Assembly (NCBI GenBank): GCA_905221205.1
Contig: CAJNCG010000003.1
Span: 1-64,000, forward strand
Source: a bacterium
GTDB lineage: Bacteria; Bacillota; Bacilli; Lactobacillales; Streptococcaceae
DNA: 64,000 bases
Direction of reading: 5' to 3'
Part shown: piece by piece, positions 1 to 64,000 of the stretch
Layout of the letters: each line of letters opens with the position of its first letter
Position numbering within the stretch: the stretch's first letter is position 1
Made by a program: the position numbers and the translations under genes
Notes under the pieces: model-generated
Seen by the model: only the letters and a program-made list of their open reading frames with translations
The model's database searches: none
What the model was told of the DNA's origin: nothing

Positions 1-140
1 TTGAATTTTCACTGTCAGTCTTATCCGGAGATTGAACAGTATTTATATTTTCATTGCTAGTCTTATCCGGAGATTGAGCAGCAGTTGAATTTTCACTGTC
101 AGTCTTATCCGGAGATTGAGCAGTATTTATATTTTCATCT
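1..140 (-). repeat. 42-bp tandem coding repeats (QSPDKT units)
   Basis: At least three tandem 14-codon units, each starting QSPDKT and alternating DSENSTAA and SNENINTV tails, are visible and continue beyond the left edge. They sit inside the surface-protein reading frame. Such low-complexity stalk repeats usually vary in copy number between strains. Confidence 0.8.
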
Positions 141-1840
141 ATTGGCTGGTTATTTGATAATGAATCTGTTGGTAATATATTAGCATCATTTTTTGACTTT
201 TCAACATTATTAATACCATGAATTGATAACGTTGACTCTTTTTCACTATTAATCGAATCTAGGGATGAAATTTCTCTTCTATTAGCTACTCTTAGAATCG
301 GAGAAGATTCTTTAGGTAAATTCTCAGAATTATACTCTGAAAAATTTTTGGCCTTATCATAAATAGCTAATCTACTTATCTCCCAGTCACCTGGGAAACT
401 ATTCTCATCTACTTGATATCTAAAAACCAACTGACCTTCTTTATTTAATTTTCCTGTTAATATTTCATACTTAGAAGGAGAAGACACTGGACGAATTGTC
501 AAGTAAGCTGAATCTAATTGTCTATTGTCGCTTGCCTCTACTATATAGGTTACAACATCATGTTCCGTAGCGCTTGTCTGATTTAACTTAATTGAAATTA
601 ATTTAGGCGCTTCTGTGTCTGGTTGAAGATTATTTGAAATAGTTAGAATCGGAGAAGATTCTTTAGGTAAATTCTCAGAATTATACTCTGAAATATTTTT
701 TGCCTTGTCATAAATAGCTAATCTACTTATCTCCCAGTCACCTGGGAAACTATTCTCATCTACTTGATATCTAAAAACCAACTGACCTTCTTTATTTAAT
801 TTTCCTGTTAATATTTCATACTTAGAAGGAGAAGACACTGGACGAATTGTCAAGTAAGCTAAATCTAATTGTCTATTATCGCTTGCCTCTACTGTATAGG
901 TTACAACATCATGTTCCGTAGCGCTTGTTTGATTTAACTTAATCGAAATTAATTTAGGCGCTTCTGTGTCTGGTTGAAGATTATTTGAGACATTATTTAA
1001 ACTTGATTCACCTACTTTCAATGGTTTACCATAAAGTGCCAAGGCATCTTCACCATATATATCTAAATAATTATCAGAGTCATCTCGTAAAATGATATCA
1101 TTTATTCTCCATATACCACTAGATAATTTTTCATCTACTTCTAAGGTAAAAGAGAAAGTACCATCTGAAGTTGGAGAATCTGCATATAATGCTTTAGTTT
1201 TTCCATTTTCATCATTTTTTAAAACAATTGTAGCTCTACTTAATTGTCCATTATCTTTTGCTTTTAGGGTGTAATTAACACGTTCACCTGACTTTACTTT
1301 TGTTTTATCCGAAGTTAGAGATATGAATTCCGGTGGGTCAACATCAACACGAGCATTATTAACTACCTTTAGAGGTGTACTATATAGTGCCAAGGCATCA
1401 TTACCATATATATCTAAATAATTATCAGAATTATCTCGTAAAATGATATCATTTATTCTCCACATACCACTAGATAATTTTTCATCTACTTCTAAGGTAA
1501 AAGAGAAAGTACCATCTGAAGTTGGAGAATCTGCATATAGTGCTTTTGTTTTTCCGTTCTCATCATTTTTTAAAACAATTGTAGCTCTACTTAATTGTCC
1601 ATTGTCTTTTGCTTTTAGGGTGTAACTAACACGTTCACCTGACTTTACTTCTGTCTTATCTGAAACTAGAGATACAAATTCAGGTGGGTCAACATCAACT
1701 GTAGTATTAATTAAATTTTCCGTTACACCCGAATAGTTATTATTCTCTTCAGCTTGAGCTTTTTCACATAAAGTTGCTCCACATATTAATAAACCTGTCA
1801 AACTAACTTTGGTAATTTTATTCCAACTAATATATTTCAT
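1..1840 (-). CDS. Repeat-rich secreted surface protein, 5' part (C-terminus outside window)
   Basis: The ORF starts with ATG at 1840 behind a GGAGAT ribosome site and stays open to base 1, so about 613 residues are visible and the end is missing. A signal peptide is clear: Lys near the start, a hydrophobic stretch, then a likely cleavage after AQA (about residue 30). Next come two nearly identical ~115-residue modules (VDPPEF... start; 1355-1699 and 1012-1350), then two nearly identical ~117-residue modules (DTEAPKLIS start; about 640-975 and 283-617). Both look like beta-rich Ig-like extracellular repeats. After a short linker, a Ser/Asp/Asn-rich tract of 14-residue units (QSPDKT core) begins. 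An LPXTG or choline-binding end would lie off the left edge. The family name is not certain; wall attachment is inferred from the architecture. Confidence 0.8.
   Translation of the reverse strand, partial: MKYISWNKITKVSLTGLLICGATLCEKAQAEENNNYSGVTENLINTTVDVDPPEFVSLVSDKTEVKSGERVSYTLKAKDNGQLSRATIVLKNDENGKTKALYADSPTSDGTFSFTLEVDEKLSSGMWRINDIILRDNSDNYLDIYGNDALALYSTPLKVVNNARVDVDPPEFISLTSDKTKVKSGERVNYTLKAKDNGQLSRATIVLKNDENGKTKALYADSPTSDGTFSFTLEVDEKLSSGIWRINDIILRDDSDNYLDIYGEDALALYGKPLKVGESSLNNVSNNLQPDTEAPKLISIKLNQTSATEHDVVTYTVEASDNRQLDLAYLTIRPVSSPSKYEILTGKLNKEGQLVFRYQVDENSFPGDWEISRLAIYDKAKNISEYNSENLPKESSPILTISNNLQPDTEAPKLISIKLNQTSATEHDVVTYIVEASDNRQLDSAYLTIRPVSSPSKYEILTGKLNKEGQLVFRYQVDENSFPGDWEISRLAIYDKAKNFSEYNSENLPKESSPILRVANRREISSLDSINSEKESTLSIHGINNVEKSKNDANILPTDSLSNNQPIDENINTAQSPDKTDSENSTAAQSPDKTSNENINTVQSPDKTDSENS
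283..975 (-). repeat. Two-copy intragenic domain duplication (DTEAP module)
   Basis: Two copies (about 640-975 and 283-617) are almost identical at the nucleotide level, including the shared stretch beginning ttagaatcggagaagattc. The few substitutions suggest recent duplication or gene conversion. Confidence 0.85.
1012..1699 (-). repeat. Two-copy intragenic domain duplication (VDPPEF module)
   Basis: Two copies (about 1355-1699 and 1012-1350) are near-identical over some 340 bp each. This is a different module type from the DTEAP pair that follows it, so the protein is organised as A-A-B-B. Confidence 0.85.
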
Positions 1841-1873
1841 AAATATATCTCCACATTTTTAAAAATTAAAATA

Positions 1874-3157
1874 TTAGATTAAGCCTTCCAAGAGACCCTT
1901 CATAAAGTTTTCTGAGTTAAACTCTCCAATATCATCGATTTTTTCACCAAAACCAATCAATTTTACAGGAATATTGAGTTCTTCACGGATTGCTAGAACA
2001 ACACCTCCTCGAGCAGTTCCATCAATCTTAGTCAAGACTATTCCAGTTAATGGCGTGATTTTCGAAAATTCTTTGGCCTGTACCAGGGCGTTTTGACCAG
2101 TTGATGCATCAAGAGCCAAGAAGGTTTCATGTGGTGCTTCTGGTACAACACGTTTGATAATACGACCAATCTTTTCCAACTCAGCCATGAGGTTATCCTT
2201 ATTTTGCAGACGACCAGCGGTGTCAATCATAAGAATATCGATACCTTCAGCTACAGCACGTTCCATGCCATCAAAGACTACACTAGCTGGGTCAGCTTTT
2301 TCAGGTCCAGTCACAACTGGAACGTCCACACGACGGCCCCATTCAGCAAGCTGGGCTACTGCGCCTGCACGGAAGGTATCTGCCGCAACTAGCATAACCT
2401 TCTTACCTGCTTGTTTGTAGCGGTGGGCTAGTTTCCCGATAGAAGTTGTTTTCCCAACACCATTAACACCAACAAAGAGCATGACTGTCAAGTCATCTTG
2501 GAAGTGGATTCTTTCATCGTAGTTGCCATCCTTTTCATAAAGCTCAACCAATTTCTCAATGATGACACGGCGAAGTACATCAGGTTTCTTGGCGTTTTCA
2601 AGCTTGGCTTCGTAGCGTAGCTCCTCTGTTAAGTTAGATGCAACCTGGACACCAACGTCACTCATGATCAGTAATTCTTCCAGTTCCTCGAAAAATTCTT
2701 CGTCAACAGAGCGAAAGTTAGCAAAGAAGGCGTTCAAGCGAGCACCGAAGCCTGTACGAGTTTTCTTAAGACTACGGTCATATTTTTCCTGAACAGTTTC
2801 TTCTACCTGAGACCTTTCTGGTTCAAGAACCTCAGAACTATTTTCTTCGACAGTCTCTAGAAACTCAGGATTCTCTTCCTCTGAGACTTCTTCTGAGTTT
2901 GGTAATTCTTCTATTTCTTCTTGATGAACCTCAACAACTGGCTCTGAATTATAATTTTCTTCAACTGTGTCTGGGATTTCCTCTTCTTCAAGCACAGCTT
3001 CTTCAGCAACTTCCGCTTCTTCTTGAGGAAGTTCCTCAGCTTCTGTAAGGGCAGGCTCAACATCTTCAGACAAATCAAGATTTTCCAGAGCTTCTTTTAC
3101 AACTTCTTCGATTTTAGGTTCTTCTTTTTTTCCGAATAGACGGTCAAATAATCCCAT
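1874..3157 (-). CDS. ftsY: Signal recognition particle receptor FtsY
   Basis: 427 residues. FtsY docks SRP-ribosome complexes at the membrane and hydrolyses GTP jointly with Ffh. An acidic, Glu-rich A domain occupies residues ~10-125, followed by the helical N domain (~130-215) and the G domain. G-domain motifs are the P-loop GVNGVGKTT (230-238), DTFRAGAV (260-267), DTAGR (312-316) and TKIDG (about 376-380). It is the last gene of the rnc-smc-HAD-HAD-ftsY cluster, 3 nt after the preceding gene. Its partner ffh is in this window at 44463-46034. Confidence 0.98.
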   Translation of the reverse strand: MGLFDRLFGKKEEPKIEEVVKEALENLDLSEDVEPALTEAEELPQEEAEVAEEAVLEEEEIPDTVEENYNSEPVVEVHQEEIEELPNSEEVSEEENPEFLETVEENSSEVLEPERSQVEETVQEKYDRSLKKTRTGFGARLNAFFANFRSVDEEFFEELEELLIMSDVGVQVASNLTEELRYEAKLENAKKPDVLRRVIIEKLVELYEKDGNYDERIHFQDDLTVMLFVGVNGVGKTTSIGKLAHRYKQAGKKVMLVAADTFRAGAVAQLAEWGRRVDVPVVTGPEKADPASVVFDGMERAVAEGIDILMIDTAGRLQNKDNLMAELEKIGRIIKRVVPEAPHETFLALDASTGQNALVQAKEFSKITPLTGIVLTKIDGTARGGVVLAIREELNIPVKLIGFGEKIDDIGEFNSENFMKGLLEGLI

Positions 3158-3160
3158 ATC

Positions 3161-3979
3161 TTAGTTCTCCTTTAGCACATATTCTTCGATAGCCCAGGCG
3201 ACAGCTTCCTCATCATTGGTCATTGGAGTTACCACATTTGCGACTGCCTTGACTTCAGGAACAGCGTTTTGCATGGCAACACCGAGCCCTGCCCACTCAA
3301 TCATAGAAAGGTCATTAGCCTCATCACCACATGCCATAACTTGGCTTTGGTCGATTCCAAGATGGCTGATTAGTTTTGCCAAACCTGTTGCTTTATGAAC
3401 ATTCTTTGGTGACCACTCTAGCAACATTTCACGTGATTTAAAGATTTCATATTGGTCAAACAATTCTGGAGAGATCTTTTGAATGGCTGCATCCAAGGGT
3501 TCTTGAGCAAAGGCAGTCACGCACTTATTGTAAGTCATCTGACTAGATAAGTCTTCAAAGTCCACTGGAACAAAAGTCAAAGCTGGATTGAATTTGGCAT
3601 AAAGACTTTCTTGGTCCGATTGGATTTGATAAACAGTTCCTTCTGAGATAGCATCAAGAGGCAGTGATAATTTCTCTGTTTCCTCATACAAGCGTGTCAC
3701 ATCATCATATGAAAAAACTGTCTTATCAAGAATTTCACCTGTATTTTTCTGAACCAAACCACCATTAAAGGTAATCGTATACTCATCTTCATGACCATCA
3801 GTCCCTAATTCTTTGAGGAAGAAATCCATGGCTTTTAAGGGACGACCAGTTGTCAATACGACCTTGATACCACGATCACGCGCAGCTTTCAAGGTTGCCT
3901 TGGTACGATCCGTCAGCCTTTTATCAGTAGTCAACAAGGTCCCATCCAAGTCCAATGCAATCAATTTTATATCTGCCAT
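3161..3979 (-). CDS. Cof-type HAD phosphatase
   Basis: 272 residues, Cof/YidA-like HAD superfamily. Motif I is DLDGTLL (nucleophile Asp10, Asp12), motif II lies in VVLTTGRP, and the C-terminal motif is GDEANDLSM, which binds Mg. These enzymes dephosphorylate small sugar phosphates, FMN-like substrates or PLP; the substrate cannot be told from sequence. Its start overlaps the stop of the upstream HAD gene (TAATG), implying translational coupling. Confidence 0.93.
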   Translation of the reverse strand: MADIKLIALDLDGTLLTTDKRLTDRTKATLKAARDRGIKVVLTTGRPLKAMDFFLKELGTDGHEDEYTITFNGGLVQKNTGEILDKTVFSYDDVTRLYEETEKLSLPLDAISEGTVYQIQSDQESLYAKFNPALTFVPVDFEDLSSQMTYNKCVTAFAQEPLDAAIQKISPELFDQYEIFKSREMLLEWSPKNVHKATGLAKLISHLGIDQSQVMACGDEANDLSMIEWAGLGVAMQNAVPEVKAVANVVTPMTNDEEAVAWAIEEYVLKEN

Positions 3980-4773
3980 TATAAGCCCTCCATATAAGCT
4001 ATAACCGACTGGTCCTTATGGTGACCAATCACAGTCTTTGCTAATTCTAAAATTTCTGGTCGTGCATTTTCAGGAGCTACAGGATGTCCCACAACCTGCA
4101 TCATATGCAAGTCATTTAGATTGTCTCCAAAAGCCATAACCTGATCCATTGTGATACCAAGTTTTTTAGCTAATTCAACAATAGCCACACCCTTATCAAC
4201 ATAGTCCAGAACAATATCAATAGATTCAAAGCCAGTTGTCATGGCCTTAACACCAGGAACATGTTCATTAACCCAAGCTTCCCCAGCTTCCAGCGTTTCT
4301 TCTGTGAAGTTGGTTGTAAATTTGAAAATGTCATCTGTGATATCTTCCAAACTTGCTACTTTTTGGATATTTTCATTATAATGCTGGCTCTCTTTCAAAT
4401 AGATCGCATCAACCGTATCTAGCACATAAGAACCCTTCTTACCCGTCAAAAGCAATTTATTGACATCTACGTAAGGTGAAGTTTGCAGCTTTTCAAAAGT
4501 CGTTAGATAAAAGTCACGAGACATGGTCGCTTCATACAAGTCCTGACCTTGATACTCTACTAAACTGCCATTTTCCGCGATGAAAATAATGTCATCACGA
4601 ACATCAGCAAATAATTTTTCTAAGGATAGAAATCCGCGCCCCGAAGCCACCGCAAAGTAAATCCTTTTTTCCTTATAGGAAGCCAAGAGAGACTTGAGGC
4701 GGTTCATATCAAAACGCCCGTTTCCATCTAGAAAAGTTCCGTCCATATCTGTTGCTACTAGTTTAATTGTCAT
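3979..4773 (-). CDS. Cof-type HAD phosphatase
   Basis: 264 residues, second HAD phosphatase in the cluster. Motif I is DMDGTFLD (Asp9/Asp11), motif II is VASGRG, and the metal site is GDNLNDLHM. It is clearly diverged from its downstream neighbour, so this is an old pair rather than a recent duplication. Its ATG overlaps the smc stop by 4 nt, so the two are probably translationally coupled. The substrate is unknown. Confidence 0.93.
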   Translation of the reverse strand: MTIKLVATDMDGTFLDGNGRFDMNRLKSLLASYKEKRIYFAVASGRGFLSLEKLFADVRDDIIFIAENGSLVEYQGQDLYEATMSRDFYLTTFEKLQTSPYVDVNKLLLTGKKGSYVLDTVDAIYLKESQHYNENIQKVASLEDITDDIFKFTTNFTEETLEAGEAWVNEHVPGVKAMTTGFESIDIVLDYVDKGVAIVELAKKLGITMDQVMAFGDNLNDLHMMQVVGHPVAPENARPEILELAKTVIGHHKDQSVIAYMEGL

Positions 4774-7700
4774 CCTTCAATACTTTCTAAATCTTTTAAC
4801 TTCACCGAAACAATTTTTGAGACACCTGATTCTTGCATAGTCACTCCATAGATAGAATCAGCCGCTGCCATGGTTCCCTTACGGTGGGTCACAACGATAA
4901 ACTGGCTGTCCTTGTCAAAGCGGTTGAGGTAATCCCCAAAACGCTTAACATTAGCTTCATCTAGTGCAGCCTCTACCTCATCCAAGATGACAAATGGGAT
5001 AGTCTTAACTCGAATGATAGAGAAAAGCAAAGCTAGAGCTGACAGAGCTTTTTCACCACCACTCATGAGGTTAAGCGACTGGATTTTCTTACCTGGAGGT
5101 TGAACAGAAATCTCCACACCAGCTGTTAAAAGGTCTCCCTCAGTCAATATCAAGTCTGCCTGACCTCCACCAAACATCTGCTTGAAGGTCACTTTAAAGG
5201 ACTCACGAATGGCTTCAAAGGTTGATTTAAAGCGTTCCTTGACCTCATCATTCATCTCTGTGATAGTCTCAAGGAGCAGGTTTTTCGCCGACAAAATGTC
5301 ATCTCGCTGGCTATTCAAGAAATCCAGACGGCTGTGAACTTCTTCGTACTGGTCAATAGCATCCAAATTGACAGGACCCAGTGAGCGAATAGCCTTCTCT
5401 AAGTCCTGCACCTCTTGCTCTGCCAGATTGAGATTTTCCAACTCATGCGCATTTTCTAAAGCTTCAGTATAGCTAATCTGATATTGGTCTGTTAATTGAC
5501 TTTGTAGATGGCGCAAGCGCTCGCTGACCTTTTCTTTCTTGGCTTCAGCACGTGTTTGCTTGCGAATCCACTCTTCATTCTGCTGGCGAGCCTGATCCAA
5601 ATGACTAGCAATATCATCCAGTTGCCCTTCAATATCATCCAACTCAAACTGCTTGCGAATCAAACCTTGTTGGAGGTTTGTTTTCTGCATTTTGGCTTCT
5701 TCGGCCTGTTGACTGAGCAAATCCGTATCAACTTTCTCAAGATTGTCAACCTTTTCTTGAAGAAGGCGCTGGATTTCCTCTTGCTCGATATCCAAATTGT
5801 CCAATTCCTTGCCTAAACGCTCAATATCAACCACTTCATAACGTTTTTGCCCTTGCAGTTCTGTCTTAAGCAAACGAGCTTGCGCTACCTCTTCCTGCAA
5901 GTTCTGATAACGTTCTTGGATGGCATTTTTGTTAGACTTAATCTCTTCAATCTCAGCTTCCAGATTTTGCTTGTCACTGGCGATAGTATCAAGGCGCGCT
6001 TGGCATTTTTCCTTATCTGCTTGCCAATCTCCGTCAGAAAGACGATCTAATTCCTCTTCTTGGAGCTTCCAAAGAGTTTCTAGCTCTTCAACTTGCTGAC
6101 TGGTCTGCTGATAAGCGAGGGACAAGCCTTGCTCCTGAATACGAGCCTGCTCACCCTGAGATTTGATGGCTTCTAATGATTCGGTCAATCTAGCCATCTC
6201 ATCTTGTAAGTTCTTCAAAGTCTCCTCTTCTGAACGCAAGCTTGCTTCTTCTTCAGCAATTTCTTTTTGTAATTGCTCCAGTTCTGGCTTGATGAAAATA
6301 CTGTTATTCTGACGATTGGCTCCACCTGCATAGGAACCACCTGTGCGCAACTCTGTCCCGTCCAATGTTACCATACGAACCTGATAACGAACCTGGTGAG
6401 CTGCTGCACGCGCATGTTCTACGGTATCAAATATAGCCGTCGTAGCTAGCAAGTTCTTGAAAATGGCTTCCAGTCTAGTATCAAATGTCACCAACTCATC
6501 TGCCATGCCCAGAAATCCTGAGCTTGTAGCAATTGTAGCTTGGTTCTGACTAGAAATCGTACGCGCCTTAATAGTAGTCAAAGGAAGGAAAGTCGCACGA
6601 CCGGCTCTGTTGCGCTTGAGGAAATCAATAGCCTTAGTAGCTGCGTTCTCATCTTCTACGATGATGTGCTGACTGCTTGCACCAAGCGCAATCTCTAGAG
6701 CAGTTTGATAATGCACATCAAAGGTCAGGTGCTCACTAACAGCACCAATAATTCCACCAAGGCGGGCTTTTTCTTGGAGAACACTCTTAACACCTGCATA
6801 AAAGTTACTATGATTTCTAAGGATATTTTCCAAACTCTGAGCTTTGGCCTGCTTGTTTTTGAGACTGTCCAGACGGTCAAAGAGTTGACTTTGTTGAGCT
6901 TGATAGGAAGTTTTCTGCTCCTCTTGGTCCTTGGCAATAGCTTGGTAGTCGGCCAATAATTTCCGAACATGCTCCTTGGCAATTTCAAGCTCGTCTTTTT
7001 GCTGACTAGCCTTCTCTTTAGTTGTAGCCAGCTGTTCTTTCAGTTTTTCTAGTTGATCTGCTTGTTTTTGAGAAAGCTGACGACTATTTTCCAACTCGTT
7101 TTCGATACGGGTCAGCTGGTTTGAGACATCTGCTTCTTCTTGTAAAAGAGCTACAAAGCGTTCACGCAGGAGCTCAATCATCTGATCAGGATCATCTGAA
7201 AAAGCTAGCAATTCAGCTTCTAAACGATTGAGTTTTTGATTATTTTGGACTAGATTTTCCTCTAACAGAGTTAATGAGCTTTCTTTATCAGATTTTTCTT
7301 GGCTGAGTATATTTCTCTTATCCTCCAAAGTAGCCAAACGAGCTTGTGCTTCCTGTTGATTCAGGGCTACTTGCTCAGATTCTAATTTCGATAGGGCTAA
7401 TTTTCTCTCTAAATCACTAATCAGACTGGTCAAGTCCATCAAACTGCCCTGATCTTTGGCCATTTCAGCCTGTAAATCTTGGCGTTGCTTTTTAAGAGTA
7501 TGATTTTCTTCCTCTAATTTTTCACGCTTTTGGTAATAGCTCGTCAATAGTTCTTGAACCTGTGCTAACTCTTCTTCTGTCGACTCTAGTTCAGCCTTAT
7601 TATCCTTGATTTGAGAAACAAGGACATCCAAGTAAATAGCCTTGCGTTGGCCTTCCAAGTCTAGAAACTTACGAGCATTTTCAGCTTGCTTCTCAAGAGG

Positions 7701-8309
7701 TTTGATTTGATTATCCAACTCGTAGATAATATCTTCCAGACGATCCAGATTATCCTGAGTTTGTTGCAGTTTACTCTCAGTTTCTTTTCGACGAGTCTTG
7801 TATTTTAAAACTCCAGCAGCTTCTTCAAAAATAGCTCGGCGTTCCTCAGGCTTGGAGTTGAAAATCTCCTCAACCTTCCCTTGGGAAATGATAGAGAAGG
7901 AATCTCGTCCCAAACCTGTATCCAAGAAAAGATCATGAATATCACGCAGACGGACTTTCTTTCCGTCAATCTTGTATTCGCTATCTCCACTACGATAGAT
8001 ATGGCGTTCTACCCTGATTTCTTGTCCTGCATCCTTGATAAATCCGTCATGATTATCCAGAGTCACAACTACAGAAGCATAATTGAGAGGTTTGCGACTT
8101 TCGGTCCCAGCAAAGATAACATCCGGCATCTTGCCACCACGGAGACTCTTGACACTTGACTCCCCCAAGGCCCAACGCAGACTTTCTGTAATATTCGACT
8201 TTCCAGATCCATTGGGTCCAACAACTGCCGTCACACCTTGGTCAAAGACAACCTTGGTCTTATCAGCAAAAGACTTGAATCCCTGAATTTCAATTTCCTT
8301 TAAATACAT
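4770..8309 (-). CDS. smc: Chromosome segregation ATPase SMC
   Basis: 1179 residues, normal length for bacterial SMC. The N-terminal head has Walker [10 protein letters not shown] (31-39). Long coiled coils flank a hinge at roughly 500-680. The C-terminal head has the ABC signature MSGGEKAL and Walker [17 protein letters not shown] with ScpAB forms the condensin that organises the nucleoid. The start overlaps the end of rnc by 10 nt, an arrangement typical of streptococci. Confidence 0.98.
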
Positions 8310-8998
8310 GAATCCAGCCCTTTCTCAACGGCATTTTTTGCAGCTTCCTGCTCTGCTAGTTTCTTAGAACGACCTTGACCTTGACCAATGCTCTTACCTT
8401 CGACAAGAACTTCTACATCAAAAACCTTATCGTGGGCAGGACCCGTTTCAGAAATTACCTGATAACGAATAGCCACATCCCCATTGACCTGAAGCAACTC
8501 TTGGAGATGGGTTTTGTAGTCTGTAATCATCTCAAATTCGCCTGCTTCAACCTTAGGAATCATGACTTGATAGATAAATTCCTTGACTTTGGCCACATCC
8601 TTGTCCAAAAGGAGGGCACCAAGAAAGGCCTCAAAGGCATCACCAAGAATGGTATCACGATTGCGACCACCAGATTTTTCTTCCCCCTTACCCAGCTTGA
8701 TAAACTGATCAAACTGACAATCACGCGCAAAACCAGCTAAACTCTCCTCGCGGACAATCATGGCACGGAGTTTAGACAAGTCACCCTCAGGCTTTTTAGG
8801 ATATTTTTTATACAGATATTCTGAAATCAATAACTGTAGAACAGCGTCTCCTAAAAATTCCAAGCGTTCATTGTGTGAAATTTTTAAGAGGCGGTGCTCA
8901 TTGGCATAACTCGTATGAGTAAAGGCAGTCTCCAGTAAATTTTTGTCTGCAAATTCGATTGCAAAATGGTTTTTAAGTACAGTTTGTAATTCTTTCAT
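8300..8998 (-). CDS. rnc: Ribonuclease III
   Basis: 232 residues. RNase III cleaves double-stranded RNA in rRNA and mRNA maturation. The signature [11 protein letters not shown] is at about 43-53, the second acidic cluster is [14 protein letters not shown], and a dsRNA-binding domain fills the last ~70 residues (KTHLQELLQ ... [12 protein letters not shown]). It is the first gene of the operon that continues through smc to ftsY. A sigma-A promoter lies just upstream (-10 TATAAT). Confidence 0.98.
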
Positions 8999-9032
8999 AC
9001 CAACCTCTTTCTAACTGATAACAGTCCTTTTT

Positions 9033-9061
9033 ATTATATCAAAAAAAGCCCCCTGAGTCAC
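9033..9061 (-). promoter_or_regulatory. Sigma-A promoter of the rnc-smc-ftsY operon
   Basis: On the minus strand, -35 GTGACT (9056-9061) is separated by 17 nt from a perfect -10 TATAAT (9033-9038), about 35 nt before the rnc start. The -35 is only a partial match. Confidence 0.6.
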
Positions 9062-9142
9062 TCTAAAATGGGACTGGAAAGCATTTGCGCATTCTTTAAA
9101 ATGAGATTTTCAGCTTTTAGGTTAAACATTGGCCAGAATAAA

Positions 9143-9171
9143 GAAAAAAGCCCTATTAAAGACTTTTTTTA
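9143..9171 (-). terminator. Terminator downstream of tRNA-Arg(CCG)
   Basis: Minus-strand hairpin with arms AAAAAGTC and GGGCTTTTT, loop TTTAATA, then a T-rich tail. It lies just beyond the tRNA 3' end. Confidence 0.6.
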
Positions 9172-9182
9172 GGATGTTTACA

Positions 9183-9254
9183 TCCACCCTGAGGGAATCG
9201 AACCCCCATCTCAAGAACCGGAATCTTACGTGATATCCATTACACTAAGGGTGG
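9183..9254 (-). tRNA. tRNA-Arg (anticodon CCG)
   Basis: 72 nt read on the minus strand. Acceptor arms are CCACCCT and AGGGTGG. The anticodon stem TAAGA/TCTTG encloses the loop TTCCGGT, giving anticodon CCG, which reads CGG. The T-arm contains GGTTCGATTCC. The discriminator is A and CCA is not encoded. A strong promoter lies just upstream. Confidence 0.95.
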
Positions 9255-9265
9255 AAACTTGTTTT

Positions 9266-9294
9266 ATTATAACAGAAATTTGCTCTAATAACAA
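9266..9294 (-). promoter_or_regulatory. Promoter of tRNA-Arg(CCG)
   Basis: -35 TTGTTA (9289-9294), 17-nt spacer and a perfect -10 TATAAT (9266-9271) on the minus strand, about 12 nt before the tRNA 5' end. Confidence 0.75.
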
Positions 9295-9320
9295 GTTTTT
9301 TTCTAGACAGATAGCCCGTC

Positions 9321-10307
9321 TTAGTGGGAAGCATCCCCATTCCAGATTGAGTTTTTCACGATAACATAATCAACGTGTTTAAGGTCAGCAACCTGACGTC
9401 CACCTGCATAAGAAATAGCACTTTGAAGGTCTTGTTCCATCTCAGTTAAAGTGTCTTGCAGATGACCTTTAGCAGGAAGCAAGATACGTTTGCCTTCCAC
9501 ATTTTTGTAAGCACCTTTTTGATATTGTGAGGCTGAACCGTAATATTCTTTGAAATGTTCACCATCAACTTCAATCGTTTTCCCTGGACTTTCGATGTGT
9601 CCTGCAAAGAGAGAACCAATCATGACCATGCTAGCACCGAAGCGGATAGACTTGGCAATATCGCCATGAGTACGAATCCCTCCATCAGCGATAATCGGTT
9701 TACGTGCAGCCTTGGCACACCAGCGTAGAGCAGCCAACTGCCAACCACCTGTACCGAACCCAGTCTTAACCTTGGTAATACAAACCTTACCAGGACCAAT
9801 TCCGACCTTAGTAGCATCCGCACCAGCATTTTCCAATTCACGCACAGCTTCTGGTGTTCCCACATTTCCAGCAATGACAAAGGTATCTGGCAATTCTTTT
9901 TTGATGTGTTGAATCATAGAAATCACGCTATCCGCATGACCGTGGGCAATGTCAATCGTGATGTATTCCGGAGCATCAGCCTTGAGCTGGCTAACAAAAT
10001 CATACTCATAGTCTTTAACACCAACAGAGATAGAAGCAATAAGCCCTTGATCGTGCATTCGTTTAATAAAAGGAATACGTCCAGCCTCATCAAAACGGTG
10101 CATAATGTAGAAGTAACCACCTTTAGCCAGTTGCTCTGCTACATTTTCATCCAAAATCGTCTGCATATTAGCTGGCACAACTGGTAGTTTAAAGGTGTGC
10201 TTTCCTAGAGTGACACTTGTATCAGCTTCTGCACGGCTTTTAATGACACATTTATTTGGAATCAATTGAATATCTTCGTAATCAAAAATTGGAAATTCAT
10301 TTAACAT
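9321..10307 (-). CDS. guaC: GMP reductase
   Basis: 328 residues. GuaC reduces GMP to IMP with NADPH, allowing guanine nucleotides to be converted to adenine nucleotides. It is an IMPDH-like TIM barrel without CBS domains. The catalytic Cys176 lies in GPGKVCITK, and a DGGIRTHGD phosphate-binding loop follows. The length fits the short Firmicute GuaC class. It is preceded by a canonical promoter and a ~70-nt leader and appears monocistronic. The ribosome site is weak. Confidence 0.96.
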
Positions 10308-10384
10308 ATCGATGTCTCGTTTCTTTTGTAATGACCTACCTATGCTTGCGCATCTCTACGCCTTTTCCGACGTTTCCTTAATTC

Positions 10385-10413
10385 ATTATAAACTAAAGTA
10401 CAGATTTTGTCAA
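10385..10413 (-). promoter_or_regulatory. guaC promoter
   Basis: Minus strand: -35 TTGACA (10408-10413), spacer of exactly 17 nt, -10 TATAAT (10385-10390). This is a consensus sigma-A promoter. The ~70-nt untranslated leader that follows has small hairpins but matches no riboswitch I recognise. Confidence 0.85.
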
Positions 10414-10462
10414 ATAATTTTATAAATTAAAATATAATGTTCGGATTTTTCTTGCGTAAATA

Positions 10463-10493
10463 GAAAAAAGAGGGGAAATTATTTTCTCCCCAC
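10463..10493 (-). terminator. Terminator after the YrdC-like gene
   Basis: Minus-strand hairpin GGGGAGAAA / TTTCCCC followed by TCTTTTTT. It closes the transcription unit containing the Sua5/YrdC-like gene and probably the leu operon. Confidence 0.85.
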
Positions 10494-10505
10494 TTCTTCT
10501 ACATT

Positions 10506-11285
10506 CTAATAATACTCCCCCTGACGGTAGTCCCATGAGTTAAAGGTGTCTGACAGGTGCATCATGATTTTATCAATGTCAAGCCCTTTACGGATTACAA
10601 CTGGTGCTGGTGATGTTGAACGAGCTCCTCCTTGTTCTGGGATGAGTTTGCCGTCTTTATCAACCATAGAGACCATCACACCTTGCTCATAGCGAGTTTC
10701 AATCGTTTTGTCAGGCTGGATAGAAGCAACGTAGTCATCTGCCTCAATGACAAGGTCCACTGCCCCTTCGATACGTTCTCCAATACCTTCTACTTTACCA
10801 CGGTTTCCTTTTCCAGATGGGTTAGCTGATGAGGCATAAACCATCTTGCCTTCTTCCCAAAGTTTGGCAGCCAATTGTTCACCAGCTTTACCAAATTTGA
10901 TAACAAAACAGCTCGTTCCACGCACGTCAGTCATCAGCTCTTCACGACCATCACCGTATGCTTTGAGTTTTTCATAAGCTTCTGGTTTCCAAGGAAGGAT
11001 ACAACCAAGAAGAATATCTTCATCCCAATGTTTTTGGTAGAAGGCTTCAATTTCTGGGTTAAGTTGTGCTAAAGCACGAAGCTCATCCATGCTACCGCAG
11101 AGAACAACACCTGGTTTGTTACGGTTACGCTCTTTGGCTGCGAACTTACGCTCAAGTCCTGCCTTATCGCTGGTCATGATAATGTAACCAACTTTGGTAG
11201 GGCAAACAATACATCCGCCCTCACCTTTTAAAATGTCATAGCCTTCTTGTGAAAGTGTTCCGTTCCATTGAATGTGTTTTGTCAT
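10506..11285 (-). CDS. Sua5/YciO/YrdC/YwlC family protein
   Basis: 259 residues. The YrdC fold binds ATP and threonine to make threonylcarbamoyl-AMP in classical Sua5/TsaC. Family-like features are PTKVGYIIM near residue 30, the basic stretch KERNRNKPGVVLC, and SSANPSGKGNRG. The usual PTDTxYG motif is altered to PTKVGY, which suggests a paralogue rather than the main t6A enzyme. It lies 27 nt after leuD and before a strong terminator, so it may be the last gene of the leu transcript. Function is not assignable from sequence. Confidence 0.8.
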   Translation of the reverse strand: MTKHIQWNGTLSQEGYDILKGEGGCIVCPTKVGYIIMTSDKAGLERKFAAKERNRNKPGVVLCGSMDELRALAQLNPEIEAFYQKHWDEDILLGCILPWKPEAYEKLKAYGDGREELMTDVRGTSCFVIKFGKAGEQLAAKLWEEGKMVYASSANPSGKGNRGKVEGIGERIEGAVDLVIEADDYVASIQPDKTIETRYEQGVMVSMVDKDGKLIPEQGGARSTSPAPVVIRKGLDIDKIMMHLSDTFNSWDYRQGEYY

Positions 11286-11312
11286 AGTTCTATTTCCTTT
11301 TCTAATTTTCTT

Positions 11313-11906
11313 CTAATCCTGCCAATAGGCTGGTCGTTGTTTTTCATAAGCAGCAATCAAATCTTCATACTGCAAGGTAATACCGATATCATCCAAACCA
11401 TTTAAGAGCTTATGTTTCCATTCGCTATCGATTTCGAAAGTGAATTCTCCAACTGGTGAGATGATTTTTTGTTGTTCCAAGTCTACAGTTACCTGGTCGG
11501 TAGATCTCAGCTGGGCTAGTTTCTCTCTAACCTCTCTGGGCTGAACAATAGGCAACATACCATTATTGAGTTCATTATTGTAATGAATATCTCCAAAAGA
11601 CCCTGCAATTACGACTTTAAAACCATAGTCAGATAGAGCCCAAGCTGCGTGTTCCCTCGAAGAACCTGCGCCAAAGTTATCCCCTGAGATGAGAATACTA
11701 GCTTTCCGATATTCAGGTCGGTTAAAGACAAAGTCAGGATCCTCAGTATACTTATCGTCCAGATAACGCCAAGCATACATGAGGTACTTACCAAAGCCTT
11801 TTTTATCAATTAACTTGAGAAACTGCTTGGGTAGGATTTGGTCGGTGTCAATGTTATCATTCATGAGAGGAACAGTCGTTCCCGTATAAACTGTAAATTT
11901 CTCCAT
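11313..11906 (-). CDS. leuD: 3-isopropylmalate dehydratase small subunit
   Basis: 197 residues. With LeuC it isomerises 2-isopropylmalate to 3-isopropylmalate in leucine synthesis. The aconitase swivel-domain features are [15 protein letters not shown] near residues 17-31 and [17 protein letters not shown], the substrate loop. It follows leuC by 9 nt with its own AGGAG-type site. Confidence 0.97.
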
Positions 11907-11915
11907 ATCCTCTCC

Positions 11916-13298
11916 TTACTGGGCTTCTGGCATTTGCCGAACATCTACGAAACGCCCTGCAATAGCTGCCGCAGCTGCCATGGCTGGACTGCAGAGGTGG
12001 GTCTTAGCACCAAATCCCTGTCTGTCTTCAAAGTTGCGGTTACTGGTTGAGGCGCAGTGGACACCATCAGGGACCTTGTCAGGATTCATCCCTAGGCACA
12101 TGGAACAACCTGGGTCTCTCCACTCAAATCCAGCATCTAGGAAAACCTTGTCCAAGCCCAGTTTCTCAGCAGCTCGTTTGACAGGACGAGAGCCTGGAAC
12201 CACGATAGCCGTTAAGTTGGGAGCTATTTTCTTTCCTTTAACAAACCGAGCAGCCAGCTGTAAATCGCTGAGACGAGCATTGGTACATGAACCGATAAAG
12301 ATATAACCCAGCTCAATATCTGCTGGCTTTTGACCTGGTTCCAAGTCCATGTAATTGTAAGCTCGCTCATCATTCATATCCTTAATTTCTGGGAAACTAC
12401 TATCAAAGTCAACCCCCATAGCAGGATTGGTTCCCCAGGTTACCATAGGAGCTAGGTCTGAAACATCCATCTGAATAACCTTATCGTAAACGACATCATC
12501 ATCACTGACAATTGTTTTCCAATCCGCCACAGCCTCTTCGAAGTCTTCTGGAACACACTCACGTCCCTTGAGATAGTCATAGGTGGTTTGATCTGGGTTC
12601 ATGATTCCCATCTTAGATCCAAACTCGATGGACATATTGCAGATAGTCATTCGCTCTTCCATGCTCAGTGCATCAATAGCCTGTCCACGATACTCCACGA
12701 CATAACCAACACCACAAGCAACGCCGTACTTGGCAATCAAGGCTAAAATGAAATCCTTGGAATAAACTCCTTTTTGAGGAACTCCAGTGAATTCTACCAG
12801 CATTTTCTTGGGTTTGACCTGCCAGAGGGTCTGGGTAGCGAAGACATGCTCAACCTCACTAGTCCCAATTCCAAAGGCGATGGCTCCAAAAGCTCCGTGG
12901 GTTGCCGTATGGCTGTCTCCACAGACGATGAATTTTCCTGGTTGGGTCCGTCCGGTCTCTGGACCAACCATATGAACGATTCCTTGCTTTTCGGAACCGT
13001 GAGCCGCATGTTCAATCCCAAACTCCTCAACATTTTCAGCTAGCTTATCAATTTGAGCCTTGGAAATGACATCTCGAATATCGTAGATATTGACCGTCGG
13101 GACATTGTGGTCAAAGGTTCCAAATGTCAAATCTGGTCGTCTCAATCTGCGACCTGCGTCTCGCAATCCTTGAAAAGCCTGTGGACTGGTCACTTCGTGA
13201 ATATAGTGCTGGTCCACATACATGAGTTGGGGCTGCCCCTCTTCACCTGTGATGACATGGCGGTCCCATAATTTATCAAAAATCGATTTTCCTGCCAT
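11916..13298 (-). CDS. leuC: 3-isopropylmalate dehydratase large subunit
   Basis: 460 residues, the usual LeuC length. It carries the 4Fe-4S ligands in GSCTNAR and [10 protein letters not shown], and aconitase family motifs [14 protein letters not shown] and [12 protein letters not shown]. It starts 3 nt after the small DUF1294 gene and is followed by leuD. Confidence 0.97.
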
Positions 13299-13301
13299 CC
13301 A

Positions 13302-13571
13302 TTACCTCCAAATAAAATATAAGGCTACTAGTGTGGACACCATCCCGAGAAACCAAACTGTTTTAAAATACCATTTTCGAGTCTTGTGGTGAAAGATGAT
13401 TCCTGCTAGCCAGGCACCAAAACCACCACAAGTAAAGGCTAAAATAAGTAAGATTTTCTCAGGAATGCGCCAAGCTCTTCTCCTTGCCTTAGATTTGTCA
13501 ATACCATAAATCAAGAAAACCATGACATTCCAAATCAAAAGGACTAGAGTAATTTTTTCATCTAACTTCAT
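13302..13571 (-). CDS. DUF1294 small membrane protein inside the leu operon
   Basis: 89 residues with about three hydrophobic segments (~7-23, ~40-60, ~70-87) and the family-like stretch GIDKSKARRRAWRIPE between the first two. Its ATG overlaps the leuB stop by 4 nt and leuC begins 3 nt later, so it is translated as part of the leucine operon. No biochemical role is known for this family; its position hints at an envelope or transport function, but that is inference. Confidence 0.85.
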   Translation of the reverse strand: MKLDEKITLVLLIWNVMVFLIYGIDKSKARRRAWRIPEKILLILAFTCGGFGAWLAGIIFHHKTRKWYFKTVWFLGMVSTLVALYFIWR

Positions 13572-14605
13572 AACCTTGCAATAATAGCTTCCGTCATTTC
13601 CTTGGTCGAAGCCTGACCTCCTATATCTCTCGTTAATATACCAGCTGCCAAACTTGCCTCAACAGCACGTTCAATGCGCTCTGCGTCCTCATAACGTCCA
13701 AAACTGTCTCTCAACATCATGTCCACTGATAAAATCATGGAAATAGGATTTGCAATTCCTTTACCTGCAATATCAGGAGCTGAACCATGAATGGGCTCAT
13801 AGAGACTTGGTCCATTTTCAGAATGACTGGCTGATGGCATAACTCCAAGTGTGCCAGATAAAACGCTTGATTCATCAGATAGAATATCTCCGAAAAGATT
13901 CTCCGTCACGATGACATCAAACTTGGCAGGATTGGTAATCATGAGCATGGCAGCTGAGTCCACTAACTGGTGTTCCAAGGTCACATCTGGGAAATCCTGC
14001 GCGACTTCCTCAGCCACTTTTCTCCAGAGTTTTGAGGTCGCTAGAACATTTTGCTTATCGATACTAGTAACGATTTTTCTGCGACTTCTTGCGATTTCAA
14101 AGGCTTTGCGAATAATCCGTTCCACTTCCTCATAGCTATAGTCGTTGATATCACGCGCTTTTCTTTCTTCAAGGATATGATCCCCAAAATAAATCCCACC
14201 TGTCAACTCACGCACCACGACAAAGTCTACACCAGCAATTCGTTCTTGTTTGAGTGGTGACAAATGCTTGAGACTATCAAAGATTTTTACCGGGCGAATA
14301 TTGGCGTAAAGATTGAGTTCCTTACGGAGAGCCAGCAGGCCTTGTTCAGGGCGAACCGCTGCTCCATCATACTGAGGACTACCGATAGCCGCTAGGAGAA
14401 TGGCATCTGCTTCACGACATACCTTGAGGGTTTCATCAGGTAAGGGATGCCCTGCAGCATCGATACCTGCACCTCCAAAAGGTCGTCTGTCTATTTCATA
14501 GACAAAGCCTGTTTTTTTAGCTAGGGCTTCCAGAACCTCTAAACCAGCCTCCATGATTTCTGGACCGATTCCGTCCCCTGCTAGAGCTACTATTTTTTTT
14601 GTCAT
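13568..14605 (-). CDS. leuB: 3-isopropylmalate dehydrogenase
   Basis: 345 residues. NAD-dependent oxidative decarboxylation of 3-isopropylmalate. It shows the N-terminal VALAGDGIGPEIM motif, the active-site TGGIYFG and SIDKQNVL, and the family signature NLFGDILSDESSVLSGTLG. It overlaps the following DUF1294 gene by 4 nt and starts 11 nt after leuA. Confidence 0.97.
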   Translation of the reverse strand: MTKKIVALAGDGIGPEIMEAGLEVLEALAKKTGFVYEIDRRPFGGAGIDAAGHPLPDETLKVCREADAILLAAIGSPQYDGAAVRPEQGLLALRKELNLYANIRPVKIFDSLKHLSPLKQERIAGVDFVVVRELTGGIYFGDHILEERKARDINDYSYEEVERIIRKAFEIARSRRKIVTSIDKQNVLATSKLWRKVAEEVAQDFPDVTLEHQLVDSAAMLMITNPAKFDVIVTENLFGDILSDESSVLSGTLGVMPSASHSENGPSLYEPIHGSAPDIAGKGIANPISMILSVDMMLRDSFGRYEDAERIERAVEASLAAGILTRDIGGQASTKEMTEAIIARL

Positions 14606-14616
14606 AGCATTCTCCT

Positions 14617-16179
14617 TTACACACTAGGCATATCGCGGTAGGAAACACTTCGCCCCATCTCACCAGCATTCTCTTTTTGAACAAAGGTATTAGCATTGAT
14701 GTAGGCAATAGCTGAAGCCTTCAGTACATCGAAATCAAGACCTGCTGCGTTAAAGATGGTTTCTGTATCTCTGTTTTCAACAGTGACCAAGACTCGAGCC
14801 TGGGCATCAATTCCATCTGTCACCGCATCAATGGTATAGGACACCAAGCGGACAGATTGATTGAAGAATTTGTCAATAGCGTTGAAGATAGCCTCAACAG
14901 AACCTTGCCCTGTCGCATTAAATTCGACCTTCTCACCATCCATATTGGCTAGGCTAACAAGTGCTTCAATGTCATTGTCTGCGTGAGTTTGAAGTTGTAA
15001 ATCATCAAAGTGGAATCCTTCTGGATTTTCAACCATAGTTCCAGCTACCAGAGCACGAATATCTGCATCTGTAATTTCTTGTTTCTTATCGGCCAATGCC
15101 TTGAACTTAGCAAAGAGTGGTTTGATATCCTCTTCTGTAAAGTCTAGGGCCAATTCTCTTAGTTTCTCAACAAAGGCATGGCGACCAGACAATTTACCAA
15201 GCGGAAGACTATTGCTCTTAACACCAACCAACTCAGGTGTGATGATCTCATAAGTGAGAGGGTTTTTAAGAACTCCATCTTGGTGAATACCAGATTCATG
15301 AGAGAAGGCATTGCCACCAACGACGGCCTTGTTTTTAGGAACCGGAATACCAGAGAAGCGAGAAACCATTTCAGACGTATTCATTGTTTCATCCAAAACA
15401 ATATCACTAGTTGCTTGGAAGAAATCCTCACGAATCTTCAAAGCAACAGCTACTTCTTCAAGAGCAACATTACCTGCGCGTTCACCGATACCATTAATAG
15501 TTCCCTGGACGCGTCCAGCACCGTGTTTTATTGCTGTCAAAGTATTTGCAGTTGCCATACCGAGATCATCATGACAGTGGACACCAAAGACAACTTTATG
15601 ATCTGATTTAATATTTTCAGTCAAGTGATCAAAGATGCGTGCAAACTCTTCTGGCGTGGTGAATCCAACCGTGTCAGGGATATTGATATAAGACGCCCCT
15701 GCATCGACAGCTGTTTGAACAACTTGCAAGAGGAAATCCAACTCTGTTCTAGTCGCATCTTCTGGAGAGAATTCGACCACTTCAAACTTAGAACGTGCAT
15801 AAGAGACATGCTCCTTAATAGCTTCTAGAATCTCTTCCTTACTCTTATTGAGCTTGTACTTGCGGTGAATCGGACTGGTAGCGATAAAGACATGAATCTG
15901 TGGATACTTGGCATCCTTAAGTGCCTCATAACAAGCATCAATATCAGATTTTACAGAACGAGCTAATCCTGTCACTGCTGTTTTTTTCATGGCTTTAGCA
16001 ATTTCTTGAACGGCTATAAATGAATCTGGACTAGCAGCCGGAAAACCAGCTTCAATTACAGAAATTCCCCATTTCTCCAGCTGTCTTGCAATGGAAACTT
16101 TTTCCTTTATTGAGAAGTTAACACCAGGTGTTTGTTCCCCATCACGAAGACTTGTATCAAAAAATTCAACTTTACGCAT
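14617..16179 (-). CDS. leuA: 2-isopropylmalate synthase
   Basis: 520 residues. First committed leucine enzyme, condensing acetyl-CoA with 2-oxoisovalerate. The N-terminal DRE-TIM barrel has DTSLRDGEQTPGVNF, and the metal-site HCHDDLG is seen further on. The C-terminal LeuA dimer domain, the leucine feedback site, covers the last ~130 residues. It is the first structural gene behind the leader attenuator. Confidence 0.98.
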   Translation of the reverse strand: MRKVEFFDTSLRDGEQTPGVNFSIKEKVSIARQLEKWGISVIEAGFPAASPDSFIAVQEIAKAMKKTAVTGLARSVKSDIDACYEALKDAKYPQIHVFIATSPIHRKYKLNKSKEEILEAIKEHVSYARSKFEVVEFSPEDATRTELDFLLQVVQTAVDAGASYINIPDTVGFTTPEEFARIFDHLTENIKSDHKVVFGVHCHDDLGMATANTLTAIKHGAGRVQGTINGIGERAGNVALEEVAVALKIREDFFQATSDIVLDETMNTSEMVSRFSGIPVPKNKAVVGGNAFSHESGIHQDGVLKNPLTYEIITPELVGVKSNSLPLGKLSGRHAFVEKLRELALDFTEEDIKPLFAKFKALADKKQEITDADIRALVAGTMVENPEGFHFDDLQLQTHADNDIEALVSLANMDGEKVEFNATGQGSVEAIFNAIDKFFNQSVRLVSYTIDAVTDGIDAQARVLVTVENRDTETIFNAAGLDFDVLKASAIAYINANTFVQKENAGEMGRSVSYRDMPSV

Positions 16180-16206
16180 AAGATTTCCCCTTTTCCAAAT
16201 GTGGTT

Positions 16207-16245
16207 TTAAAAAAACATCTCGCTTAGAAGTCCAAGCGAGATGTT
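16207..16245 (-). terminator. Leucine attenuator terminator
   Basis: Minus-strand perfect 12-bp stem (AACATCTCGCTT / AAGCGAGATGTT, arms 16234-16245 and 16214-16225) followed by TTTTTTT, 28 nt before leuA. Its 5' arm can instead pair with an upstream segment (16253-16262), so it is a conditional terminator. Confidence 0.9.
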
Positions 16246-16252
16246 GATTCAC

Positions 16253-16321
16253 TCCCGCTTGGTAAGCCAAACAGGACTAATGCTTTTTGCACTAGCCCGA
16301 GTACCTCAACAACAAAGCGAA
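16253..16321 (-). promoter_or_regulatory. leu attenuator: competing RNA segments 1 and 2
   Basis: Segment 2 (CCAAGCGGGA, 16253-16262) can pair over 10 bp with the terminator 5' arm segment 3 (TCTCGCTTGG, 16232-16241), forming an antiterminator. Segment 1 (TTCGCTTTG, 16313-16321), inside the leader peptide at the Leu codons, can pair with segment 2. A ribosome stalled at Leu codons would cover segment 1, free segment 2 and block the terminator. The pairings are read from the sequence; the mechanism is inferred from classical amino-acid attenuators. Confidence 0.85.
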
Positions 16322-16345
16322 TTGATTAAACTTAGCTGTTTTCAT
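16292..16345 (-). CDS. Leucine operon leader peptide (17 aa)
   Basis: Short ORF encoding MKTAKFNQFALLLRYSG, with a run of three UUG leucine codons at positions 11-13. A GGAGAAAG ribosome site stands just upstream, and the whole ORF lies between the leu promoter and the attenuator. Product function is regulatory: ribosome stalling at the Leu codons when charged tRNA-Leu is scarce. A second hairpin (GGCTAGTGC / GCATTAGTCC) overlaps its stop codon. Confidence 0.88.
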   Translation of the reverse strand: MKTAKFNQFALLLRYSG

Positions 16346-16381
16346 GTTTGACTTTCTCCTTCGTTTGATATCTTGTTTAGT

Positions 16382-16410
16382 ATTTTAGCATAGGTAAAAA
16401 CACTTGTCAA
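16382..16410 (-). promoter_or_regulatory. leu operon promoter
   Basis: Minus strand: -35 TTGACA (16405-16410), 17-nt spacer, -10 TAAAAT (16382-16387). Initiation near 16375 would give a ~195-nt leader before leuA containing the leader peptide and attenuator. Confidence 0.88.
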
Positions 16411-16422
16411 GAAAAAATCCAA

Positions 16423-16437
16423 TATTTTCTGAAAATT
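16423..16437 (-). promoter_or_regulatory. CodY-type operator upstream of leu promoter
   Basis: TATTTTCTGAAAATT matches the CodY consensus AATTTTCWGAAAATT at 14 of 15 positions. It sits 13 nt upstream of the -35, so bound CodY could interfere with the promoter. CodY responds to branched-chain amino acids, which fits a leucine operon. Confidence 0.8.
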
Positions 16438-16492
16438 TCTTCAGTAAAGAATATTTAGCTAATTGAAAGTTCTTGAAAAATCTTGAAATGTT

Positions 16493-17149
16493 TCATTTTT
16501 TAGTGGTTAACTTCCAACTTTTTTCTATCAAATCTAGTACTTCTTCATCTGACAAGGTATCATCAAAAGCCACACTAATCCAGTAGCGCTTGTTCATATG
16601 AAAGGCTAGATAAATGCCCTTTTTTAAAAGCAAGTCAGCTACTTGATCGTGTTTGAGGTTAACTGCTTCCACTAATCCTTCTCTCCCCTTTTCTAGCTTA
16701 TCCCAAGAGATTCTCATCAAAACAGCATACCATTTTTTATTGCCTTCATGTCTTAAAACTGCTGAATCAGGCGATTTCTCCCACAAATACTCCAACTGGT
16801 TTCCATACTTTTCCTGAACCAGAGCCATGATTCGTTTAGTCTGAGGACAGATATAATCCTGCATATCAAAACAGATCTTCCGAATCTGGTAAAGAATCTC
16901 CAAACAAGCCTCACGGACACTTCCTACAAAACTCCCCCTCATATTTTCCATATGGACTTGAGGATATAGGTCACCCGTTTCCTGATCAAAGACCTGAAAG
17001 CTCACATTATCAGCAGTGATGGACACAACCATGACAAAGTCACCTTGCAAAATCTGGCAACTATAAGTCCAAACTCCACTACTTTCTAAAAAACCATAGG
17101 CACGAGCTTTTTCTTGATTAAACTGGTAAGATTTAAAAATTTCAAACAT
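16493..17149 (-). CDS. MmcQ/YjbR-like protein
   Basis: 218 residues. The C-terminal ~90 residues (about 125-215: KKWYAVLMRISWDKL ... VEAVNLK ... LAFHMNKRYWISVAFDDTLSDEEV) resemble the MmcQ/YjbR family, which has a CyaY-like fold with proposed DNA binding. The N-terminal ~120 residues are an extra domain I do not recognise. No strong ribosome site is visible before the ATG at 17149. It lies downstream of the cutC terminator. Confidence 0.75.
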   Translation of the reverse strand: MFEIFKSYQFNQEKARAYGFLESSGVWTYSCQILQGDFVMVVSITADNVSFQVFDQETGDLYPQVHMENMRGSFVGSVREACLEILYQIRKICFDMQDYICPQTKRIMALVQEKYGNQLEYLWEKSPDSAVLRHEGNKKWYAVLMRISWDKLEKGREGLVEAVNLKHDQVADLLLKKGIYLAFHMNKRYWISVAFDDTLSDEEVLDLIEKSWKLTTKK

Positions 17150-17154
17150 AAGTG

Positions 17155-17180
17155 AAAACTGCTACCCAAAGTTAGCAGTT
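17155..17180 (-). terminator. cutC terminator
   Basis: Minus-strand stem AACTGCTA / TAGCAGTT with loop ACTTTGGG and a short T-containing tail, between cutC and the MmcQ-like gene. The tail is weak, so read-through is possible. Confidence 0.6.
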
Positions 17181-17192
17181 CCTTTCTATTTT

Positions 17193-17825
17193 TTAAAAGA
17201 CAACCTTGGTTCCATGCAATTGTGTCACACCCAACTGGTCAATAAAGGTTTGACGGTTGTCCAAGTCAATCCCCCCACCTGGTAGAATTTCAATTTTACC
17301 TTTAGCGGGCTCCAAAATTCTGTGATAATGAGCAAAACGTTTCTCTAGTGAATCACCAGACACACCAGCACGAGTTAGGATCCGAGTGACTCCAGCTTGA
17401 CTGAGCCAGTCAATGGCTTCCAACTGATCTTCATCACTCAATTCATCGAAGGCCATGTGGAAGACAATTTCCATCCCTTTTGATGCAGTAATCAACTTCT
17501 CTAGATTAGCCTTATCCAACTTCTTATCAGCAGTTAAAGCTCCAAAAACAACCCCTTGACTTCCAGCCTGAGCAGTCATCCGAATATCTTCTAGCATAAT
17601 AGCAATTTCTAGTTCATTATAGACAAAATCGCCACCACGTGGACGAATCATGGTCATAATGGTCGAATTGTAGTTAGCTGCCAGTTCAACCGCTGCCTTG
17701 GTCACTCCATAGCTGGGGGTTGTTCCACCAACTGCTAGATTGTCACAAAGTTCGATTCGACGTGCTCCAGCCTGCATTGCTTTTTCAAGCAAGGTCACAT
17801 TTTCAGCACAAAATTCGTAAATCAT
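17193..17825 (-). CDS. cutC: CutC family protein
   Basis: 210 residues. TIM-barrel family named for copper homeostasis in E. coli; the direct biochemical role is unsettled. It has the typical N-terminal ARRIELCDNLAVGGTTPS motif (about 21-38), then MIRPRGGDF, and IEILPGGGID near the C-terminus. It appears to be a single gene with a hairpin directly after it. Confidence 0.92.
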   Translation of the reverse strand: MIYEFCAENVTLLEKAMQAGARRIELCDNLAVGGTTPSYGVTKAAVELAANYNSTIMTMIRPRGGDFVYNELEIAIMLEDIRMTAQAGSQGVVFGALTADKKLDKANLEKLITASKGMEIVFHMAFDELSDEDQLEAIDWLSQAGVTRILTRAGVSGDSLEKRFAHYHRILEPAKGKIEILPGGGIDLDNRQTFIDQLGVTQLHGTKVVF

Positions 17826-17916
17826 TTGATTCTCCTTGAAGATTACTTTGAATTTATTATATCATATTATTGTGAATATGCTTTCATTTATATCAAGGAA
17901 AATTGCTACTATTTTT

Positions 17917-18276
17917 TTATTCTTTGTCTGGAATAACCTTGAAGAGATAATAGGTGATAAAGATGGTCAAAGTTCCCAAACCGATTTTGACCGGCAAAAG
18001 AGGCGCAAAGTAAATGGAAATTCCCATCAAGATGTAGATAGATACGATGATTTTTTTCTTACGTTCACGCGCAATAGACTTAGTCTCGCGAAAATCAGCT
18101 ACATATGCTTGATAGAGCTTGGTATGATAAAGCCAATCTTCGAATCGCTTGGAACTTCTGGAGAAACAAGCAATAGACAACAAAAGGAAAGGCGTTGTCG
18201 GCAACAAGGGTAAAACAACCCCAACAATAGCCAAGGCCAGTGATAAAAAACCAATAATTAGATAAATAATACGCAT
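17917..18276 (-). CDS. YbaN/DUF454 family inner-membrane protein
   Basis: 119 residues. Hydrophobic segments are at about 4-40, with the family-like stretch VGVVLPLLPTTPFLLLSIACFSRSSKRFEDWL, and at ~75-112. The function of this family is unknown. It is transcribed in the same direction as topA, with a terminator between them. Confidence 0.85.
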   Translation of the reverse strand: MRIIYLIIGFLSLALAIVGVVLPLLPTTPFLLLSIACFSRSSKRFEDWLYHTKLYQAYVADFRETKSIARERKKKIIVSIYILMGISIYFAPLLPVKIGLGTLTIFITYYLFKVIPDKE

Positions 18277-18344
18277 AACTACTCCTAATTAAAATAATCT
18301 TCTTCTAGTTTCGCATACAATGATGAATTTTGTCAAGTTCCAAC

Positions 18345-18377
18345 CAAAAAGAGCCTGAAATTCACTTTCAGGACTCT
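18345..18377 (-). terminator. topA terminator
   Basis: Minus-strand stem GAGTCCTGAAA / TTTCAGGCTC with loop GTGAA and tail TTTTTGG, right after the topA stop. Confidence 0.88.
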
Positions 18378-18381
18378 CCTC

Positions 18382-20469
18382 TTATTTAATCTTTTCTTCC
18401 TCGTAGTCACCATTACTACAAACAACCTGCTTACCACCACCACGGACTTTTTTCTCCATGAGGAAGTTGCCACATTTTGGACAGTCACGACCAACAGGCT
18501 TGTCCCAAGAGGTAAATTCACATTCTGGATAGCGATTACAACCATAGAAAAGTCGGTTACGTTTGGTTTTACGCTCAATGATTTGTCCCTGATGACAACT
18601 TGGACACTCAACACCGATTTCTTTCACGATTGCTTGGGTATGGCGGCAATCTGGGAAATTGCTACAAGCGTAGAACTTACCAAAACGACCAAGCTTAATG
18701 ACCATTGGACTGCCACACACTTCACAATCAAATCCAGCTGGTTCATCCTTGATTTGGATTTTCTCCATTTCTTCTTCAGCCTTGGCAACCTCTTTAGAAA
18801 ATGGTTTGTAAAAGGCATCTATAACCCGTTGCCACTGCTCTTTTCCAACTTCGACATCATCCAGTTTGCCTTCCATTTCAGCTGTGAAGGTGACGTTTAC
18901 GATATCTGGGAAATATTCAACTATGAGCTTGTTAACAATTTCACCCAACTCTGTCGGTTCAAAGCGTTTGGCTACAAGGCGAACATAATAGCGTTTCTGA
19001 ATGGTTTCAATGGTAGGTGCGTAGGTTGACGGACGGCCAACCCCATTTTCCTCCAAGGTCTTGATCAGTGTCGCTTCAGAATAGCGAGCAGGCGGTTGTG
19101 TGAAATGTTGCTCTGGTTTGCTATTGACCTGTTTGACCACATCTCCAACAGCCATATCTGGTAACATCTTATTCTTGTCAGAATCGTTATAAATGGCCAG
19201 ATAACCATCAAACTTAACCTGACTACCATTGGCAGCAAATTGAACCCCATTTTGAGACAATTTAACAGCCATGGTATCAAAGACTGCAGCTGTCATCTGG
19301 CTAGCCACAAAACGATTCCAGATAAGGGTATAAAGCTTAAGCTGATCCTTGTCCAGATACTTAGCGATGCTTTCAGGTGTATTAAAGACACTAGACGGGC
19401 GAATAGCCTCGTGGGCATCCTGAGCACCTGAAGCGTTTTTGACTTTGCTACCATGCTTAGAATACTTGCTACCAAAACGGTCTGTAATAAAACTTGCTGC
19501 TTCATTTTGCGCTACTGGACTGATACGAGTCGAATCGGTACGCATATAGGTAATCAAACCTTGCACCCCAGAACCGATATTAATCCCTTCATAGAGCTGT
19601 TGGGCAACCATCATGGTCTTTCGAGTACGGAAATTGATTTTATTAGCCGCATCCATCTGCATAGATGAAGTGGTATAGGGTAATGGAGCATTGCGTTTGC
19701 GCTCTTTCTTATCTACCTGATCTACTGAAAAGTCTTTACTAGTCAGACGAGACAAGACTTCCTTAACCTCGTCATTGCTAGTCAGTTTCAGTTTTTTACC
19801 ATCTACTCCATAGAAGGAAGCCTGGAATTGCTTGGTTCCCTTTTTAAAGACGCCATCAATTGTCCAGTATTCCTCTGGCTGGAAAGCATTGATTTCATTC
19901 TCACGGTCAATGATGAGTTTAAGGGCAATAGACTGTACGCGCCCTGCTGACAAGCCCTTCTTGACCTTCTTCCATAAAATTGGTGAAATCGAATACCCTA
20001 CCAAGCGATCCAAGACACGACGAGCCTGTTGGGCATCAACCAAGTCCATATCAATCTTGCGTGGTTCTTTAAATGCATTTTTGACCGCATCCTTGGTAAT
20101 TTCATTGAAGACCACACGGTTGGCATCATTTTCATCCAAGTTGAGAATATGGGCCAAATGCCAAGAAATCGCTTCTCCTTCACGGTCCGGGTCACTCGCC
20201 AGAAAGACTTTATTAGCTTTTTTGGCTTCTTTTTTCAAGTCATTGATGAGAGGACCTTTTCCTCGGATATTGATATATTGCGGTTCATAATTATTTTCAA
20301 TATCGACGGACATACTGGATTTCTTCAAATCACGGATATGCCCAACACTGGCTAAAACCTTGTAATTTCTGCCTAGATATTTCTCAATCGTTTTCGCCTT
20401 AGCAGGAGACTCCACGATGACTAGATTTTTTTTAACTGTTGATTTTTTCTTTTTTGTTGCCGTAGCCAC
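18382..20469 (-). CDS. topA: DNA topoisomerase I
   Basis: 695 residues from a GTG start at 20469; AAAGG precedes it by 8 nt. A TTG six codons upstream overlaps that ribosome site and is less likely. TopA relaxes negative supercoils. The Toprim domain has [13 protein letters not shown], the active-site Tyr is in [14 protein letters not shown], and three C-terminal zinc-ribbon-like units follow (CEVCG..CSNFPDC, CPSCH..CNRYPEC, CPKCG..). The third is shortened, lacking a full C-X2-C second half. A consensus promoter sits upstream. Confidence 0.97.
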
Positions 20470-20504
20470 AGTATCACACCTTTTCAAAGTAATAAACTTT
20501 ATAA

Positions 20505-20533
20505 AGTGTAAACCATTTTGCCATAACTGTCAA
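20505..20533 (-). promoter_or_regulatory. topA promoter
   Basis: Minus strand: -35 TTGACA (20528-20533), 17-nt spacer, -10 TACACT (20505-20510). An ACTTTATAAAGT palindrome follows directly at the start region. Confidence 0.8.
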
Positions 20534-20586
20534 GACTTAGCTCCTATATATAGAAGAAAAGTTTGTCTAGTAAGCGAAATTTCGTC

Positions 20587-21435
20587 TTAAAATTCAAATT
20601 CCGCAAGCACATCTTGCCCACTGGTGACCAATTTTGCTCCTTCTTGAATCAAGTGATGGCAACCGTCTGATAATCCATCTAAAATGCTACCAGGAATAGC
20701 AAAGACATCGCGGCCTTCTTCCATTGCCCTCTCACAGGTGATGAGACTACCTGAGCGCATCTTAGCCTCTGCTACAATCACGCCACGGCAAAGTCCAGCA
20801 ATGATGCGATTACGGGCAGGAAAATGAAATTTCAGAGGTTGTTCGCCAGGTCCATATTCACTAAGAACCAGATGATCATTGCCGATGTAGTCTTGCAAAC
20901 GTTTATTGGCTTTAGGATAAAACACATCCAGACCTGTTCCAATTACTGCAATGGTTTTTCCGCCATTCTGAAGAGCTGCCATATGAGCTGCTGTATCGAT
21001 ACCCTTGGCTAAGCCACTGACGATAACCAGTTCATTTTCCAAGCCCTGAATGACTTTTTCAACTGACTTAGCTCCCTGTTTGCTACAAGCGCGACTACCC
21101 ACAACCGCTACTTTTGGAAATTTCAAGAGGTCGAGATTTCCCTTGTAAAATAAAAGCACAGGTGCATCATAAATTTCACTTAGATCCCAAGGGTAACAGT
21201 CATCTAAAATAGAGAAAGATGGAAACTTTTGAAACTCCTTCTCCAAATGCGCATCGTCTATCTGAAAATAACGTTCCATAAAAACAGCTGGATTTCGGCA
21301 ACCTGATATATCAGCAATATCGCCTAACAACAGTTCTTGATCGAAATTTTCACCGTATTCTAGCACTTTCAAAACCTGTTGATTGGTCAAACCTGATTTT
21401 TTTAACTTATAGATTTCATAGTTTGTGATTTTCAT
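20587..21435 (-). CDS. dprA: DNA processing protein DprA
   Basis: 282 residues from the ATG at 21435, which follows GGAG at a good distance. An ATG four codons upstream overlaps that GGAG. DprA loads RecA onto incoming single strands in transformation and helps shut competence off. It has an N-terminal SAM-like region and a Rossmann fold with AVVGSRACSKQGAKSV, SGLAKGIDTAAHMAAL and FPARNRIIAGL. Full length and intact. A com-box upstream shows it is a late competence gene. Confidence 0.97.
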   Translation of the reverse strand: MKITNYEIYKLKKSGLTNQQVLKVLEYGENFDQELLLGDIADISGCRNPAVFMERYFQIDDAHLEKEFQKFPSFSILDDCYPWDLSEIYDAPVLLFYKGNLDLLKFPKVAVVGSRACSKQGAKSVEKVIQGLENELVIVSGLAKGIDTAAHMAALQNGGKTIAVIGTGLDVFYPKANKRLQDYIGNDHLVLSEYGPGEQPLKFHFPARNRIIAGLCRGVIVAEAKMRSGSLITCERAMEEGRDVFAIPGSILDGLSDGCHHLIQEGAKLVTSGQDVLAEFEF

Positions 21436-21468
21436 AAATAGCTCCATTTCTTTTTCTACTCATCTATT

Positions 21469-21476
21469 TATTCGTA
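21469..21476 (-). promoter_or_regulatory. Com-box (ComX/SigX late competence promoter)
   Basis: TACGAATA on the minus strand, an exact match to the streptococcal com-box, with the T-rich stretch GATTTTT immediately upstream. It lies 33 nt before the dprA start. Recognition by alternative sigma factor ComX is established for this motif. Confidence 0.92.
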
Positions 21477-21483
21477 AAAAATC

Positions 21484-21514
21484 AAAAAAACATCCGACTA
21501 TTTTAGCCAGATGT
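21484..21514 (-). terminator. Terminator of the tarIJ-licABC operon
   Basis: Minus-strand 12-bp stem AACATCTGGCTA / TAGTCGGATGTT followed by TTTTTT, immediately after licC. It insulates dprA from the lic1 transcript. Confidence 0.9.
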
Positions 21515-21522
21515 TGGAATTT

Positions 21523-22212
21523 TTAATTTTCGTTTTTAAGAATTTCTTCTAATTTATGATAATCTTGGACACTATCGATTTCATAGATGCTATTGCCTTC
21601 TAATTCTTCAACATAGACATCTAGCTCTTTGATATTATCCTTAACCATATTGTCCCAGTAGAGATCAACAAATTCACCACTTGCATAGGCCTTGTCGATA
21701 AAGCTAACAATCTTTTCTGCTGTTGGAGCATCCCAGAAGGATACACCACTAAGGATGCGACCTGCCTTGCTATCAACAATAATGTCTTGAACCTTGTAGT
21801 CATCTCCATAGACCAAGAACCATTCGTTGGTACAATCTTCACGATAAACACTAAAATAAGTCGAACGTGTCAAATCATTGCGGAACATATTTTTAAAGAG
21901 ATAGTTATCTGCATCAATAACATAGCTGTTAGCTAATTCTTCTTTTACAAGATAGAGAGAGTAAAAGTTATTGTAGTCAGCGTATTTATCATTGAAAACG
22001 AGGCGAACACCGTATTTTTCTTTTAAGTAATCGAATTGTTCTTTAAGATAACCAACGATGATGATGATGTCATTGATTCCTTTTTCTTTGAGAAACTCAA
22101 TTTGGTATTCAATCAAAGGTTTTTGATTAACCTGAACCAAGGCTTTAGGGGTATTTTCAGTCATAGGACGCAAGCGAGTTCCCAATCCCGCTGCTAAGAT
22201 AATGGCTTTCAC
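21523..22212 (-). CDS. licC: CTP:phosphocholine cytidylyltransferase LicC
   Basis: 229 residues from a GTG at 22212, preceded by AAGGAG 6 nt upstream. Longer upstream extensions run into licB and lack a ribosome site. LicC makes CDP-choline from phosphocholine. The nucleotidyltransferase motif AAGLGTRLRPMTENTPKALV begins at residue 7, and the metal/active-site stretches YVIDADNY and FVDLYWDNMV follow. It is the last gene of lic1, before the terminator. Confidence 0.96.
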   Translation of the reverse strand: MKAIILAAGLGTRLRPMTENTPKALVQVNQKPLIEYQIEFLKEKGINDIIIIVGYLKEQFDYLKEKYGVRLVFNDKYADYNNFYSLYLVKEELANSYVIDADNYLFKNMFRNDLTRSTYFSVYREDCTNEWFLVYGDDYKVQDIIVDSKAGRILSGVSFWDAPTAEKIVSFIDKAYASGEFVDLYWDNMVKDNIKELDVYVEELEGNSIYEIDSVQDYHKLEEILKNEN

Positions 22213-22222
22213 ACGAATCTCC

Positions 22223-23101
22223 TTATTCTTTAATAATAATATAAACTCCAGCAATGACGACAAGTGACGTAATAATTGTCAGCATATCTAGCGGTGCACC
22301 CAAGAAAACAACTGCGAACAAGACAGTCCATACTACATAGCTCACGTTCAAGCCTGTAGCCTTGGCTGGTTGCAAGCGATTGATAGCGATATAATAAGCC
22401 AAGTAAGAAATCATATCAAAGGCTGCAAAGACAATCATAAGACCTAGCAATTGTCCATTGGCTACTTCAGCAAATGACTGATGAGAGAAGAGCACAATCA
22501 CAAGATAAGATAAGAATGAAGTCACTTGACGAATCAAGAGGGCTTCGATTTCACTCAGTTCACTTTCCATAGCAAAAGAGCTAAGGACACTTTCACTCCC
22601 CCATGCAATGGCACAAACCAAAGCACAGAGAATCCCAATGTAGAAGGAATTGACCTGTTCAACCTTATAGGTCTGGGCAATAATTCCTGCAATAATCAAG
22701 ATAATCCCAAACACAGTATTTTTCGAAATCTTGTGCTTCAAGAAGAAGAAAGCCAATAAAACTGAAATCGCAGGGTAAATAGCTGATACAGATGAAGCTA
22801 AGGAACTTCCGATATACTTAACTGCATAAAGATTGGCCTGCATACCGATAGGGCCTGCTAGTAAGGCTCCGATGATAACACTAACATTGCGAATATTTAA
22901 GAAAATTGAGAGACGAACTTTTCCTTCTTTTACTAAGAGAAAAGCTAGTAAGATAAATATACTCAAGAAATCATGAGCAGCGGCCACCACAAAGGGCGAC
23001 AAATCTGTAAAAATTGAAAAGATATAAGCGCTAATTGTTAGACCTAAGCCCCAGAAAACACCTGAGAGTAGACCGAAAGAAACTCCATTTTTATTTTTCA
23101 T
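22223..23101 (-). CDS. licB: Choline transporter LicB
   Basis: 292 residues from the ATG at 23101 behind GGAGG. It is a DMT/EamA-type permease with about ten hydrophobic segments across two duplicated halves. It imports choline for LicA. Its start region overlaps the end of licA by 11 nt, indicating coupling. Confidence 0.95.
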   Translation of the reverse strand: MKNKNGVSFGLLSGVFWGLGLTISAYIFSIFTDLSPFVVAAAHDFLSIFILLAFLLVKEGKVRLSIFLNIRNVSVIIGALLAGPIGMQANLYAVKYIGSSLASSVSAIYPAISVLLAFFFLKHKISKNTVFGIILIIAGIIAQTYKVEQVNSFYIGILCALVCAIAWGSESVLSSFAMESELSEIEALLIRQVTSFLSYLVIVLFSHQSFAEVANGQLLGLMIVFAAFDMISYLAYYIAINRLQPAKATGLNVSYVVWTVLFAVVFLGAPLDMLTIITSLVVIAGVYIIIKE

Positions 23102-23960
23102 CTGAACCTCCATAATATGACAAACCTTTAACAGCTCTTTGGTAACGATTTACACCATAGTCACCAAAATCTGCACCTTGCTCTTCCTTATAGACAGTCC
23201 ATAGACTCCAAATAGTGTCTTGTAAAATTTTATAAATGGCAATCTTTTCACGAGAGACAGGTGTTTGCTCACTTTCATAGTGAGACAAGAAGGCTTCTTC
23301 CTCTTGAAGACTGAATTCAGACTCTAAAAAGAGAGCAGCCAAATCCCACATTGGATCGTTCATTGATGAATATTCCCAGTCAATCAGATAAAGTCGTCCT
23401 TGAGGTGACTCGATAAAGTTTTCAGGCACCAAATCGATATGACAAGATTTTCTATCAACACCTAAGTCAGCCAGTCTTTTCTCTAAAGAGAAGACTTCTT
23501 CTCGAACAGCTTCATAGTTGGCATAAGGGATTTTTTCTTCAATCAAGGATTCGTATTTTTTGATTTCTTCAAAAGGAGCAAATTCTCCTCTTAATTCCTT
23601 ACCAGAAGCATGAATGGTTTGTAATATTGGAGCAATTTTATCAAATTTAGTCTTTATTGACGTTGAATCAAGTGTAATCGCAGATTCGATATACTCATTT
23701 ACTTTGATACCGGCTTCAATATCAAAAAGATAATTTTTTACATCTAGGTCTAAATCCTTTAGTAGTTCAAGATTGTACTTTTCATCTTGACGATTGATCA
23801 GTTTTTCTGTCCCTTTACCAAAGAACTTAACAATGTATTGCTTATTTGTTGTTTTGGCCAAATAGTTTTGATTGGTCATTCCCCCCAGTTGTTCAACACT
23901 GAGGACTTCCTCTTCTACACTAAGTAAGGAAGAAATTTTTTCTTTAATGATTTTCTCCAC
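23091..23960 (-). CDS. licA: Choline kinase LicA
   Basis: 289 residues. It phosphorylates choline with ATP. The kinase-like signature CHIDLVPENFI (about residues 168-178) and the metal-binding LIDWEYSSMNDPMWDLA identify it. It lies between tarJ (16 nt gap) and licB (overlap), in the order known for pneumococcal lic1 (also called pck). Confidence 0.96.
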   Translation of the reverse strand: MEKIIKEKISSLLSVEEEVLSVEQLGGMTNQNYLAKTTNKQYIVKFFGKGTEKLINRQDEKYNLELLKDLDLDVKNYLFDIEAGIKVNEYIESAITLDSTSIKTKFDKIAPILQTIHASGKELRGEFAPFEEIKKYESLIEEKIPYANYEAVREEVFSLEKRLADLGVDRKSCHIDLVPENFIESPQGRLYLIDWEYSSMNDPMWDLAALFLESEFSLQEEEAFLSHYESEQTPVSREKIAIYKILQDTIWSLWTVYKEEQGADFGDYGVNRYQRAVKGLSYYGGSDEK

Positions 23961-23976
23961 AATTAACCTCCAGCAC

Positions 23977-24999
23977 TTATACTTCCCACTTAAACACGGT
24001 TTTAAAGGCTGTATTTAAATCGGTAGCAAAGACACGGTGAATATCTTTAATTTCTCTTACAGGTTCTTCTAGATAAAGGATATTTTTAAGACGATTGGCA
24101 AATTTCTTGACTTCCATCATTTGAATCGCATTTTCAAAATCAATGCGACCAGAACGAGAGGAACCAACCAAGAGCAAGCCTTTTTCTAAGGCATCGCGTG
24201 TATTGATATTAACTTTATACTCGCTAACCCCCATCATGAGAATCGTTCCCTGAGGACGAATATAGCGAATCAAGTCATTAATAGCCGGTCCAGTACCATC
24301 CCCACCACAACATTCAAAAGCATGATCAAAGGCCAAATCTTCAGGAATATTATCAGTGATATAGCATTCTTTGGCAAATGAGAAGAGTTCCAATTTTTCC
24401 CAATGGCGACCAATAACCACAATCTCTGCTTCTGGCAAAGCATAGTTGATAATATTGGCAACAACAAATGCTAAACTTCCATCTCCGATAACGGCGATTC
24501 GATCCCGCTTGCTATGAGCAAGAGTCAATAGGCGATTCATGGCATGCATGCCAACACTGACAAATTCTGTAATAGCTGCAACCGTATCTTCAATAGCATC
24601 ATAAGCCACCACACGATCTTTAGGGAGAGAAACAAACTCTCTCATAAAGCCATCAAAGCCACTAGACAAGAAATGGGTCCCTGTCATGTAGTTCTCATAG
24701 AATTCTTCATCACTCTGCATAGGAGGTTGATTGGGAATCATGACAACTTTTTGACCAACCTCGTAGGTTCCTGTCGGGTCAGAAATAACGGTTCCACATG
24801 ACTCGTGAATCATTGCCATTGGAAGCTTTTTATTCAAAATCTTTGGATCACGTTTTCCTTGGTAGTAACGCTGATCCGCATGACAGACAGCCATGTAGTT
24901 GGGACGGATAAGGATATGATTTTCTTGATCAATAGCCTCTTCCTGGTATTTGACATTGATAAACTTAGGCTTAGTTAGTTGATAAATTTGATTAATCAT
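23977..24999 (-). CDS. tarJ: Ribulose-5-phosphate reductase TarJ
   Basis: 340 residues from ATG at 24999. An upstream in-frame start at 25017 lies inside tarI. It is a medium-chain dehydrogenase with zinc-ligand candidates in VCHADQRYYQG and IHESCG, and a nucleotide-binding IAVIGDGSLAFVV. It reduces ribulose-5-phosphate to ribitol-5-phosphate for teichoic acid, using the partner TarI for activation. The start is 5 nt past the tarI stop. Confidence 0.92.
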   Translation of the reverse strand: MINQIYQLTKPKFINVKYQEEAIDQENHILIRPNYMAVCHADQRYYQGKRDPKILNKKLPMAMIHESCGTVISDPTGTYEVGQKVVMIPNQPPMQSDEEFYENYMTGTHFLSSGFDGFMREFVSLPKDRVVAYDAIEDTVAAITEFVSVGMHAMNRLLTLAHSKRDRIAVIGDGSLAFVVANIINYALPEAEIVVIGRHWEKLELFSFAKECYITDNIPEDLAFDHAFECCGGDGTGPAINDLIRYIRPQGTILMMGVSEYKVNINTRDALEKGLLLVGSSRSGRIDFENAIQMMEVKKFANRLKNILYLEEPVREIKDIHRVFATDLNTAFKTVFKWEV

Positions 25000-25003
25000 T
25001 TTA

Positions 25004-25711
25004 CTAGTCTTTCTCAATCATACTTTTTGCAATCTTCAAATCTGTTACGGTTGTAATCTTCAGATTTGAGTATTCACCCTTGGCCAAGGCCACATCTTTT
25101 CCTTTAATCACAAAGATTTTACATGCATCTGTTAAGATTTCTTTCTCTTCGGCAGAGAGAGAGCCGTAAAGGTCCATGAAGTCCTTGCAACGGAATGTTT
25201 GAGGTGTTTGTCCTTGATAAAGGTGAGCACGATTTGGAATATCTGTAATGAATTGACCATTGGTACTTTCAACGATAGTATCAACCGCTTCAACTACTGT
25301 ATCCACTGCGTCATGATCTTGACAAAGTTTGATATTGTCTTGAATCATGCGAAGCGTAATAAATGGACGAACAGAATCGTGGGTAACAACGATGTCCTCT
25401 GGAGTAAGCGGACGATAAGCATCAATGGCTTCAATGATTTTCTCAATACTTGTATTGCGGTCAGCACCACCCTTTGTAATGATGATACGTTCCTTATGAA
25501 GAGGCAGATATTTATCTACAAGATCTTCTGCATGAGAAACCCAGTCTCCATGAACACCAACCACAATTTTTTCAATGCTTGGTTCCAAGACAAATTTTTC
25601 AATTGTATGAATCAAAATAGGTCGATCACCTAGTTCTAAAAATTGTTTTGGCAAGTTACTGATTCCCATGCGTGTGCCAGTTCCACCAGCAAGAATTCCT
25701 GCATAAATCAT
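25004..25711 (-). CDS. tarI: Ribitol-5-phosphate cytidylyltransferase TarI
   Basis: 235 residues, IspD-like fold. It makes CDP-ribitol for the teichoic acid repeat. Motifs are LAGGTGTRMGISNLPKQF at the N-terminus (CTP binding), VTHDSVRPF in the middle and a C-terminal YSNLKITT stretch. It is the first gene of the tarIJ-licABC operon. Two promoter regions are visible upstream, one of them with a CiaR-type repeat. Confidence 0.94.
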   Translation of the reverse strand: MIYAGILAGGTGTRMGISNLPKQFLELGDRPILIHTIEKFVLEPSIEKIVVGVHGDWVSHAEDLVDKYLPLHKERIIITKGGADRNTSIEKIIEAIDAYRPLTPEDIVVTHDSVRPFITLRMIQDNIKLCQDHDAVDTVVEAVDTIVESTNGQFITDIPNRAHLYQGQTPQTFRCKDFMDLYGSLSAEEKEILTDACKIFVIKGKDVALAKGEYSNLKITTVTDLKIAKSMIEKD

Positions 25712-25752
25712 CTATTTTCTCCTTTGTCTTACTAAAAAAACTTATTCTCTCT

Positions 25753-25764
25753 ATTATACCACAA
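25753..25764 (-). promoter_or_regulatory. Proximal tarI promoter (extended -10)
   Basis: TGTGGTATAAT on the minus strand provides an extended -10 (TATAAT at 25753-25758), about 40 nt before tarI. The -35 (TTTCAT) is poor, as is common with extended -10 promoters. Confidence 0.7.
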
Positions 25765-25933
25765 TCTAGCCCTATCATGAAAGAAATACTAGACCTCCCT
25801 TTCTAGAATAGGAGGGCTAAGCAGTTCTATTATTCAAAGAAACTAGCTCACTTCTAGTAATAACCAGGAATTCTGTAGTCATTACTAATAAATGGCTGTG
25901 AAATTTTAGAGTTCTTCAGAATAATATACTTTC

Positions 25934-25950
25934 CTTAAAGAAAACTTAAA
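25934..25950 (-). promoter_or_regulatory. CiaR-type direct repeat upstream of tarI
   Basis: TTTAAG-TTTTC-TTTAAG on the minus strand is an exact match to the CiaR consensus TTTAAG-N5-TTTAAG. A TATTAT/TATATT -10-like box begins 5-7 nt downstream, closer than is usual. CiaRH control of the lic1 locus has been reported in S. pneumoniae. A transcript from here would carry a ~200-nt leader. Confidence 0.82.
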
Positions 25951-25984
25951 ATTAAGCTTTGAAACTTCAAAGTGATTACTTGAC

Positions 25985-26139
25985 TTATACTCAATGAAAA
26001 TCAAAAAGCAAACTAGGAAGCTAGCCGCAGGTTGCTCAAAGCACTGCTTTGAGGTTGCAGATAGAACTTACGAAGTCAGTAACATATATACGGTAAGGCG
26101 ACGCTGACGTGGTTTGAATTTGATTTTCGAAGAGTATTA
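25985..26139 (+). repeat. BOX element (boxA-boxB-boxC)
   Basis: About 155 bp matching the pneumococcal BOX repeat: boxA begins TTATACTCAATGAAAATCAA, a boxB-like GATAGAACTTACGAAGTCAG segment follows, and boxC ends GTGGTTTGAA...TTTTCGAAGAGTAT. Its ends form long-range inverted repeats. It sits 34 nt upstream of the tacF -10, between the divergent teichoic acid operons. Confidence 0.92.
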
Positions 26140-26172
26140 CTTCCCTTCATTTCTTATTAGCTGACTTTATGA

Positions 26173-26178
26173 TATAAT
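26173..26178 (+). promoter_or_regulatory. tacF -10 box
   Basis: TATAAT at 26173-26178, 20 nt before the tacF ATG; GAGGT serves as the ribosome site. The -35 is unclear and lies close to the downstream end of the BOX element. Confidence 0.6.
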
Positions 26179-26197
26179 GAAAAACGAGGTAAATTGA

Positions 26198-27685
26198 ATG
26201 AAAAGTATAAAATTAAATGCTCTATCTTACATGGGAATTCGTGTCTTAAATATTATTTTTCCCATCTTAACTGGTACCTACGTCGCGCGTGTCTTGGACC
26301 GGACTGACTATGGTTACTTCAACTCAGTCGACACAATTTTGTCATTTTTCTTACCCTTTGCAACTTATGGAGTCTATAACTACGGTTTACGGGCCATCAG
26401 TAATGTCAAGGATAACAAAAAAGATTTGAATAGAACCTTCTCTAGTCTTTTTTATTTGTGCATAGCTTGTACAATTTTGACCACTGCGGTCTATATCCTA
26501 GCTTATCCTCTCTTCTTTACTGATAATCCAATCGTCAAAAAGGTCTACCTTGTTATGGGGATTCAACTCATTGCCCAGATTTTTTCAATCGAATGGGTCA
26601 ATGAAGCTCTGGAAAATTACAGTTTTCTCTTTTACAAAACAGCCTTCATCCGTATCCTGATGTTGGTCTCTATTTTCCTTTTTGTCAAAAATGAGCACGA
26701 TATTGTTGTCTATACACTGGTGATGAGTTTATCGACACTGATTAACTACCTGATTAGTTATTTTTGGATTAAAAGAGATATCAAACTTGTTAAAATTCAC
26801 CTAAGTGATTTTAAACCACTCTTTCTTCCTCTGACAGCCATGTTGGTCTTTGCCAATGCCAATATGCTCTTTACTTTTTTAGATCGCCTCTTCCTCGTTA
26901 AAACAGGGATTGATGTCAACGTTAGTTACTATACCATGGCCCAACGAATTGTGACCGTTATAGCTGGTGTTGTGACAGGTGCAATTGGAGTGAGTGTACC
27001 CCGTCTCAGTTACTATCTGGGGAAAGGAGACAAAGAAGCCTATGTTGCCCTGGTTAATAGAGGTAGTCGAATCTTTAACTTCTTTATCATTCCTTTAAGT
27101 TTTGGGCTCATGGTTTTAGGACCAAATGCCATCCTACTTTACGGTAGTGAAAAATATATCGGAGGTGGCATCTTGACCTCTCTCTTCGCTTTTCGGACGA
27201 TTATCCTAGCTTTAGATACCATTCTTGGTTCCCAAATTCTCTTTACAAATGGCTATGAAAAACGTATCACAGTCTATACAGTCTTCGCTGGATTACTCAA
27301 TTTGGGCTTAAATAGTCTCCTCTTTTTCAACCATATCGTGGCTCCAGAATACTACCTACTAACAACTATGCTATCAGAGGCCTCTCTACTTGTTTTCTAT
27401 ATCATTTTCATCCATAGAAAACAGCTTATCCACTTGGGACATATCTTTAGCTATACTGTTCGATACTCTCTCTTTTCACTTTCCTTTGTAGCAATTTATT
27501 TCCTGATTAATTTCTTGTATCCTGTAGATATGGTCATTAATTTACCATTTTTGATTAATACTGGTTTGATTGTCTTGCTATCAGCTATCTCTTATATTGG
27601 TCTACTAGTCTTTACCAAAGATAGCATTTTCTATGAATTTTTAAACCATGTCTTAGCCTTAAAAAATAAATTCAAAAAATCATAG
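26198..27685 (+). CDS. tacF: Teichoic acid repeat-unit flippase TacF
   Basis: 495 residues with about 14 transmembrane segments, MOP/Wzx-type polysaccharide transporter. In pneumococcus TacF flips choline-loaded teichoic acid precursors, and its specificity underlies choline-dependent growth. The N-terminal LNALSYMGIRVLNIIFPILTGTYVAR and the first periplasmic loop are intact. It is the first gene of lic2, followed by licD1 after 9 nt. Confidence 0.95.
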   Translation: MKSIKLNALSYMGIRVLNIIFPILTGTYVARVLDRTDYGYFNSVDTILSFFLPFATYGVYNYGLRAISNVKDNKKDLNRTFSSLFYLCIACTILTTAVYILAYPLFFTDNPIVKKVYLVMGIQLIAQIFSIEWVNEALENYSFLFYKTAFIRILMLVSIFLFVKNEHDIVVYTLVMSLSTLINYLISYFWIKRDIKLVKIHLSDFKPLFLPLTAMLVFANANMLFTFLDRLFLVKTGIDVNVSYYTMAQRIVTVIAGVVTGAIGVSVPRLSYYLGKGDKEAYVALVNRGSRIFNFFIIPLSFGLMVLGPNAILLYGSEKYIGGGILTSLFAFRTIILALDTILGSQILFTNGYEKRITVYTVFAGLLNLGLNSLLFFNHIVAPEYYLLTTMLSEASLLVFYIIFIHRKQLIHLGHIFSYTVRYSLFSLSFVAIYFLINFLYPVDMVINLPFLINTGLIVLLSAISYIGLLVFTKDSIFYEFLNHVLALKNKFKKS

Positions 27686-27694
27686 GAGTTTAAA

Positions 27695-28498
27695 ATGAAG
27701 CAACTAACTGTTGAAGATGCCAAACAAATTGAATTAGAAATTTTGGATTACATTGATACTCTCTGTAAAAAACACAATATCAACTATATTATTAACTACG
27801 GGACTCTGATTGGGGCAGTTCGACATGAGGGCTTTATCCCTTGGGACGACGATGTTGATTTATCTATGCCTCGAGAAGACTATCAACGATTTATCAACAT
27901 TTTTCAAAAGGAAAAAAGCAAATATAAACTCTTATCCTTAGAGACAGATAAGAACTACTTTAACAACTTTATTAAAATCATCGACAGTACGACTAAAATA
28001 ATCGATACTCGAAATACAAAAACCTATGAGTCTGGTGTTTTTATTGACATTTTCCCTATGGACCGATTTGATGATCCTAAGGTTATTGATATTTGTTATA
28101 AACTGGAAAGCTTCAAACTTCTGTCTTTCAGCAAACACAAAAATATCGTCTATAAAGACAGCATTTTAAAAGATTGGATACGAACAGCCTTTTGGTTGCT
28201 CCTGCGGCCTGTTTCTCCTCGTTATTTTGCAAATAAAATCGAGAAAGAAATTCAAAAATATAGTCGTGAGAATGGTCAGTATATGGCCTTTATCCCTTCT
28301 AAATTTAAGGAAAAGGAAGTCTTCCCAAGTGGTACCTTTGATAACACAATTGATTTACCCTTTGAGAATTTAAGTCTTCCTGCACCTGAAAAATTTGATA
28401 CTATTTTGACTCAATTTTATGGGGATTATATGACCTTGCCACCTGAAGAAAAACGCTTCTACAGTCATGAATTTCACGCTTACAAATTGGAGGATTAG
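27695..28498 (+). CDS. licD1: Phosphocholine transferase LicD1
   Basis: 267 residues, LicD/FKTN nucleotidyltransferase-like family. It transfers phosphocholine from CDP-choline to GalNAc residues of teichoic acid precursors. Key elements are GTLIGAVRHEGFIPWDDDVD (about 43-62), whose Asp triad is catalytic, and FIDIFPMDRFDD. AGGAG precedes the ATG. The stop lies 1 nt before licD2. Confidence 0.95.
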   Translation: MKQLTVEDAKQIELEILDYIDTLCKKHNINYIINYGTLIGAVRHEGFIPWDDDVDLSMPREDYQRFINIFQKEKSKYKLLSLETDKNYFNNFIKIIDSTTKIIDTRNTKTYESGVFIDIFPMDRFDDPKVIDICYKLESFKLLSFSKHKNIVYKDSILKDWIRTAFWLLLRPVSPRYFANKIEKEIQKYSRENGQYMAFIPSKFKEKEVFPSGTFDNTIDLPFENLSLPAPEKFDTILTQFYGDYMTLPPEEKRFYSHEFHAYKLED

Positions 28499-28499
28499 G

Positions 28500-29309
28500 A
28501 TGCAATATTTAGAAAAAGAAGAAATTAAAGAAATCCAACTAGCCCTGCTAGATTATATTGATGAGACTTGTAAAAAACATAATATTCCTTATTTTCTCAG
28601 TTATGGAACCATGCTTGGAGCTATCCGCCACAAAGGTATGATTCCTTGGGATGATGATATTGATATTTCTCTCTATCGTGAAGATTATGAACGTTTATTA
28701 AAGATTATTGAGGAGGAGAATCACCCTCGCTACAAGGTTCTTTCCTACGATACCTCTTCTTGGTACTTCCATAATTTCGCATCTATTTTGGATACATCTA
28801 CCGTTATCGAAGACCATGTCAAGTACAAGCGTCATGACACTAGTCTCTTTATCGATGTCTTTCCAATTGATCGCTTTACCGATTTGAGCATTGTCGACAA
28901 GAGCTATAAGTATGTGGCCCTTCGTCAACTGGCTTATATAAAAAAATCACGCGCAGTTCACGGTGATAGCAAGTTAAAAGATTTTCTAAGATTATGTAGC
29001 TGGTACGCTCTCCGATTTGTCAATCCTCGCTACTTTTACAAGAAAATTGATCAGTTAGTCAAAAATGCTGCAACTAGCAATCCTCAATATGAGGGAGGAA
29101 TTGGGATTGGTAAGGAAGGAATGAAAGAAGTATTCCCAGTTGATACCTTTAAAGAACTCATCTTAACTGAGTTTGAAGGCCGTATGTTGCCTGTTCCTAA
29201 AAAATATGACCAATTTTTAACCCAGATGTATGGCGATTATATGACACCACCATCAAAAGAAATGCAAGAATGGTATAGTCATAGTATTAAAGCTTATCGT
29301 AAAAACTGA
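28500..29309 (+). CDS. licD2: Phosphocholine transferase LicD2
   Basis: 269 residues from the ATG at 28500, preceded by TTGGAGG within the licD1 end. It is homologous to LicD1: GTMLGAIRHKGMIPWDDDID and FIDVFPIDRFTD are conserved. The pair is thought to decorate the two GalNAc residues of each repeat separately. Synteny fixes the LicD1/LicD2 assignment. Confidence 0.95.
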   Translation: MQYLEKEEIKEIQLALLDYIDETCKKHNIPYFLSYGTMLGAIRHKGMIPWDDDIDISLYREDYERLLKIIEEENHPRYKVLSYDTSSWYFHNFASILDTSTVIEDHVKYKRHDTSLFIDVFPIDRFTDLSIVDKSYKYVALRQLAYIKKSRAVHGDSKLKDFLRLCSWYALRFVNPRYFYKKIDQLVKNAATSNPQYEGGIGIGKEGMKEVFPVDTFKELILTEFEGRMLPVPKKYDQFLTQMYGDYMTPPSKEMQEWYSHSIKAYRKN

Positions 29310-29365
29310 TTGAGGGCGACCATACAAACTACAAAAAGGCTGACTAAAAAGTCTTTAAATTCAAA

Positions 29366-29412
29366 AAAACGCATAATATCAGGTATTGAAAAAACTTGAT
29401 ACTATGCGTTTT
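29366..29412. terminator. Long inverted repeat / bidirectional terminator between licD2 and mntH
   Basis: A ~19-bp stem with one mismatch (aaaacgcataatatcaggt / acttgatactatgcgtttt) and loop attgaaaaa separates the convergent genes. It ends in T-runs in both directions. The flanking sequence up to about 29460 contains further gggaaaa / ttttttccc complementarity, and the whole looks like a mobile repeat remnant. Confidence 0.65.
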
Positions 29413-29554
29413 ATTGTGGGAAAATTTACTTCATTTTCTACTGAAATTGAGTTTTTTCCCAACCTCTTTTTAGTATTTCATTTCATAAACCAACCACTAC
29501 TATTATCACTTTTTCAATCTTCAAGCTAATACTTAAGACCTAATTAAAACAAGT

Positions 29555-30889
29555 TTAAAAAATATCGAAAAGCAGCTTGATATTGAGAACGGTTAAAATA
29601 AGTGCAACTGTGTAACCTAGGATTGTGTTCCACTTTGCATTAGTAAATTCTCCCATTAGTGACTTCTTAGAGGTCAGATAGATCAAAGGAAAGATTGAAA
29701 ACGGAAGAGCGATTGACAGAAAGACCTGTGAATAGACCAATAACTGATCCAAGGTTTTTTCTTGATGTCCAAACAAGACGGCGACTATGATCACAGGTAG
29801 CAAGGCAAAAATACGTGTACCGATACGGATAATCCACTGAGGTAACTTCAGATGCAAGAAACCTTCCATGACAATCTGTCCTGTCAAGGTACCTGTAATG
29901 GTCGAATTTTGTCCACTTGCTAAGAGAGCTAAAGAAAACAAAGTTGACAAAGTCGAACTAGCTATCGCTCCTGCTATTGTCGAATCCTGTAAAGCATTGT
30001 ACATTTGGGAGAATGCCGAAATTTCAGATGCATGGCCAAAAAAGAGGGAGGCACCTAAAATAAGCAACAAGGAATTGACAATAAAGGCTAAGGATAACTG
30101 AAGATTTGAATCCCAGGTCATAAAGCGCACTGCTTTTCGGACGTCCTTCTTATCTTTGTGGTTGATTTTCCTTGTTTGCGATAAGGATGAATGAAGATAG
30201 AGATTATGGGGCATGACTGTCGCTCCTACAATCCCTAAAGCCAAGGTCAGTTGACTCTCATGTCCCGGAAGAGGACTTTCAAATAAAGTCGAAGTCGGTA
30301 AATAACCACCAAAGATACCCTGAATACTTGGACTGGATAAAGCTACCAGATAAGAAAAAATACCTAATATGGTTAAGATAAGGGTCGTAACAATAGCTTC
30401 AATCTTCTTGAAGCCAAATTTCATCAACAAAAGTAAAAGAAATACATCTAAAACGGTTAGGAGGATAGCAACCATAATCGGTATTTTAAACAAAAGATTT
30501 AAGGCAATCCCTGAACCTAAAACTTCAGCCAGGTCTGTCGCCATTAAAGCTAATTCTAAAATCACCCACAGACTATAGCGAAGCCACTTGGGAGCATGAT
30601 GAGCTGTTGCCTGCGCTAGATCCATCCTAGTCACAATACCGAGCTTTCCAGCCATCTGTTGTAGCTGCATGGCAATGATAGATGAAATCAAAATAACAAA
30701 TAAGAGACTATACTTGTAAGAAGCGCCACCAACTACACTGGTAATCCAGTTCCCAGGATCCATATAACCAACTGCTACAAGAGCTCCAGGTCCTAAGAAT
30801 GCTTTTAGATTCTGCCAAAAATGATTGTTATTGGGAGTTTCAATAGATTGGTTGATCTCAGAAAGAGAGACCTTTTTGTAAGAAGACAT
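29555..30889 (-). CDS. mntH: Nramp-type Mn/Fe transporter MntH
   Basis: 444 residues, 11 predicted transmembrane segments. Proton-coupled divalent metal importer. Metal-site motifs are GYMDPGNW (TM1) and ATVMPHNLYLHS (TM6). It is the convergent neighbour of licD2 and monocistronic. The promoter carries a 7-1-7 inverted repeat like Fur-family boxes, which fits metal or peroxide control. Confidence 0.95.
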   Translation of the reverse strand: MSSYKKVSLSEINQSIETPNNNHFWQNLKAFLGPGALVAVGYMDPGNWITSVVGGASYKYSLLFVILISSIIAMQLQQMAGKLGIVTRMDLAQATAHHAPKWLRYSLWVILELALMATDLAEVLGSGIALNLLFKIPIMVAILLTVLDVFLLLLLMKFGFKKIEAIVTTLILTILGIFSYLVALSSPSIQGIFGGYLPTSTLFESPLPGHESQLTLALGIVGATVMPHNLYLHSSLSQTRKINHKDKKDVRKAVRFMTWDSNLQLSLAFIVNSLLLILGASLFFGHASEISAFSQMYNALQDSTIAGAIASSTLSTLFSLALLASGQNSTITGTLTGQIVMEGFLHLKLPQWIIRIGTRIFALLPVIIVAVLFGHQEKTLDQLLVYSQVFLSIALPFSIFPLIYLTSKKSLMGEFTNAKWNTILGYTVALILTVLNIKLLFDIF

Positions 30890-30980
30890 CGGAATTTTAC
30901 ACTTTCTAATCTGTCTTTACTTTTTTAATGGATTTTTTGAAAATATAATGAAAATAGTTTCTCATTTCCAATTCATCCTT

Positions 30981-31008
30981 ATTATATCACATTTTAGAAT
31001 GATTCTTA
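30981..31008 (-). promoter_or_regulatory. mntH promoter with Fur/PerR-like palindrome
   Basis: -10 TATAAT (30981-30986, minus strand) and, 7 nt upstream of it, TAAGAATCATTCTAA (30994-31008). The 15-mer matches the PerR-type 7-1-7 consensus TTATAATNATTATAA at 11 of 14 positions, and contains a perfect AGAATGATTCT palindrome at 30996-31006. Bound protein would cover the -35. Confidence 0.55.
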
Positions 31009-31049
31009 AGGAAAGCATGATAGTTGAAATAAGCAACATCAGTATTGTA

Positions 31050-31077
31050 AAAGCCAGCGATTTATGACGCTGGCTTT
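31050..31077. terminator. carB terminator
   Basis: Perfect 10-bp stem aaagccagcg / cgctggcttt with loop atttatga. The minus strand has a short TTTT tail, suiting termination of the pyr-car transcript 24 nt after carB. Confidence 0.85.
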
Positions 31078-31101
31078 AAAACTGTGAAAATTTTTTCTCA
31101 A

Positions 31102-34100
31102 CTAGATCGCTTCTGTGACAAAGCTACGGCTTTCAAGTACCTTAAGCATGGCATTAGCTGTATCTAGGGCTGTAAAGAGGGGGACACCATGTTCAATGGC
31201 TGAACGGCGGATTTGCTCACCATCTTCGTCAGCAGTTCGTTTGGTTCCCACTGTGTTAATGATAGCTTGGATTCTTCCTTTGCGAACAAAGCTTGGGATA
31301 TCCTGATCGTCATCACCAATCTTACCAACAGGTTGGGCTTGTAATCCATGACTAGCAAAGAAGGCTGCTGTCCCTTCTGTCGCGAGGATACCGTAACCAA
31401 TATTTTGGAAACGACGAGCCAAGTCTAAGGCTTCTTCTTTAGCATCATCAGCGATGGTAAAGACAACATTTCCAAAGGTTGGCAAGTGAAGGTAAGAAGC
31501 TTCAAAGGCCTTATAGAGAGCTTTTTCTAGAGTCGTATCAGAGCCCATAACTTCCCCTGTTGACTTCATTTCAGGACCGAGCAAGCTGTCTACCTTAGCT
31601 AGTTTCGTAAAGGAGAAGACAGGCGCCTTGATATGAACACGAGTGCTTTCTGGATAAAGTCCATCTTGGTAGCCAAGTTCTTCAAGACTCTGCCCAAGAA
31701 TGAGCTTAGTCGCTACCTGAGCCATAGGAATATTGGTTACCTTAGAAAGGAATGGAACCGTACGGCTAGCACGTGGATTGACCTCAATAACGTAGACTTT
31801 TTCATCTTTGATGACAAACTGGATGTTCATCATTCCGAGACAGTTAAGGCCGATTGCTAGGCGTTTGGTGTAATCTGCGATGGTTTCCTGAACCTTTTGC
31901 GACAAGGTTTGTGGTGGGTACACGGCCATCGAGTCACCTGAGTGGACACCGGCACGTTCGATATGCTCCATGATACCAGGGATGAGGACATTTTCTCCGT
32001 CTGAAATAGCATCAACTTCACACTCTTGCCCAACGATGTAAGAGTCGACAAGAACTGGGTGGTCTGGACTAGCCTTAACAGCGGTACGCATGTAAGAGCG
32101 AAGGTCTTCTTCGTTTTCAACGATTTCCATGGCACGTCCACCAAGTACATAAGATGGGCGGACAAGAACTGGGAAGCCAATCTTGCGGGCTGCAAGAACT
32201 GCTTCTTCTTCATTGGTAGCCGTTTGTCCTGGTGGCTGTGGAATATCCAAGTCTTTTAGGGCTTGCTCAAAGAGGTCACGGTCTTCAGCTCGGTCTAGGT
32301 CAGCAACCTGTGTCCCAAGGATGGTCACACCTGCTTTTGCCAATGGCTCCGCAAGGTTAATGGCTGTTTGACCACCGAACTGAACGATTACCCCTTTTGG
32401 TTGCTCTAAGTCGATAACATTCATAACGTCTTCGAATGTCAATGGTTCAAAGTAGAGCTTGTCAGACACAGAGAAGTCTGTTGAAACAGTCTCTGGGTTT
32501 GAGTTCATGATAATAGCTTCGTAGCCAGCAGCCTGGATAGCCTTAACCGAGTGAACGGTTGCGTAGTCAAACTCAACCCCTTGACCGATACGGATTGGAC
32601 CAGAACCTAGGACTAGTACAGATTCCTTATCAGACTTAATAGATTCATTTTCCCAACCATAGGTTGAATAGAAGTATGGTGTTTCAGAGTCAAATTCTGC
32701 CGCACAGGTATCAACCATCTTGTAGACTGGGACAATCTTGTTTTCCAAACGAAGTTGACGAACTTGGTCTGCAGTCGTTTCCCAAAGTTCTGCAATCTTA
32801 CGGTCTGAGAAACCATTGAGTTTGGCAGTTTTCAAAACTTCTAGATCTTGTGGATGGGCACCTAATTCTTGCTCAATTTCAAAGATATGCAAGAGTTTAT
32901 CCAGATAAAAGATATCGATTTTTGTCAGCTCAGCGATTTCCTCTGGTGTATAACCACGGCGAATGGCTTCTGACACATAGAAGAGACGGTCATCTTGGGC
33001 TTTCACAACCTTTTCAATCAAAGCATCATCAGAAACTGCTGCAAGTTCTGGCATTTCATTGTGGTGAACGCCAATTTCAAGTGAGCGACAAGCTTTAAGA
33101 AGTGACTCTTCGATGTTACGACCGATAGCCATGACTTCTCCAGTCGCCTTCATTTGGGTACCTAGACGACGTTCACCCTTTTCAAACTTATCAAATGGGA
33201 AACGTGGAATCTTGGCAACGACGTAGTCAAGAGCTGGCTCAAACATGGCATAGGTTGAACCTGTAACTGGGTTAATAACCTCATCCAAGGTCAAACCGAC
33301 GGCAATCTTAGCAGCCAATTTGGCAATCGGATAACCTGTCGCCTTAGACGCAAGGGCTGAAGAACGCGATACACGAGGGTTTACTTCAATGACATAGTAC
33401 TTGAAACTGTGTGGATCAAGTGCCAACTGAACATTACATCCACCTTCAATTTTGAGAGCGCGGATAATACTCAAGCTCGCATCACGAAGCATTTGGTTTT
33501 CATAGTCTGACATGGTTTGCGCAGGAGCAAATACAATGGAATCCCCTGTGTGAATCCCAACTGGGTCAAAGTTTTCCATGTTACAAACAACCAAGGCATT
33601 GTCAGCTGAGTCACGCATAACTTCGTATTCGATTTCCTTGAAACCTGCAATCGAACGCTCAATCAAACATTGGGTAACAGGTGACAATTTCAACCCATTT
33701 TCAGCAATTTCACGCAATTCTTCCTCATTGGCACACATACCACCACCAGTACCACCAAGAGTAAAGGCTGGACGAACGATGACTGGGTAGCCAATTGTCG
33801 CAGCAAAGGTAACTGCTTCTTCAACCGTATTTACGATTTCTGATTCTGGAATTGGTTGATTCAGCTCTTCCATCAATTGTTTAAAGAGGTCACGGTCCTC
33901 CGCTTGGTCAATGGCAGATAATTTAGTCCCCAGAAGTTCAACACCAAGCTCATCAAGGATACCATTTTTAGATAATTCCATGGCCATATTGAGACCTGTC
34001 TGACCACCGAGTGTTGGTAGCAAGGCATCTGGACGTTCCTTACGGAGAATACGCGTCACAAACTCAAGCGTAATCGGTTCGATGTAGACCTTGTCCGCAA

Positions 34101-34278
34101 TTTCCTTATCCGTCATGATGGTTGCAGGGTTTGAGTTCACCAAGACAACCTCATAACCTTCCTCTTTCAATGACAAGCAAGCCTGGGTCCCAGCGTAGTC
34201 AAACTCAGCAGCCTGACCAATAATAATCGGACCAGAACCAATCACCATAATTTTTTGAATATCAGTACGTTTAGGCAT
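31102..34278 (-). CDS. carB: Carbamoyl phosphate synthase large subunit
   Basis: 1058 residues. Makes carbamoyl phosphate from bicarbonate, ammonia and two ATP for pyrimidines and arginine. Two homologous ATP-grasp halves are present: [16 protein letters not shown] start in [19 protein letters not shown] and its repeat [19 protein letters not shown] near residue 557. A C-terminal MGS-like allosteric domain covers the last ~130 residues. The ammonia-supplying subunit carA is unusually far upstream (about 200 nt). Confidence 0.98.
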
Positions 34279-34289
34279 AGTTTATGATA

Positions 34290-34399
34290 CAAAGCCCGTA
34301 AAGAACACAGTGAAAATAGGAAACTCGGTGCAGACGCCTTTAGCGTCAAGACGATGTTTATCTTTTTCACACAGTTCTTAGGGCGTGTTCACTTCCGCG
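34290..34399. repeat. MITE-like imperfect inverted repeat between carA and carB
   Basis: The left arm (caaagcccgtaaagaacaca gtgaaaa) and the right arm (tttttcacacagttcttagg gcgtg) are complementary over about 25 nt with mismatches. Inside is a perfect GACGC-CTTTA-GCGTC hairpin. The size (~105 bp) and form resemble the RUP/SPRITE-class repeats of pneumococcus, but I could not fix which family it is. Confidence 0.65.
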
Positions 34400-34478
34400 A
34401 ACAATGTATCTTCTCCTTTCTATTCGTCGCCTCACAGAGCGACATTAAATAAATTCTCCGACGAGTTTTTACTCGTTC

Positions 34479-35558
34479 TTAGTTTGATTGTTTAAAAGCT
34501 TCCATCATCTCGATAAACTCGTCAAATAGGTAGCTTGCATCGTGTGGACCAGGAGCTGCATCTGGATGGTATTGAACAGAGAAAGCAGGTTGGTATCTGT
34601 GGCGAACTCCTTCAACTGACTTGTCATTGATTTCTTCATGGGTAATGATCAAGTGCTCTGGCAAATCCTCACGGCTGACTGCATAACCGTGGTTCTGGCT
34701 AGTAAAGTCTACACGGCCTGTAGCAATCTCACGTACTGCATGGTTAAATCCACGGTGTCCAAATTTCATCTTGTAAGTCTTAGCTCCGTTTGCCATAGCA
34801 AAGAGTTGGTGTCCCATACAAATACCAAAGATTGGAATTTTCCCTTGCACACCGCGAATCATGTCCAGTGCTTGGGGAACATCTTCTGGATTTCCCGGTC
34901 CATTTGACAACATAACCCCATCAGGATTAAGGTGAAGAATTTCTTCCGCCGTTGTCGAATAAGGAACAACCGTCACGTTACAGTTGCGCTTAGAAAGTTC
35001 ACGTAGAATTGAGTGCTTGAGACCAAAGTCCACTAGCACCACACTCAAACCAACTCCTGGAGCTGGATAGGAAGTTTTAGTAGAAACCTGCTTGATATTG
35101 TCTGTCGGCAAAACTGTTGCTTGAAGCTGGTCCGTCACATGGTCCATACTGTCTCCAACATGGGTCAAAGTTGCACGCATAGTACCATGCTTACGGATAA
35201 TCTTAGTAAGTGCACGTGTATCAATTCCTGAAATACCTGGAATTTTCTTGGCTTTCAAAAATTCATCCAAAGTCATTTGGTTGCGCCAGTTACTAGCTCT
35301 ACGTGCTTCTTCGAAAACGACCACTCCCTTACAAGTTGGAATAATGGATTCGTAGTCATCACGGTTAATTCCATAATTTCCTACCAAAGGATAAGTAAAG
35401 GTCAAGATTTGTCCATTATAAGACTGGTCTGTAATGGATTCTTGGTAGCCTGTCATCCCTGTATTAAAGACGATTTCGCCTGTTACATCAATATCTGCTC
35501 CGAAGGCCTTGCCTTCAAAAACTGTGCCATCTTCTAATACTAGAAGTCTTTTTGTCAT
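34479..35558 (-). CDS. carA: Carbamoyl phosphate synthase small subunit
   Basis: 359 residues. It hydrolyses glutamine and channels ammonia to CarB. Class I amidotransferase domain in the C-terminal half with nucleophile Cys in [12 protein letters not shown] and the catalytic His in [14 protein letters not shown]. The N-terminal domain begins [16 protein letters not shown]. It is 49 nt downstream of pyrB. The gap holds a GACGC / GCGTC hairpin. Confidence 0.98.
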
Positions 35559-35607
35559 ATTCTCACCTCTCGTGGACGCTCACTGGCGTCTTTTAACGTC
35601 TTGTGTT

Positions 35608-36531
35608 TTAGTTGGCGTTTCTACTCGCCAGTACGGATTCTAAGATTGCCATTCGAACAAAGACACCATTAGTCATTTGTTGGACAATCCGTGATTTTGG
35701 TGCTTCAACCAAGTGATCTGCGATTTCTACATCACGATTGACTGGAGCTGGGTGCATAAGGATTGCTGTTTCTTTCAAGCGATCGTAACGTTCTTGAGTC
35801 AAGCCATGTTGCGCATGGTAGTCTTCTTTTGAAAAGACTGCTCCACTATCATGACGTTCATGTTGCACACGGAGAAACATCATGACATCCACCTGATCAA
35901 TGATTTCATCAATGGTTACAAACTGTCCATAGTCTGCAAACTCTTGACTTCTCCATTCCTCAGGTCCAGCAAAGAACAGTTCAGCACCCAAGCGTTTCAA
36001 AATCTGCATATTGGATTTGGCAACGCGTGAGTGGTCCAAGTCACCTGCAATAGCAACCTTGAGACCCTCAAAGTGACCAAATTCCTCATAAATAGTCATC
36101 AAATCAAGCAAGCTCTGGCTAGGATGTTGTCCCGAACCATCTCCACCATTGATAATGGAAGTCGTAATCGTCGGACTTGCAATCAATTCTCTGTAGTAGT
36201 CGACCTCTGGGTGGCGAATCACACAGACGTCAACTCCTAGAGCAGATAAAGTCAAGATGGTATCATAAAGGGTTTCACCCTTATTGACCGAACTGGTCTT
36301 CACATCAAAGTCAAGTCGCTCCAATCCCAGTTTAATCTCTGCCACTTCAAAGGACTTATGCGTCCGTGTAGAATCTTCAAAGAAAAGATTGGAGACAATC
36401 GGATGGTCCTCATAGGGAAGCTGGGCTCCGTTTTTAAACTCAATTCCTCGCTTAATCAATTTCATCACTTGATCAACAGTGAGGTCTTCCATGGACACCA
36501 CATGGTTCAATGCTTGTTGATTTTCTGACAT
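35608..36531 (-). CDS. pyrB: Aspartate carbamoyltransferase catalytic subunit
   Basis: 307 residues. Condenses carbamoyl phosphate with aspartate. The carbamoyl phosphate loop [12 protein letters not shown] is at ~52-63, with [18 protein letters not shown] and [11 protein letters not shown] further on. No regulatory pyrI follows, as expected in Firmicutes. It lies 18 nt after pyrR. Confidence 0.98.
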
Positions 36532-36549
36532 GGCTACTCCTTTAGCTTT

Positions 36550-37205
<656 letters not shown>

Positions 37206-37229
37206 TAAAGGAATATTTAGTTATCAATT

Positions 37230-37258
37230 ACTATAGCACAAAGCAAGCCTAAAATCAA
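37230..37258 (-). promoter_or_regulatory. pyr operon promoter
   Basis: -35 TTGATT (37253-37258), 17-nt spacer, -10 TATAGT (37230-37235) on the minus strand, just ahead of the PyrR leader. Confidence 0.8.
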
Positions 37259-37281
37259 GCAAAAACTTTTGATACCCCATC

Positions 37282-37911
37282 TTATAAATTGCTAAAATCA
37301 TATAATTGTGGATACTGGTCACACTCCGGATTTTTAGGATGACAAATGGCTCGTCCAAAATAAATCATGGCCTGATGGGCTGCCAACCACCGCTCCGGTG
37401 GCAAGATATCCATGACCCGCTTTTCCACCTCAAGCGGTGTCGCTGATTTTTTGACGATATCGTGGTGTTTGCAAATACGCTCCACATGAGTATCCACTGC
37501 AAAGGCTGGAATCCCAAATCCTACACTCATGACAACATTGGCTGTCTTGCGACCAACTCCTGCTAGACTTTCTAATTCCTCTCGAGTCTGAGGCACTTGA
37601 CCGTCAAAATCGTCTAATAGTTGTTGAGCACATTTTTTTAGGAATTTAGCCTTATTCCGATACAGTCCCAAGCGAGAAATGTGTGAGGCAATCTCACTCT
37701 CTGTCGCTACAGACATGGCTTGAGGCGTTGGAAAGGCAGCAAAAAGGCCTGGCGTAGCCTTATTTACCGCTGCATCTGTCGTCTGGGCTGATAACATGAC
37801 CGCAACCAAGAGTTCAAAATGATTGGTGAAATCAAGACTGGGCTTGGCATCCGGGAAAAGAGCAATGATTTCTTCTAGCACTTTCCGTGCACGTTTTTTT
37901 GACAAGACCAT
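37282..37911 (-). CDS. nth: Endonuclease III (DNA glycosylase/AP lyase)
   Basis: 209 residues. Removes oxidised pyrimidines. HhH motif LAGVGRKTANVV with catalytic Lys122 and Asp140 (AVDTHVERI) is intact. The C-terminal 4Fe-4S motif C-X6-C-X2-C-X5-C is incomplete: Cys190 and Cys197 are present, but the third and fourth positions are Tyr200 and Phe206. The cluster is therefore probably absent. It overlaps the DUF177 gene by TAATG. Confidence 0.95.
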   Translation of the reverse strand: MVLSKKRARKVLEEIIALFPDAKPSLDFTNHFELLVAVMLSAQTTDAAVNKATPGLFAAFPTPQAMSVATESEIASHISRLGLYRNKAKFLKKCAQQLLDDFDGQVPQTREELESLAGVGRKTANVVMSVGFGIPAFAVDTHVERICKHHDIVKKSATPLEVEKRVMDILPPERWLAAHQAMIYFGRAICHPKNPECDQYPQLYDFSNL

Positions 37912-38453
37912 TATTCGTCTCCATCAAATAGTCCTTGTAAGCCAGCAAAAGGACTGTTTTCTTCTTTCTTAACTGCCTGTTGGGCTTGGTATTCTTCCTC
38001 TGTCATGATTTGCCAGTCATTTCCCGACACAAAACCTTGACCCGCCTCTTCTTCAGCTGTCAAGACCTTAATAGGAATGTTGAGCAGGATATTGTCTGAT
38101 ACGCTCTCAGCAAGGTCAAGTTCTCCATTTTCGATAGGCAAGACCAAATCATCATCTAGAACTTCTTGATCTAGCTGGTTGGTTGCGCCTTCCATGAAAA
38201 CTTCTGTGACTGGATAAGATTCAGCTAACTCAACTGGCTCCATACTACGACTTGAAGCAATGACAATAGTGTAGGATAACTGATAATCTAAGAAATACAT
38301 ACGGTCTTCATACTGTACTTTCCCAACTGCAAGGATATCTTTCACATCTAAAATTTCTTGATTGCGTGCACGCAAGTCTGCAGCTAGGTCTAAACTTTGT
38401 TCAAAATGCAAGCCTTCAGACTGCTTACGAATCTCTTGAATATTTAATTTCAT
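37911..38453 (-). CDS. YceD/DUF177 family protein
   Basis: 180 residues. Family members (YceD) are implicated in 23S rRNA accumulation and are usually next to rpmF; here the neighbour is nth, with a TAATG overlap. The acidic central part (DDDLVLPIENGELDLAESV) and the C-terminal basic-then-acidic tail (about residues 150-180) fit the family. The role is inferred from homology only. Confidence 0.85.
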   Translation of the reverse strand: MKLNIQEIRKQSEGLHFEQSLDLAADLRARNQEILDVKDILAVGKVQYEDRMYFLDYQLSYTIVIASSRSMEPVELAESYPVTEVFMEGATNQLDQEVLDDDLVLPIENGELDLAESVSDNILLNIPIKVLTAEEEAGQGFVSGNDWQIMTEEEYQAQQAVKKEENSPFAGLQGLFDGDE

Positions 38454-38549
38454 ACTTCCTCCATAAAGATTTACTCTCTTGATTATACCATGAAAAGACT
38501 ACAAATCAGCCCACCAAACTTTGTAATTAGAATTGAATTTTTTAATATG

Positions 38550-38578
38550 TTTATCACTATATTTTTTGGTACTATACT
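38550..38578 (+). promoter_or_regulatory. Putative promoter of the ABC-F leader
   Basis: TTTATC (38550-38555), 17-nt spacer, TATACT (38573-38578), about 38 nt before a short ORF with a strong ribosome site. The -35 is weak. Confidence 0.5.
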
Positions 38579-38615
38579 ATAGGCAAGGATACATGATAGC
38601 AAGGAGGATGCTCAT

Positions 38616-38711
38616 ATGGAAGACAAAGAGTTCATTACTAATGATTACCACTCGGATTTTAGAACTTGGAATTTCCAGTTTTCTGTTGACAAAATTTCCT
38701 TAAAGGTATAG
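38616..38711 (+). CDS. 31-residue ORF in the ABC-F leader
   Basis: ATG at 38616 preceded by AAGGAGG 6 nt upstream, encoding a 31-residue acidic and aromatic peptide (starts MEDKEFITND, ends SVDKISLKV). No signal peptide, Gly-Gly leader or family match is visible. It is followed at 38747 by a minimal ORF (Met-Asn-Asn-stop) that also has a GGAGGTAAGGGAG site. The two could be regulatory leader ORFs for the downstream ABC-F gene, or a relic of a larger gene; expression is unproven. Confidence 0.5.
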   Translation: MEDKEFITNDYHSDFRTWNFQFSVDKISLKV

Positions 38712-38767
38712 GATAAGGGTACAAATACTCGGAGGTAAGGGAGACATGAACAACTAAGTCTATCAAA

Positions 38768-38843
38768 TAAAGAACCTTTATTTAGTAGATCTTGTTTTTG
38801 TCTCTTTTTGTGTGCTCTTTTCATACTAGATTTTCTAGTATCT
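38768..38843 (+). promoter_or_regulatory. Tandem hairpins in the ABC-F leader
   Basis: Two perfect inverted repeats follow the short ORFs: AAATAAAG-AAC-CTTTATTT (about 38767-38785, followed by a T-rich tract) and ATACTAGA-TTT-TCTAGTAT (38823-38841). The first can act as a terminator. The second resembles an operator or a stem. Confidence 0.5.
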
Positions 38844-38848
38844 TATCC

Positions 38849-38936
38849 TCATTGAAAATCAAAAAACTAGAAAGCTAACCATCTGCTCCTCTTGAGTTGG
38901 ATTAGGCAATCCTAAGCTAGTTTGACGAGCTTTTCA
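38849..38936 (+). repeat. Possible degenerate boxA-like fragment
   Basis: cctcattgaaaatcaaaaaa ctagaaagctaacc resembles the start of BOX element boxA (ctcaatgaaaatcaaa...ctaggaagctagcc), but no boxB or boxC follows. If real it is a truncated copy. Confidence 0.4.
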
Positions 38937-38954
38937 ACGGGGATAATAGAGTTT

Positions 38955-39012
38955 TCAATAGTGACTTTTGGCTCTACTAGGTAAAGTAGAGCTTTTTGTT
39001 ATGCACTATTGA
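38955..39012 (+). promoter_or_regulatory. Nested hairpin/terminator directly before the ABC-F gene
   Basis: Outer arms TCAATAGTG (38955-38963) and CACTATTGA (39004-39012) enclose an inner stem GCTCTACT / AGTAGAGC (38971-38978, 38985-38992) followed by TTTTTG. The inner hairpin plus T-run is a factor-independent terminator only about 40 nt before the ABC-F start. It may be conditional. Confidence 0.7.
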
Positions 39013-39033
39013 CATTCTAGAAAGGGCAACAAT

Positions 39034-40560
39034 ATGATAAACATCAATCATCTAACCATCACACAAAACAAAGATTTACGAGACCTTGTATCTGACCTAA
39101 ACATGACCATCCACGACGGGGAAAAGGTAGCTATTATTGGTGAAGAAGGAAATGGCAAATCAACCTTACTTAAAATTTTTATGGGGGAAGCTTTGTCTGA
39201 TTTCACTATCAAGGGAAACATCCAGTCTGACTATCAGTCACTGGCCTACATTCCTCAAAAACTTCCCGAGGACCTGAAAAATAGAACTCTACACGACTAC
39301 TTCTTTTTGGATTCTGCTGATTTAGACTACAGTATTCTTTATCGTTTAGCTGAGGAATTGCATTTCGATAGCAATCGTTTCGCAAGCGACCAAGAAATTT
39401 GCAGTCTATCAGGGGGCGAATCTTTGAAAATTCAGCTCATCCATGAGTTAGCTAAACCATTTGAGATTCTATTTTTAGATGAACCTTCAAATGACCTAGA
39501 CCTTGAGACGGTTGATTGGCTAAAAGGTCAGATTCAAAAGATTAGACAAACTGTTATTTTCATTTCCCATGATGAAGATTTTCTTTCTCAAACGGCAGAC
39601 ACTATTGTCCATTTACGACTGGTCAAGCACCGGAAAGAAGCTGAAACGCTAGTAGAACATTTAGACTATGATCGATACAGTGAGCAGAGAAAGGCTAATT
39701 TGGTCAGACAAAGCCAGCAAGCTGCCAACGACCAGAGAGCCTATGACAAAAGCATGGAAAAACATCGCCGAGTCAAGCAAAATGTAGAAACTGCACTTCG
39801 AGCTACCAAAGACAGTACTGCCGGTCGCCTATTGGCTAAAAAGATGAAAACTGTCCTCTCACAAGAAAAACGCTACGAAAGGGCAGCTCAGTCCATGACC
39901 CAAAAGCCACTTGAAGAGGAACAAATCCAACTTTTCTTTTCAGACATCCAACCATTACCGGCTTCTAAAATCTTAATCCAACTAGAAAAGGAAAATTTGT
40001 CCATTAGCGAGCGAGTTTTAGTTCAGGAGTTACAACTAACTGTCCGTGGCCAAGAAAAAATTGGTATCATCGGACCAAATGGTGTTGGAAAATCAACTCT
40101 GTTAGCCAAGTTGCAACAACTACTAAGCTCCAAAAGAGAGATTTCTCTTGGTGTTATGCCACAAGATTATCACAAAAAACTGCAATTGGAGATATCCCCA
40201 ATAACCTATCTCAGCCAAACTGGGAACAAAGAGGAACTACAAAAAATCCAATCTCACCTAGCCAGGCTCAATTTCAGTTATCCAGAGATGCACCACCAAA
40301 TTCGCTCCTTATCCGGCGGACAACAAGGAAAACTCCTGCTTTTGGATTTAGTGTTGCGCAAACCAAACTTTCTCCTTCTGGATGAACCCACACGAAACTT
40401 TTCTCCAACTTCTCAACCTGAAATCAGAAAACTCTTTACCACTTATCCAGGCGGTCTCGTCACTGTTTCGCATGACAGACGTTTCTTAAAAGAAGTCTGT
40501 ACGACCATCTATCGTTTAACAGAACACGGTTTGGAGGTAGTTAATTTAGAAGATTTATAA
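39034..40560 (+). CDS. ABC-F family ribosome-protection-type ATPase
   Basis: 508 residues with two ABC cassettes and no membrane segments. Walker A1 GEEGNGKST (36-44), signature LSGGESLKIQL, Walker B ILFLDEPSNDLD. A charged alpha-helical linker follows (about 200-290). Then Walker A2 GPNGVGKST (about 347-355), signature LSGGQQGKLLL and Walker B LLLDEPTRNFSP. ABC-F proteins act on the ribosome, and some give antibiotic resistance. The second Walker B lacks the usual N-H-L-D after the catalytic Glu (RNFSP), which is unusual. The GC and leader suggest a regulated accessory-type gene, though it is conserved in pneumococci. Substrate unknown. Confidence 0.9.
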   Translation: MININHLTITQNKDLRDLVSDLNMTIHDGEKVAIIGEEGNGKSTLLKIFMGEALSDFTIKGNIQSDYQSLAYIPQKLPEDLKNRTLHDYFFLDSADLDYSILYRLAEELHFDSNRFASDQEICSLSGGESLKIQLIHELAKPFEILFLDEPSNDLDLETVDWLKGQIQKIRQTVIFISHDEDFLSQTADTIVHLRLVKHRKEAETLVEHLDYDRYSEQRKANLVRQSQQAANDQRAYDKSMEKHRRVKQNVETALRATKDSTAGRLLAKKMKTVLSQEKRYERAAQSMTQKPLEEEQIQLFFSDIQPLPASKILIQLEKENLSISERVLVQELQLTVRGQEKIGIIGPNGVGKSTLLAKLQQLLSSKREISLGVMPQDYHKKLQLEISPITYLSQTGNKEELQKIQSHLARLNFSYPEMHHQIRSLSGGQQGKLLLLDLVLRKPNFLLLDEPTRNFSPTSQPEIRKLFTTYPGGLVTVSHDRRFLKEVCTTIYRLTEHGLEVVNLEDL

Positions 40561-40576
40561 ATTTGTAACATAACAA

Positions 40577-40606
40577 AAATCCAGAGACGACCTCTGGATT
40601 CTTTTC
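40577..40606. terminator. Bidirectional terminator between ABC-F gene and htpX
   Basis: Stem AATCCAGAG / CTCTGGATT with loop ACGAC and tail CTTTT on the plus strand. It separates convergent transcription units. Confidence 0.85.
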
Positions 40607-41504
40607 ACATCTGTTTTAAACGTTCAATTCGCTCTGAGATAGGTGGGTGGGTATAAAAGAGTTTTTGGAAGCCTCCACCTTTCTTGGGATCATTGATATA
40701 AAGTGCACTGCTGGCATCATCAACATGGTGATGCATCGGCTCGCTATTGTCCAGCTTACGTAGAGCATTAATCATCCCTTGAGGATTGCGCGTCAACTCG
40801 ACACTGGAAGCATCCGCTAGGAACTCCCTCTGACGAGAAATAGCTAGTTGCACCAAGGTTGCAGCAAGAGGGGCCAGTACAATGGCTAGTAGGGAAACCA
40901 CGAGCATAATGATTTCTAAGCCATTTCCATCTCGGTCATCGTCACTTCGTCTGCGACCTGCGCCACCCCACCACATCATACGACCTGCCATACTAGAAAG
41001 CATGGTGATGGCACTAGCAAGGGCAACAGCAATAGTCGAAATACGGATATCGTAGTTACGAATATGACTGACTTCATGTCCCATAACAGCTTCTAGCTCT
41101 TCACGATTCATGATAGCTAGGAGACCTGAAGTTGCAGCAACAGCCGCATTTTGAGGATTAGAGCCTGTCGCAAAGGCATTTAAGGCTGGATCGTCAATGA
41201 TGAAAACACGTGGCATGGGAATCTGAGCCACCATAGCCATATCTTCCACTACATGGTAAAGGTCTGGTGCCATTTGCTCATCAACTTCACGCGCCCCATT
41301 CATAGACATGACAATCTCTGTCGATTGAAAAATCATGGACAAGGCATAGATAAAGCCGATAATCAGAGCGATAACCAAACCACCAAGCCCAGACCGCATA
41401 AAGAGGTAACCAACCGCATAGCCAACAAGAGCTAAGAGTAGGAAAAATACCAGCAACAAAATCCAAGTTCTTCGTTTATTGCTTGCAATTTGATCAAACA
41501 ACAT
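40605..41504 (-). CDS. htpX: Membrane zinc metalloprotease HtpX
   Basis: 299 residues from ATG at 41504. A GTG nine bases upstream overlaps the lemA stop. M48 family. Two N-terminal TM segments (~11-50), zinc-site [13 protein letters not shown], two further TM segments (~140-200), and the third ligand in [13 protein letters not shown]. Quality control of membrane proteins is the known role. It follows lemA directly, as is common. Confidence 0.95.
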
Positions 41505-41505
41505 C

Positions 41506-42066
41506 TTAGTCACCTAAACCGCTAAAATCAACTTTAGGAACTGCCTTTTCCTCTTCAGGTGTTTGAAGGAAATCTGCTGCTTTAAATCCAAACATTCCAG
41601 CGATAATATTACTTGGGAAAGTTTCCAATTTTACATTGTAGTTGCTAACAACACTGTTGTAAAGTTGACGAGAGTAAGAAATTTTATTTTCTGTATTGGT
41701 CAACTCCTCTTGCAATTTAACAAAGTTGGCACTAGCTTTCAAATCTGGATAGCTTTCTGCAACTGCAAAAATACCTGAAACCTGACGAGTAAGGGCATCA
41801 CTAGCTTTCATAGCTTCTGCTGGTGAAGTCGCTGCCGCCACTTGGTTACGCAGTTCTGCCACCTTTTCAAGTGTAGAACCTTCATATTTAGCATAACCTT
41901 TTACAGTTTCAATCAAATTTGGCAAGAGGTCATTTCGACGTTTCAACTGAACATCAATCTGGCTCCAAGCCTCCTTTGTTTGCATACGATTTTTAACCAA
42001 ACCGTTATAGCTAACAATCACAAAAATAACAATAAGAGCCAAAACTCCAAGAATAATCCAAGTCAT
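41506..42066 (-). CDS. lemA: LemA family protein
   Basis: 186 residues. A single N-terminal membrane anchor (residues ~3-22) is followed by a long helical cytoplasmic or extracellular domain with the family stretch [27 protein letters not shown]. The function of LemA is unclear. The lemA-htpX pair is conserved. Confidence 0.93.
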
Positions 42067-42159
42067 GATATAAGTCCTTTCTGCTTTTAGATTAGTACCA
42101 GTATATCAAATTTTTAATGATTGTGGTAAAATAAGATGATACTAAAGAAGGAAAACACT

Positions 42160-42873
42160 ATGAAACCAGAAACATTTTACAACTTGCTTGCCGAGCAAAA
42201 TCTTTCACTTTCGGACCAGCAAAAAGAACAATTTGAACGTTATTTTGAACTCTTGGTCGAGTGGAATGAAAAGATTAATTTGACGGCTATTACAGATAAG
42301 GAAGAAGTTTATCTCAAACATTTTTACGATTCGATTGCACCTATTCTGCGAGGCTTGATTCCCAATGAAAATATCAAACTGCTTGATATCGGAGCTGGGG
42401 CAGGATTTCCTAGTCTACCGATGAAAATCCTCTATCCTCAGCTAGATGTGACTATTATTGACTCGCTAAATAAGCGCATCAACTTCCTCCAACTGTTGGC
42501 TCAAGAACTGGATTTGGACGGTGTTCATTTCTACCATGGACGTGCAGAAGACTTTGCCCAAGACAAGAACTTCCGTGCTCAATATGACTTTGTAACAGCT
42601 CGTGCGGTTGCCCGTATGCAGGTCTTATCTGAATTGACTATCCCTTACCTTAAAGTTGGGGGCAAACTATTGGCACTCAAGGCCAGTAATGCGCCTGAGG
42701 AGTTGTTAGAAGCCAAAAACGCCCTCAACCTCCTCTTCAGTAAGGTCGAAGACAATCTCAGTTATGCCCTACCAAATGGAGATCCGCGTTACATCACAGT
42801 GGTAGAAAAGAAAAAGGAAACACCAAATAAATATCCACGTAAGGCTGGCATGCCAAATAAACGCCCTCTCTAA
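42160..42873 (+). CDS. rsmG: 16S rRNA m7G527 methyltransferase RsmG
   Basis: 237 residues from ATG at 42160, behind GAAGGA. It methylates G527 of 16S rRNA (also called GidB). SAM motif [17 protein letters not shown] is at about 68-84, with [11 protein letters not shown] further on. Convergent/divergent with lemA. Loss-of-function alleles give low streptomycin resistance in bacteria, but this copy looks intact. Confidence 0.97.
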
Positions 42874-42891
42874 ATTTTTTACTAAAAATGA

Positions 42892-42920
42892 TTTACAAAG
42901 TTTGCAATTTTTGCTATACT
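42892..42920 (+). promoter_or_regulatory. pyrP promoter
   Basis: -35 TTTACA (42892-42897), 17-nt spacer, -10 TATACT (42915-42920), 20 nt after the rsmG stop. Confidence 0.8.
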
Positions 42921-42939
42921 ATCACAAGCAAAGGTTTTT

Positions 42940-43054
42940 AATGTCATCCCGTGAGGTGACGAAGACGAAGAAATATTTGAAACTCTTTAAAGTCTAGATT
43001 TTAAAGAAGTCTTACTCTGAGGGCCTATTGCTGTAAAATAATGGGCTCTTTTTT
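42940..43054 (+). promoter_or_regulatory. PyrR attenuator leader of pyrP
   Basis: The PyrR-binding element TGTCATCCCGTGAGGTGACG (about 42942-42961) shares the CCCGTGAGG loop with the pyr operon leader. The terminator at 43019-43054 has the stem GAGGGCCTATT / AATGGGCTC with a 2-nt bulge and a TTTTTT tail. This puts uracil uptake under the same control as synthesis. Confidence 0.88.
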
Positions 43055-43076
43055 GATGCCCAAAAGTGAGGTTTAT

Positions 43077-44360
43077 ATGAAACAAGAATCAACTGTTGAT
43101 TTGTTACTAGACGTTGACCAACGTCCTTCAGCTGGAAAAGGAATTCTCCTTAGTTTCCAACACGTTTTCGCCATGTTCGGTGCGACCATCTTGGTACCAT
43201 TGATTTTGGGAATGCCTGTATCTGTTGCCCTTTTTGCTTCAGGTGTTGGAACACTTATCTACATGATTTCAACTGGATTTAGAGTTCCAGTTTATCTAGG
43301 TTCTTCATTTGCCTTTATCACAGCTATGTCACTGGCTATGAAAGAAATGGGTGGAGATGTATCCGCTGCTCAAACAGGGGTTATCTTGACTGGTTTGGTC
43401 TACGTCCTTGTTGCTGCTGGTGTTCGTTTTGCAGGTACAAAATGGATCGATAAACTCTTGCCACCAATCATCATCGGACCTATGATTATCGTTATCGGTC
43501 TTGGACTTGCAGGTTCAGCTGTTACTAACGCTGGGCTTGTAGCGGACGGAAATTGGAAAAATGCTCTTGTAGCGGTTGTTACTTTCTTGATTGCTGCCTT
43601 TATCAATACAAAAGGAAAAGGCTTCCTACGAATCATTCCTTTCCTCTTTGCCATTATCGGTGGTTACCTCTTCGCTCTAGCTCTTGGGCTAGTTGACTTT
43701 ACACCAGTTCTTAAAGCCAACTGGTTTGAAATTCCTGGTTTCTACTTGCCATTTAGCACTGGTGGTGCCTTTAAAGAGTACAATCTTTACTTTGGTCCAG
43801 AAACTATCGCCATCTTGCCAATCGCTATCGTAACAATTTCTGAACATATCGGAGACCATACTGTTTTGGGTCAAATCTGTGGCCGTCAATTCTTGAAAGA
43901 ACCAGGTCTTCACCGTACACTTCTTGGTGACGGTATCGCAACTTCAGTTTCTGCCTTTCTTGGTGGACCAGCCAATACAACTTATGGAGAAAACACAGGG
44001 GTTATCGGTATGACTCGTATCGCTTCTGTCTCAGTTATCCGTAACGCTGCCTTTATCGCGATTGCCCTTAGCTTCCTTGGTAAATTCACTGCCTTGATTT
44101 CAACTATTCCAAACGCTGTACTTGGTGGTATGTCAATCCTTCTCTATGGAGTGATCGCCAGCAACGGTTTGAAGGTCTTGATTAAAGAACGTGTTGATTT
44201 CGCTCAAATGCGTAATCTCATCATCGCAAGTGCTATGTTAGTCCTTGGACTCGGAGGAGCTATTCTTAAACTTGGTCCAGTTACACTTTCAGGTACTGCC
44301 CTATCAGCCATGACAGGAATCATCTTGAACTTGATCTTACCATACGAAAATAAAGATTAA
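43077..44360 (+). CDS. pyrP: Uracil permease
   Basis: 427 residues from the ATG at 43077 behind GTGAGG; the upstream start falls within the terminator region. UraA/NCS2 fold with about 14 transmembrane helices. Conserved stretches are FQHVFAMFGATILVP near the start and TVSEHIGDH / GGPANTTYGENTGV in the core. The PyrR leader supports uracil as substrate. Confidence 0.95.
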   Translation: MKQESTVDLLLDVDQRPSAGKGILLSFQHVFAMFGATILVPLILGMPVSVALFASGVGTLIYMISTGFRVPVYLGSSFAFITAMSLAMKEMGGDVSAAQTGVILTGLVYVLVAAGVRFAGTKWIDKLLPPIIIGPMIIVIGLGLAGSAVTNAGLVADGNWKNALVAVVTFLIAAFINTKGKGFLRIIPFLFAIIGGYLFALALGLVDFTPVLKANWFEIPGFYLPFSTGGAFKEYNLYFGPETIAILPIAIVTISEHIGDHTVLGQICGRQFLKEPGLHRTLLGDGIATSVSAFLGGPANTTYGENTGVIGMTRIASVSVIRNAAFIAIALSFLGKFTALISTIPNAVLGGMSILLYGVIASNGLKVLIKERVDFAQMRNLIIASAMLVLGLGGAILKLGPVTLSGTALSAMTGIILNLILPYENKD

Positions 44361-44376
44361 GAGTCTAAACACACCT

Positions 44377-44406
44377 AATCTACTCAGACAACTGAGTGGA
44401 TTTTTT
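44377..44406 (+). terminator. pyrP terminator
   Basis: 11-bp stem AATCTACTCAG / CTGAGTGGATT with loop ACAA and a TTTTTT tail on the plus strand. Confidence 0.9.
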
Positions 44407-44430
44407 AATGTTAAAATAAAAATTCTTTAT

Positions 44431-44461
44431 AAAAAAGGAAAGCTCTGCAGCCTTCCTTTGT
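44431..44461 (-). terminator. ffh terminator
   Basis: Minus-strand stem AAAGGAAGGCT / AGCTTTCCTTT, loop GCAG, followed by TTT. It abuts the ffh stop and faces the pyrP terminator. Confidence 0.85.
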
Positions 44462-44462
44462 T

Positions 44463-46034
44463 TTACTTACGTTTCTTCTTCGCTTTCTTCATTTTATTCG
44501 CCATGCGTTTCATGGACTGTTTCATGGCAAATTCACCGATTTTACCTTTGAGTCCACCACCAAACATCTGGCTCATATCTGGCATTCCTGCTCCACCAAG
44601 AGCTGACAAGTCAGGTATACCACCTTGTCCCATCATGCCTTCAAGGGCAGACATATCCATTCCTCCCATATTTGGCATATTCTTAGGAAGGTTGTTTGGA
44701 TTGATTCCCATCTGCTTCATCATCTTGTTCATATCACCAGACATGACACCCTGCATGAGCTGTTTAGCTTGGTTAAAGTCTTTGATGAATTTATTGACTT
44801 CGACAAAGGTATTTCCAGAACCTGCAGCAATACGACGGCGACGGCTTGGATTTAACAAATCTGGATTTTCACGCTCCTCAGGAGTCATCGAAGACACAAT
44901 GGCACGCTTGCGCGCAATCTGACGCTCATCCACCTTCATGTTTTGAAGGGCTGGATTATTGGCCATACCTGGAATCATCTTGAGCAAGTCTTCCATTGGC
45001 CCCATGTTTTGCACCTGATCCAACTGATCAATGAAATCGTTGAAATCAAAGGTATTCTCACGCATCTTCTCAGCCATTTCAAGGGCTTTTTGCTCATCGT
45101 ATTCTTGAGAAGCTTTCTCAATCAGAGTGAGCATATCCCCCATACCAAGGATACGGCTAGACATACGGTCTGGATGGAAGGTTTCAATGTCTGTAATCTT
45201 TTCACCCGTACCAGTGAACTTGATTGGTTTTCCAGTAATGTGACGAACAGATAGAGCCGCACCACCACGAGTATCACCATCAATCTTGGTAAGGATAACC
45301 CCAGTCACTTCCAACTGAGCATTAAACTCACGCGCAACATTAGCCGCTTCCTGACCAATCATGGCATCAACGACAAGCAGGATTTCATTTGGTTGAGCCA
45401 GTGCTTTCACATCGCGAAGCTCATTCATCAAAAGCTCATCGATTTGTAAACGCCCTGCCGTATCAATCAATACATAGTCGTTGTGATTGGCTTGGGCTTG
45501 TTCCAAACCTTGACGTACAATCTCCACAGCTGGAACTTCTGTTCCTAGAGCAAAAACTGGCACATCAATCCGTTGTCCAAGTGTTTTCAACTGGTCAATG
45601 GCAGCTGGACGATAAATATCCGCTGCAATCATTAAAGGACGAGCATTTTCTTCTTTCTTGAGTTTGTTGGCCAATTTACCAGCAAAGGTTGTTTTACCAG
45701 CCCCCTGCAAACCAACCATCATGATGATTGTAGGAATCTTAGGTGACTTGATAATTTCTGCCGTATCAGAACCTAAAACAGCAGTCAATTCCTCATCAAC
45801 GATTTTAATAATCTGTTGCGCAGGATTAAGGGTATCAATGACCTCATGCCCGACTGCACGCTCACGAACTTTCTTGATAAAGTCCTTTACAACAGGCAAG
45901 GCAACGTCGGCCTCAAGCAAGGCCAAGCGAATTTCTTTGGTTGCCTCTTGGACATCAGATTCAGAGATTTTTCCTTTTTTACGTAGATTTTTAAAGACGT
46001 TCTGCAAACGTTCTGTTAAACTTTCAAATGCCAT
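44463..46034 (-). CDS. ffh: Signal recognition particle protein Ffh
   Basis: 523 residues. GTPase that binds signal peptides and 4.5S/scRNA. N domain ~1-85, G domain with MMVGLQGAGKTTFAGKLA (about 103-120), DTAGR and TKIDGDTRGG. The C-terminal Met-rich M domain begins near 300 and includes SRRRRIAAGSG, the RNA-binding motif. The tail is Gly/Met-rich and ends in a Lys cluster. It follows ylxM by 11 nt. Receptor ftsY is at 1874-3157. Confidence 0.98.
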   Translation of the reverse strand: MAFESLTERLQNVFKNLRKKGKISESDVQEATKEIRLALLEADVALPVVKDFIKKVRERAVGHEVIDTLNPAQQIIKIVDEELTAVLGSDTAEIIKSPKIPTIIMMVGLQGAGKTTFAGKLANKLKKEENARPLMIAADIYRPAAIDQLKTLGQRIDVPVFALGTEVPAVEIVRQGLEQAQANHNDYVLIDTAGRLQIDELLMNELRDVKALAQPNEILLVVDAMIGQEAANVAREFNAQLEVTGVILTKIDGDTRGGAALSVRHITGKPIKFTGTGEKITDIETFHPDRMSSRILGMGDMLTLIEKASQEYDEQKALEMAEKMRENTFDFNDFIDQLDQVQNMGPMEDLLKMIPGMANNPALQNMKVDERQIARKRAIVSSMTPEERENPDLLNPSRRRRIAAGSGNTFVEVNKFIKDFNQAKQLMQGVMSGDMNKMMKQMGINPNNLPKNMPNMGGMDMSALEGMMGQGGIPDLSALGGAGMPDMSQMFGGGLKGKIGEFAMKQSMKRMANKMKKAKKKRK

Positions 46035-46045
46035 TTTTCTTCCTC

Positions 46046-46378
46046 TTATTCTCTATTATCAATGCTTGTTAAAATTTCTATCTGCTCCTGCAGAAAGTCA
46101 TCCTTGGGATAGCGCTCCAAAATCTGGTCAAAAATTTGACTGCGGACAATGTAGTCCGAGTACATGTGCAATTTCATCTCATAATCTTCCAGAATCTTTT
46201 CTGTCCGCTTGATATTGTCATAGACAGCCTGACGACTAACACCAAACTCCTCGGCAATCTCAGCAAGGCTGTAATCATCAGCATAGTAGAGCTCTATATA
46301 ATTCATTTGCTTATCTGTCAAAAGCGCCGCATAAAATTCAAAGAGCGCATTCATACGATTGGTTTTTTCAATTTCCAT
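46046..46378 (-). CDS. ylxM: YlxM-like SRP-associated HTH protein
   Basis: 110 residues. UPF0122/YlxM family: an N-terminal [25 protein letters not shown] and a helix-turn-helix [26 protein letters not shown]. It is nearly always co-transcribed with ffh and modulates SRP activity in streptococci. Confidence 0.93.
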
Positions 46379-46468
46379 AACTTTTATTATACCAAAAATT
46401 AGCCTAATCTACCACATTAGCAGGCTAATCCGAGAAGATAGCCAGGTAAATTTGAAAAAGACATGAGC

Positions 46469-46846
46469 CTAGCCCCAAGTAATTTCCAATTGATAGCTGG
46501 CAAAGGGATGTCCCTCTTGATTTTGTAGTTGATAATCTAGCTCGATCTTTTGCCCATCAACTTCATAACGACTGGTTTGGATAATAAACTCCTGCATGCC
46601 CATGGGTGTAGGAATATAGGCCAAACTATCACTATCCTTTAGAAAGCGCATAATGGTCTTGGGATTGGAAAAACGGCTCATCACAAGTTCTTGACCATGA
46701 AATTTAATAACCACTTTTTCCTTTTCCTCATTATAGAAAAGCAGGTAGCTATAATCTCCCTTTTCATGCACTTCCACGTCATAAAGCTGGTCAATCACTT
46801 CCAACTGCTCATCAAACTGAATCGTATTTCGCATCCGAATCTTCAC
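46469..46846 (-). CDS. DUF1934 beta-barrel protein (YwiB-like)
   Basis: 125 residues. The pattern IQFDEQLEVIDQLYDVEVHEKGDYSYLLFYNEE and FIIQTSRYEVDGQKIELDYQLQ is typical of the DUF1934/YwiB calycin-like family, whose function is unknown. It is monocistronic and divergent from the HD gene 71 nt away. Confidence 0.85.
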   Translation of the reverse strand: MKIRMRNTIQFDEQLEVIDQLYDVEVHEKGDYSYLLFYNEEKEKVVIKFHGQELVMSRFSNPKTIMRFLKDSDSLAYIPTPMGMQEFIIQTSRYEVDGQKIELDYQLQNQEGHPFASYQLEITWG

Positions 46847-46917
46847 ATCAAGTCCTCTTTCTTGTCTCTTGTCCTACTATTTTACCAAAAACTCTAGCTT
46901 TTTGCTATAATGGTCAT

Positions 46918-48222
46918 ATGAACGAAAAAGTATTCCGTGACCCAGTTCACAACTACATCCATGTCAATAATCAAATCATCTATGACTTGATTAATACAAA
47001 AGAATTTCAGCGTTTGCGTCGAATCAAGCAACTGGGAACTTCCAGTTATACCTTCCACGGTGGAGAACATAGTCGCTTCTCCCATTGTCTTGGAGTCTAT
47101 GAGATTGCTCGTCGCATCACAGAGATTTTTGAAGAAAAATATCCTAAGGAATGGAATCCTGCCGAGTCTCTCTTGACCATGACAGCTGCTCTCCTACATG
47201 ACCTTGGACATGGTGCCTACTCCCATACTTTTGAACATCTCTTTGATACAGACCATGAAGCCATTACTCAGGAGATTATCCAAAGTCCTGAAACGGAGAT
47301 TCACCAAGTCCTGCTACAAGTGGCGCCAGATTTTCCAGAAAAGGTAGCCAGTGTCATTGACCATACCTATCCTAACAAGCAGGTCGTGCAACTCATTTCC
47401 AGTCAGATTGATGCGGACCGCATGGACTATCTCTTGCGTGACTCCTATTTTACGGGAGCTTCCTATGGGGAATTTGACCTGACTCGGATCTTGCGTGTCA
47501 TTCGTCCTGTCGAAAACGGTATTGCCTTTCAGCGCAATGGCATGCATGCTATCGAAGACTACGTCCTCAGTCGTTATCAGATGTACATGCAGGTTTATTT
47601 CCACCCCGCAACACGCGCCATGGAAGTTCTCCTGCAAAATCTTCTCAAGCGCGCCAAAGAACTCTATCCTAAAGACAAAGATTTCTTTGCACGAACATCT
47701 CCACATCTCCTCCCTTTCTTTGAAAAAAATGTGACCTTGTCTGACTATCTTGCTCTGGATGATGGTGTGATGAATACCTACTTCCAGCTCTGGATGACCA
47801 GTCCTGACAAGATTTTAGCAGACTTATCACAGCGCTTTGTCAACCGCAAGGTCTTTAAATCCATTACTTTTTCACAAGAAGACCAAGACCAACTCGCCAG
47901 CATGAGAAAATTAGTTGAGGATATCGGCTTTGATCCCGACTACTATACTGCTATTCATAAGAACTTCGACCTCCCTTATGATATCTATCGTCCCGAATCT
48001 GAAAATCCACGGACACAGATTGAGATTTTACAAAAAAATGGAGAACTGGCCGAACTCTCTAGCCTGTCTCCTATCGTCCAATCTCTTGCTGGCAGTCGCC
48101 ACGGAGATAATCGTTTCTATTTCCCAAAAGAAATGTTGGATCAAAACAGCATCTTCGCAAGCATCACCCAGCAATTTTTACACTTGATTGAGAACGATCA
48201 TTTTACCCCAAATAAAAACTAG
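46918..48222 (+). CDS. HD-domain phosphohydrolase (YwfO/dNTPase-like)
   Basis: 434 residues. HD motif spread as RFSHCLGVYEIARR (His about 60), LLHDLGHGAYSHTFEH (His-Asp about 100) and SQIDADRMDYLLRDSYFTG. It resembles SAMHD1/dGTPase-type enzymes, whose likely action is hydrolysis of dNTPs or pyrophosphate-containing nucleotides. It precedes the HAD phosphatase gene by 12 nt. Confidence 0.9.
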   Translation: MNEKVFRDPVHNYIHVNNQIIYDLINTKEFQRLRRIKQLGTSSYTFHGGEHSRFSHCLGVYEIARRITEIFEEKYPKEWNPAESLLTMTAALLHDLGHGAYSHTFEHLFDTDHEAITQEIIQSPETEIHQVLLQVAPDFPEKVASVIDHTYPNKQVVQLISSQIDADRMDYLLRDSYFTGASYGEFDLTRILRVIRPVENGIAFQRNGMHAIEDYVLSRYQMYMQVYFHPATRAMEVLLQNLLKRAKELYPKDKDFFARTSPHLLPFFEKNVTLSDYLALDDGVMNTYFQLWMTSPDKILADLSQRFVNRKVFKSITFSQEDQDQLASMRKLVEDIGFDPDYYTAIHKNFDLPYDIYRPESENPRTQIEILQKNGELAELSSLSPIVQSLAGSRHGDNRFYFPKEMLDQNSIFASITQQFLHLIENDHFTPNKN

Positions 48223-48234
48223 AAGAGGAAATTT

Positions 48235-49041
48235 ATGAGTATTAAACTAATTGCCGTTGATATCGACGGAACCCTAGTCAATAGCCAAAAGGAAATCACT
48301 CCTAAAGTCTTTTCTGCCATCCAAGATGCCAAAGAAGCTGGTGTCAAAGTCGTAATTGCAACTGGCCGCCCTATCGCAGGTGTTGCCAAACTTCTGGACG
48401 ACTTGCAGTTGAGAGACGAGGGTGACTATGTGGTGACCTTCAACGGTGCCCTTGTCCAAGAAACTGCTACTGGACATGAGATTATCAGCGAATCCTTAAC
48501 CTATGAGGATTATCTGGATATGGAATTCCTCAGTCGTAAGCTCGGTGTTCACATGCATGCTATTACTAAGGATGGTATCTACACTGCAAATCGCAATATC
48601 GGAAAATACACTGTGCACGAATCAACCCTCGTCAGCATGCCTATCTTTTACCGCACACCTGAAGAAATGGCTGGCAAGGAAATCGTCAAGTGTATGTTTA
48701 TCGATGAACCAGAGATTCTCGATGCTGCGATTGAAAAGATTCCAGCCGAATTTTACGAACGCTACTCCATCAACAAATCTGCTCCTTTCTACCTCGAACT
48801 CCTTAAAAAGAATGTGGACAAAGGTTCAGCCATCACTCACTTAGCTGAAAAACTCGGATTGACCAAAGATGAAACCATGGCTATCGGTGACGAAGAAAAT
48901 GACCGTGCCATGCTGGAAGTCGTTGGCAACCCAGTTGTCATGGAAAATGGAAATCCAGAAATCAAAAAAATCGCCAAATACATCACTAAATCTAATGATA
49001 AATCTGGCGTTGCCCATGCCATCCGTACGTGGGTACTGTAA
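48235..49041 (+). CDS. Cof-type HAD phosphatase (YidA-like)
   Basis: 268 residues. Motif I DIDGTLVNSQ (Asp9, Asp11), ATGRP, and GDEENDRAMLE metal site. Cof subfamily, resembling YidA sugar phosphatase. Co-transcribed with the HD hydrolase; a strong terminator follows. It is the third Cof-type enzyme in this window. Confidence 0.94.
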   Translation: MSIKLIAVDIDGTLVNSQKEITPKVFSAIQDAKEAGVKVVIATGRPIAGVAKLLDDLQLRDEGDYVVTFNGALVQETATGHEIISESLTYEDYLDMEFLSRKLGVHMHAITKDGIYTANRNIGKYTVHESTLVSMPIFYRTPEEMAGKEIVKCMFIDEPEILDAAIEKIPAEFYERYSINKSAPFYLELLKKNVDKGSAITHLAEKLGLTKDETMAIGDEENDRAMLEVVGNPVVMENGNPEIKKIAKYITKSNDKSGVAHAIRTWVL

Positions 49042-49057
49042 AAGGGAAGAATAGACG

Positions 49058-49083
49058 AAAACCGCTCGGCTGAGCGGTTTTTA
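49058..49083 (+). terminator. Terminator after the HAD gene
   Basis: Stem AAACCGCTC / GAGCGGTTT with loop GGCT and tail TTAG. It marks the left limit of core sequence before the AT-rich accessory block. Confidence 0.9.
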
Positions 49084-49106
49084 GTATGAACATATCACAA
49101 TAAGAG

Positions 49107-49202
49107 TTAATCAATAAATTGAATGGCTGTTATATCAAATGGAGACTTTATCACTCTGGTAATTCTACCTCCAAGCTCATATCCGAAAGTACAGCGAATC
49201 AC
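49107..49202 (-). other. Short 31-codon ORF remnant
   Basis: A GTG-initiated frame (starts VIRCTFGYELGG, ends SPFDITAIQFID) lies directly after the exporter permease on the minus strand, with AAGGA a few bases before it. Composition looks protein-like but it is too short to place. It may be the 3' relic of an older gene or a real small product. Confidence 0.35.
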
Positions 49203-49237
49203 TTCCTTTAGTCAAACATATAACTGAACAACATTGT

Positions 49238-50023
49238 TTATCTTCCTGCACTTTCATATTTTTTCAATCCTTTTCTAAAAATTGTACGACTGATAATAAT
49301 CAAAAAAACTGTAAAAACTATTTGATAGAAAAATAGGTTTAATGTATCTTTCCCTAAAAATATTAATACTGCAGGATTGGCAATTAATAAATTGGGAACA
49401 AATAACATAGTGATCAATCTGTTAATACCTGTAAAAATATTATATGGATACTTAGAAATTCCAATATAATTCAAAAATACATCTACTTTTGAAAATTTAG
49501 TTGGGAACCAAAATGAACTAATCGTTATTAGAAACCAAATTGAATAATATATAATACAACCACACATTAAAGAAAGGATATAAAATAATATTTTTAATGA
49601 ATTTAAATGTACATTTAAATTTCCATAACTTATAAAAATGATCGCAAGACCAAAAAAAGTATTCACGAATTGAACTAAATTAAATGATCTAAAAATATAG
49701 AACAACTGAGTATCAAACGGCCTCAATAAAATTTGATCCAAGTTACCACTCAAAATATCTGATTCTAAAATTCCCATACTTCTAATTAACAATCCCATCA
49801 TAACTCCATCTACAATAGTGTAGGAACCTACCAAAAATAAAATTTGATAATAGTCCCAACCATTAAAAGAGTCTATGTTTAAGAAAATCAATCTAAAAAA
49901 TACAATAGGTAAACCAATCCACAGTATCGACGAAAATAGACCACAAAAGAAGTCAAAATGAAAATTCATATCAGATTTAAAACCAAAATGAAGTAGCCTA
50001 AAAATTACTTTTATTCTAAACAT
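49238..50023 (-). CDS. ABC-2 family permease, second subunit
   Basis: 261 residues from ATG at 50023 behind GGGAGGATAAA. It has about six hydrophobic segments and resembles the ABC-2 family permeases (DUF990/PF06182-like), with RSMGILESDILSGNLDQILLRPF near residues 83-105 typical of that family. The gene is very AT-rich. It follows the first permease immediately and forms a heterodimeric exporter with it. The substrate is unknown. Confidence 0.85.
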   Translation of the reverse strand: MFRIKVIFRLLHFGFKSDMNFHFDFFCGLFSSILWIGLPIVFFRLIFLNIDSFNGWDYYQILFLVGSYTIVDGVMMGLLIRSMGILESDILSGNLDQILLRPFDTQLFYIFRSFNLVQFVNTFFGLAIIFISYGNLNVHLNSLKILFYILSLMCGCIIYYSIWFLITISSFWFPTKFSKVDVFLNYIGISKYPYNIFTGINRLITMLFVPNLLIANPAVLIFLGKDTLNLFFYQIVFTVFLIIISRTIFRKGLKKYESAGR

Positions 50024-50024
50024 T

Positions 50025-50819
50025 TTATCCTCCCACATTTGAGAAGTGCTCCACTCCTTTTCTCAATATGAATCTTGATATAATATAAAAAATGATGCAC
50101 CAAATCAATTGAATACAAATAATTCTCAAATAGTCTATTAATTTATATGTATCATTACTAAACATCTGAAGCGGTTCATATACTAAGTATTTAAAAGGTA
50201 ATACATCTAAAAACAGACGAAAATTATTTGAAAAAAAACTTAAAGGCAATAATATTCCTGATAAAAACTGAATTACTATTTCTTTAACAGTAAGGACAAA
50301 AAATATATTTTCTAACCAAAAAGAAAGCATACCTACACAACATGATATTAAAAACCATAGAACCATAGATAGAATAATTGCAATACTTCCTAAAATAAGA
50401 ATTTCAATGGTTAATAACTCATTCTTGTAATAAACACTGGAGAATAAAATGACAGGAATGATGATAAATAATAAATGAGCAAGCCTATCTCCAAGCATTT
50501 TACAAAAATAATACTTATAAAAAGTAACAGGTTTTATTAATATGCTAAAAAAATTTCCTGAATGAACATCGTCATTGATTTCCCAATCAACTGGATAAAA
50601 AACAAAATATGAAAAAATTATAGTCCCCAAATAGTATTGAACCATTGAGGTAAAATCATATCCTGCTATATTTATCTGGTTACTCTGATATATATACGTC
50701 CATAAAAATACTGATATCATAATTTGTATACTTGCCTGTAACATTAACAATAGTACACTTGATTTATAGTTCAAAATAGATCGAAATGATATCAGAATAA
50801 TAGACATTTCTTTTTTCAA
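50025..50819 (-). CDS. ABC-2 family permease, first subunit
   Basis: 264 residues, about six transmembrane helices. It shares the layout of its partner, including DVHSGNFFSILIKPVTFYKY near residues 77-96, the equivalent of the ILSGNLDQILLRPF motif. Its start overlaps the ATPase stop by 4 nt. Codon use is AT-biased relative to the core neighbours, consistent with horizontal gain. Confidence 0.85.
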   Translation of the reverse strand: MKKEMSIILISFRSILNYKSSVLLLMLQASIQIMISVFLWTYIYQSNQINIAGYDFTSMVQYYLGTIIFSYFVFYPVDWEINDDVHSGNFFSILIKPVTFYKYYFCKMLGDRLAHLLFIIIPVILFSSVYYKNELLTIEILILGSIAIILSMVLWFLISCCVGMLSFWLENIFFVLTVKEIVIQFLSGILLPLSFFSNNFRLFLDVLPFKYLVYEPLQMFSNDTYKLIDYLRIICIQLIWCIIFYIISRFILRKGVEHFSNVGG

Positions 50820-51802
50820 TTGTGCTCCTTTTTTGTAAAATAGTTTTGTAAAATAATTTCTTCTAAAGAAAGATTTGATATTTCAAAATCTTCTATATCT
50901 ACAAGCTTATTGATTGATTCTAATGTCTCAAAGACAAAATCTCTAGGTATTTTTAGTATACATTCCGATTTTGTTTGAGAAATGACTACTACTCCTTTAA
51001 CAGAGCATAACTCTGGTACAAAATCTAATGTCATTTTTATCTTTAAATATTTAAAATCAGAAAATTTAGATAAAATAACATCCATTGACTCCTGCAAAAT
51101 AATTTTTCCTTTGTCAATGACGATTAATTCGTCACAAACAGACGAAATATCATCCATATCATGACTCGTTAAAATAATAGTAGTATGACATTCTTCATTC
51201 ATTTTCTTTAAAAATGTTCTGATATCTTTTTTAGACTGTATATCTAACCCTATAGTAGGCTCGTCTAAAAATAATATTTCCGGACTTGTTAAAGATGCCG
51301 CGATAAACTCCATTTTCATTTTTTGTCCAAGAGAGAGGGTCCGGACCTGCTGGTAAAGCTGATCTTTTACATTCAACAAATTGCTTAATTCCTGAATTCG
51401 TTCTTGTAAAATCGCCGGTTCTACCTCATATAAAGTACCAATCAATTGAAAATAATCCATAGCCGAAACATCTTGAAATAACTGTAATTTATTTCCTACT
51501 ACTATTGAAATTTTTTTTCTAAAATTTATACTTCTTTTAAATGGAATTTCTCCATTCACTTCTAATTTTCCGGAACTAGGATAAAGAGTCCCAGTCAACA
51601 TTTTAATCGTTGTGGATTTACCAGCTCCATTACTCCCAATAAAGCCAACTATACTCCCTCTCTTAATCGTAAAACTAATATCTTGAACAGCTCGAATCGT
51701 TATTTGATTACGTTTCAAAAATCTCTTGATAAATGGGAGTCTTGAATCAAAATTATAAAAATTTTTAGATAAATTCTGAGCATTAATAACTATTTCACTC
51801 AT
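50816..51802 (-). CDS. ABC transporter ATP-binding protein (NatA/DrrA-like)
   Basis: 328 residues from ATG at 51802 behind AAGGAGAG; the extra upstream codons lack a ribosome site. Walker A FIGSNGAGKST (about 57-67), signature LSLGQKMKMEF, Walker B EILFLDEPTIGLD, and a switch His in LTSHDMDD. A ~95-residue C-terminal extension follows. The ATPase-permease-permease order matches drug, lipid or peptide exporters; such modules often give self-protection against peptides, but that is inference. Confidence 0.92.
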   Translation of the reverse strand: MSEIVINAQNLSKNFYNFDSRLPFIKRFLKRNQITIRAVQDISFTIKRGSIVGFIGSNGAGKSTTIKMLTGTLYPSSGKLEVNGEIPFKRSINFRKKISIVVGNKLQLFQDVSAMDYFQLIGTLYEVEPAILQERIQELSNLLNVKDQLYQQVRTLSLGQKMKMEFIAASLTSPEILFLDEPTIGLDIQSKKDIRTFLKKMNEECHTTIILTSHDMDDISSVCDELIVIDKGKIILQESMDVILSKFSDFKYLKIKMTLDFVPELCSVKGVVVISQTKSECILKIPRDFVFETLESINKLVDIEDFEISNLSLEEIILQNYFTKKEHN

Positions 51803-51850
51803 ATATCTCTCCTTTCGATAAAATATATTTACTTGTACTTTTTCCATACT

Positions 51851-52072
51851 TTACCAAAATGCTAAAGATTGAGCTAAAATCTTCGGGATGGGTAAAATAA
51901 TAGATGTTAAATATATGTCTTCGTGTACTTCTGTTATTAAATCAATAATCCTCTGACTACTCTTAGAAGATATCAAAAATTCCGACCACAACGTTTCTTA
52001 TTGATTTTATAACGGTTATAGTAATCATACATTTAAAGATTCAAATTCCATAATCCATTCCTTGCTATTCAT
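51851..52072 (-). pseudogene. Decayed ORF upstream of the ABC exporter
   Basis: A GGAGG-preceded ATG at 52072 opens MNSKEWIMEFESLN, then meets a stop. The reading frame continues shifted as YDYYNRYKINKK, and shifts again to ISSKSSQRIIDLITEVHEDI...LAFW-stop at 51851. Three frames in succession read as protein-like, which indicates a ~70-residue gene broken by two frameshifts. The family is unknown. It immediately precedes the exporter and may have been its first gene. Confidence 0.5.
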
Positions 52073-52277
52073 AAATTACCTCCATTTTTTATAGTCAGTC
52101 TAATATCTACAATTTTCTATATAATATTATTGTATCATTATTTTATATATTCGTATATAAATAAGACAATATTCCTCATAACTAATTTACATTAAACAGA
52201 GATAAATCAGTCAAAAATTAATTATTTAACTAACATAGCGAGCATAAATAACTTATACCTATAAAGACTTACTCCTA

Positions 52278-52873
52278 TGATCTACTTAACCTCATAATCA
52301 TCAAAATCAAAACAAATATTTAGTCAAATTTTGGTCACACTTTGGTCAAAAATTCCAAAAATACTAAGTTATTTTAAATATTCTCCTTTTTTGTTAAAAT
52401 TTCACCAGTTTCAGCATATAAAGGTAAATTATATCTTCTTACTTTTTTCCAAAACAGCAACAGCCTTATCAGAATATAAAACCATAGCTTCAATCCTCTT
52501 TTACATCATCTTCAATATCTAGTTTCACTTCAAAAGGAATACTTCTAGTTAAAACACATTGCTTCAAAAATAACTTTACAGCAGTTGTCATATCTAAACC
52601 TAATTCATTAAAAATTGCAGTTGCTTCTTTTTTTAAATCATCATCAACTCTAACAGCAATTTGTGGCATAGTATTTTCTCCTTTTTATTCTGTATGTCTA
52701 TTGTATCACTTCCAGACAGACAAATTCAAATTTTTATACATATTAAATACAAAATAAAATAGACCAGCTTCCTGATCTACTTTATTCTATATTCATAAAA
52801 ATCAAAACAAATTTTTGGTCAAATTTTGGTCAACGTTTGGTCAAAAAAACAAAATATACTATACTATTTTAAA
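52278..52873. repeat. 101-bp imperfect direct repeat flanking the antitoxin remnant
   Basis: Copies at 52278-52378 and 52773-52873 share tgatctact, then aaaatcaaaacaaat, gtcaaattttggtca and tttggtcaaaaa, then attttaaa, in the same order and spacing. They enclose the RelB-like pseudogene. The upstream copy is next to tRNA-Arg(CCT). They may be duplicated 3' ends of integrase genes or element ends. Confidence 0.75.
52374..52669 (-). pseudogene. RelB/DinJ-type antitoxin, frameshifted
   Basis: From the ATG at 52669 (behind AGGAGA) a 59-codon ORF encodes MPQIAVRVDDDLKKEATAIF and ends at 52490 with TGA. The ribbon-helix-helix N-terminal half is typical of the RelB/DinJ antitoxins (LGLDMTTAVKLFLKQCV, IPFEV). 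Downstream the missing C-terminus is still readable in two other frames (IEAMVLYSDKAVAVLEKSKK, then YNLPLYAETGEILTKKENI-stop). Two frameshifts therefore separate it from a full ~100-residue antitoxin. No toxin gene is adjacent. Confidence 0.82.
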
Positions 52874-52945
52874 AAACTAAATTGTGATGATTGCCTATAA
52901 ATAAAGACTTTGAATATTCTTTATGTTTCTTTACGCTTCTTAAAA

Positions 52946-53017
52946 TGCCCCCTGCAGGAATCGAACCTGCAACTACTCCTTAGGAGGGAGTTGTTATATC
53001 CATTGAACTAAGGGAGC
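52946..53017 (-). tRNA. tRNA-Arg (anticodon CCT)
   Basis: 72 nt on the minus strand. Acceptor arms GCTCCCT / AGGGGGC, anticodon stem ACTCC/GGAGT with loop CTCCTAA giving CCT (reads AGG), T-arm GCAGGTTCGATTCCTGC. The discriminator is A and CCA is not encoded. The 3' end faces the AT-rich accessory block, the usual side for tRNA-targeting integrases. Confidence 0.96.
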
Positions 53018-53023
53018 TAGATA

Positions 53024-53052
53024 AAAACTCTGCTAAATAAGCAGAGTTTTTT
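53024..53052. terminator. Bidirectional terminator between rplS and tRNA-Arg
   Basis: Perfect 10-bp stem AAAACTCTGC / GCAGAGTTTT, loop TAAATAA, with T-runs on both strands. It ends rplS transcription just before the tRNA. Confidence 0.88.
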
Positions 53053-53059
53053 AGTCGAA

Positions 53060-53407
53060 TTAACGACGGATTTCTTTGATACGAGCTGCTTTACCTTGAA
53101 GAGCACGCAAGTAGTACAATTTCGCACGACGTACTTTACCGTAACGAACAACTTCGATTTTTTCAACACGTGGAGTGTGGATTGGGAAGATACGCTCAAC
53201 ACCTACACCGTTAGAAATTTTACGAACTGTGTAGTTTTCTGAGATACCAGCACCTTTACGTGCGATAACAACACCTTCAAAAATCTGGATACGTTCACGG
53301 TTACCTTCGACAACTTTCGCGTGTACACGAACAGTGTCACCAGGACGGAATGATGGGATATCTGTACGAAGTTGACCTTCAGTCAAGCTTTGGATTAATG
53401 GATTCAT
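53060..53407 (-). CDS. rplS: 50S ribosomal protein L19
   Basis: 115 residues, standard length. The N-terminal [20 protein letters not shown], the central [20 protein letters not shown] and the basic C-terminus ([20 protein letters not shown]) are diagnostic. It lies at the 30S/50S interface. A structured leader precedes it. Confidence 0.98.
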
Positions 53408-53414
53408 TTTATTC

Positions 53415-53515
53415 TCCTATCTTTGTCAATCTTGAGGAACCTTCCTCAGCGGATAAACTGTATTTTTGTGCGTCCATTACACACAAGATACAGTTTACCA
53501 AATTTCCACAAAAAA
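53415..53515 (-). promoter_or_regulatory. L19-type mRNA leader
   Basis: The minus-strand leader folds into a long stem AAACTGTAT / ATACAGTTT enclosing TTGTG...CACAA, followed by a second perfect hairpin TGAGGAA-GG-TTCCTCA just before rplS. An L19 leader family is known from Firmicutes and probably mediates autoregulation. My assignment rests on position and fold. Confidence 0.65.
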
Positions 53516-53525
53516 GTAAAGAAAT

Positions 53526-53855
53526 TTATAGCAGAATTCCTAAAAAAATCGCAACTAAACCACCTAAGTAGGTCAAAGTCAAGTAAGAATAAAATACCTT
53601 CTTATCGCTTAGCAGTCTTTGAAGTTCGTCATTCAAGGTCGAAAAAGTTGACAAACCTCCACAAAATCCTGTCGCTAGAATAGCATAGACTTCCTTGGAC
53701 TCCACATAATTGTAGAATAAGCCAATCAAAAAGCACCCTAAAAGATTGGCTATGAGCGTTCCGAGTGGCAATTTAGAAGCTTGATTATAGCGGGAAAAGA
53801 AATACCGTACTAGGGCTCCGCAGCCACAAGCAATTGCAAGATAAATGATTACCAT
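53526..53855 (-). CDS. crcB: Fluoride channel subunit CrcB (second of pair)
   Basis: 109 residues with four TM segments, Fluc family. The pore/Na-site stretch TGFCGGLSTFST (residues ~70-81) is diagnostic. It overlaps the first crcB by 7 nt. Tandem dissimilar copies are typical of heterodimeric Fluc in streptococci. Confidence 0.95.
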   Translation of the reverse strand: MVIIYLAIACGCGALVRYFFSRYNQASKLPLGTLIANLLGCFLIGLFYNYVESKEVYAILATGFCGGLSTFSTLNDELQRLLSDKKVFYSYLTLTYLGGLVAIFLGILL

Positions 53856-54223
53856 TTCTTCCTCCCCAAATAGTAAGCTAAAAGCAGACCTCCACCGATG
53901 CTCAAAAGCAAATACAGGACCAAACTCAGATAACGCCCTGTATCAAGCAGTTTCACAGCATCAAGCATGAGGCTAGAAAAGGTTGTTAAACCTCCGCAAA
54001 AACCCGTCCCCAGTGCTAAAACCAAGCCTTTACTATTACCCTTATAGACCAGATAGCCTTTTACCAAATAAACCAAGCAGAAAATACCCAGATAGTTAAC
54101 AAAGAGAGTTCCCCAAGGAAAATCTGGACTGGCTGGTAACCAAGTGGAAACTAGATAGCGGACAAGTCCGCCCAACATGGCAGCTAGAAAAATTCCTAGC
54201 GGATAAAATTGTTCTTTTTTCAT
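53849..54223 (-). CDS. crcB: Fluoride channel subunit CrcB (first of pair)
   Basis: 124 residues, four TM segments. The motif TGFCGGLTTFSSL is near residue 75. The start overlaps the chorismate mutase stop by 4 nt. With its tandem partner it exports fluoride. No fluoride riboswitch is visible upstream. Confidence 0.95.
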   Translation of the reverse strand: MKKEQFYPLGIFLAAMLGGLVRYLVSTWLPASPDFPWGTLFVNYLGIFCLVYLVKGYLVYKGNSKGLVLALGTGFCGGLTTFSSLMLDAVKLLDTGRYLSLVLYLLLSIGGGLLLAYYLGRKKW

Positions 54224-54486
54224 TTGATGTTTTGATCCTGATAATCACGTGAACGTTTGAGTATGTCAGAAAAAGTCGCGACAATAGTCTCCTGATAGCG
54301 CTTGTCCTCTACACGACTTCTAACCTTTTCAAAAATAACTTCTTCTCTCTTAGTATCTAAAATCGGTTTTCCTGAAGCTTTCTTATAGGCAACTACCCCC
54401 TCAACCAAATGCATTCTTTCTTCTAACAGTTTGACAATTTGGTCGTCGATTTGATCAATTTCTTGACGAATAATATCTAAATCCAT
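54220..54486 (-). CDS. Chorismate mutase, AroQ type
   Basis: 88 residues, all-helical AroQ class. DIIRQEIDQIDDQIVKLLEERM at the N-terminus carries the conserved Arg and Asp/Glu residues, and KREEVIFEKVR follows. Converts chorismate to prephenate for Phe/Tyr synthesis. It is translationally coupled to crcB by overlap. Confidence 0.93.
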   Translation of the reverse strand: MDLDIIRQEIDQIDDQIVKLLEERMHLVEGVVAYKKASGKPILDTKREEVIFEKVRSRVEDKRYQETIVATFSDILKRSRDYQDQNIK

Positions 54487-54561
54487 ACAGTCTCCTCCTT
54501 TATTTGAATTATTGTATCAAAAAGCCACCAAATAGGCTAGTAAAATCCCAACTCACGATAA

Positions 54562-54592
54562 GAAAAATGCACTGATTGATTGCATCAGCGCA
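54562..54592 (-). terminator. Flavodoxin gene terminator
   Basis: Minus-strand stem TGCGCTGAT / ATCAGTGCA followed by TTTTT, 10 nt after the flavodoxin stop. Confidence 0.8.
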
Positions 54593-54601
54593 CTTTTATG
54601 C

Positions 54602-55045
54602 TTATCCTACTTTAGCAGCCAATTCTTCTGCGAATTGTTCCAAGCGTTCGATATCTTCTTCCTCGGCAGAAAGATCAACTTTGACACACTCTGAACCTTT
54701 TTCTGCTCCTGTTGACACAAAGACACGATCAAAGTCATCAACAGCCTTACAGAATTCATCGTAGAAGGTATCTCCTGAGCCAACCACTCCGTAGATTTTA
54801 CCATTCAAGTTTAGGTCTGCAAGGTCTTCGTAGAAGTCCATCATCTCATCTGGTAATTCTCCATCACCGTAAGTATAGGTCGCAACGATAGCGATGTCTG
54901 CTTCCAAGAAGTCTGAAGCGTCAACAGTTGTACATTCATCAACATCGACATCCAAGCCCAAGTCACGTAATTTATCTGCTACAATATCTGCAATTTCTTC
55001 GGTATTACCGGTCATACTGGCAAATACAATTTTTGCTAATGCCAT
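54602..55045 (-). CDS. Flavodoxin
   Basis: 147 residues. Phosphate-binding loop SMTGNTEEIA is at 11-20, then TYTYGDGELPDE and SGDTFYDEFCKAVD, typical of short-chain flavodoxins that bind FMN. Acts as a low-potential electron carrier. Its partner reductase is not in this window. Confidence 0.95.
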   Translation of the reverse strand: MALAKIVFASMTGNTEEIADIVADKLRDLGLDVDVDECTTVDASDFLEADIAIVATYTYGDGELPDEMMDFYEDLADLNLNGKIYGVVGSGDTFYDEFCKAVDDFDRVFVSTGAEKGSECVKVDLSAEEEDIERLEQFAEELAAKVG

Positions 55046-55148
55046 ATCGTCCTCCTCAATTTATCTTTCTCCATTATATCACATCTTTTTCATTTTAAAA
55101 ATAAAAATTCTTGTGCTACAATGAAATGAGAAAGAATTGAGGTTATTT

Positions 55149-56084
55149 ATGGACATTTGCCATCAAATTTTAGAAAAAATCAAAGAATACGACACGATTA
55201 TCATTCACCGCCATATGAAACCAGACCCTGATGCCTTGGGAAGTCAGGTGGGATTGAAAGCCTTGCTGGAACATCATTTCCCAGAAAAAACCATCAAAGT
55301 CGTTGGTTTTAATGAACCAACTCTTACTTGGATGGCTGAAATGGATCTTGTTGAAGATAGCGCCTACCAAGGCGCCCTTGTCATCGTCTGTGATACTGCC
55401 AACACTGCTCGTATCGATGATAAACGCTATAGTCAAGGTGATTTTCTCATTAAGATTGACCACCATCCAAATGATGATGTATATGGTGACCTATCATGGG
55501 TGGATACTAGTTCAAGTAGCGCTAGTGAAATGATTACCCTATTTGCCCAAACAACCCAACTGGCCTTGTCATATCGAGCTGCTGAGTTGCTCTTTGCAGG
55601 AATTGTTGGTGATACAGGTCGCTTCCTCTACCCTTCTACCACTGCACGCACCCTCCGCCTGGCTGCCTCTCTGAGAGAACAGAACTTTGACTTTGCAGCT
55701 CTCACTCGCAAAATGGACACTATGAGCTACAAAATTGCTAAACTTCAAGGCTACATCTACGACCATCTGGAAGTGGATGAAAATGGTGCAGCTCGAGTTA
55801 TCCTGAGTCAAGATATCTTGAAACAATTCAATGTTACCGATGCTGAAACTGCAGCAATTGTGGGTGCACCTGGACGCATTGACAGTGTGAGCCTCTGGGG
55901 AATTTTTGTGGAACAGGCTGATGGCCACTACCGCGTTCGCTTACGCAGTAAAATCCATCCTATCAATGAAATTGCCAAAGAACATGATGGCGGAGGCCAC
56001 CCTCTAGCAAGCGGTGCTAATTCCTATAGCCTAGAGGAAAACGAAATCATCTACCAAAAGTTAAAAAACTTACTTAAAAACTGA
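55149..56084 (+). CDS. pde2: DHH-family nano-RNase / pApA phosphodiesterase
   Basis: 311 residues from ATG at 55149 behind TTGAGG; a TTG four codons upstream overlaps that site. DHH motifs are HRHMKPDPDALGS, VCDTAN (the Asp), KIDHHPND and GDTGRF, plus a C-terminal DHHA1 domain with GGGHPLASGA. Related NrnA/Pde2 proteins cut pApA from c-di-AMP breakdown and short RNAs. Synteny with pneumococcal pde2 (before rpmE2) supports the name. Confidence 0.93.
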   Translation: MDICHQILEKIKEYDTIIIHRHMKPDPDALGSQVGLKALLEHHFPEKTIKVVGFNEPTLTWMAEMDLVEDSAYQGALVIVCDTANTARIDDKRYSQGDFLIKIDHHPNDDVYGDLSWVDTSSSSASEMITLFAQTTQLALSYRAAELLFAGIVGDTGRFLYPSTTARTLRLAASLREQNFDFAALTRKMDTMSYKIAKLQGYIYDHLEVDENGAARVILSQDILKQFNVTDAETAAIVGAPGRIDSVSLWGIFVEQADGHYRVRLRSKIHPINEIAKEHDGGGHPLASGANSYSLEENEIIYQKLKNLLKN

Positions 56085-56092
56085 TAAAATAC

Positions 56093-56121
56093 TTGCCAAA
56101 CTTTTCAGAATCTGATAGACT
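56093..56121 (+). promoter_or_regulatory. rpmE2 promoter
   Basis: -35 TTGCCA (56093-56098), 17-nt spacer, -10 TAGACT (56116-56121), about 59 nt before the rpmE2 start. Confidence 0.65.
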
Positions 56122-56179
56122 AGTATGGTAACAATCTATGGCTCGCAAAGAGACCATGGCAGAAAGGAAATATTGCAAA

Positions 56180-56422
56180 ATGAAAAAAGATATCCATCCA
56201 GAATATCGCCCAGTTGTCTTCATGGACACAACTACTGGTTACCAATTCCTTAGCGGTTCAACAAAACGCTCTAACGAAACAGTTGAGTTCGAAGGCGAAA
56301 CTTACCCATTGATCCGTGTGGAAATTTCATCAGACTCACACCCATTCTACACTGGACGTCAAAAGTTCACTCAAGCAGATGGACGCGTGGATCGTTTCAA
56401 CAAAAAATACGGTCTCAAATAA
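56180..56422 (+). CDS. rpmE2: 50S ribosomal protein L31, type B
   Basis: 80 residues from ATG at 56180; the longer upstream frame has poor ribosome site support. Starts [17 protein letters not shown] and ends [20 protein letters not shown]. No CXXC zinc motif, so it is the zinc-free (B) form that can replace L31A when zinc is scarce. A terminator follows. Confidence 0.97.
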
Positions 56423-56426
56423 TGAT

Positions 56427-56456
56427 AAAAAGAACAGTTTCAGCTGTTCTTTTTTC
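56427..56456 (+). terminator. rpmE2 terminator
   Basis: Stem AAAAGAACAG / CTGTTCTTTT with loop TTTCAG and T-run on the plus strand. Confidence 0.92.
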
Positions 56457-56570
56457 TTTCTTGAAATTAACTGCTGTTTTCATGTTCCAGGCTCAAAAAA
56501 AACTTTGCACTCTCGATAGCCACATAATGGTTTCCAGAGTACAAAGTTTTTTATTAGACTTCCTGCGAAA

Positions 56571-57107
56571 CTAGAATTCTAGTTCACAGTTGATAATTCC
56601 AGCAATAAAATTCATTCGTAATCCAAAGCGTTTACGTTGATTTCGATAGGTTGTTGAAAACATTTTAAACGTTTTTACTTTGGCAAAAATATTCTCAACC
56701 TTGATTCTCTCTTTAGATAGCATATGATTATAGGATTTATCTTCAAGAGTTAGTGGCTTAAGTTTGCTTGATTTCCTCGGAGTTTGCGCTTGTGAATACA
56801 TCTTCATGAATCCTTGATAACCACTGTCAGCAAAGATTTTACCAGCTTGTCCGATATTTCTGCGACTCATTTTGAACAATTTCATATCGTGGCAATCATT
56901 ACAGACAAAGGGAGCTTTATCGAGTAGAGGGCAAGGAAGGTTGTTAGAAGTAGAGTCTCTAATTTGTTTATTTCGTTTGACTTCTTTAGAAACAGTAGTC
57001 GGGTCTTTTAGAATAAGTTGCCCGATAGCTTTGAAGGTTTCACCGCGCTCTAAGCCTAATTGGATATCATTACGGTCTGAAAGGGTAAGGTATTTATGTT
57101 TTGTCAT
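56571..57107 (-). pseudogene. Chimeric transposase remnant: IS30-like N-terminus, IS5-like C-terminus
   Basis: One open frame of 178 residues from ATG at 57107. The first ~75 residues (LTLSDRNDIQLGLERGETFK, DPTTVSKEVKRN, CPLLDKAPFVCNDC) match the IS30-family N-terminal HTH region. From about residue 77 the text changes to HDMKLFKMSRRNIG, FADSGYQGF, LSKERIKVENIFAK and STTYRNQRKRFGLRMNFIAGI, typical of the C-terminal DDE part of IS5-family (IS1381-like) transposases. Neither half is complete, so it is very unlikely to transpose. The region between 56490 and 56570 contains inverted-repeat-like sequence. Confidence 0.85.
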
Positions 57108-57159
57108 AGTGGACCTCATTTCTAACTCAAATGTCTCATACTTAATTCCACCATAAAAA

Positions 57160-57195
57160 TCCGTTTTAGACTAATTTCCACTTCGGCTAGCCAAG
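57160..57195. repeat. Palindrome next to IS remnant
   Basis: ttccactt-cggctagcc-aagtggaa, an 8-bp perfect inverted repeat upstream of the chimeric transposase start. It may be an IS end or an intergenic hairpin. Confidence 0.5.
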
Positions 57196-57321
57196 TGGAA
57201 GTTACTTTGAGAAGTTACCCCAAGCACAATTCTTAGATTCTCTCAGAAAAAGATTAGACTTTTAACCCCAAAATTGATAAAATAGGAAAGAAAATAAGAT
57301 AAAAGGAAACTGTAAATCACC

Positions 57322-57621
57322 ATGATGAACATGCAAAATATGATGCGTCAAGCACAAAAACTTCAAAAACAAATGGAACAAAGCCAAGCAGAACTTGCTG
57401 CTATGCAATTTGTTGGCAAATCTGCTCAAGACCTTGTTCAAGCGACCTTGACTGGAGATAAGAAAGTTATCAGCATTGACTTTAATCCAGCTGTCGTTGA
57501 CCCTGAAGATCTTGAAACTCTTTCTGATATGACAGTTCAAGCCATCAACTCTGCTCTTGAACAAATCGATGAAACTACCAAGAAAAAACTGGGGGCTTTC
57601 GCTGGAAAATTGCCATTTTAA
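57322..57621 (+). CDS. YbaB/EbfC nucleoid-associated protein
   Basis: 99 residues. N-terminal Met/Gln-rich helix [20 protein letters not shown], then [32 protein letters not shown] and a C-terminal helix. Binds DNA as a dimer. The gene commonly follows dnaX/recR in other genomes, but here it stands alone after the IS remnant. Confidence 0.95.
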
Positions 57622-57693
57622 GCATAAGAAAAACAAGCATTCAAGAGAATACTTGCCTATCATGGGAGGAACAATTGTTCCTCTTTTTGCTTA

Positions 57694-59457
57694 CTAAAAA
57701 TTAAAGAATTCCATAGCCTGTTTGAAAAGCAATTCCGTATACTCTGGGTCTTCTTGGGCAATGGTAACTTGATCTTGAATCATTTCCAAGTCATCTGTTA
57801 TCATGCCATCAGCTCCCAAATGAACGGATTTATCAAAGGACTCTGAACTATTGATGGTCCAAACGTACAATTTCTGATCGGTATTCCAAAGCTTGTTGAC
57901 AAAATTTTCATCTAAGGTTGAATACTCCATGGTATAACCTGTAGCCTTGGTTCTTGGAAAAATACTATTATAAGGTAGGATTAAAAAGACTGGAATTTGA
58001 GTATCGTAGGCTAAGACCTGGTCAATCACATGGTAGTCCAAGGATTGCATTTGGTGACCATTCTGCTTAAGAACAGTTCCATATTTTTCCATAAAGCGTT
58101 TCATCATATTTGGACTATCTTTTCGACTGGTTTTAATTTCAATAAGAAGTTTTTGATGCAATTCATTGGCTTTATTGAGATAATCATCAAAACTAGACAC
58201 CTTGCTGTGATAGCCATTTTCTGAAATATCAAGTTTGGTCAATTCTTCCAAAGTGAGATCCTGAGGATTGGCATTAACTCCTGTCAAATTCTTGATATTG
58301 GCATCATGCATCATGACAAACTGGCCATCTTTTGTTTCCTGAACATCCGTCTCAACAAAGTCTGGATTTAGTTGAGCTGTCCTTTCTAAAGACTGAACTG
58401 TATTTTGTACACCATTCTTATTAGATACTCCCCTGTGAGAGATAATCAAAGGTTTATTTGCAACTGGAGCTTCTAAATAAACATAACCCTCAAGAGCGAA
58501 AAAGATACCAGCACATCCCATCACTCCCCATCTCATCCAGTGGTCTTTCTTTCTCCTTGGTGTGATTTCTAATTCTTCTCCTGTTAAGAAGGAAACAAAC
58601 TTAATGAGAAAGTAAGTCAAGGCCATATAATGGAAATTCTTAATCAAGACAAAGTTGATAATTCCCAGCACAAGAGATTCCTTATGGGTTAGACCATCCA
58701 TCAGTACCTGACTTGCCAAGATTGGAATCAATAAAAGAATGAAAAATAGGTAGGTTTTGACGACAATCCAAAGCAAGTTCCAAGTATAAAACCAGGAGTG
58801 CTTTCTTGTCTTCTCTAGACTGTATCTGACAGCTTCTTTGACTGTTTTCTTCTCAAATAAAAGCTGAGATAGGGCAAACATGAAACGCACTGAAATGTAA
58901 AATAGAAGTAAAGCCAGAATAGTAACCACTATACCTACTAGCCAATACTTGTCTTCCACATAATCAACGATAAAGTCTGGAATGACAATTTTATTTAGGT
59001 AGTAAATCTTTAAAATCTTTCGAATCAATGGAAAGAGCATCATGACATAAAAGAAGATGAAGGCCATTTTGGAAATCGTCACTTGCCTCATAAACAAGAA
59101 ACTTTGGCGAAAGACCTTGCGACTGTACTCCAGCAAGGTCCTCCTTTCATGATAGAGGAGGTGTCGAGCTCCGATAAAGAGAAGTCCTATCTGGTAATAA
59201 GCAATCAGTAAATTAACAATTACCAAAACAAATAAAGCAAGACTAACAAATGGCGAACCCTTTATAATGGCAAAAATATTGTTGTAAGATAGAAAGAGAT
59301 AACCTGTCTGACGGAGCAAAAGTCCAGCAATCCAAGAATTTGACGGTAACCAGACAAACTCAATCATCATGAAAGTCAAGAAAAAGAGAAAGAGTATTTT
59401 ATCTAGATTAAAGTATATCTGCTTAAAACCTAGATTTTTAGGTTTTTCAGGTTTCAT
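57694..59457 (-). CDS. Membrane-anchored glycerophosphodiester phosphodiesterase
   Basis: 587 residues from ATG at 59457 (AGGAG 5 nt upstream). The first ~330 residues hold about 8-9 transmembrane segments of the GDPD-associated membrane domain. The C-terminal GDPD barrel begins at LIISHRGVSNKNGVQNTVQSL, with the metal ligands in VETDVQETKDGQFVMMHD (Glu/Asp) and catalytic His in both stretches. It hydrolyses glycerophosphodiesters, or trims lipoteichoic acid-type polymers. It follows the exonuclease gene closely. Confidence 0.93.
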   Translation of the reverse strand: MKPEKPKNLGFKQIYFNLDKILFLFFLTFMMIEFVWLPSNSWIAGLLLRQTGYLFLSYNNIFAIIKGSPFVSLALFVLVIVNLLIAYYQIGLLFIGARHLLYHERRTLLEYSRKVFRQSFLFMRQVTISKMAFIFFYVMMLFPLIRKILKIYYLNKIVIPDFIVDYVEDKYWLVGIVVTILALLLFYISVRFMFALSQLLFEKKTVKEAVRYSLEKTRKHSWFYTWNLLWIVVKTYLFFILLLIPILASQVLMDGLTHKESLVLGIINFVLIKNFHYMALTYFLIKFVSFLTGEELEITPRRKKDHWMRWGVMGCAGIFFALEGYVYLEAPVANKPLIISHRGVSNKNGVQNTVQSLERTAQLNPDFVETDVQETKDGQFVMMHDANIKNLTGVNANPQDLTLEELTKLDISENGYHSKVSSFDDYLNKANELHQKLLIEIKTSRKDSPNMMKRFMEKYGTVLKQNGHQMQSLDYHVIDQVLAYDTQIPVFLILPYNSIFPRTKATGYTMEYSTLDENFVNKLWNTDQKLYVWTINSSESFDKSVHLGADGMITDDLEMIQDQVTIAQEDPEYTELLFKQAMEFFNF

Positions 59458-59465
59458 AGGCACTC

Positions 59466-60056
59466 CTAGTCAAATAATTGAGACAAGTCCAAGCCTCCAA
59501 AAGGATTGTTTGAAAGACTACTTTCTGTCTCTAACAATTCTCTAGCTTGATCCGACTCTAGGAAGGACTCGTAAACACGCGCCGTCATACGAGCATCCTC
59601 TAAGCTATTATGAGACTGACCTTGAAATCCAAGAAATGAGGCAACGGTTTGCAATTTGAGATTGGCAATACCGTGTAAATCCGAACTCCGACGTTCAAAA
59701 GCTTCATCATACAAATCCACCTTATACTGTTGACTATAATCTAAACCATGCTCTGCTAGAATAGGCAAATCACTTTTAGCAGCATTGTATCCAACCATCG
59801 GCAAAGCACCCACAAACTCTTGGAATTCTTTTATGACCTCCTCCACTGGAGGAGCATCTTTTAAGGTCTCGGCTGTAATCCCAGTCAAACCATTGATAAA
59901 ACTTTTTAGAGGCACACTGGTCTGAACATAGGAATCATAGGCATCGATTTCCTGACCATCTCTAAAACGCACAGCCGATACTTGAATCAAGTGTGTTTGC
60001 CCTTCATGCTGATTAAATTCTAAATCGAAAGCAATGTAATCTTCTAATCGTTCCAT
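59466..60056 (-). CDS. DnaQ-like 3'-5' exonuclease
   Basis: 196 residues, DEDDh family. ExoI is AFDLEFNQHEGQT (Asp9, Glu11), ExoII is VGYNAAKSDLPIL, and ExoIII is SHNSLEDARMTARV with the His. Similar to polymerase III epsilon-like domains. It is probably a stand-alone proofreading or RNA-trimming enzyme. The stop is 8 nt before the GDPD start. Confidence 0.9.
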   Translation of the reverse strand: MERLEDYIAFDLEFNQHEGQTHLIQVSAVRFRDGQEIDAYDSYVQTSVPLKSFINGLTGITAETLKDAPPVEEVIKEFQEFVGALPMVGYNAAKSDLPILAEHGLDYSQQYKVDLYDEAFERRSSDLHGIANLKLQTVASFLGFQGQSHNSLEDARMTARVYESFLESDQARELLETESSLSNNPFGGLDLSQLFD

Positions 60057-60082
60057 TTTCTACCTCTCCTATACAGTTATTT

Positions 60083-60236
60083 TATACTCTTCGAAAATCT
60101 CTTCAAACCACGTCAACATCGCCTTGCCGTAGATATATGTAACTGACTTCGTCAGTCTTATCTACAACCTCAAAGCAGTGCTTTGAGCAGCCTGCGGCTA
60201 GTTTCCTAGTTTGCTCTTTGATTTTCATTGAATATT
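60083..60236 (-). repeat. BOX element (minus orientation)
   Basis: About 154 bp matching the BOX repeat in reverse: boxC at the left end (atactcttcgaaaatctctt c), a boxB-like middle, and boxA at the right end (tttgattttcattgaatatt). Same class as the copy at 25985-26139. It lies between the exonuclease and rocS. Confidence 0.93.
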
Positions 60237-60307
60237 ACTTGAGCAACTATACTATTTAGAAATAAAAGAAGCCATCAGGTTAGCATTTAACCTAAACAGC
60301 TCCTTGA

Positions 60308-60799
60308 TTATCCTCCAAATAAACGAGCAAAAAAGCCTTTCTTAGTTGATTGGACTTCTTCTTTTGCTTGGTCCAGCTCTAGCTTAAGATTTTCTTTATC
60401 CTTCATGGCTTGAAGGGTCAATTGTTGTTGCTGATCGAGTTGTTTGTCTTTCTCAGCAATCTGACGGTCTTTGATGCGCATCTGCTCGTCTTTTTCTGAT
60501 AACTGACGATCCTTGGCTTTTAATTGTTCATAGAGACGAAGAATTTCTGCATTCTTCTCATCAACCAGAATCTCCATCAGTTCACGCTGCTTGACATCTT
60601 CACTGACAGGCTCATCTTCAAAAATCGTTTTTTTATAGATTTCTTCTAGCTTAATCAAGCCACTTCTGGTAACGACTGTTACCCCTTTGTCATTTTTATC
60701 TGTGTCTTCTTCTGGTAATTCTTTGACACGGTTATTGATTGCTTGGCGAGATAATCCTAAGACCTCTGCAATCTCACTGACGGTCATTTCAATACTCAT
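60308..60799 (-). CDS. rocS: Chromosome segregation regulator RocS
   Basis: 163 residues. N-terminal HTH (MTVSEIAEVLGLSRQAINNRVKE), a long charged coiled coil (~85-150) with KDRQ/EKDEQ repeats, and a short C-terminal amphipathic helix KKGFFARLFGG that can bind the membrane. This is the domain order described for pneumococcal RocS, which couples nucleoid segregation with capsule and division. Neighbours mtnN and macP agree. Confidence 0.92.
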   Translation of the reverse strand: MSIEMTVSEIAEVLGLSRQAINNRVKELPEEDTDKNDKGVTVVTRSGLIKLEEIYKKTIFEDEPVSEDVKQRELMEILVDEKNAEILRLYEQLKAKDRQLSEKDEQMRIKDRQIAEKDKQLDQQQQLTLQAMKDKENLKLELDQAKEEVQSTKKGFFARLFGG

Positions 60800-60875
60800 A
60801 ATATCCTCTGAAACGTTTTCTAGCTTTTCTTTACTTAAATCTTATCATAAGCTAGAAAAACTGTCAAATTTCCGC

Positions 60876-61568
60876 TTAATCTAAAGCCTTCAAAAAGGCT
60901 AATAAGACTTGGGCAGAGCGACGTCCAGCTTCGATAATAAACTCATCAAAAGAGATGTTTGCTTCATGGTTGGCATTGTCACTCATAGCTCGTATGACTA
61001 AAACTGGAAGATTAAGGGCATGCGCTGCCTGAGCAATAGCTGCCCCCTCCATCTCAACAGCTAAAACTTCTGGTAAATGGGACTTAATCTCTTCTATCTT
61101 GTCATTTCCTGCAACAAAACTATCTCCTGTAGCAATCAAACCAAGATGCCAGTTTTGATCCAATTGAGATAAACTCTTTTGGATTTTGGCAACAAAGTTT
61201 TTATCTGATTCGAAATAAAGTGGTTGTTGCGCCATTTGTCCATAAGCATAGCCAAAAGCTGTGACATCCACGTCATGATAGGCTAATTTGTCTGCAATCA
61301 CAACATCCCCAACAGCAATACCCTTTGCTACTGCCCCAGCTGATCCCGTGTTAATCAAAGCATCCACTTGGAAATGATCAGCTAAAATCGCTACACTCAT
61401 AGCAGACATGACCTTACCAATTCCACTCTCTACGAGAACGACTTCATGAGAGTCAATGGTTCCTGTGTGATAGGTATTGCCTAAAACAACTTGCTCCTGG
61501 GCATTGTCTAAATGCTGGACCAGATACGCCAGTTCTTCTGGCATAGCCGCAATAATTCCTATTTTCAT
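60876..61568 (-). CDS. mtnN: 5'-methylthioadenosine/S-adenosylhomocysteine nucleosidase
   Basis: 230 residues (also called pfs). Cleaves MTA and SAH, feeding autoinducer-2 and methionine salvage. Starts MKIGIIAAMPEELAYL, with VLVESGIGKVMSA, TGSAGAV, and the substrate stretch LAVEMEGAAIAQ (Glu-Met-Glu) and RAMSDNAN (Asp). Intact. Confidence 0.97.
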   Translation of the reverse strand: MKIGIIAAMPEELAYLVQHLDNAQEQVVLGNTYHTGTIDSHEVVLVESGIGKVMSAMSVAILADHFQVDALINTGSAGAVAKGIAVGDVVIADKLAYHDVDVTAFGYAYGQMAQQPLYFESDKNFVAKIQKSLSQLDQNWHLGLIATGDSFVAGNDKIEEIKSHLPEVLAVEMEGAAIAQAAHALNLPVLVIRAMSDNANHEANISFDEFIIEAGRRSAQVLLAFLKALD

Positions 61569-61584
61569 TTCAATTCCTTTTCTA

Positions 61585-61896
61585 TTACAAAAGTTTCATT
61601 GCTAAGACAAGTAAAATCAAGAGAAAGATGACTGCAAATAAAATCTTATTCAACTTAGAATTGAAGACATTTCTCTTAGTATTTTCAATGCGACGGCTTT
61701 TATGAATAGACGGTTCGACCTGAATCTTCAAGGTTTCCTGGCTAAAACCATGATCCTTAGGATTGGCATAACCAAAACGGGAAGAAGAGGTTGGTAAAAT
61801 TTTTGTCTCCTCATCATCTAGCAAAGGGGGACCCGAAATTTTTTCGCCTCTATTAGCTCTTTCAATCATTTCATCCGTTAATAAAGGTTTACCCAT
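61585..61896 (-). CDS. macP: MacP, activator of PBP2a
   Basis: 103 residues from ATG at 61896 behind GAGGAGGT. A long cytoplasmic N-terminus carries a conserved [20 protein letters not shown] stretch and Thr31 in DDEETKIL, equivalent to the StkP-phosphorylated Thr32 of pneumococcal MacP. One C-terminal TM helix (~84-103) anchors it. Order mtnN-macP-nudix-glmU agrees. The upstream extension to 61929 overlaps the nudix gene and is not favoured. Confidence 0.9.
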
Positions 61897-61907
61897 ACTG
61901 ACCTCCT

Positions 61908-62453
61908 CTATTTTTTGTTCAATTCCCAATACTGAACAGCCATAATCGTCTTAGCATCACAGATATGACCTGATTGGATTAATTCCTTAGCTTCTTCTAA
62001 GCTCACTTCAAGAACTTCCAAGGTTTCATCCTCATCCTGCGGACGCGGATTTTCCACCTTTGTCAAATCGCTTGCTAAATATAGTTTTAACTTTTCATTA
62101 CAAAAGCCAATGGCTGAATAAAAGTCATACAAGAGTTCTAACTTCCCTGTATAGGCTGTTTCTTCCTCCAGTTCACGAAGGGCTGCTGCCACAGGGTCTG
62201 TATTTTCTCCTACTTCTAACTTTCCGGCTGGAATTTCGTAAGAGACAGCCTCGATGGATTTGCGGTACTGCTTGACCAAAATGAGTTTTTGTTCATCCGT
62301 TACTGCTAAAACACAGACAGCTCCATTGTGGAAAATCAAATCCCGTTGGGCAGTTCCCTTGCCTTCTGGTAATTCAACCTGATCTTGGACCAGTTTAAAA
62401 ATTGGCCCTTGATAGATTTCTTTTCGGCTAAGCGTTTTTTCTTCAAATTCCAT
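61908..62453 (-). CDS. Nudix hydrolase, ADP-ribose pyrophosphatase type
   Basis: 181 residues. Nudix box [25 protein letters not shown] (positions about 75-99) is complete. The preceding [11 protein letters not shown] fits NudF-like ADP-ribose pyrophosphatases. It follows glmU by 9 nt. Confidence 0.93.
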
Positions 62454-62462
62454 GATAGGCTC

Positions 62463-63857
<1,395 letters not shown>

Positions 63858-63873
63858 CTAGAAATTCCCTTTT

Positions 63874-63882
63874 ATTATACCA
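63874..63882 (-). promoter_or_regulatory. glmU promoter (extended -10)
   Basis: TGGTATAAT on the minus strand, -10 at 63874-63879, 32 nt before the glmU start. The -35 is weak. Confidence 0.65.
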
Positions 63883-63959
63883 TATTTCAAATCATTCCGC
63901 GCCCTTGAATGAAAAAATGCTCTAAAGTCCTTTATTAACCCATTTTTTGAGTATTTTTT

Positions 63960-63988
63960 TTGATTTTTTCTCATTTTTAAGGTAAAAT
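63960..63988 (+). promoter_or_regulatory. Promoter for a gene beyond the right edge
   Basis: -35 TTGATT (63960-63965), 17-nt spacer, -10 TAAAAT (63983-63988) on the plus strand. It must drive a gene that starts outside the window, divergent from glmU. Confidence 0.65.
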
Positions 63989-64000
63989 TATGAGATATGA

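What the first reader, a model, noticed from the sequence alone, without database searches (positions are those of the whole stretch)
38550..39033. ABC-F gene preceded by a small-ORF leader and a terminator: candidate antibiotic- or stress-sensing attenuator
Between a putative promoter (38550-38578) and the ABC-F start (39034) are a 31-codon ORF with a strong ribosome site, a Met-Asn-Asn-stop mini-ORF with its own site, two perfect hairpins, and finally a nested hairpin with a U-run ending about 40 nt before the gene. Known ABC-F resistance genes (for example msr(D), vmlR) are often controlled by ribosome stalling and attenuation. This architecture fits that idea but the 31-residue peptide matches nothing I recognise.
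Basis: partly seen in the sequence, partly recalled or inferred. Interest (0 to 1): 0.72.

Follow-up and report, generated by a model that had tools for sequence, protein, structure and literature searches.

The report
Three-codon ribosome switch before ABC-F gene
A tiny three-codon reading frame in front of a streptococcal ribosome-protection-like gene appears to act as a drug- or stress-sensing switch that stops transcription twice unless a ribosome stalls on it, and a piece of it has been catalogued until now as a small RNA of unknown function.

Summary
The window is mitis-group Streptococcus. Transcription most likely starts at 38720/38721, from TTGACA-17-TAGGAT. The likely sensor is the Met-Asn-Asn-stop mini-ORF (38746-38757). 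It sits in the 5' arm of hairpin T1 (38737-38808), itself a terminator. A second terminator, T2 (38970-38997), precedes the ABC-F gene. The T1 3' arm (38778-38789) is complementary to the T2 5' arm and loop (38973-38984): an anti-antiterminator / antiterminator / terminator switch, like Bacillus vmlR. Across Streptococcus, 188 of 194 ABC-F leaders carry a 3-5-codon mini-ORF (5.6% of shuffles). The antiterminator pairing co-varies as a set (0 of 20000 permutations), though not in every clade. Removing a ribosome footprint flips the predicted fold in 32 of 37 clusters. Rfam's 'sRNA' SpF43, and D39 srf-19 ('alternative terminator present'), are on this reading the T1- and T2-terminated leader. 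Known kind, new variant with two serial terminators. Inducing drugs and resistance function are inferred, not shown.

The parts
38686..38714 (+). conserved promoter of the leader: -35 TTGACA (38686-38691), 17 nt, -10 TAGGAT (38709-38714); transcript start about 38720/38721
   Evidence: Scan (10 of 12); a loose promoter pattern matched in 56 of 56 mitis-group sequences (window plus 55 loci); in 34 of 36 clusters the best -10 ends 30-34 nt before the mini-ORF start (no shuffled control was run). The published F43 5' end and the D39V srf-19 5' end map to this position.
38731..38735 (+). Shine-Dalgarno sequence GGAGG of the mini-ORF
   Evidence: GGAGG before the mini-ORF in 60 of 60 RF02436 elements examined.
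38746..38757 (+). three-codon uORF ATG AAC AAC TAA (Met-Asn-Asn), the proposed ribosome-stalling sensor
   Evidence: 3-5-codon uORF with SD in 188 of 194 leaders across Streptococcus; 217 of 3880 shuffles and 1 of 194 reverse complements.
38737..38808 (+). hairpin T1: anti-antiterminator enclosing the uORF, and in this clade an intrinsic terminator with a U run 38805-38809
   Evidence: Rfam RF02436 structure; fold; a stem with a T-rich tail by a crude test in 20 of 37 clusters; F43 RNA is listed as Northern-positive.
38721..38819 (+). Rfam SpF43_sRNA (RF02436), read here as the leader RNA terminated at T1
   Evidence: 116 bits against a gathering score of 70.
38778..38789 (+). antiterminator arm 1 (part of the 3' arm of T1)
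   Evidence: 12 pairs with 38973-38984; co-variation.
38973..38984 (+). antiterminator arm 2 (5' arm plus loop of T2)
   Evidence: Pairs with 38778-38789; over 37 clusters native pairing beats permuted pairing, 0 of 20000; the T2 3' arm used as control gives no signal.
38970..38997 (+). terminator T2: 9-bp stem, 6-nt loop, U tract
   Evidence: In the pneumococcal locus L053 the T2 U tract falls at the offset of the published srf-19 3' end.
38835..38955 (+). decayed BOX-like repeat (name recalled) inserted between T1 and T2 (spacer, not part of the switch)
   Evidence: 18-32 matches per genome, many to its first 46 bases only, in 4 of 4 genomes searched; the T1-T2 distance varies by clade.
39034..40560 (+). 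ABC-F ATPase (508 aa), the controlled gene
   Evidence: Two ABC domains; the profile of 27 orthologs has 8buu and 6ha8 (VmlR2 and VmlR by recalled names) as its best solved matches; a relative at E <= 1e-60 in 251 of 284 Streptococcus genomes.
38551..38711 (+). NOT part of the switch: promoter-like site and 31-codon ORF (38616-38711), remnant of an upstream 109-codon gene

Best explanation
The 38720-39033 leader is a ribosome-controlled transcription attenuator of the ABC-F gene. Without stress, a ribosome reads the three-codon uORF and leaves. Hairpin T1 then forms and ends transcription, giving SpF43 RNA. Polymerases that pass T1 meet T2, because the T1 3' arm is still held in T1. When a ribosome is arrested on the start codon or first codons, its footprint (about 38731-38762) covers the 5' arm of T1. 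T1 cannot form, its 3' arm is free and captures the 5' arm and loop of T2 (38778-38789 with 38973-38984), T2 is blocked too, and the ABC-F gene is transcribed. The most likely signals are drugs that arrest initiating ribosomes with little sequence context (pleuromutilins, lincosamides, streptogramin A), and the ABC-F would then rescue those ribosomes. Shown here: anatomy, conservation, co-variation and the predicted switch. Shown in print: RNA of this start, with two ends. Inferred: stalling, the drug class and protection.
For: Cis linkage: 163 of 284 Streptococcus genomes have an RF02436 match, 125 over the cut-off. Of 90 such loci examined, 89 lie upstream of the same ABC-F; the other ends at a contig edge (60 of 60, at 115-310 nt and 50-92% protein identity; 29 of 30). 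uORF: 188 of 194 leaders against 5.6% of shuffles; residues vary (MNN, MKN, MRN, MIN, MDK, MYN, also TTG or GTG starts) while the length hardly does. Promoter at a fixed distance: 34 of 36 clusters. Antiterminator co-variation: mean duplex -9.88 against -7.74 kcal/mol permuted, 0 of 20000; still 3 of 5000 with 18 clusters at a 55% identity threshold; the T2 3'-arm control shows nothing. Ribosome mask: mean antiterminator pairs 1.6 to 9.5, up by more than 2 in 32 of 37 clusters; window 0.1 to 13.4, T2 pairs 8.6 to 0.8. Native partners beat swapped ones in 30 of 37. Published RNA: F43, Northern; D39V srf-19, 'alternative terminator present'. Best solved matches of the ortholog profile: VmlR2 and VmlR (names recalled); vmlR has an MIN uORF in a like layout.
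Against: No expression or drug data were found. The minimum-energy fold of the masked leader through to the ABC-F start still shows T2, so the switch depends on folding during transcription. After T2 is complete, masking weakens T2 by more than 2 pairs in only 15 of 37 clusters. The co-variation is a property of the set: in 10 of 37 clusters the native duplex is no better than the mean with swapped T2 arms, and only 15 of 37 stand out singly from shuffles at p <= 0.05. T1 lacks a U run in the MKN clade L119-L132 and L136, and the crude T1 terminator test passes in only 20 of 37 clusters. The window protein scores below every curated ABC-F cut-off listed (298 against 380 bits for the general model), and alone it matches YheS best. 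In print, DF43 is not among the mutants with a virulence effect.
Confidence: 0.82

Rival explanations
1. SpF43 is a trans-acting small RNA with its own targets, and its position before the ABC-F gene is incidental.
For: It is catalogued as an sRNA (RF02436), listed as Northern-positive, and was among the 81 candidates (as M52) that a 2025 paper drew up after excluding known cis-regulators.
Against: 89 of 90 examined elements precede the same gene, the other being at a contig edge; the strongest constraint is on SD, start and stop of a tiny ORF; the 3' arm co-varies with a terminator further downstream. A second role in trans is not excluded.
Confidence: 0.05
2. An attenuator that senses supply of the uORF's amino acids (such as asparagine) by codon stalling, as in amino-acid operons.
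For: Two Asn codons in the window; Asn is the last sense codon in most leaders.
Against: Species with MDK, MIH, MKI, MYI and GTG-IK uORFs have no Asn codon; the regulated gene is not biosynthetic.
Confidence: 0.03
3. Same switch, but the physiological signal is general slow initiation, competitor bacteriocins or stringent stress, and the ABC-F is a rescue factor rather than a drug-resistance factor.
For: The ABC-F is near-core (251 of 284 genomes) and below the curated resistance-family cut-offs. vmlR is also induced by defects in translation. srf-19 is listed as changing in blood components or CSF.
Against: The best solved matches of the ortholog profile are resistance factors (names recalled) and the leader layout resembles drug-inducible ABC-F genes.
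Confidence: 0.3
4. One reading: a 31-residue leader peptide from the 38551 promoter is the sensor.
For: A strong SD and an open frame in the window.
Against: It is the start of a gene that has 109 codons in 28 of 55 loci; its stop codon is inside the conserved -10 box; none of 50 aligned loci has the 31-codon form.
Confidence: 0.02

Closest known systems
Bacillus subtilis vmlR leader (uORF Met-Ile-Asn; PMC9226507, passages read)
   Same: Three-codon uORF within an anti-antiterminator hairpin, an antiterminator, an intrinsic terminator, and an ABC-F gene downstream. Several streptococci even carry MIN, MDN or MDK; MIN, MDN and MDK are among the vmlR uORF versions tested in that paper.
   Different: In the window the anti-antiterminator hairpin is itself terminator-like, so two terminators stand in series. 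vmlR's SD-sequestering hairpin SL-4 was not sought here. Homology of the two leaders was not tested.
Clostridioides difficile cplR, VmlR2 and LsaA uORFs (MR[I/M], MK[L/Q], MAGN; PMC10201436, passages read)
   Same: Very short uORF before an ARE-ABCF gene; that paper suggests they are stalled by drugs with little context-specificity.
   Different: In cplR the terminator sequesters the gene's SD and control is called translational attenuation; here both stops lie before the gene's SD. The word 'Streptococcus' was not found in that paper's main text.
Streptococcal msr(D) leader MsrDL (MYLIFM; PMC10314930, passages read)
   Same: Ribosome stalling on a short ORF prevents a terminator before an ABC-F gene in streptococci.
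   Different: MsrDL is a six-residue macrolide-specific peptide on mobile DNA; here the ORF is usually three codons, variable in residues, and chromosomal.
Rfam RF02436 SpF43 / pneumococcal F43, Spd_sr63, M52, srf-19
   Same: It is the same RNA.
   Different: In the passages seen it is an sRNA or ncRNA of unknown function, or a '5'-UTR-located sRNA' of SPV_1137 (PMC9812572, passages); here it is read as the terminated leader of a uORF attenuator.
Listeria lmo0919 and hflXr attenuators (PMC6310831, passages read; Dar 2016 not held)
   Same: Drug-responsive premature termination before a ribosome-rescue gene; the RNA before hflXr also bears a small-RNA name (rli80).
   Different: hflXr uses a 14-codon ORF with an RLR motif.

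Membership tests
VmlR-type uORF transcription attenuator | very short SD-preceded uORF in the leader | tested here: met
   Window 38746-38757; 188 of 194 leaders
VmlR-type uORF transcription attenuator | uORF lies in an anti-antiterminator hairpin whose 3' arm forms an antiterminator that competes with the terminator | tested here: met
   By prediction and co-variation; weak in 10 of 37 clusters
VmlR-type uORF transcription attenuator | intrinsic terminator(s) between uORF and gene that are used in vivo | tested here: met
   T2 in the sequence; published ends of F43 and srf-19 with 'alternative terminator present', mapped through L053 because D39 itself was not in hand
VmlR-type uORF transcription attenuator | start-codon stalling by the cognate drug relieves termination | not testable with these tools
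   needs Term-seq, Ribo-seq or a reporter
VmlR-type uORF transcription attenuator | hairpin that sequesters the gene's own SD (vmlR SL-4) | not tested
   not sought
ARE-ABCF (antibiotic-resistance ABC-F) protein | two ABC domains joined by a linker | tested here: met
   Two ABC_tran stretches; two Walker A and two signature motifs at residues 36/125 and 347/426
ARE-ABCF (antibiotic-resistance ABC-F) protein | score over the curated cut-off of a resistance family or of NF000355 | tested here: not met
   Window 298 bits against 380 for NF000355; Sal, Msr, Vga, CplR, Lsa far below; best ortholog of 27 has E 2.9e-111 for NF000355, its bit score not shown
ARE-ABCF (antibiotic-resistance ABC-F) protein | closest solved relatives are ARE-ABCFs | tested here: inconclusive
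   Best three of the 27-ortholog profile: 8buu, 6ha8 and 7p48 (VmlR2, VmlR and Sal(B) by recalled names, the first two listed as ExpZ). With the single window sequence YheS scores best
ARE-ABCF (antibiotic-resistance ABC-F) protein | protects ribosomes from a drug | not testable with these tools
   no MIC data
Rfam RF02436 SpF43 | covariance-model score over the gathering score | tested here: met
   116 against 70 bits
trans-acting sRNA | acts on targets elsewhere independent of the adjacent gene | not testable with these tools
   conservation points to cis
msr(D)-type macrolide leader | MYLIFM-like or +X+ macrolide-arrest peptide | tested here: not met
   Met-Asn-Asn; none of the peptides tallied carries such a motif

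The most novel reading that the evidence does not exclude
Nearly the whole genus Streptococcus, pneumococcus included, carries a normally silent, chromosomal, VmlR-like ribosome-protection factor. It is held off by two serial terminators that one arrested initiating ribosome opens together. The 'small RNA' SpF43/srf-19 is the by-product of that switch in the off state.
Probability: 0.55. Interest if true: 0.75.

Novelty: new variant of a known kind. Interest (0 to 1): 0.63.

Why it matters
It turns an Rfam sRNA family and a pneumococcal ncRNA of unknown function into a concrete regulator with a named gene, a signal class and a mechanism, and predicts an intrinsic, inducible ribosome-rescue system across a genus that includes major pathogens. 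It also warns that deletion or target prediction for 'F43' may mislead if it is a leader. The uORF's residues drift while its length, SD and start-stop spacing stay; this makes a natural experiment on sequence-independent start-codon sensing. Serial terminators governed by one ribosome are directly testable with existing Term-seq and Ribo-seq designs.

Tried and rejected
Rejected: the 31-codon ORF as sensor; asparagine sensing; SpF43 as mainly a trans-acting sRNA. Structure prediction of the ABC-F with a shallow alignment of 13 sequences gave mean pLDDT 54.7, too poor to use, so no fold search was run. The protein-homolog search showed 120 of 6970 hits, all at least 87% identical, and added only that most of those are 519 residues long. 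The masked full-length minimum-energy fold did not show the switch and is reported as evidence against. T1 as a terminator was tested only crudely (20 of 37 clusters).

Rows dropped: 1 of 197 loci had a truncated ABC-F (L247); 2 of 196 leaders were shorter than 480 nt; 25 of 196 leaders had no ATG-started uORF plus detectable T2 in the automatic test, and 1 of the remaining 171 fell out for a short protein, leaving 170 in the 37 clusters. A few automatic picks are doubtful (L208, L222, L196, L176) and were kept as noise. Of the 6 leaders without a uORF, L185 has one at -651 and L221 a 7-codon one; L213, L216, L222 and L244 gave none. The genomes were meant to lack both the RF02436 and the pattern match; 58 of 60 do (G281 has a weak RF02436 match, G284 a pattern match). 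The 60 RF02436 elements were picked by me to span the scores; apart from these and the 30 loci, the remaining matches were not looked at one by one for the downstream gene.

Literature: no passage or listing seen links F43, srf-19 or SP_1282 to uORF attenuation in searches; subscription papers are mostly missing, Dar 2016 is not held, and PMC6560143, which names srf-19 and SPV_2317, was seen only in the listing.

Full report
WHAT THE WINDOW IS. ABC-F relatives 84-92% identical to the window's lie in S. mitis, S. oralis, S. pneumoniae, S. pseudopneumoniae and S. infantis, among others. The window's own assembly is not held; the nearest genome shares 25% of its sampled 31-mers. The locus corresponds to SP1281-SP1282 of TIGR4 (F43 row of PMC3395615, passages read). 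Neighbours are nth, pyrR, pyrB and carA upstream, and htpX- and lemA-like genes, rsmG and a uracil permease downstream (htpX, lemA, pyrB, pyrR and carA named from the translations and memory).

OBSERVATION. The Rfam scan showed that the piece around the mini-ORF is RF02436, SpF43_sRNA, 38721-38819, 116 bits against a cut-off of 70. The leader RNA from 38721 to 39033 folds at -99 kcal/mol against -66.8 +/- 4.7 for 100 shuffles.

THE 31-CODON ORF IS A GENE REMNANT. Of 56 mitis-group loci, 52 have DNA like the stretch upstream of the leader, and in 50 of these the start codon is covered. By start motif, 28 of 55 loci have a 109-codon protein there, one 105, three 50-58, five 17, two 19, one 5, and 15 have none with these start motifs. 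The long form ends ...YGPVFGF in most of those printed; no Pfam family matched the one scanned. In the window most of that gene is missing and the frame runs on for 31 codons into the next promoter: its stop codon 38709-38711 lies in the -10 box TAGGAT.

THE REAL PROMOTER. A loose TTGAC-15 to 18-TA pattern stands directly before the element in 56 of 56 mitis-group sequences, window included (L055 too short, left out). Of 37 protein clusters spanning the genus, 36 gave a uORF; in 34 of 36 the best -10 ends 30-34 nt before the uORF start, and 32 of 36 score at least 9 on the 12-position match plus a spacing bonus (no shuffled control). Published coordinates agree. F43 starts at TIGR4 1216148, the base aligned with 38721. 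D39V srf-19 starts at 1170746 (PMC6212727 Table 2, passages), one base before F43, using the +458 D39W-to-D39V offset of the SPD_1137 row of the same paper.

TWO TERMINATORS, BOTH SEEN IN PRINT. srf-19 is listed as 1170746-1170923, 'ncRNA of unknown function', with the footnote 'Alternative terminator present'. D39 itself was not in hand. In the pneumococcal locus L053 the T2 stem fills the bases up to offset 174 from the start base and the T tract covers offsets 175-177; the srf-19 end is offset 177. The ABC-F ATG of L053 is at offset 214; the D39 codon change H431Q at 1172219 fits residue 420 of the 508-residue frame (H in the window, Q in L053; most listed homologs have 519 residues) and puts the D39 ATG at offset 214 as well. 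So srf-19's listed end is most likely T2, and its alternative end and F43's end T1. F43 is present once, with preserved synteny, in 385 pneumococcal genomes (Table 1 of PMC12323649, passages). That 2025 paper lists it as M52 among candidate sRNAs drawn up after excluding cis-regulators. PMC9812572 (passages) lists Srf-19 as a 5'-UTR-located sRNA of SPV_1137. So its place in the 5' UTR was known; the switch is not described in any passage I saw.

THE uORF IS CONSERVED ACROSS THE GENUS, ITS PEPTIDE IS NOT. RF02436 matches 163 of 284 Streptococcus genomes at E <= 0.001, 125 over the cut-off. I examined 90 of these loci. Sixty, picked to span the scores, all have SD plus a three-codon ORF and all precede the ABC-F by 115-310 nt. 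Of the 30 best-scoring, 29 precede it with the uORF between, and one ends at a contig edge. The pattern GGAGGTA-N2-8-ATG-AAN-AAY-TAA hits 150 of 284 Streptococcus genomes, backward control 0 of 284; a few hits (for example a second one in G172 and in G243) look like chance. In 395 genomes of the order it hits 51, in 1 of 80 genera, backward control 2 of 395. A relative of the ABC-F at E <= 1e-60 is in 251 of 284 genomes. I then took 60 genomes with the ABC-F, 58 of them without either match. Among all 194 leaders of at least 480 nt, 188 have an SD-preceded 3-5-codon ORF at least 90 nt before the gene; 217 of 3880 shuffled leaders (5.6%) and 1 of 194 reverse complements do. The tally with ATG is MNN 125, MKN 22, five-codon forms (DNNK, DSNK and the like) 13, MRN 4, MIN 3, and rarer MIH, MDK, MYN, MYI, MKI, MNK, MDN; TTG starts 8 and GTG starts 4. 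The peptide drifts while SD, start, shortness and stop stay; this argues for sensing at initiation or the first peptide bonds rather than for a peptide-specific arrest (inference). The leader keeps its place although the upstream neighbour differs: a GlnQ-like ATPase lies upstream in 16 of 36 clusters and was not found in the other 20 (by a short motif in about 1-1.5 kb).

THE ANTITERMINATOR. T1's 3' arm 38778-38789 (UUAUUUAGUAGA) pairs over 12 positions with 38973-38984 (UCUACUAGGUAA), the 5' arm and loop of T2. Related pairs change together: in the MKN clade (L119) UUUAUUUAGUAGA with UCUGCUAAAUAAA, in others ACCAGUAGG with CCUACUGG (L118, L187), GAUAGA with UCUAUC (L114), GAUUGGUUGG with CUACCCAAUC (L230). 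Test: in 37 clusters (80% protein identity) the native duplex averages -9.88 kcal/mol; 20000 permutations average -7.74 (sd 0.34) and none reaches it. With 31, 19 and 18 clusters (70, 60, 55%) 0, 0 and 3 of 5000 permutations reach it; by longest helix 0, 0, 6 and 15 of 5000 at the four thresholds; the same duplex test with T2's 3' arm shows nothing (2900, 3370, 2440 and 1793 of 5000). It is a property of the set: in 10 of 37 clusters the native duplex is no better than the mean with swapped T2 arms, and 15 of 37 stand out singly from shuffles at p <= 0.05.

THE PREDICTED SWITCH. I computed pairing probabilities at the moment the T2 loop has been made, with the free RNA and with everything up to 16 nt from the uORF start removed, as a stalled ribosome would cover it. 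Mean expected antiterminator pairs rise from 1.6 to 9.5; 32 of 37 clusters rise by more than 2 and one falls by more than 2. For the window 0.1 becomes 13.4, and after T2 is complete T2 pairs fall from 8.6 to 0.8; three further mitis-group leaders checked (L053 of S. pneumoniae, L038, L057) behave alike. In the masked fold native partners pair more than swapped ones in 30 of 37. Against: with T2 complete, T2 weakens by more than 2 pairs in only 15 of 37 clusters, and the minimum-energy fold of the masked leader through to the ABC-F start keeps T2. The model therefore needs co-transcriptional folding, as attenuators usually do (general knowledge).

MECHANISM. Off: ribosome leaves the uORF, T1 forms and terminates; read-through polymerases terminate at T2 because the antiterminator arm is held in T1. 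On: an arrested ribosome covers T1's 5' arm, so T1 fails and its freed 3' arm disarms T2. The window's T1-T2 spacer holds a decayed BOX-like repeat (18-32 matches per genome); the arms survive such insertions.

THE GENE. Two ABC domains. The profile of 27 orthologs finds as best solved chains 8buu (236.6 bits), 6ha8 (226.7) and 7p48 (217.9), then ABCF1, YheS, PoxtA and Uup. The first two are VmlR2 and VmlR and the third Sal(B) by recalled identity; the file names the first two ExpZ. With the single window sequence YheS ranks first. NCBIfam's general ribosomal-protection model gives 298 bits against a cut-off of 380, and no named resistance family is reached. It is thus ARE-like, not a member of a named resistance family, and protection is unproven.

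COMPARISON. The closest published system is vmlR: a Met-Ile-Asn uORF in an anti-antiterminator, with induction relying on arrest at initiation by lincomycin and pleuromutilins (PMC9226507, passages). uORFs of CplR, VmlR2 and LsaA are of the same sort (PMC10201436, passages). MsrDL is a different, macrolide-specific hexapeptide (PMC10314930, passages). What differs here is a hairpin that is anti-antiterminator and terminator at once, the genus-wide spread in a near-core gene, and a history as an 'sRNA'.

VERDICT. The attenuator is well supported (0.82; lowered by 0.01 on recounting the clusters without a signal of their own). The drug class (initiation-arresting drugs of the peptidyl transferase centre) is likely but untested, and true resistance is about even.

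Noticed in passing
window 42941-43035: Rfam SpF44_sRNA directly before the uracil permease; passages of PMC12323649 and PMC6212727 identify it as a PyrR-binding leader, so a second 'sRNA' of this window is a cis-regulator.
   Followed up: partly
window 37083-37215 (-): PyrR binding site (RF00515, 62 bits) upstream of the pyrR-like gene on the minus strand.
   Followed up: no
window 38616-38711: Truncated start of a 109-codon gene with no Pfam match, full-length in 28 of 55 mitis-group loci and reduced to 5-19 codons in 8 others: a recurrently lost small gene beside the leader.
   Followed up: partly
window 38835-38955: Decayed BOX-like repeat between the two terminators; other lineages have a shorter spacer or a longer BOX-like insert (L144).
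   Followed up: partly
window 39001-39036: Listed homologs mostly have 519 residues, from an ATG 11 codons upstream; in the window that ATG runs into a stop (ATG CAC TAT TGA), so the 508-residue start is likelier.
   Followed up: yes
L185 and L204, upstream of the ABC-F start: A 48-codon basic ORF (MKNLNQLKKQIKQ...) lies between the attenuator and the ABC-F in L185, and a like frame is seen at the same place in L204; possibly co-regulated.
   Followed up: no
L200, L207, L212, L236, L240, L242, L243 leaders: The uORF keeps its length but starts with TTG (others GTG: L202, L214, L238), which would tune initiation rate on the sensor.
   Followed up: partly
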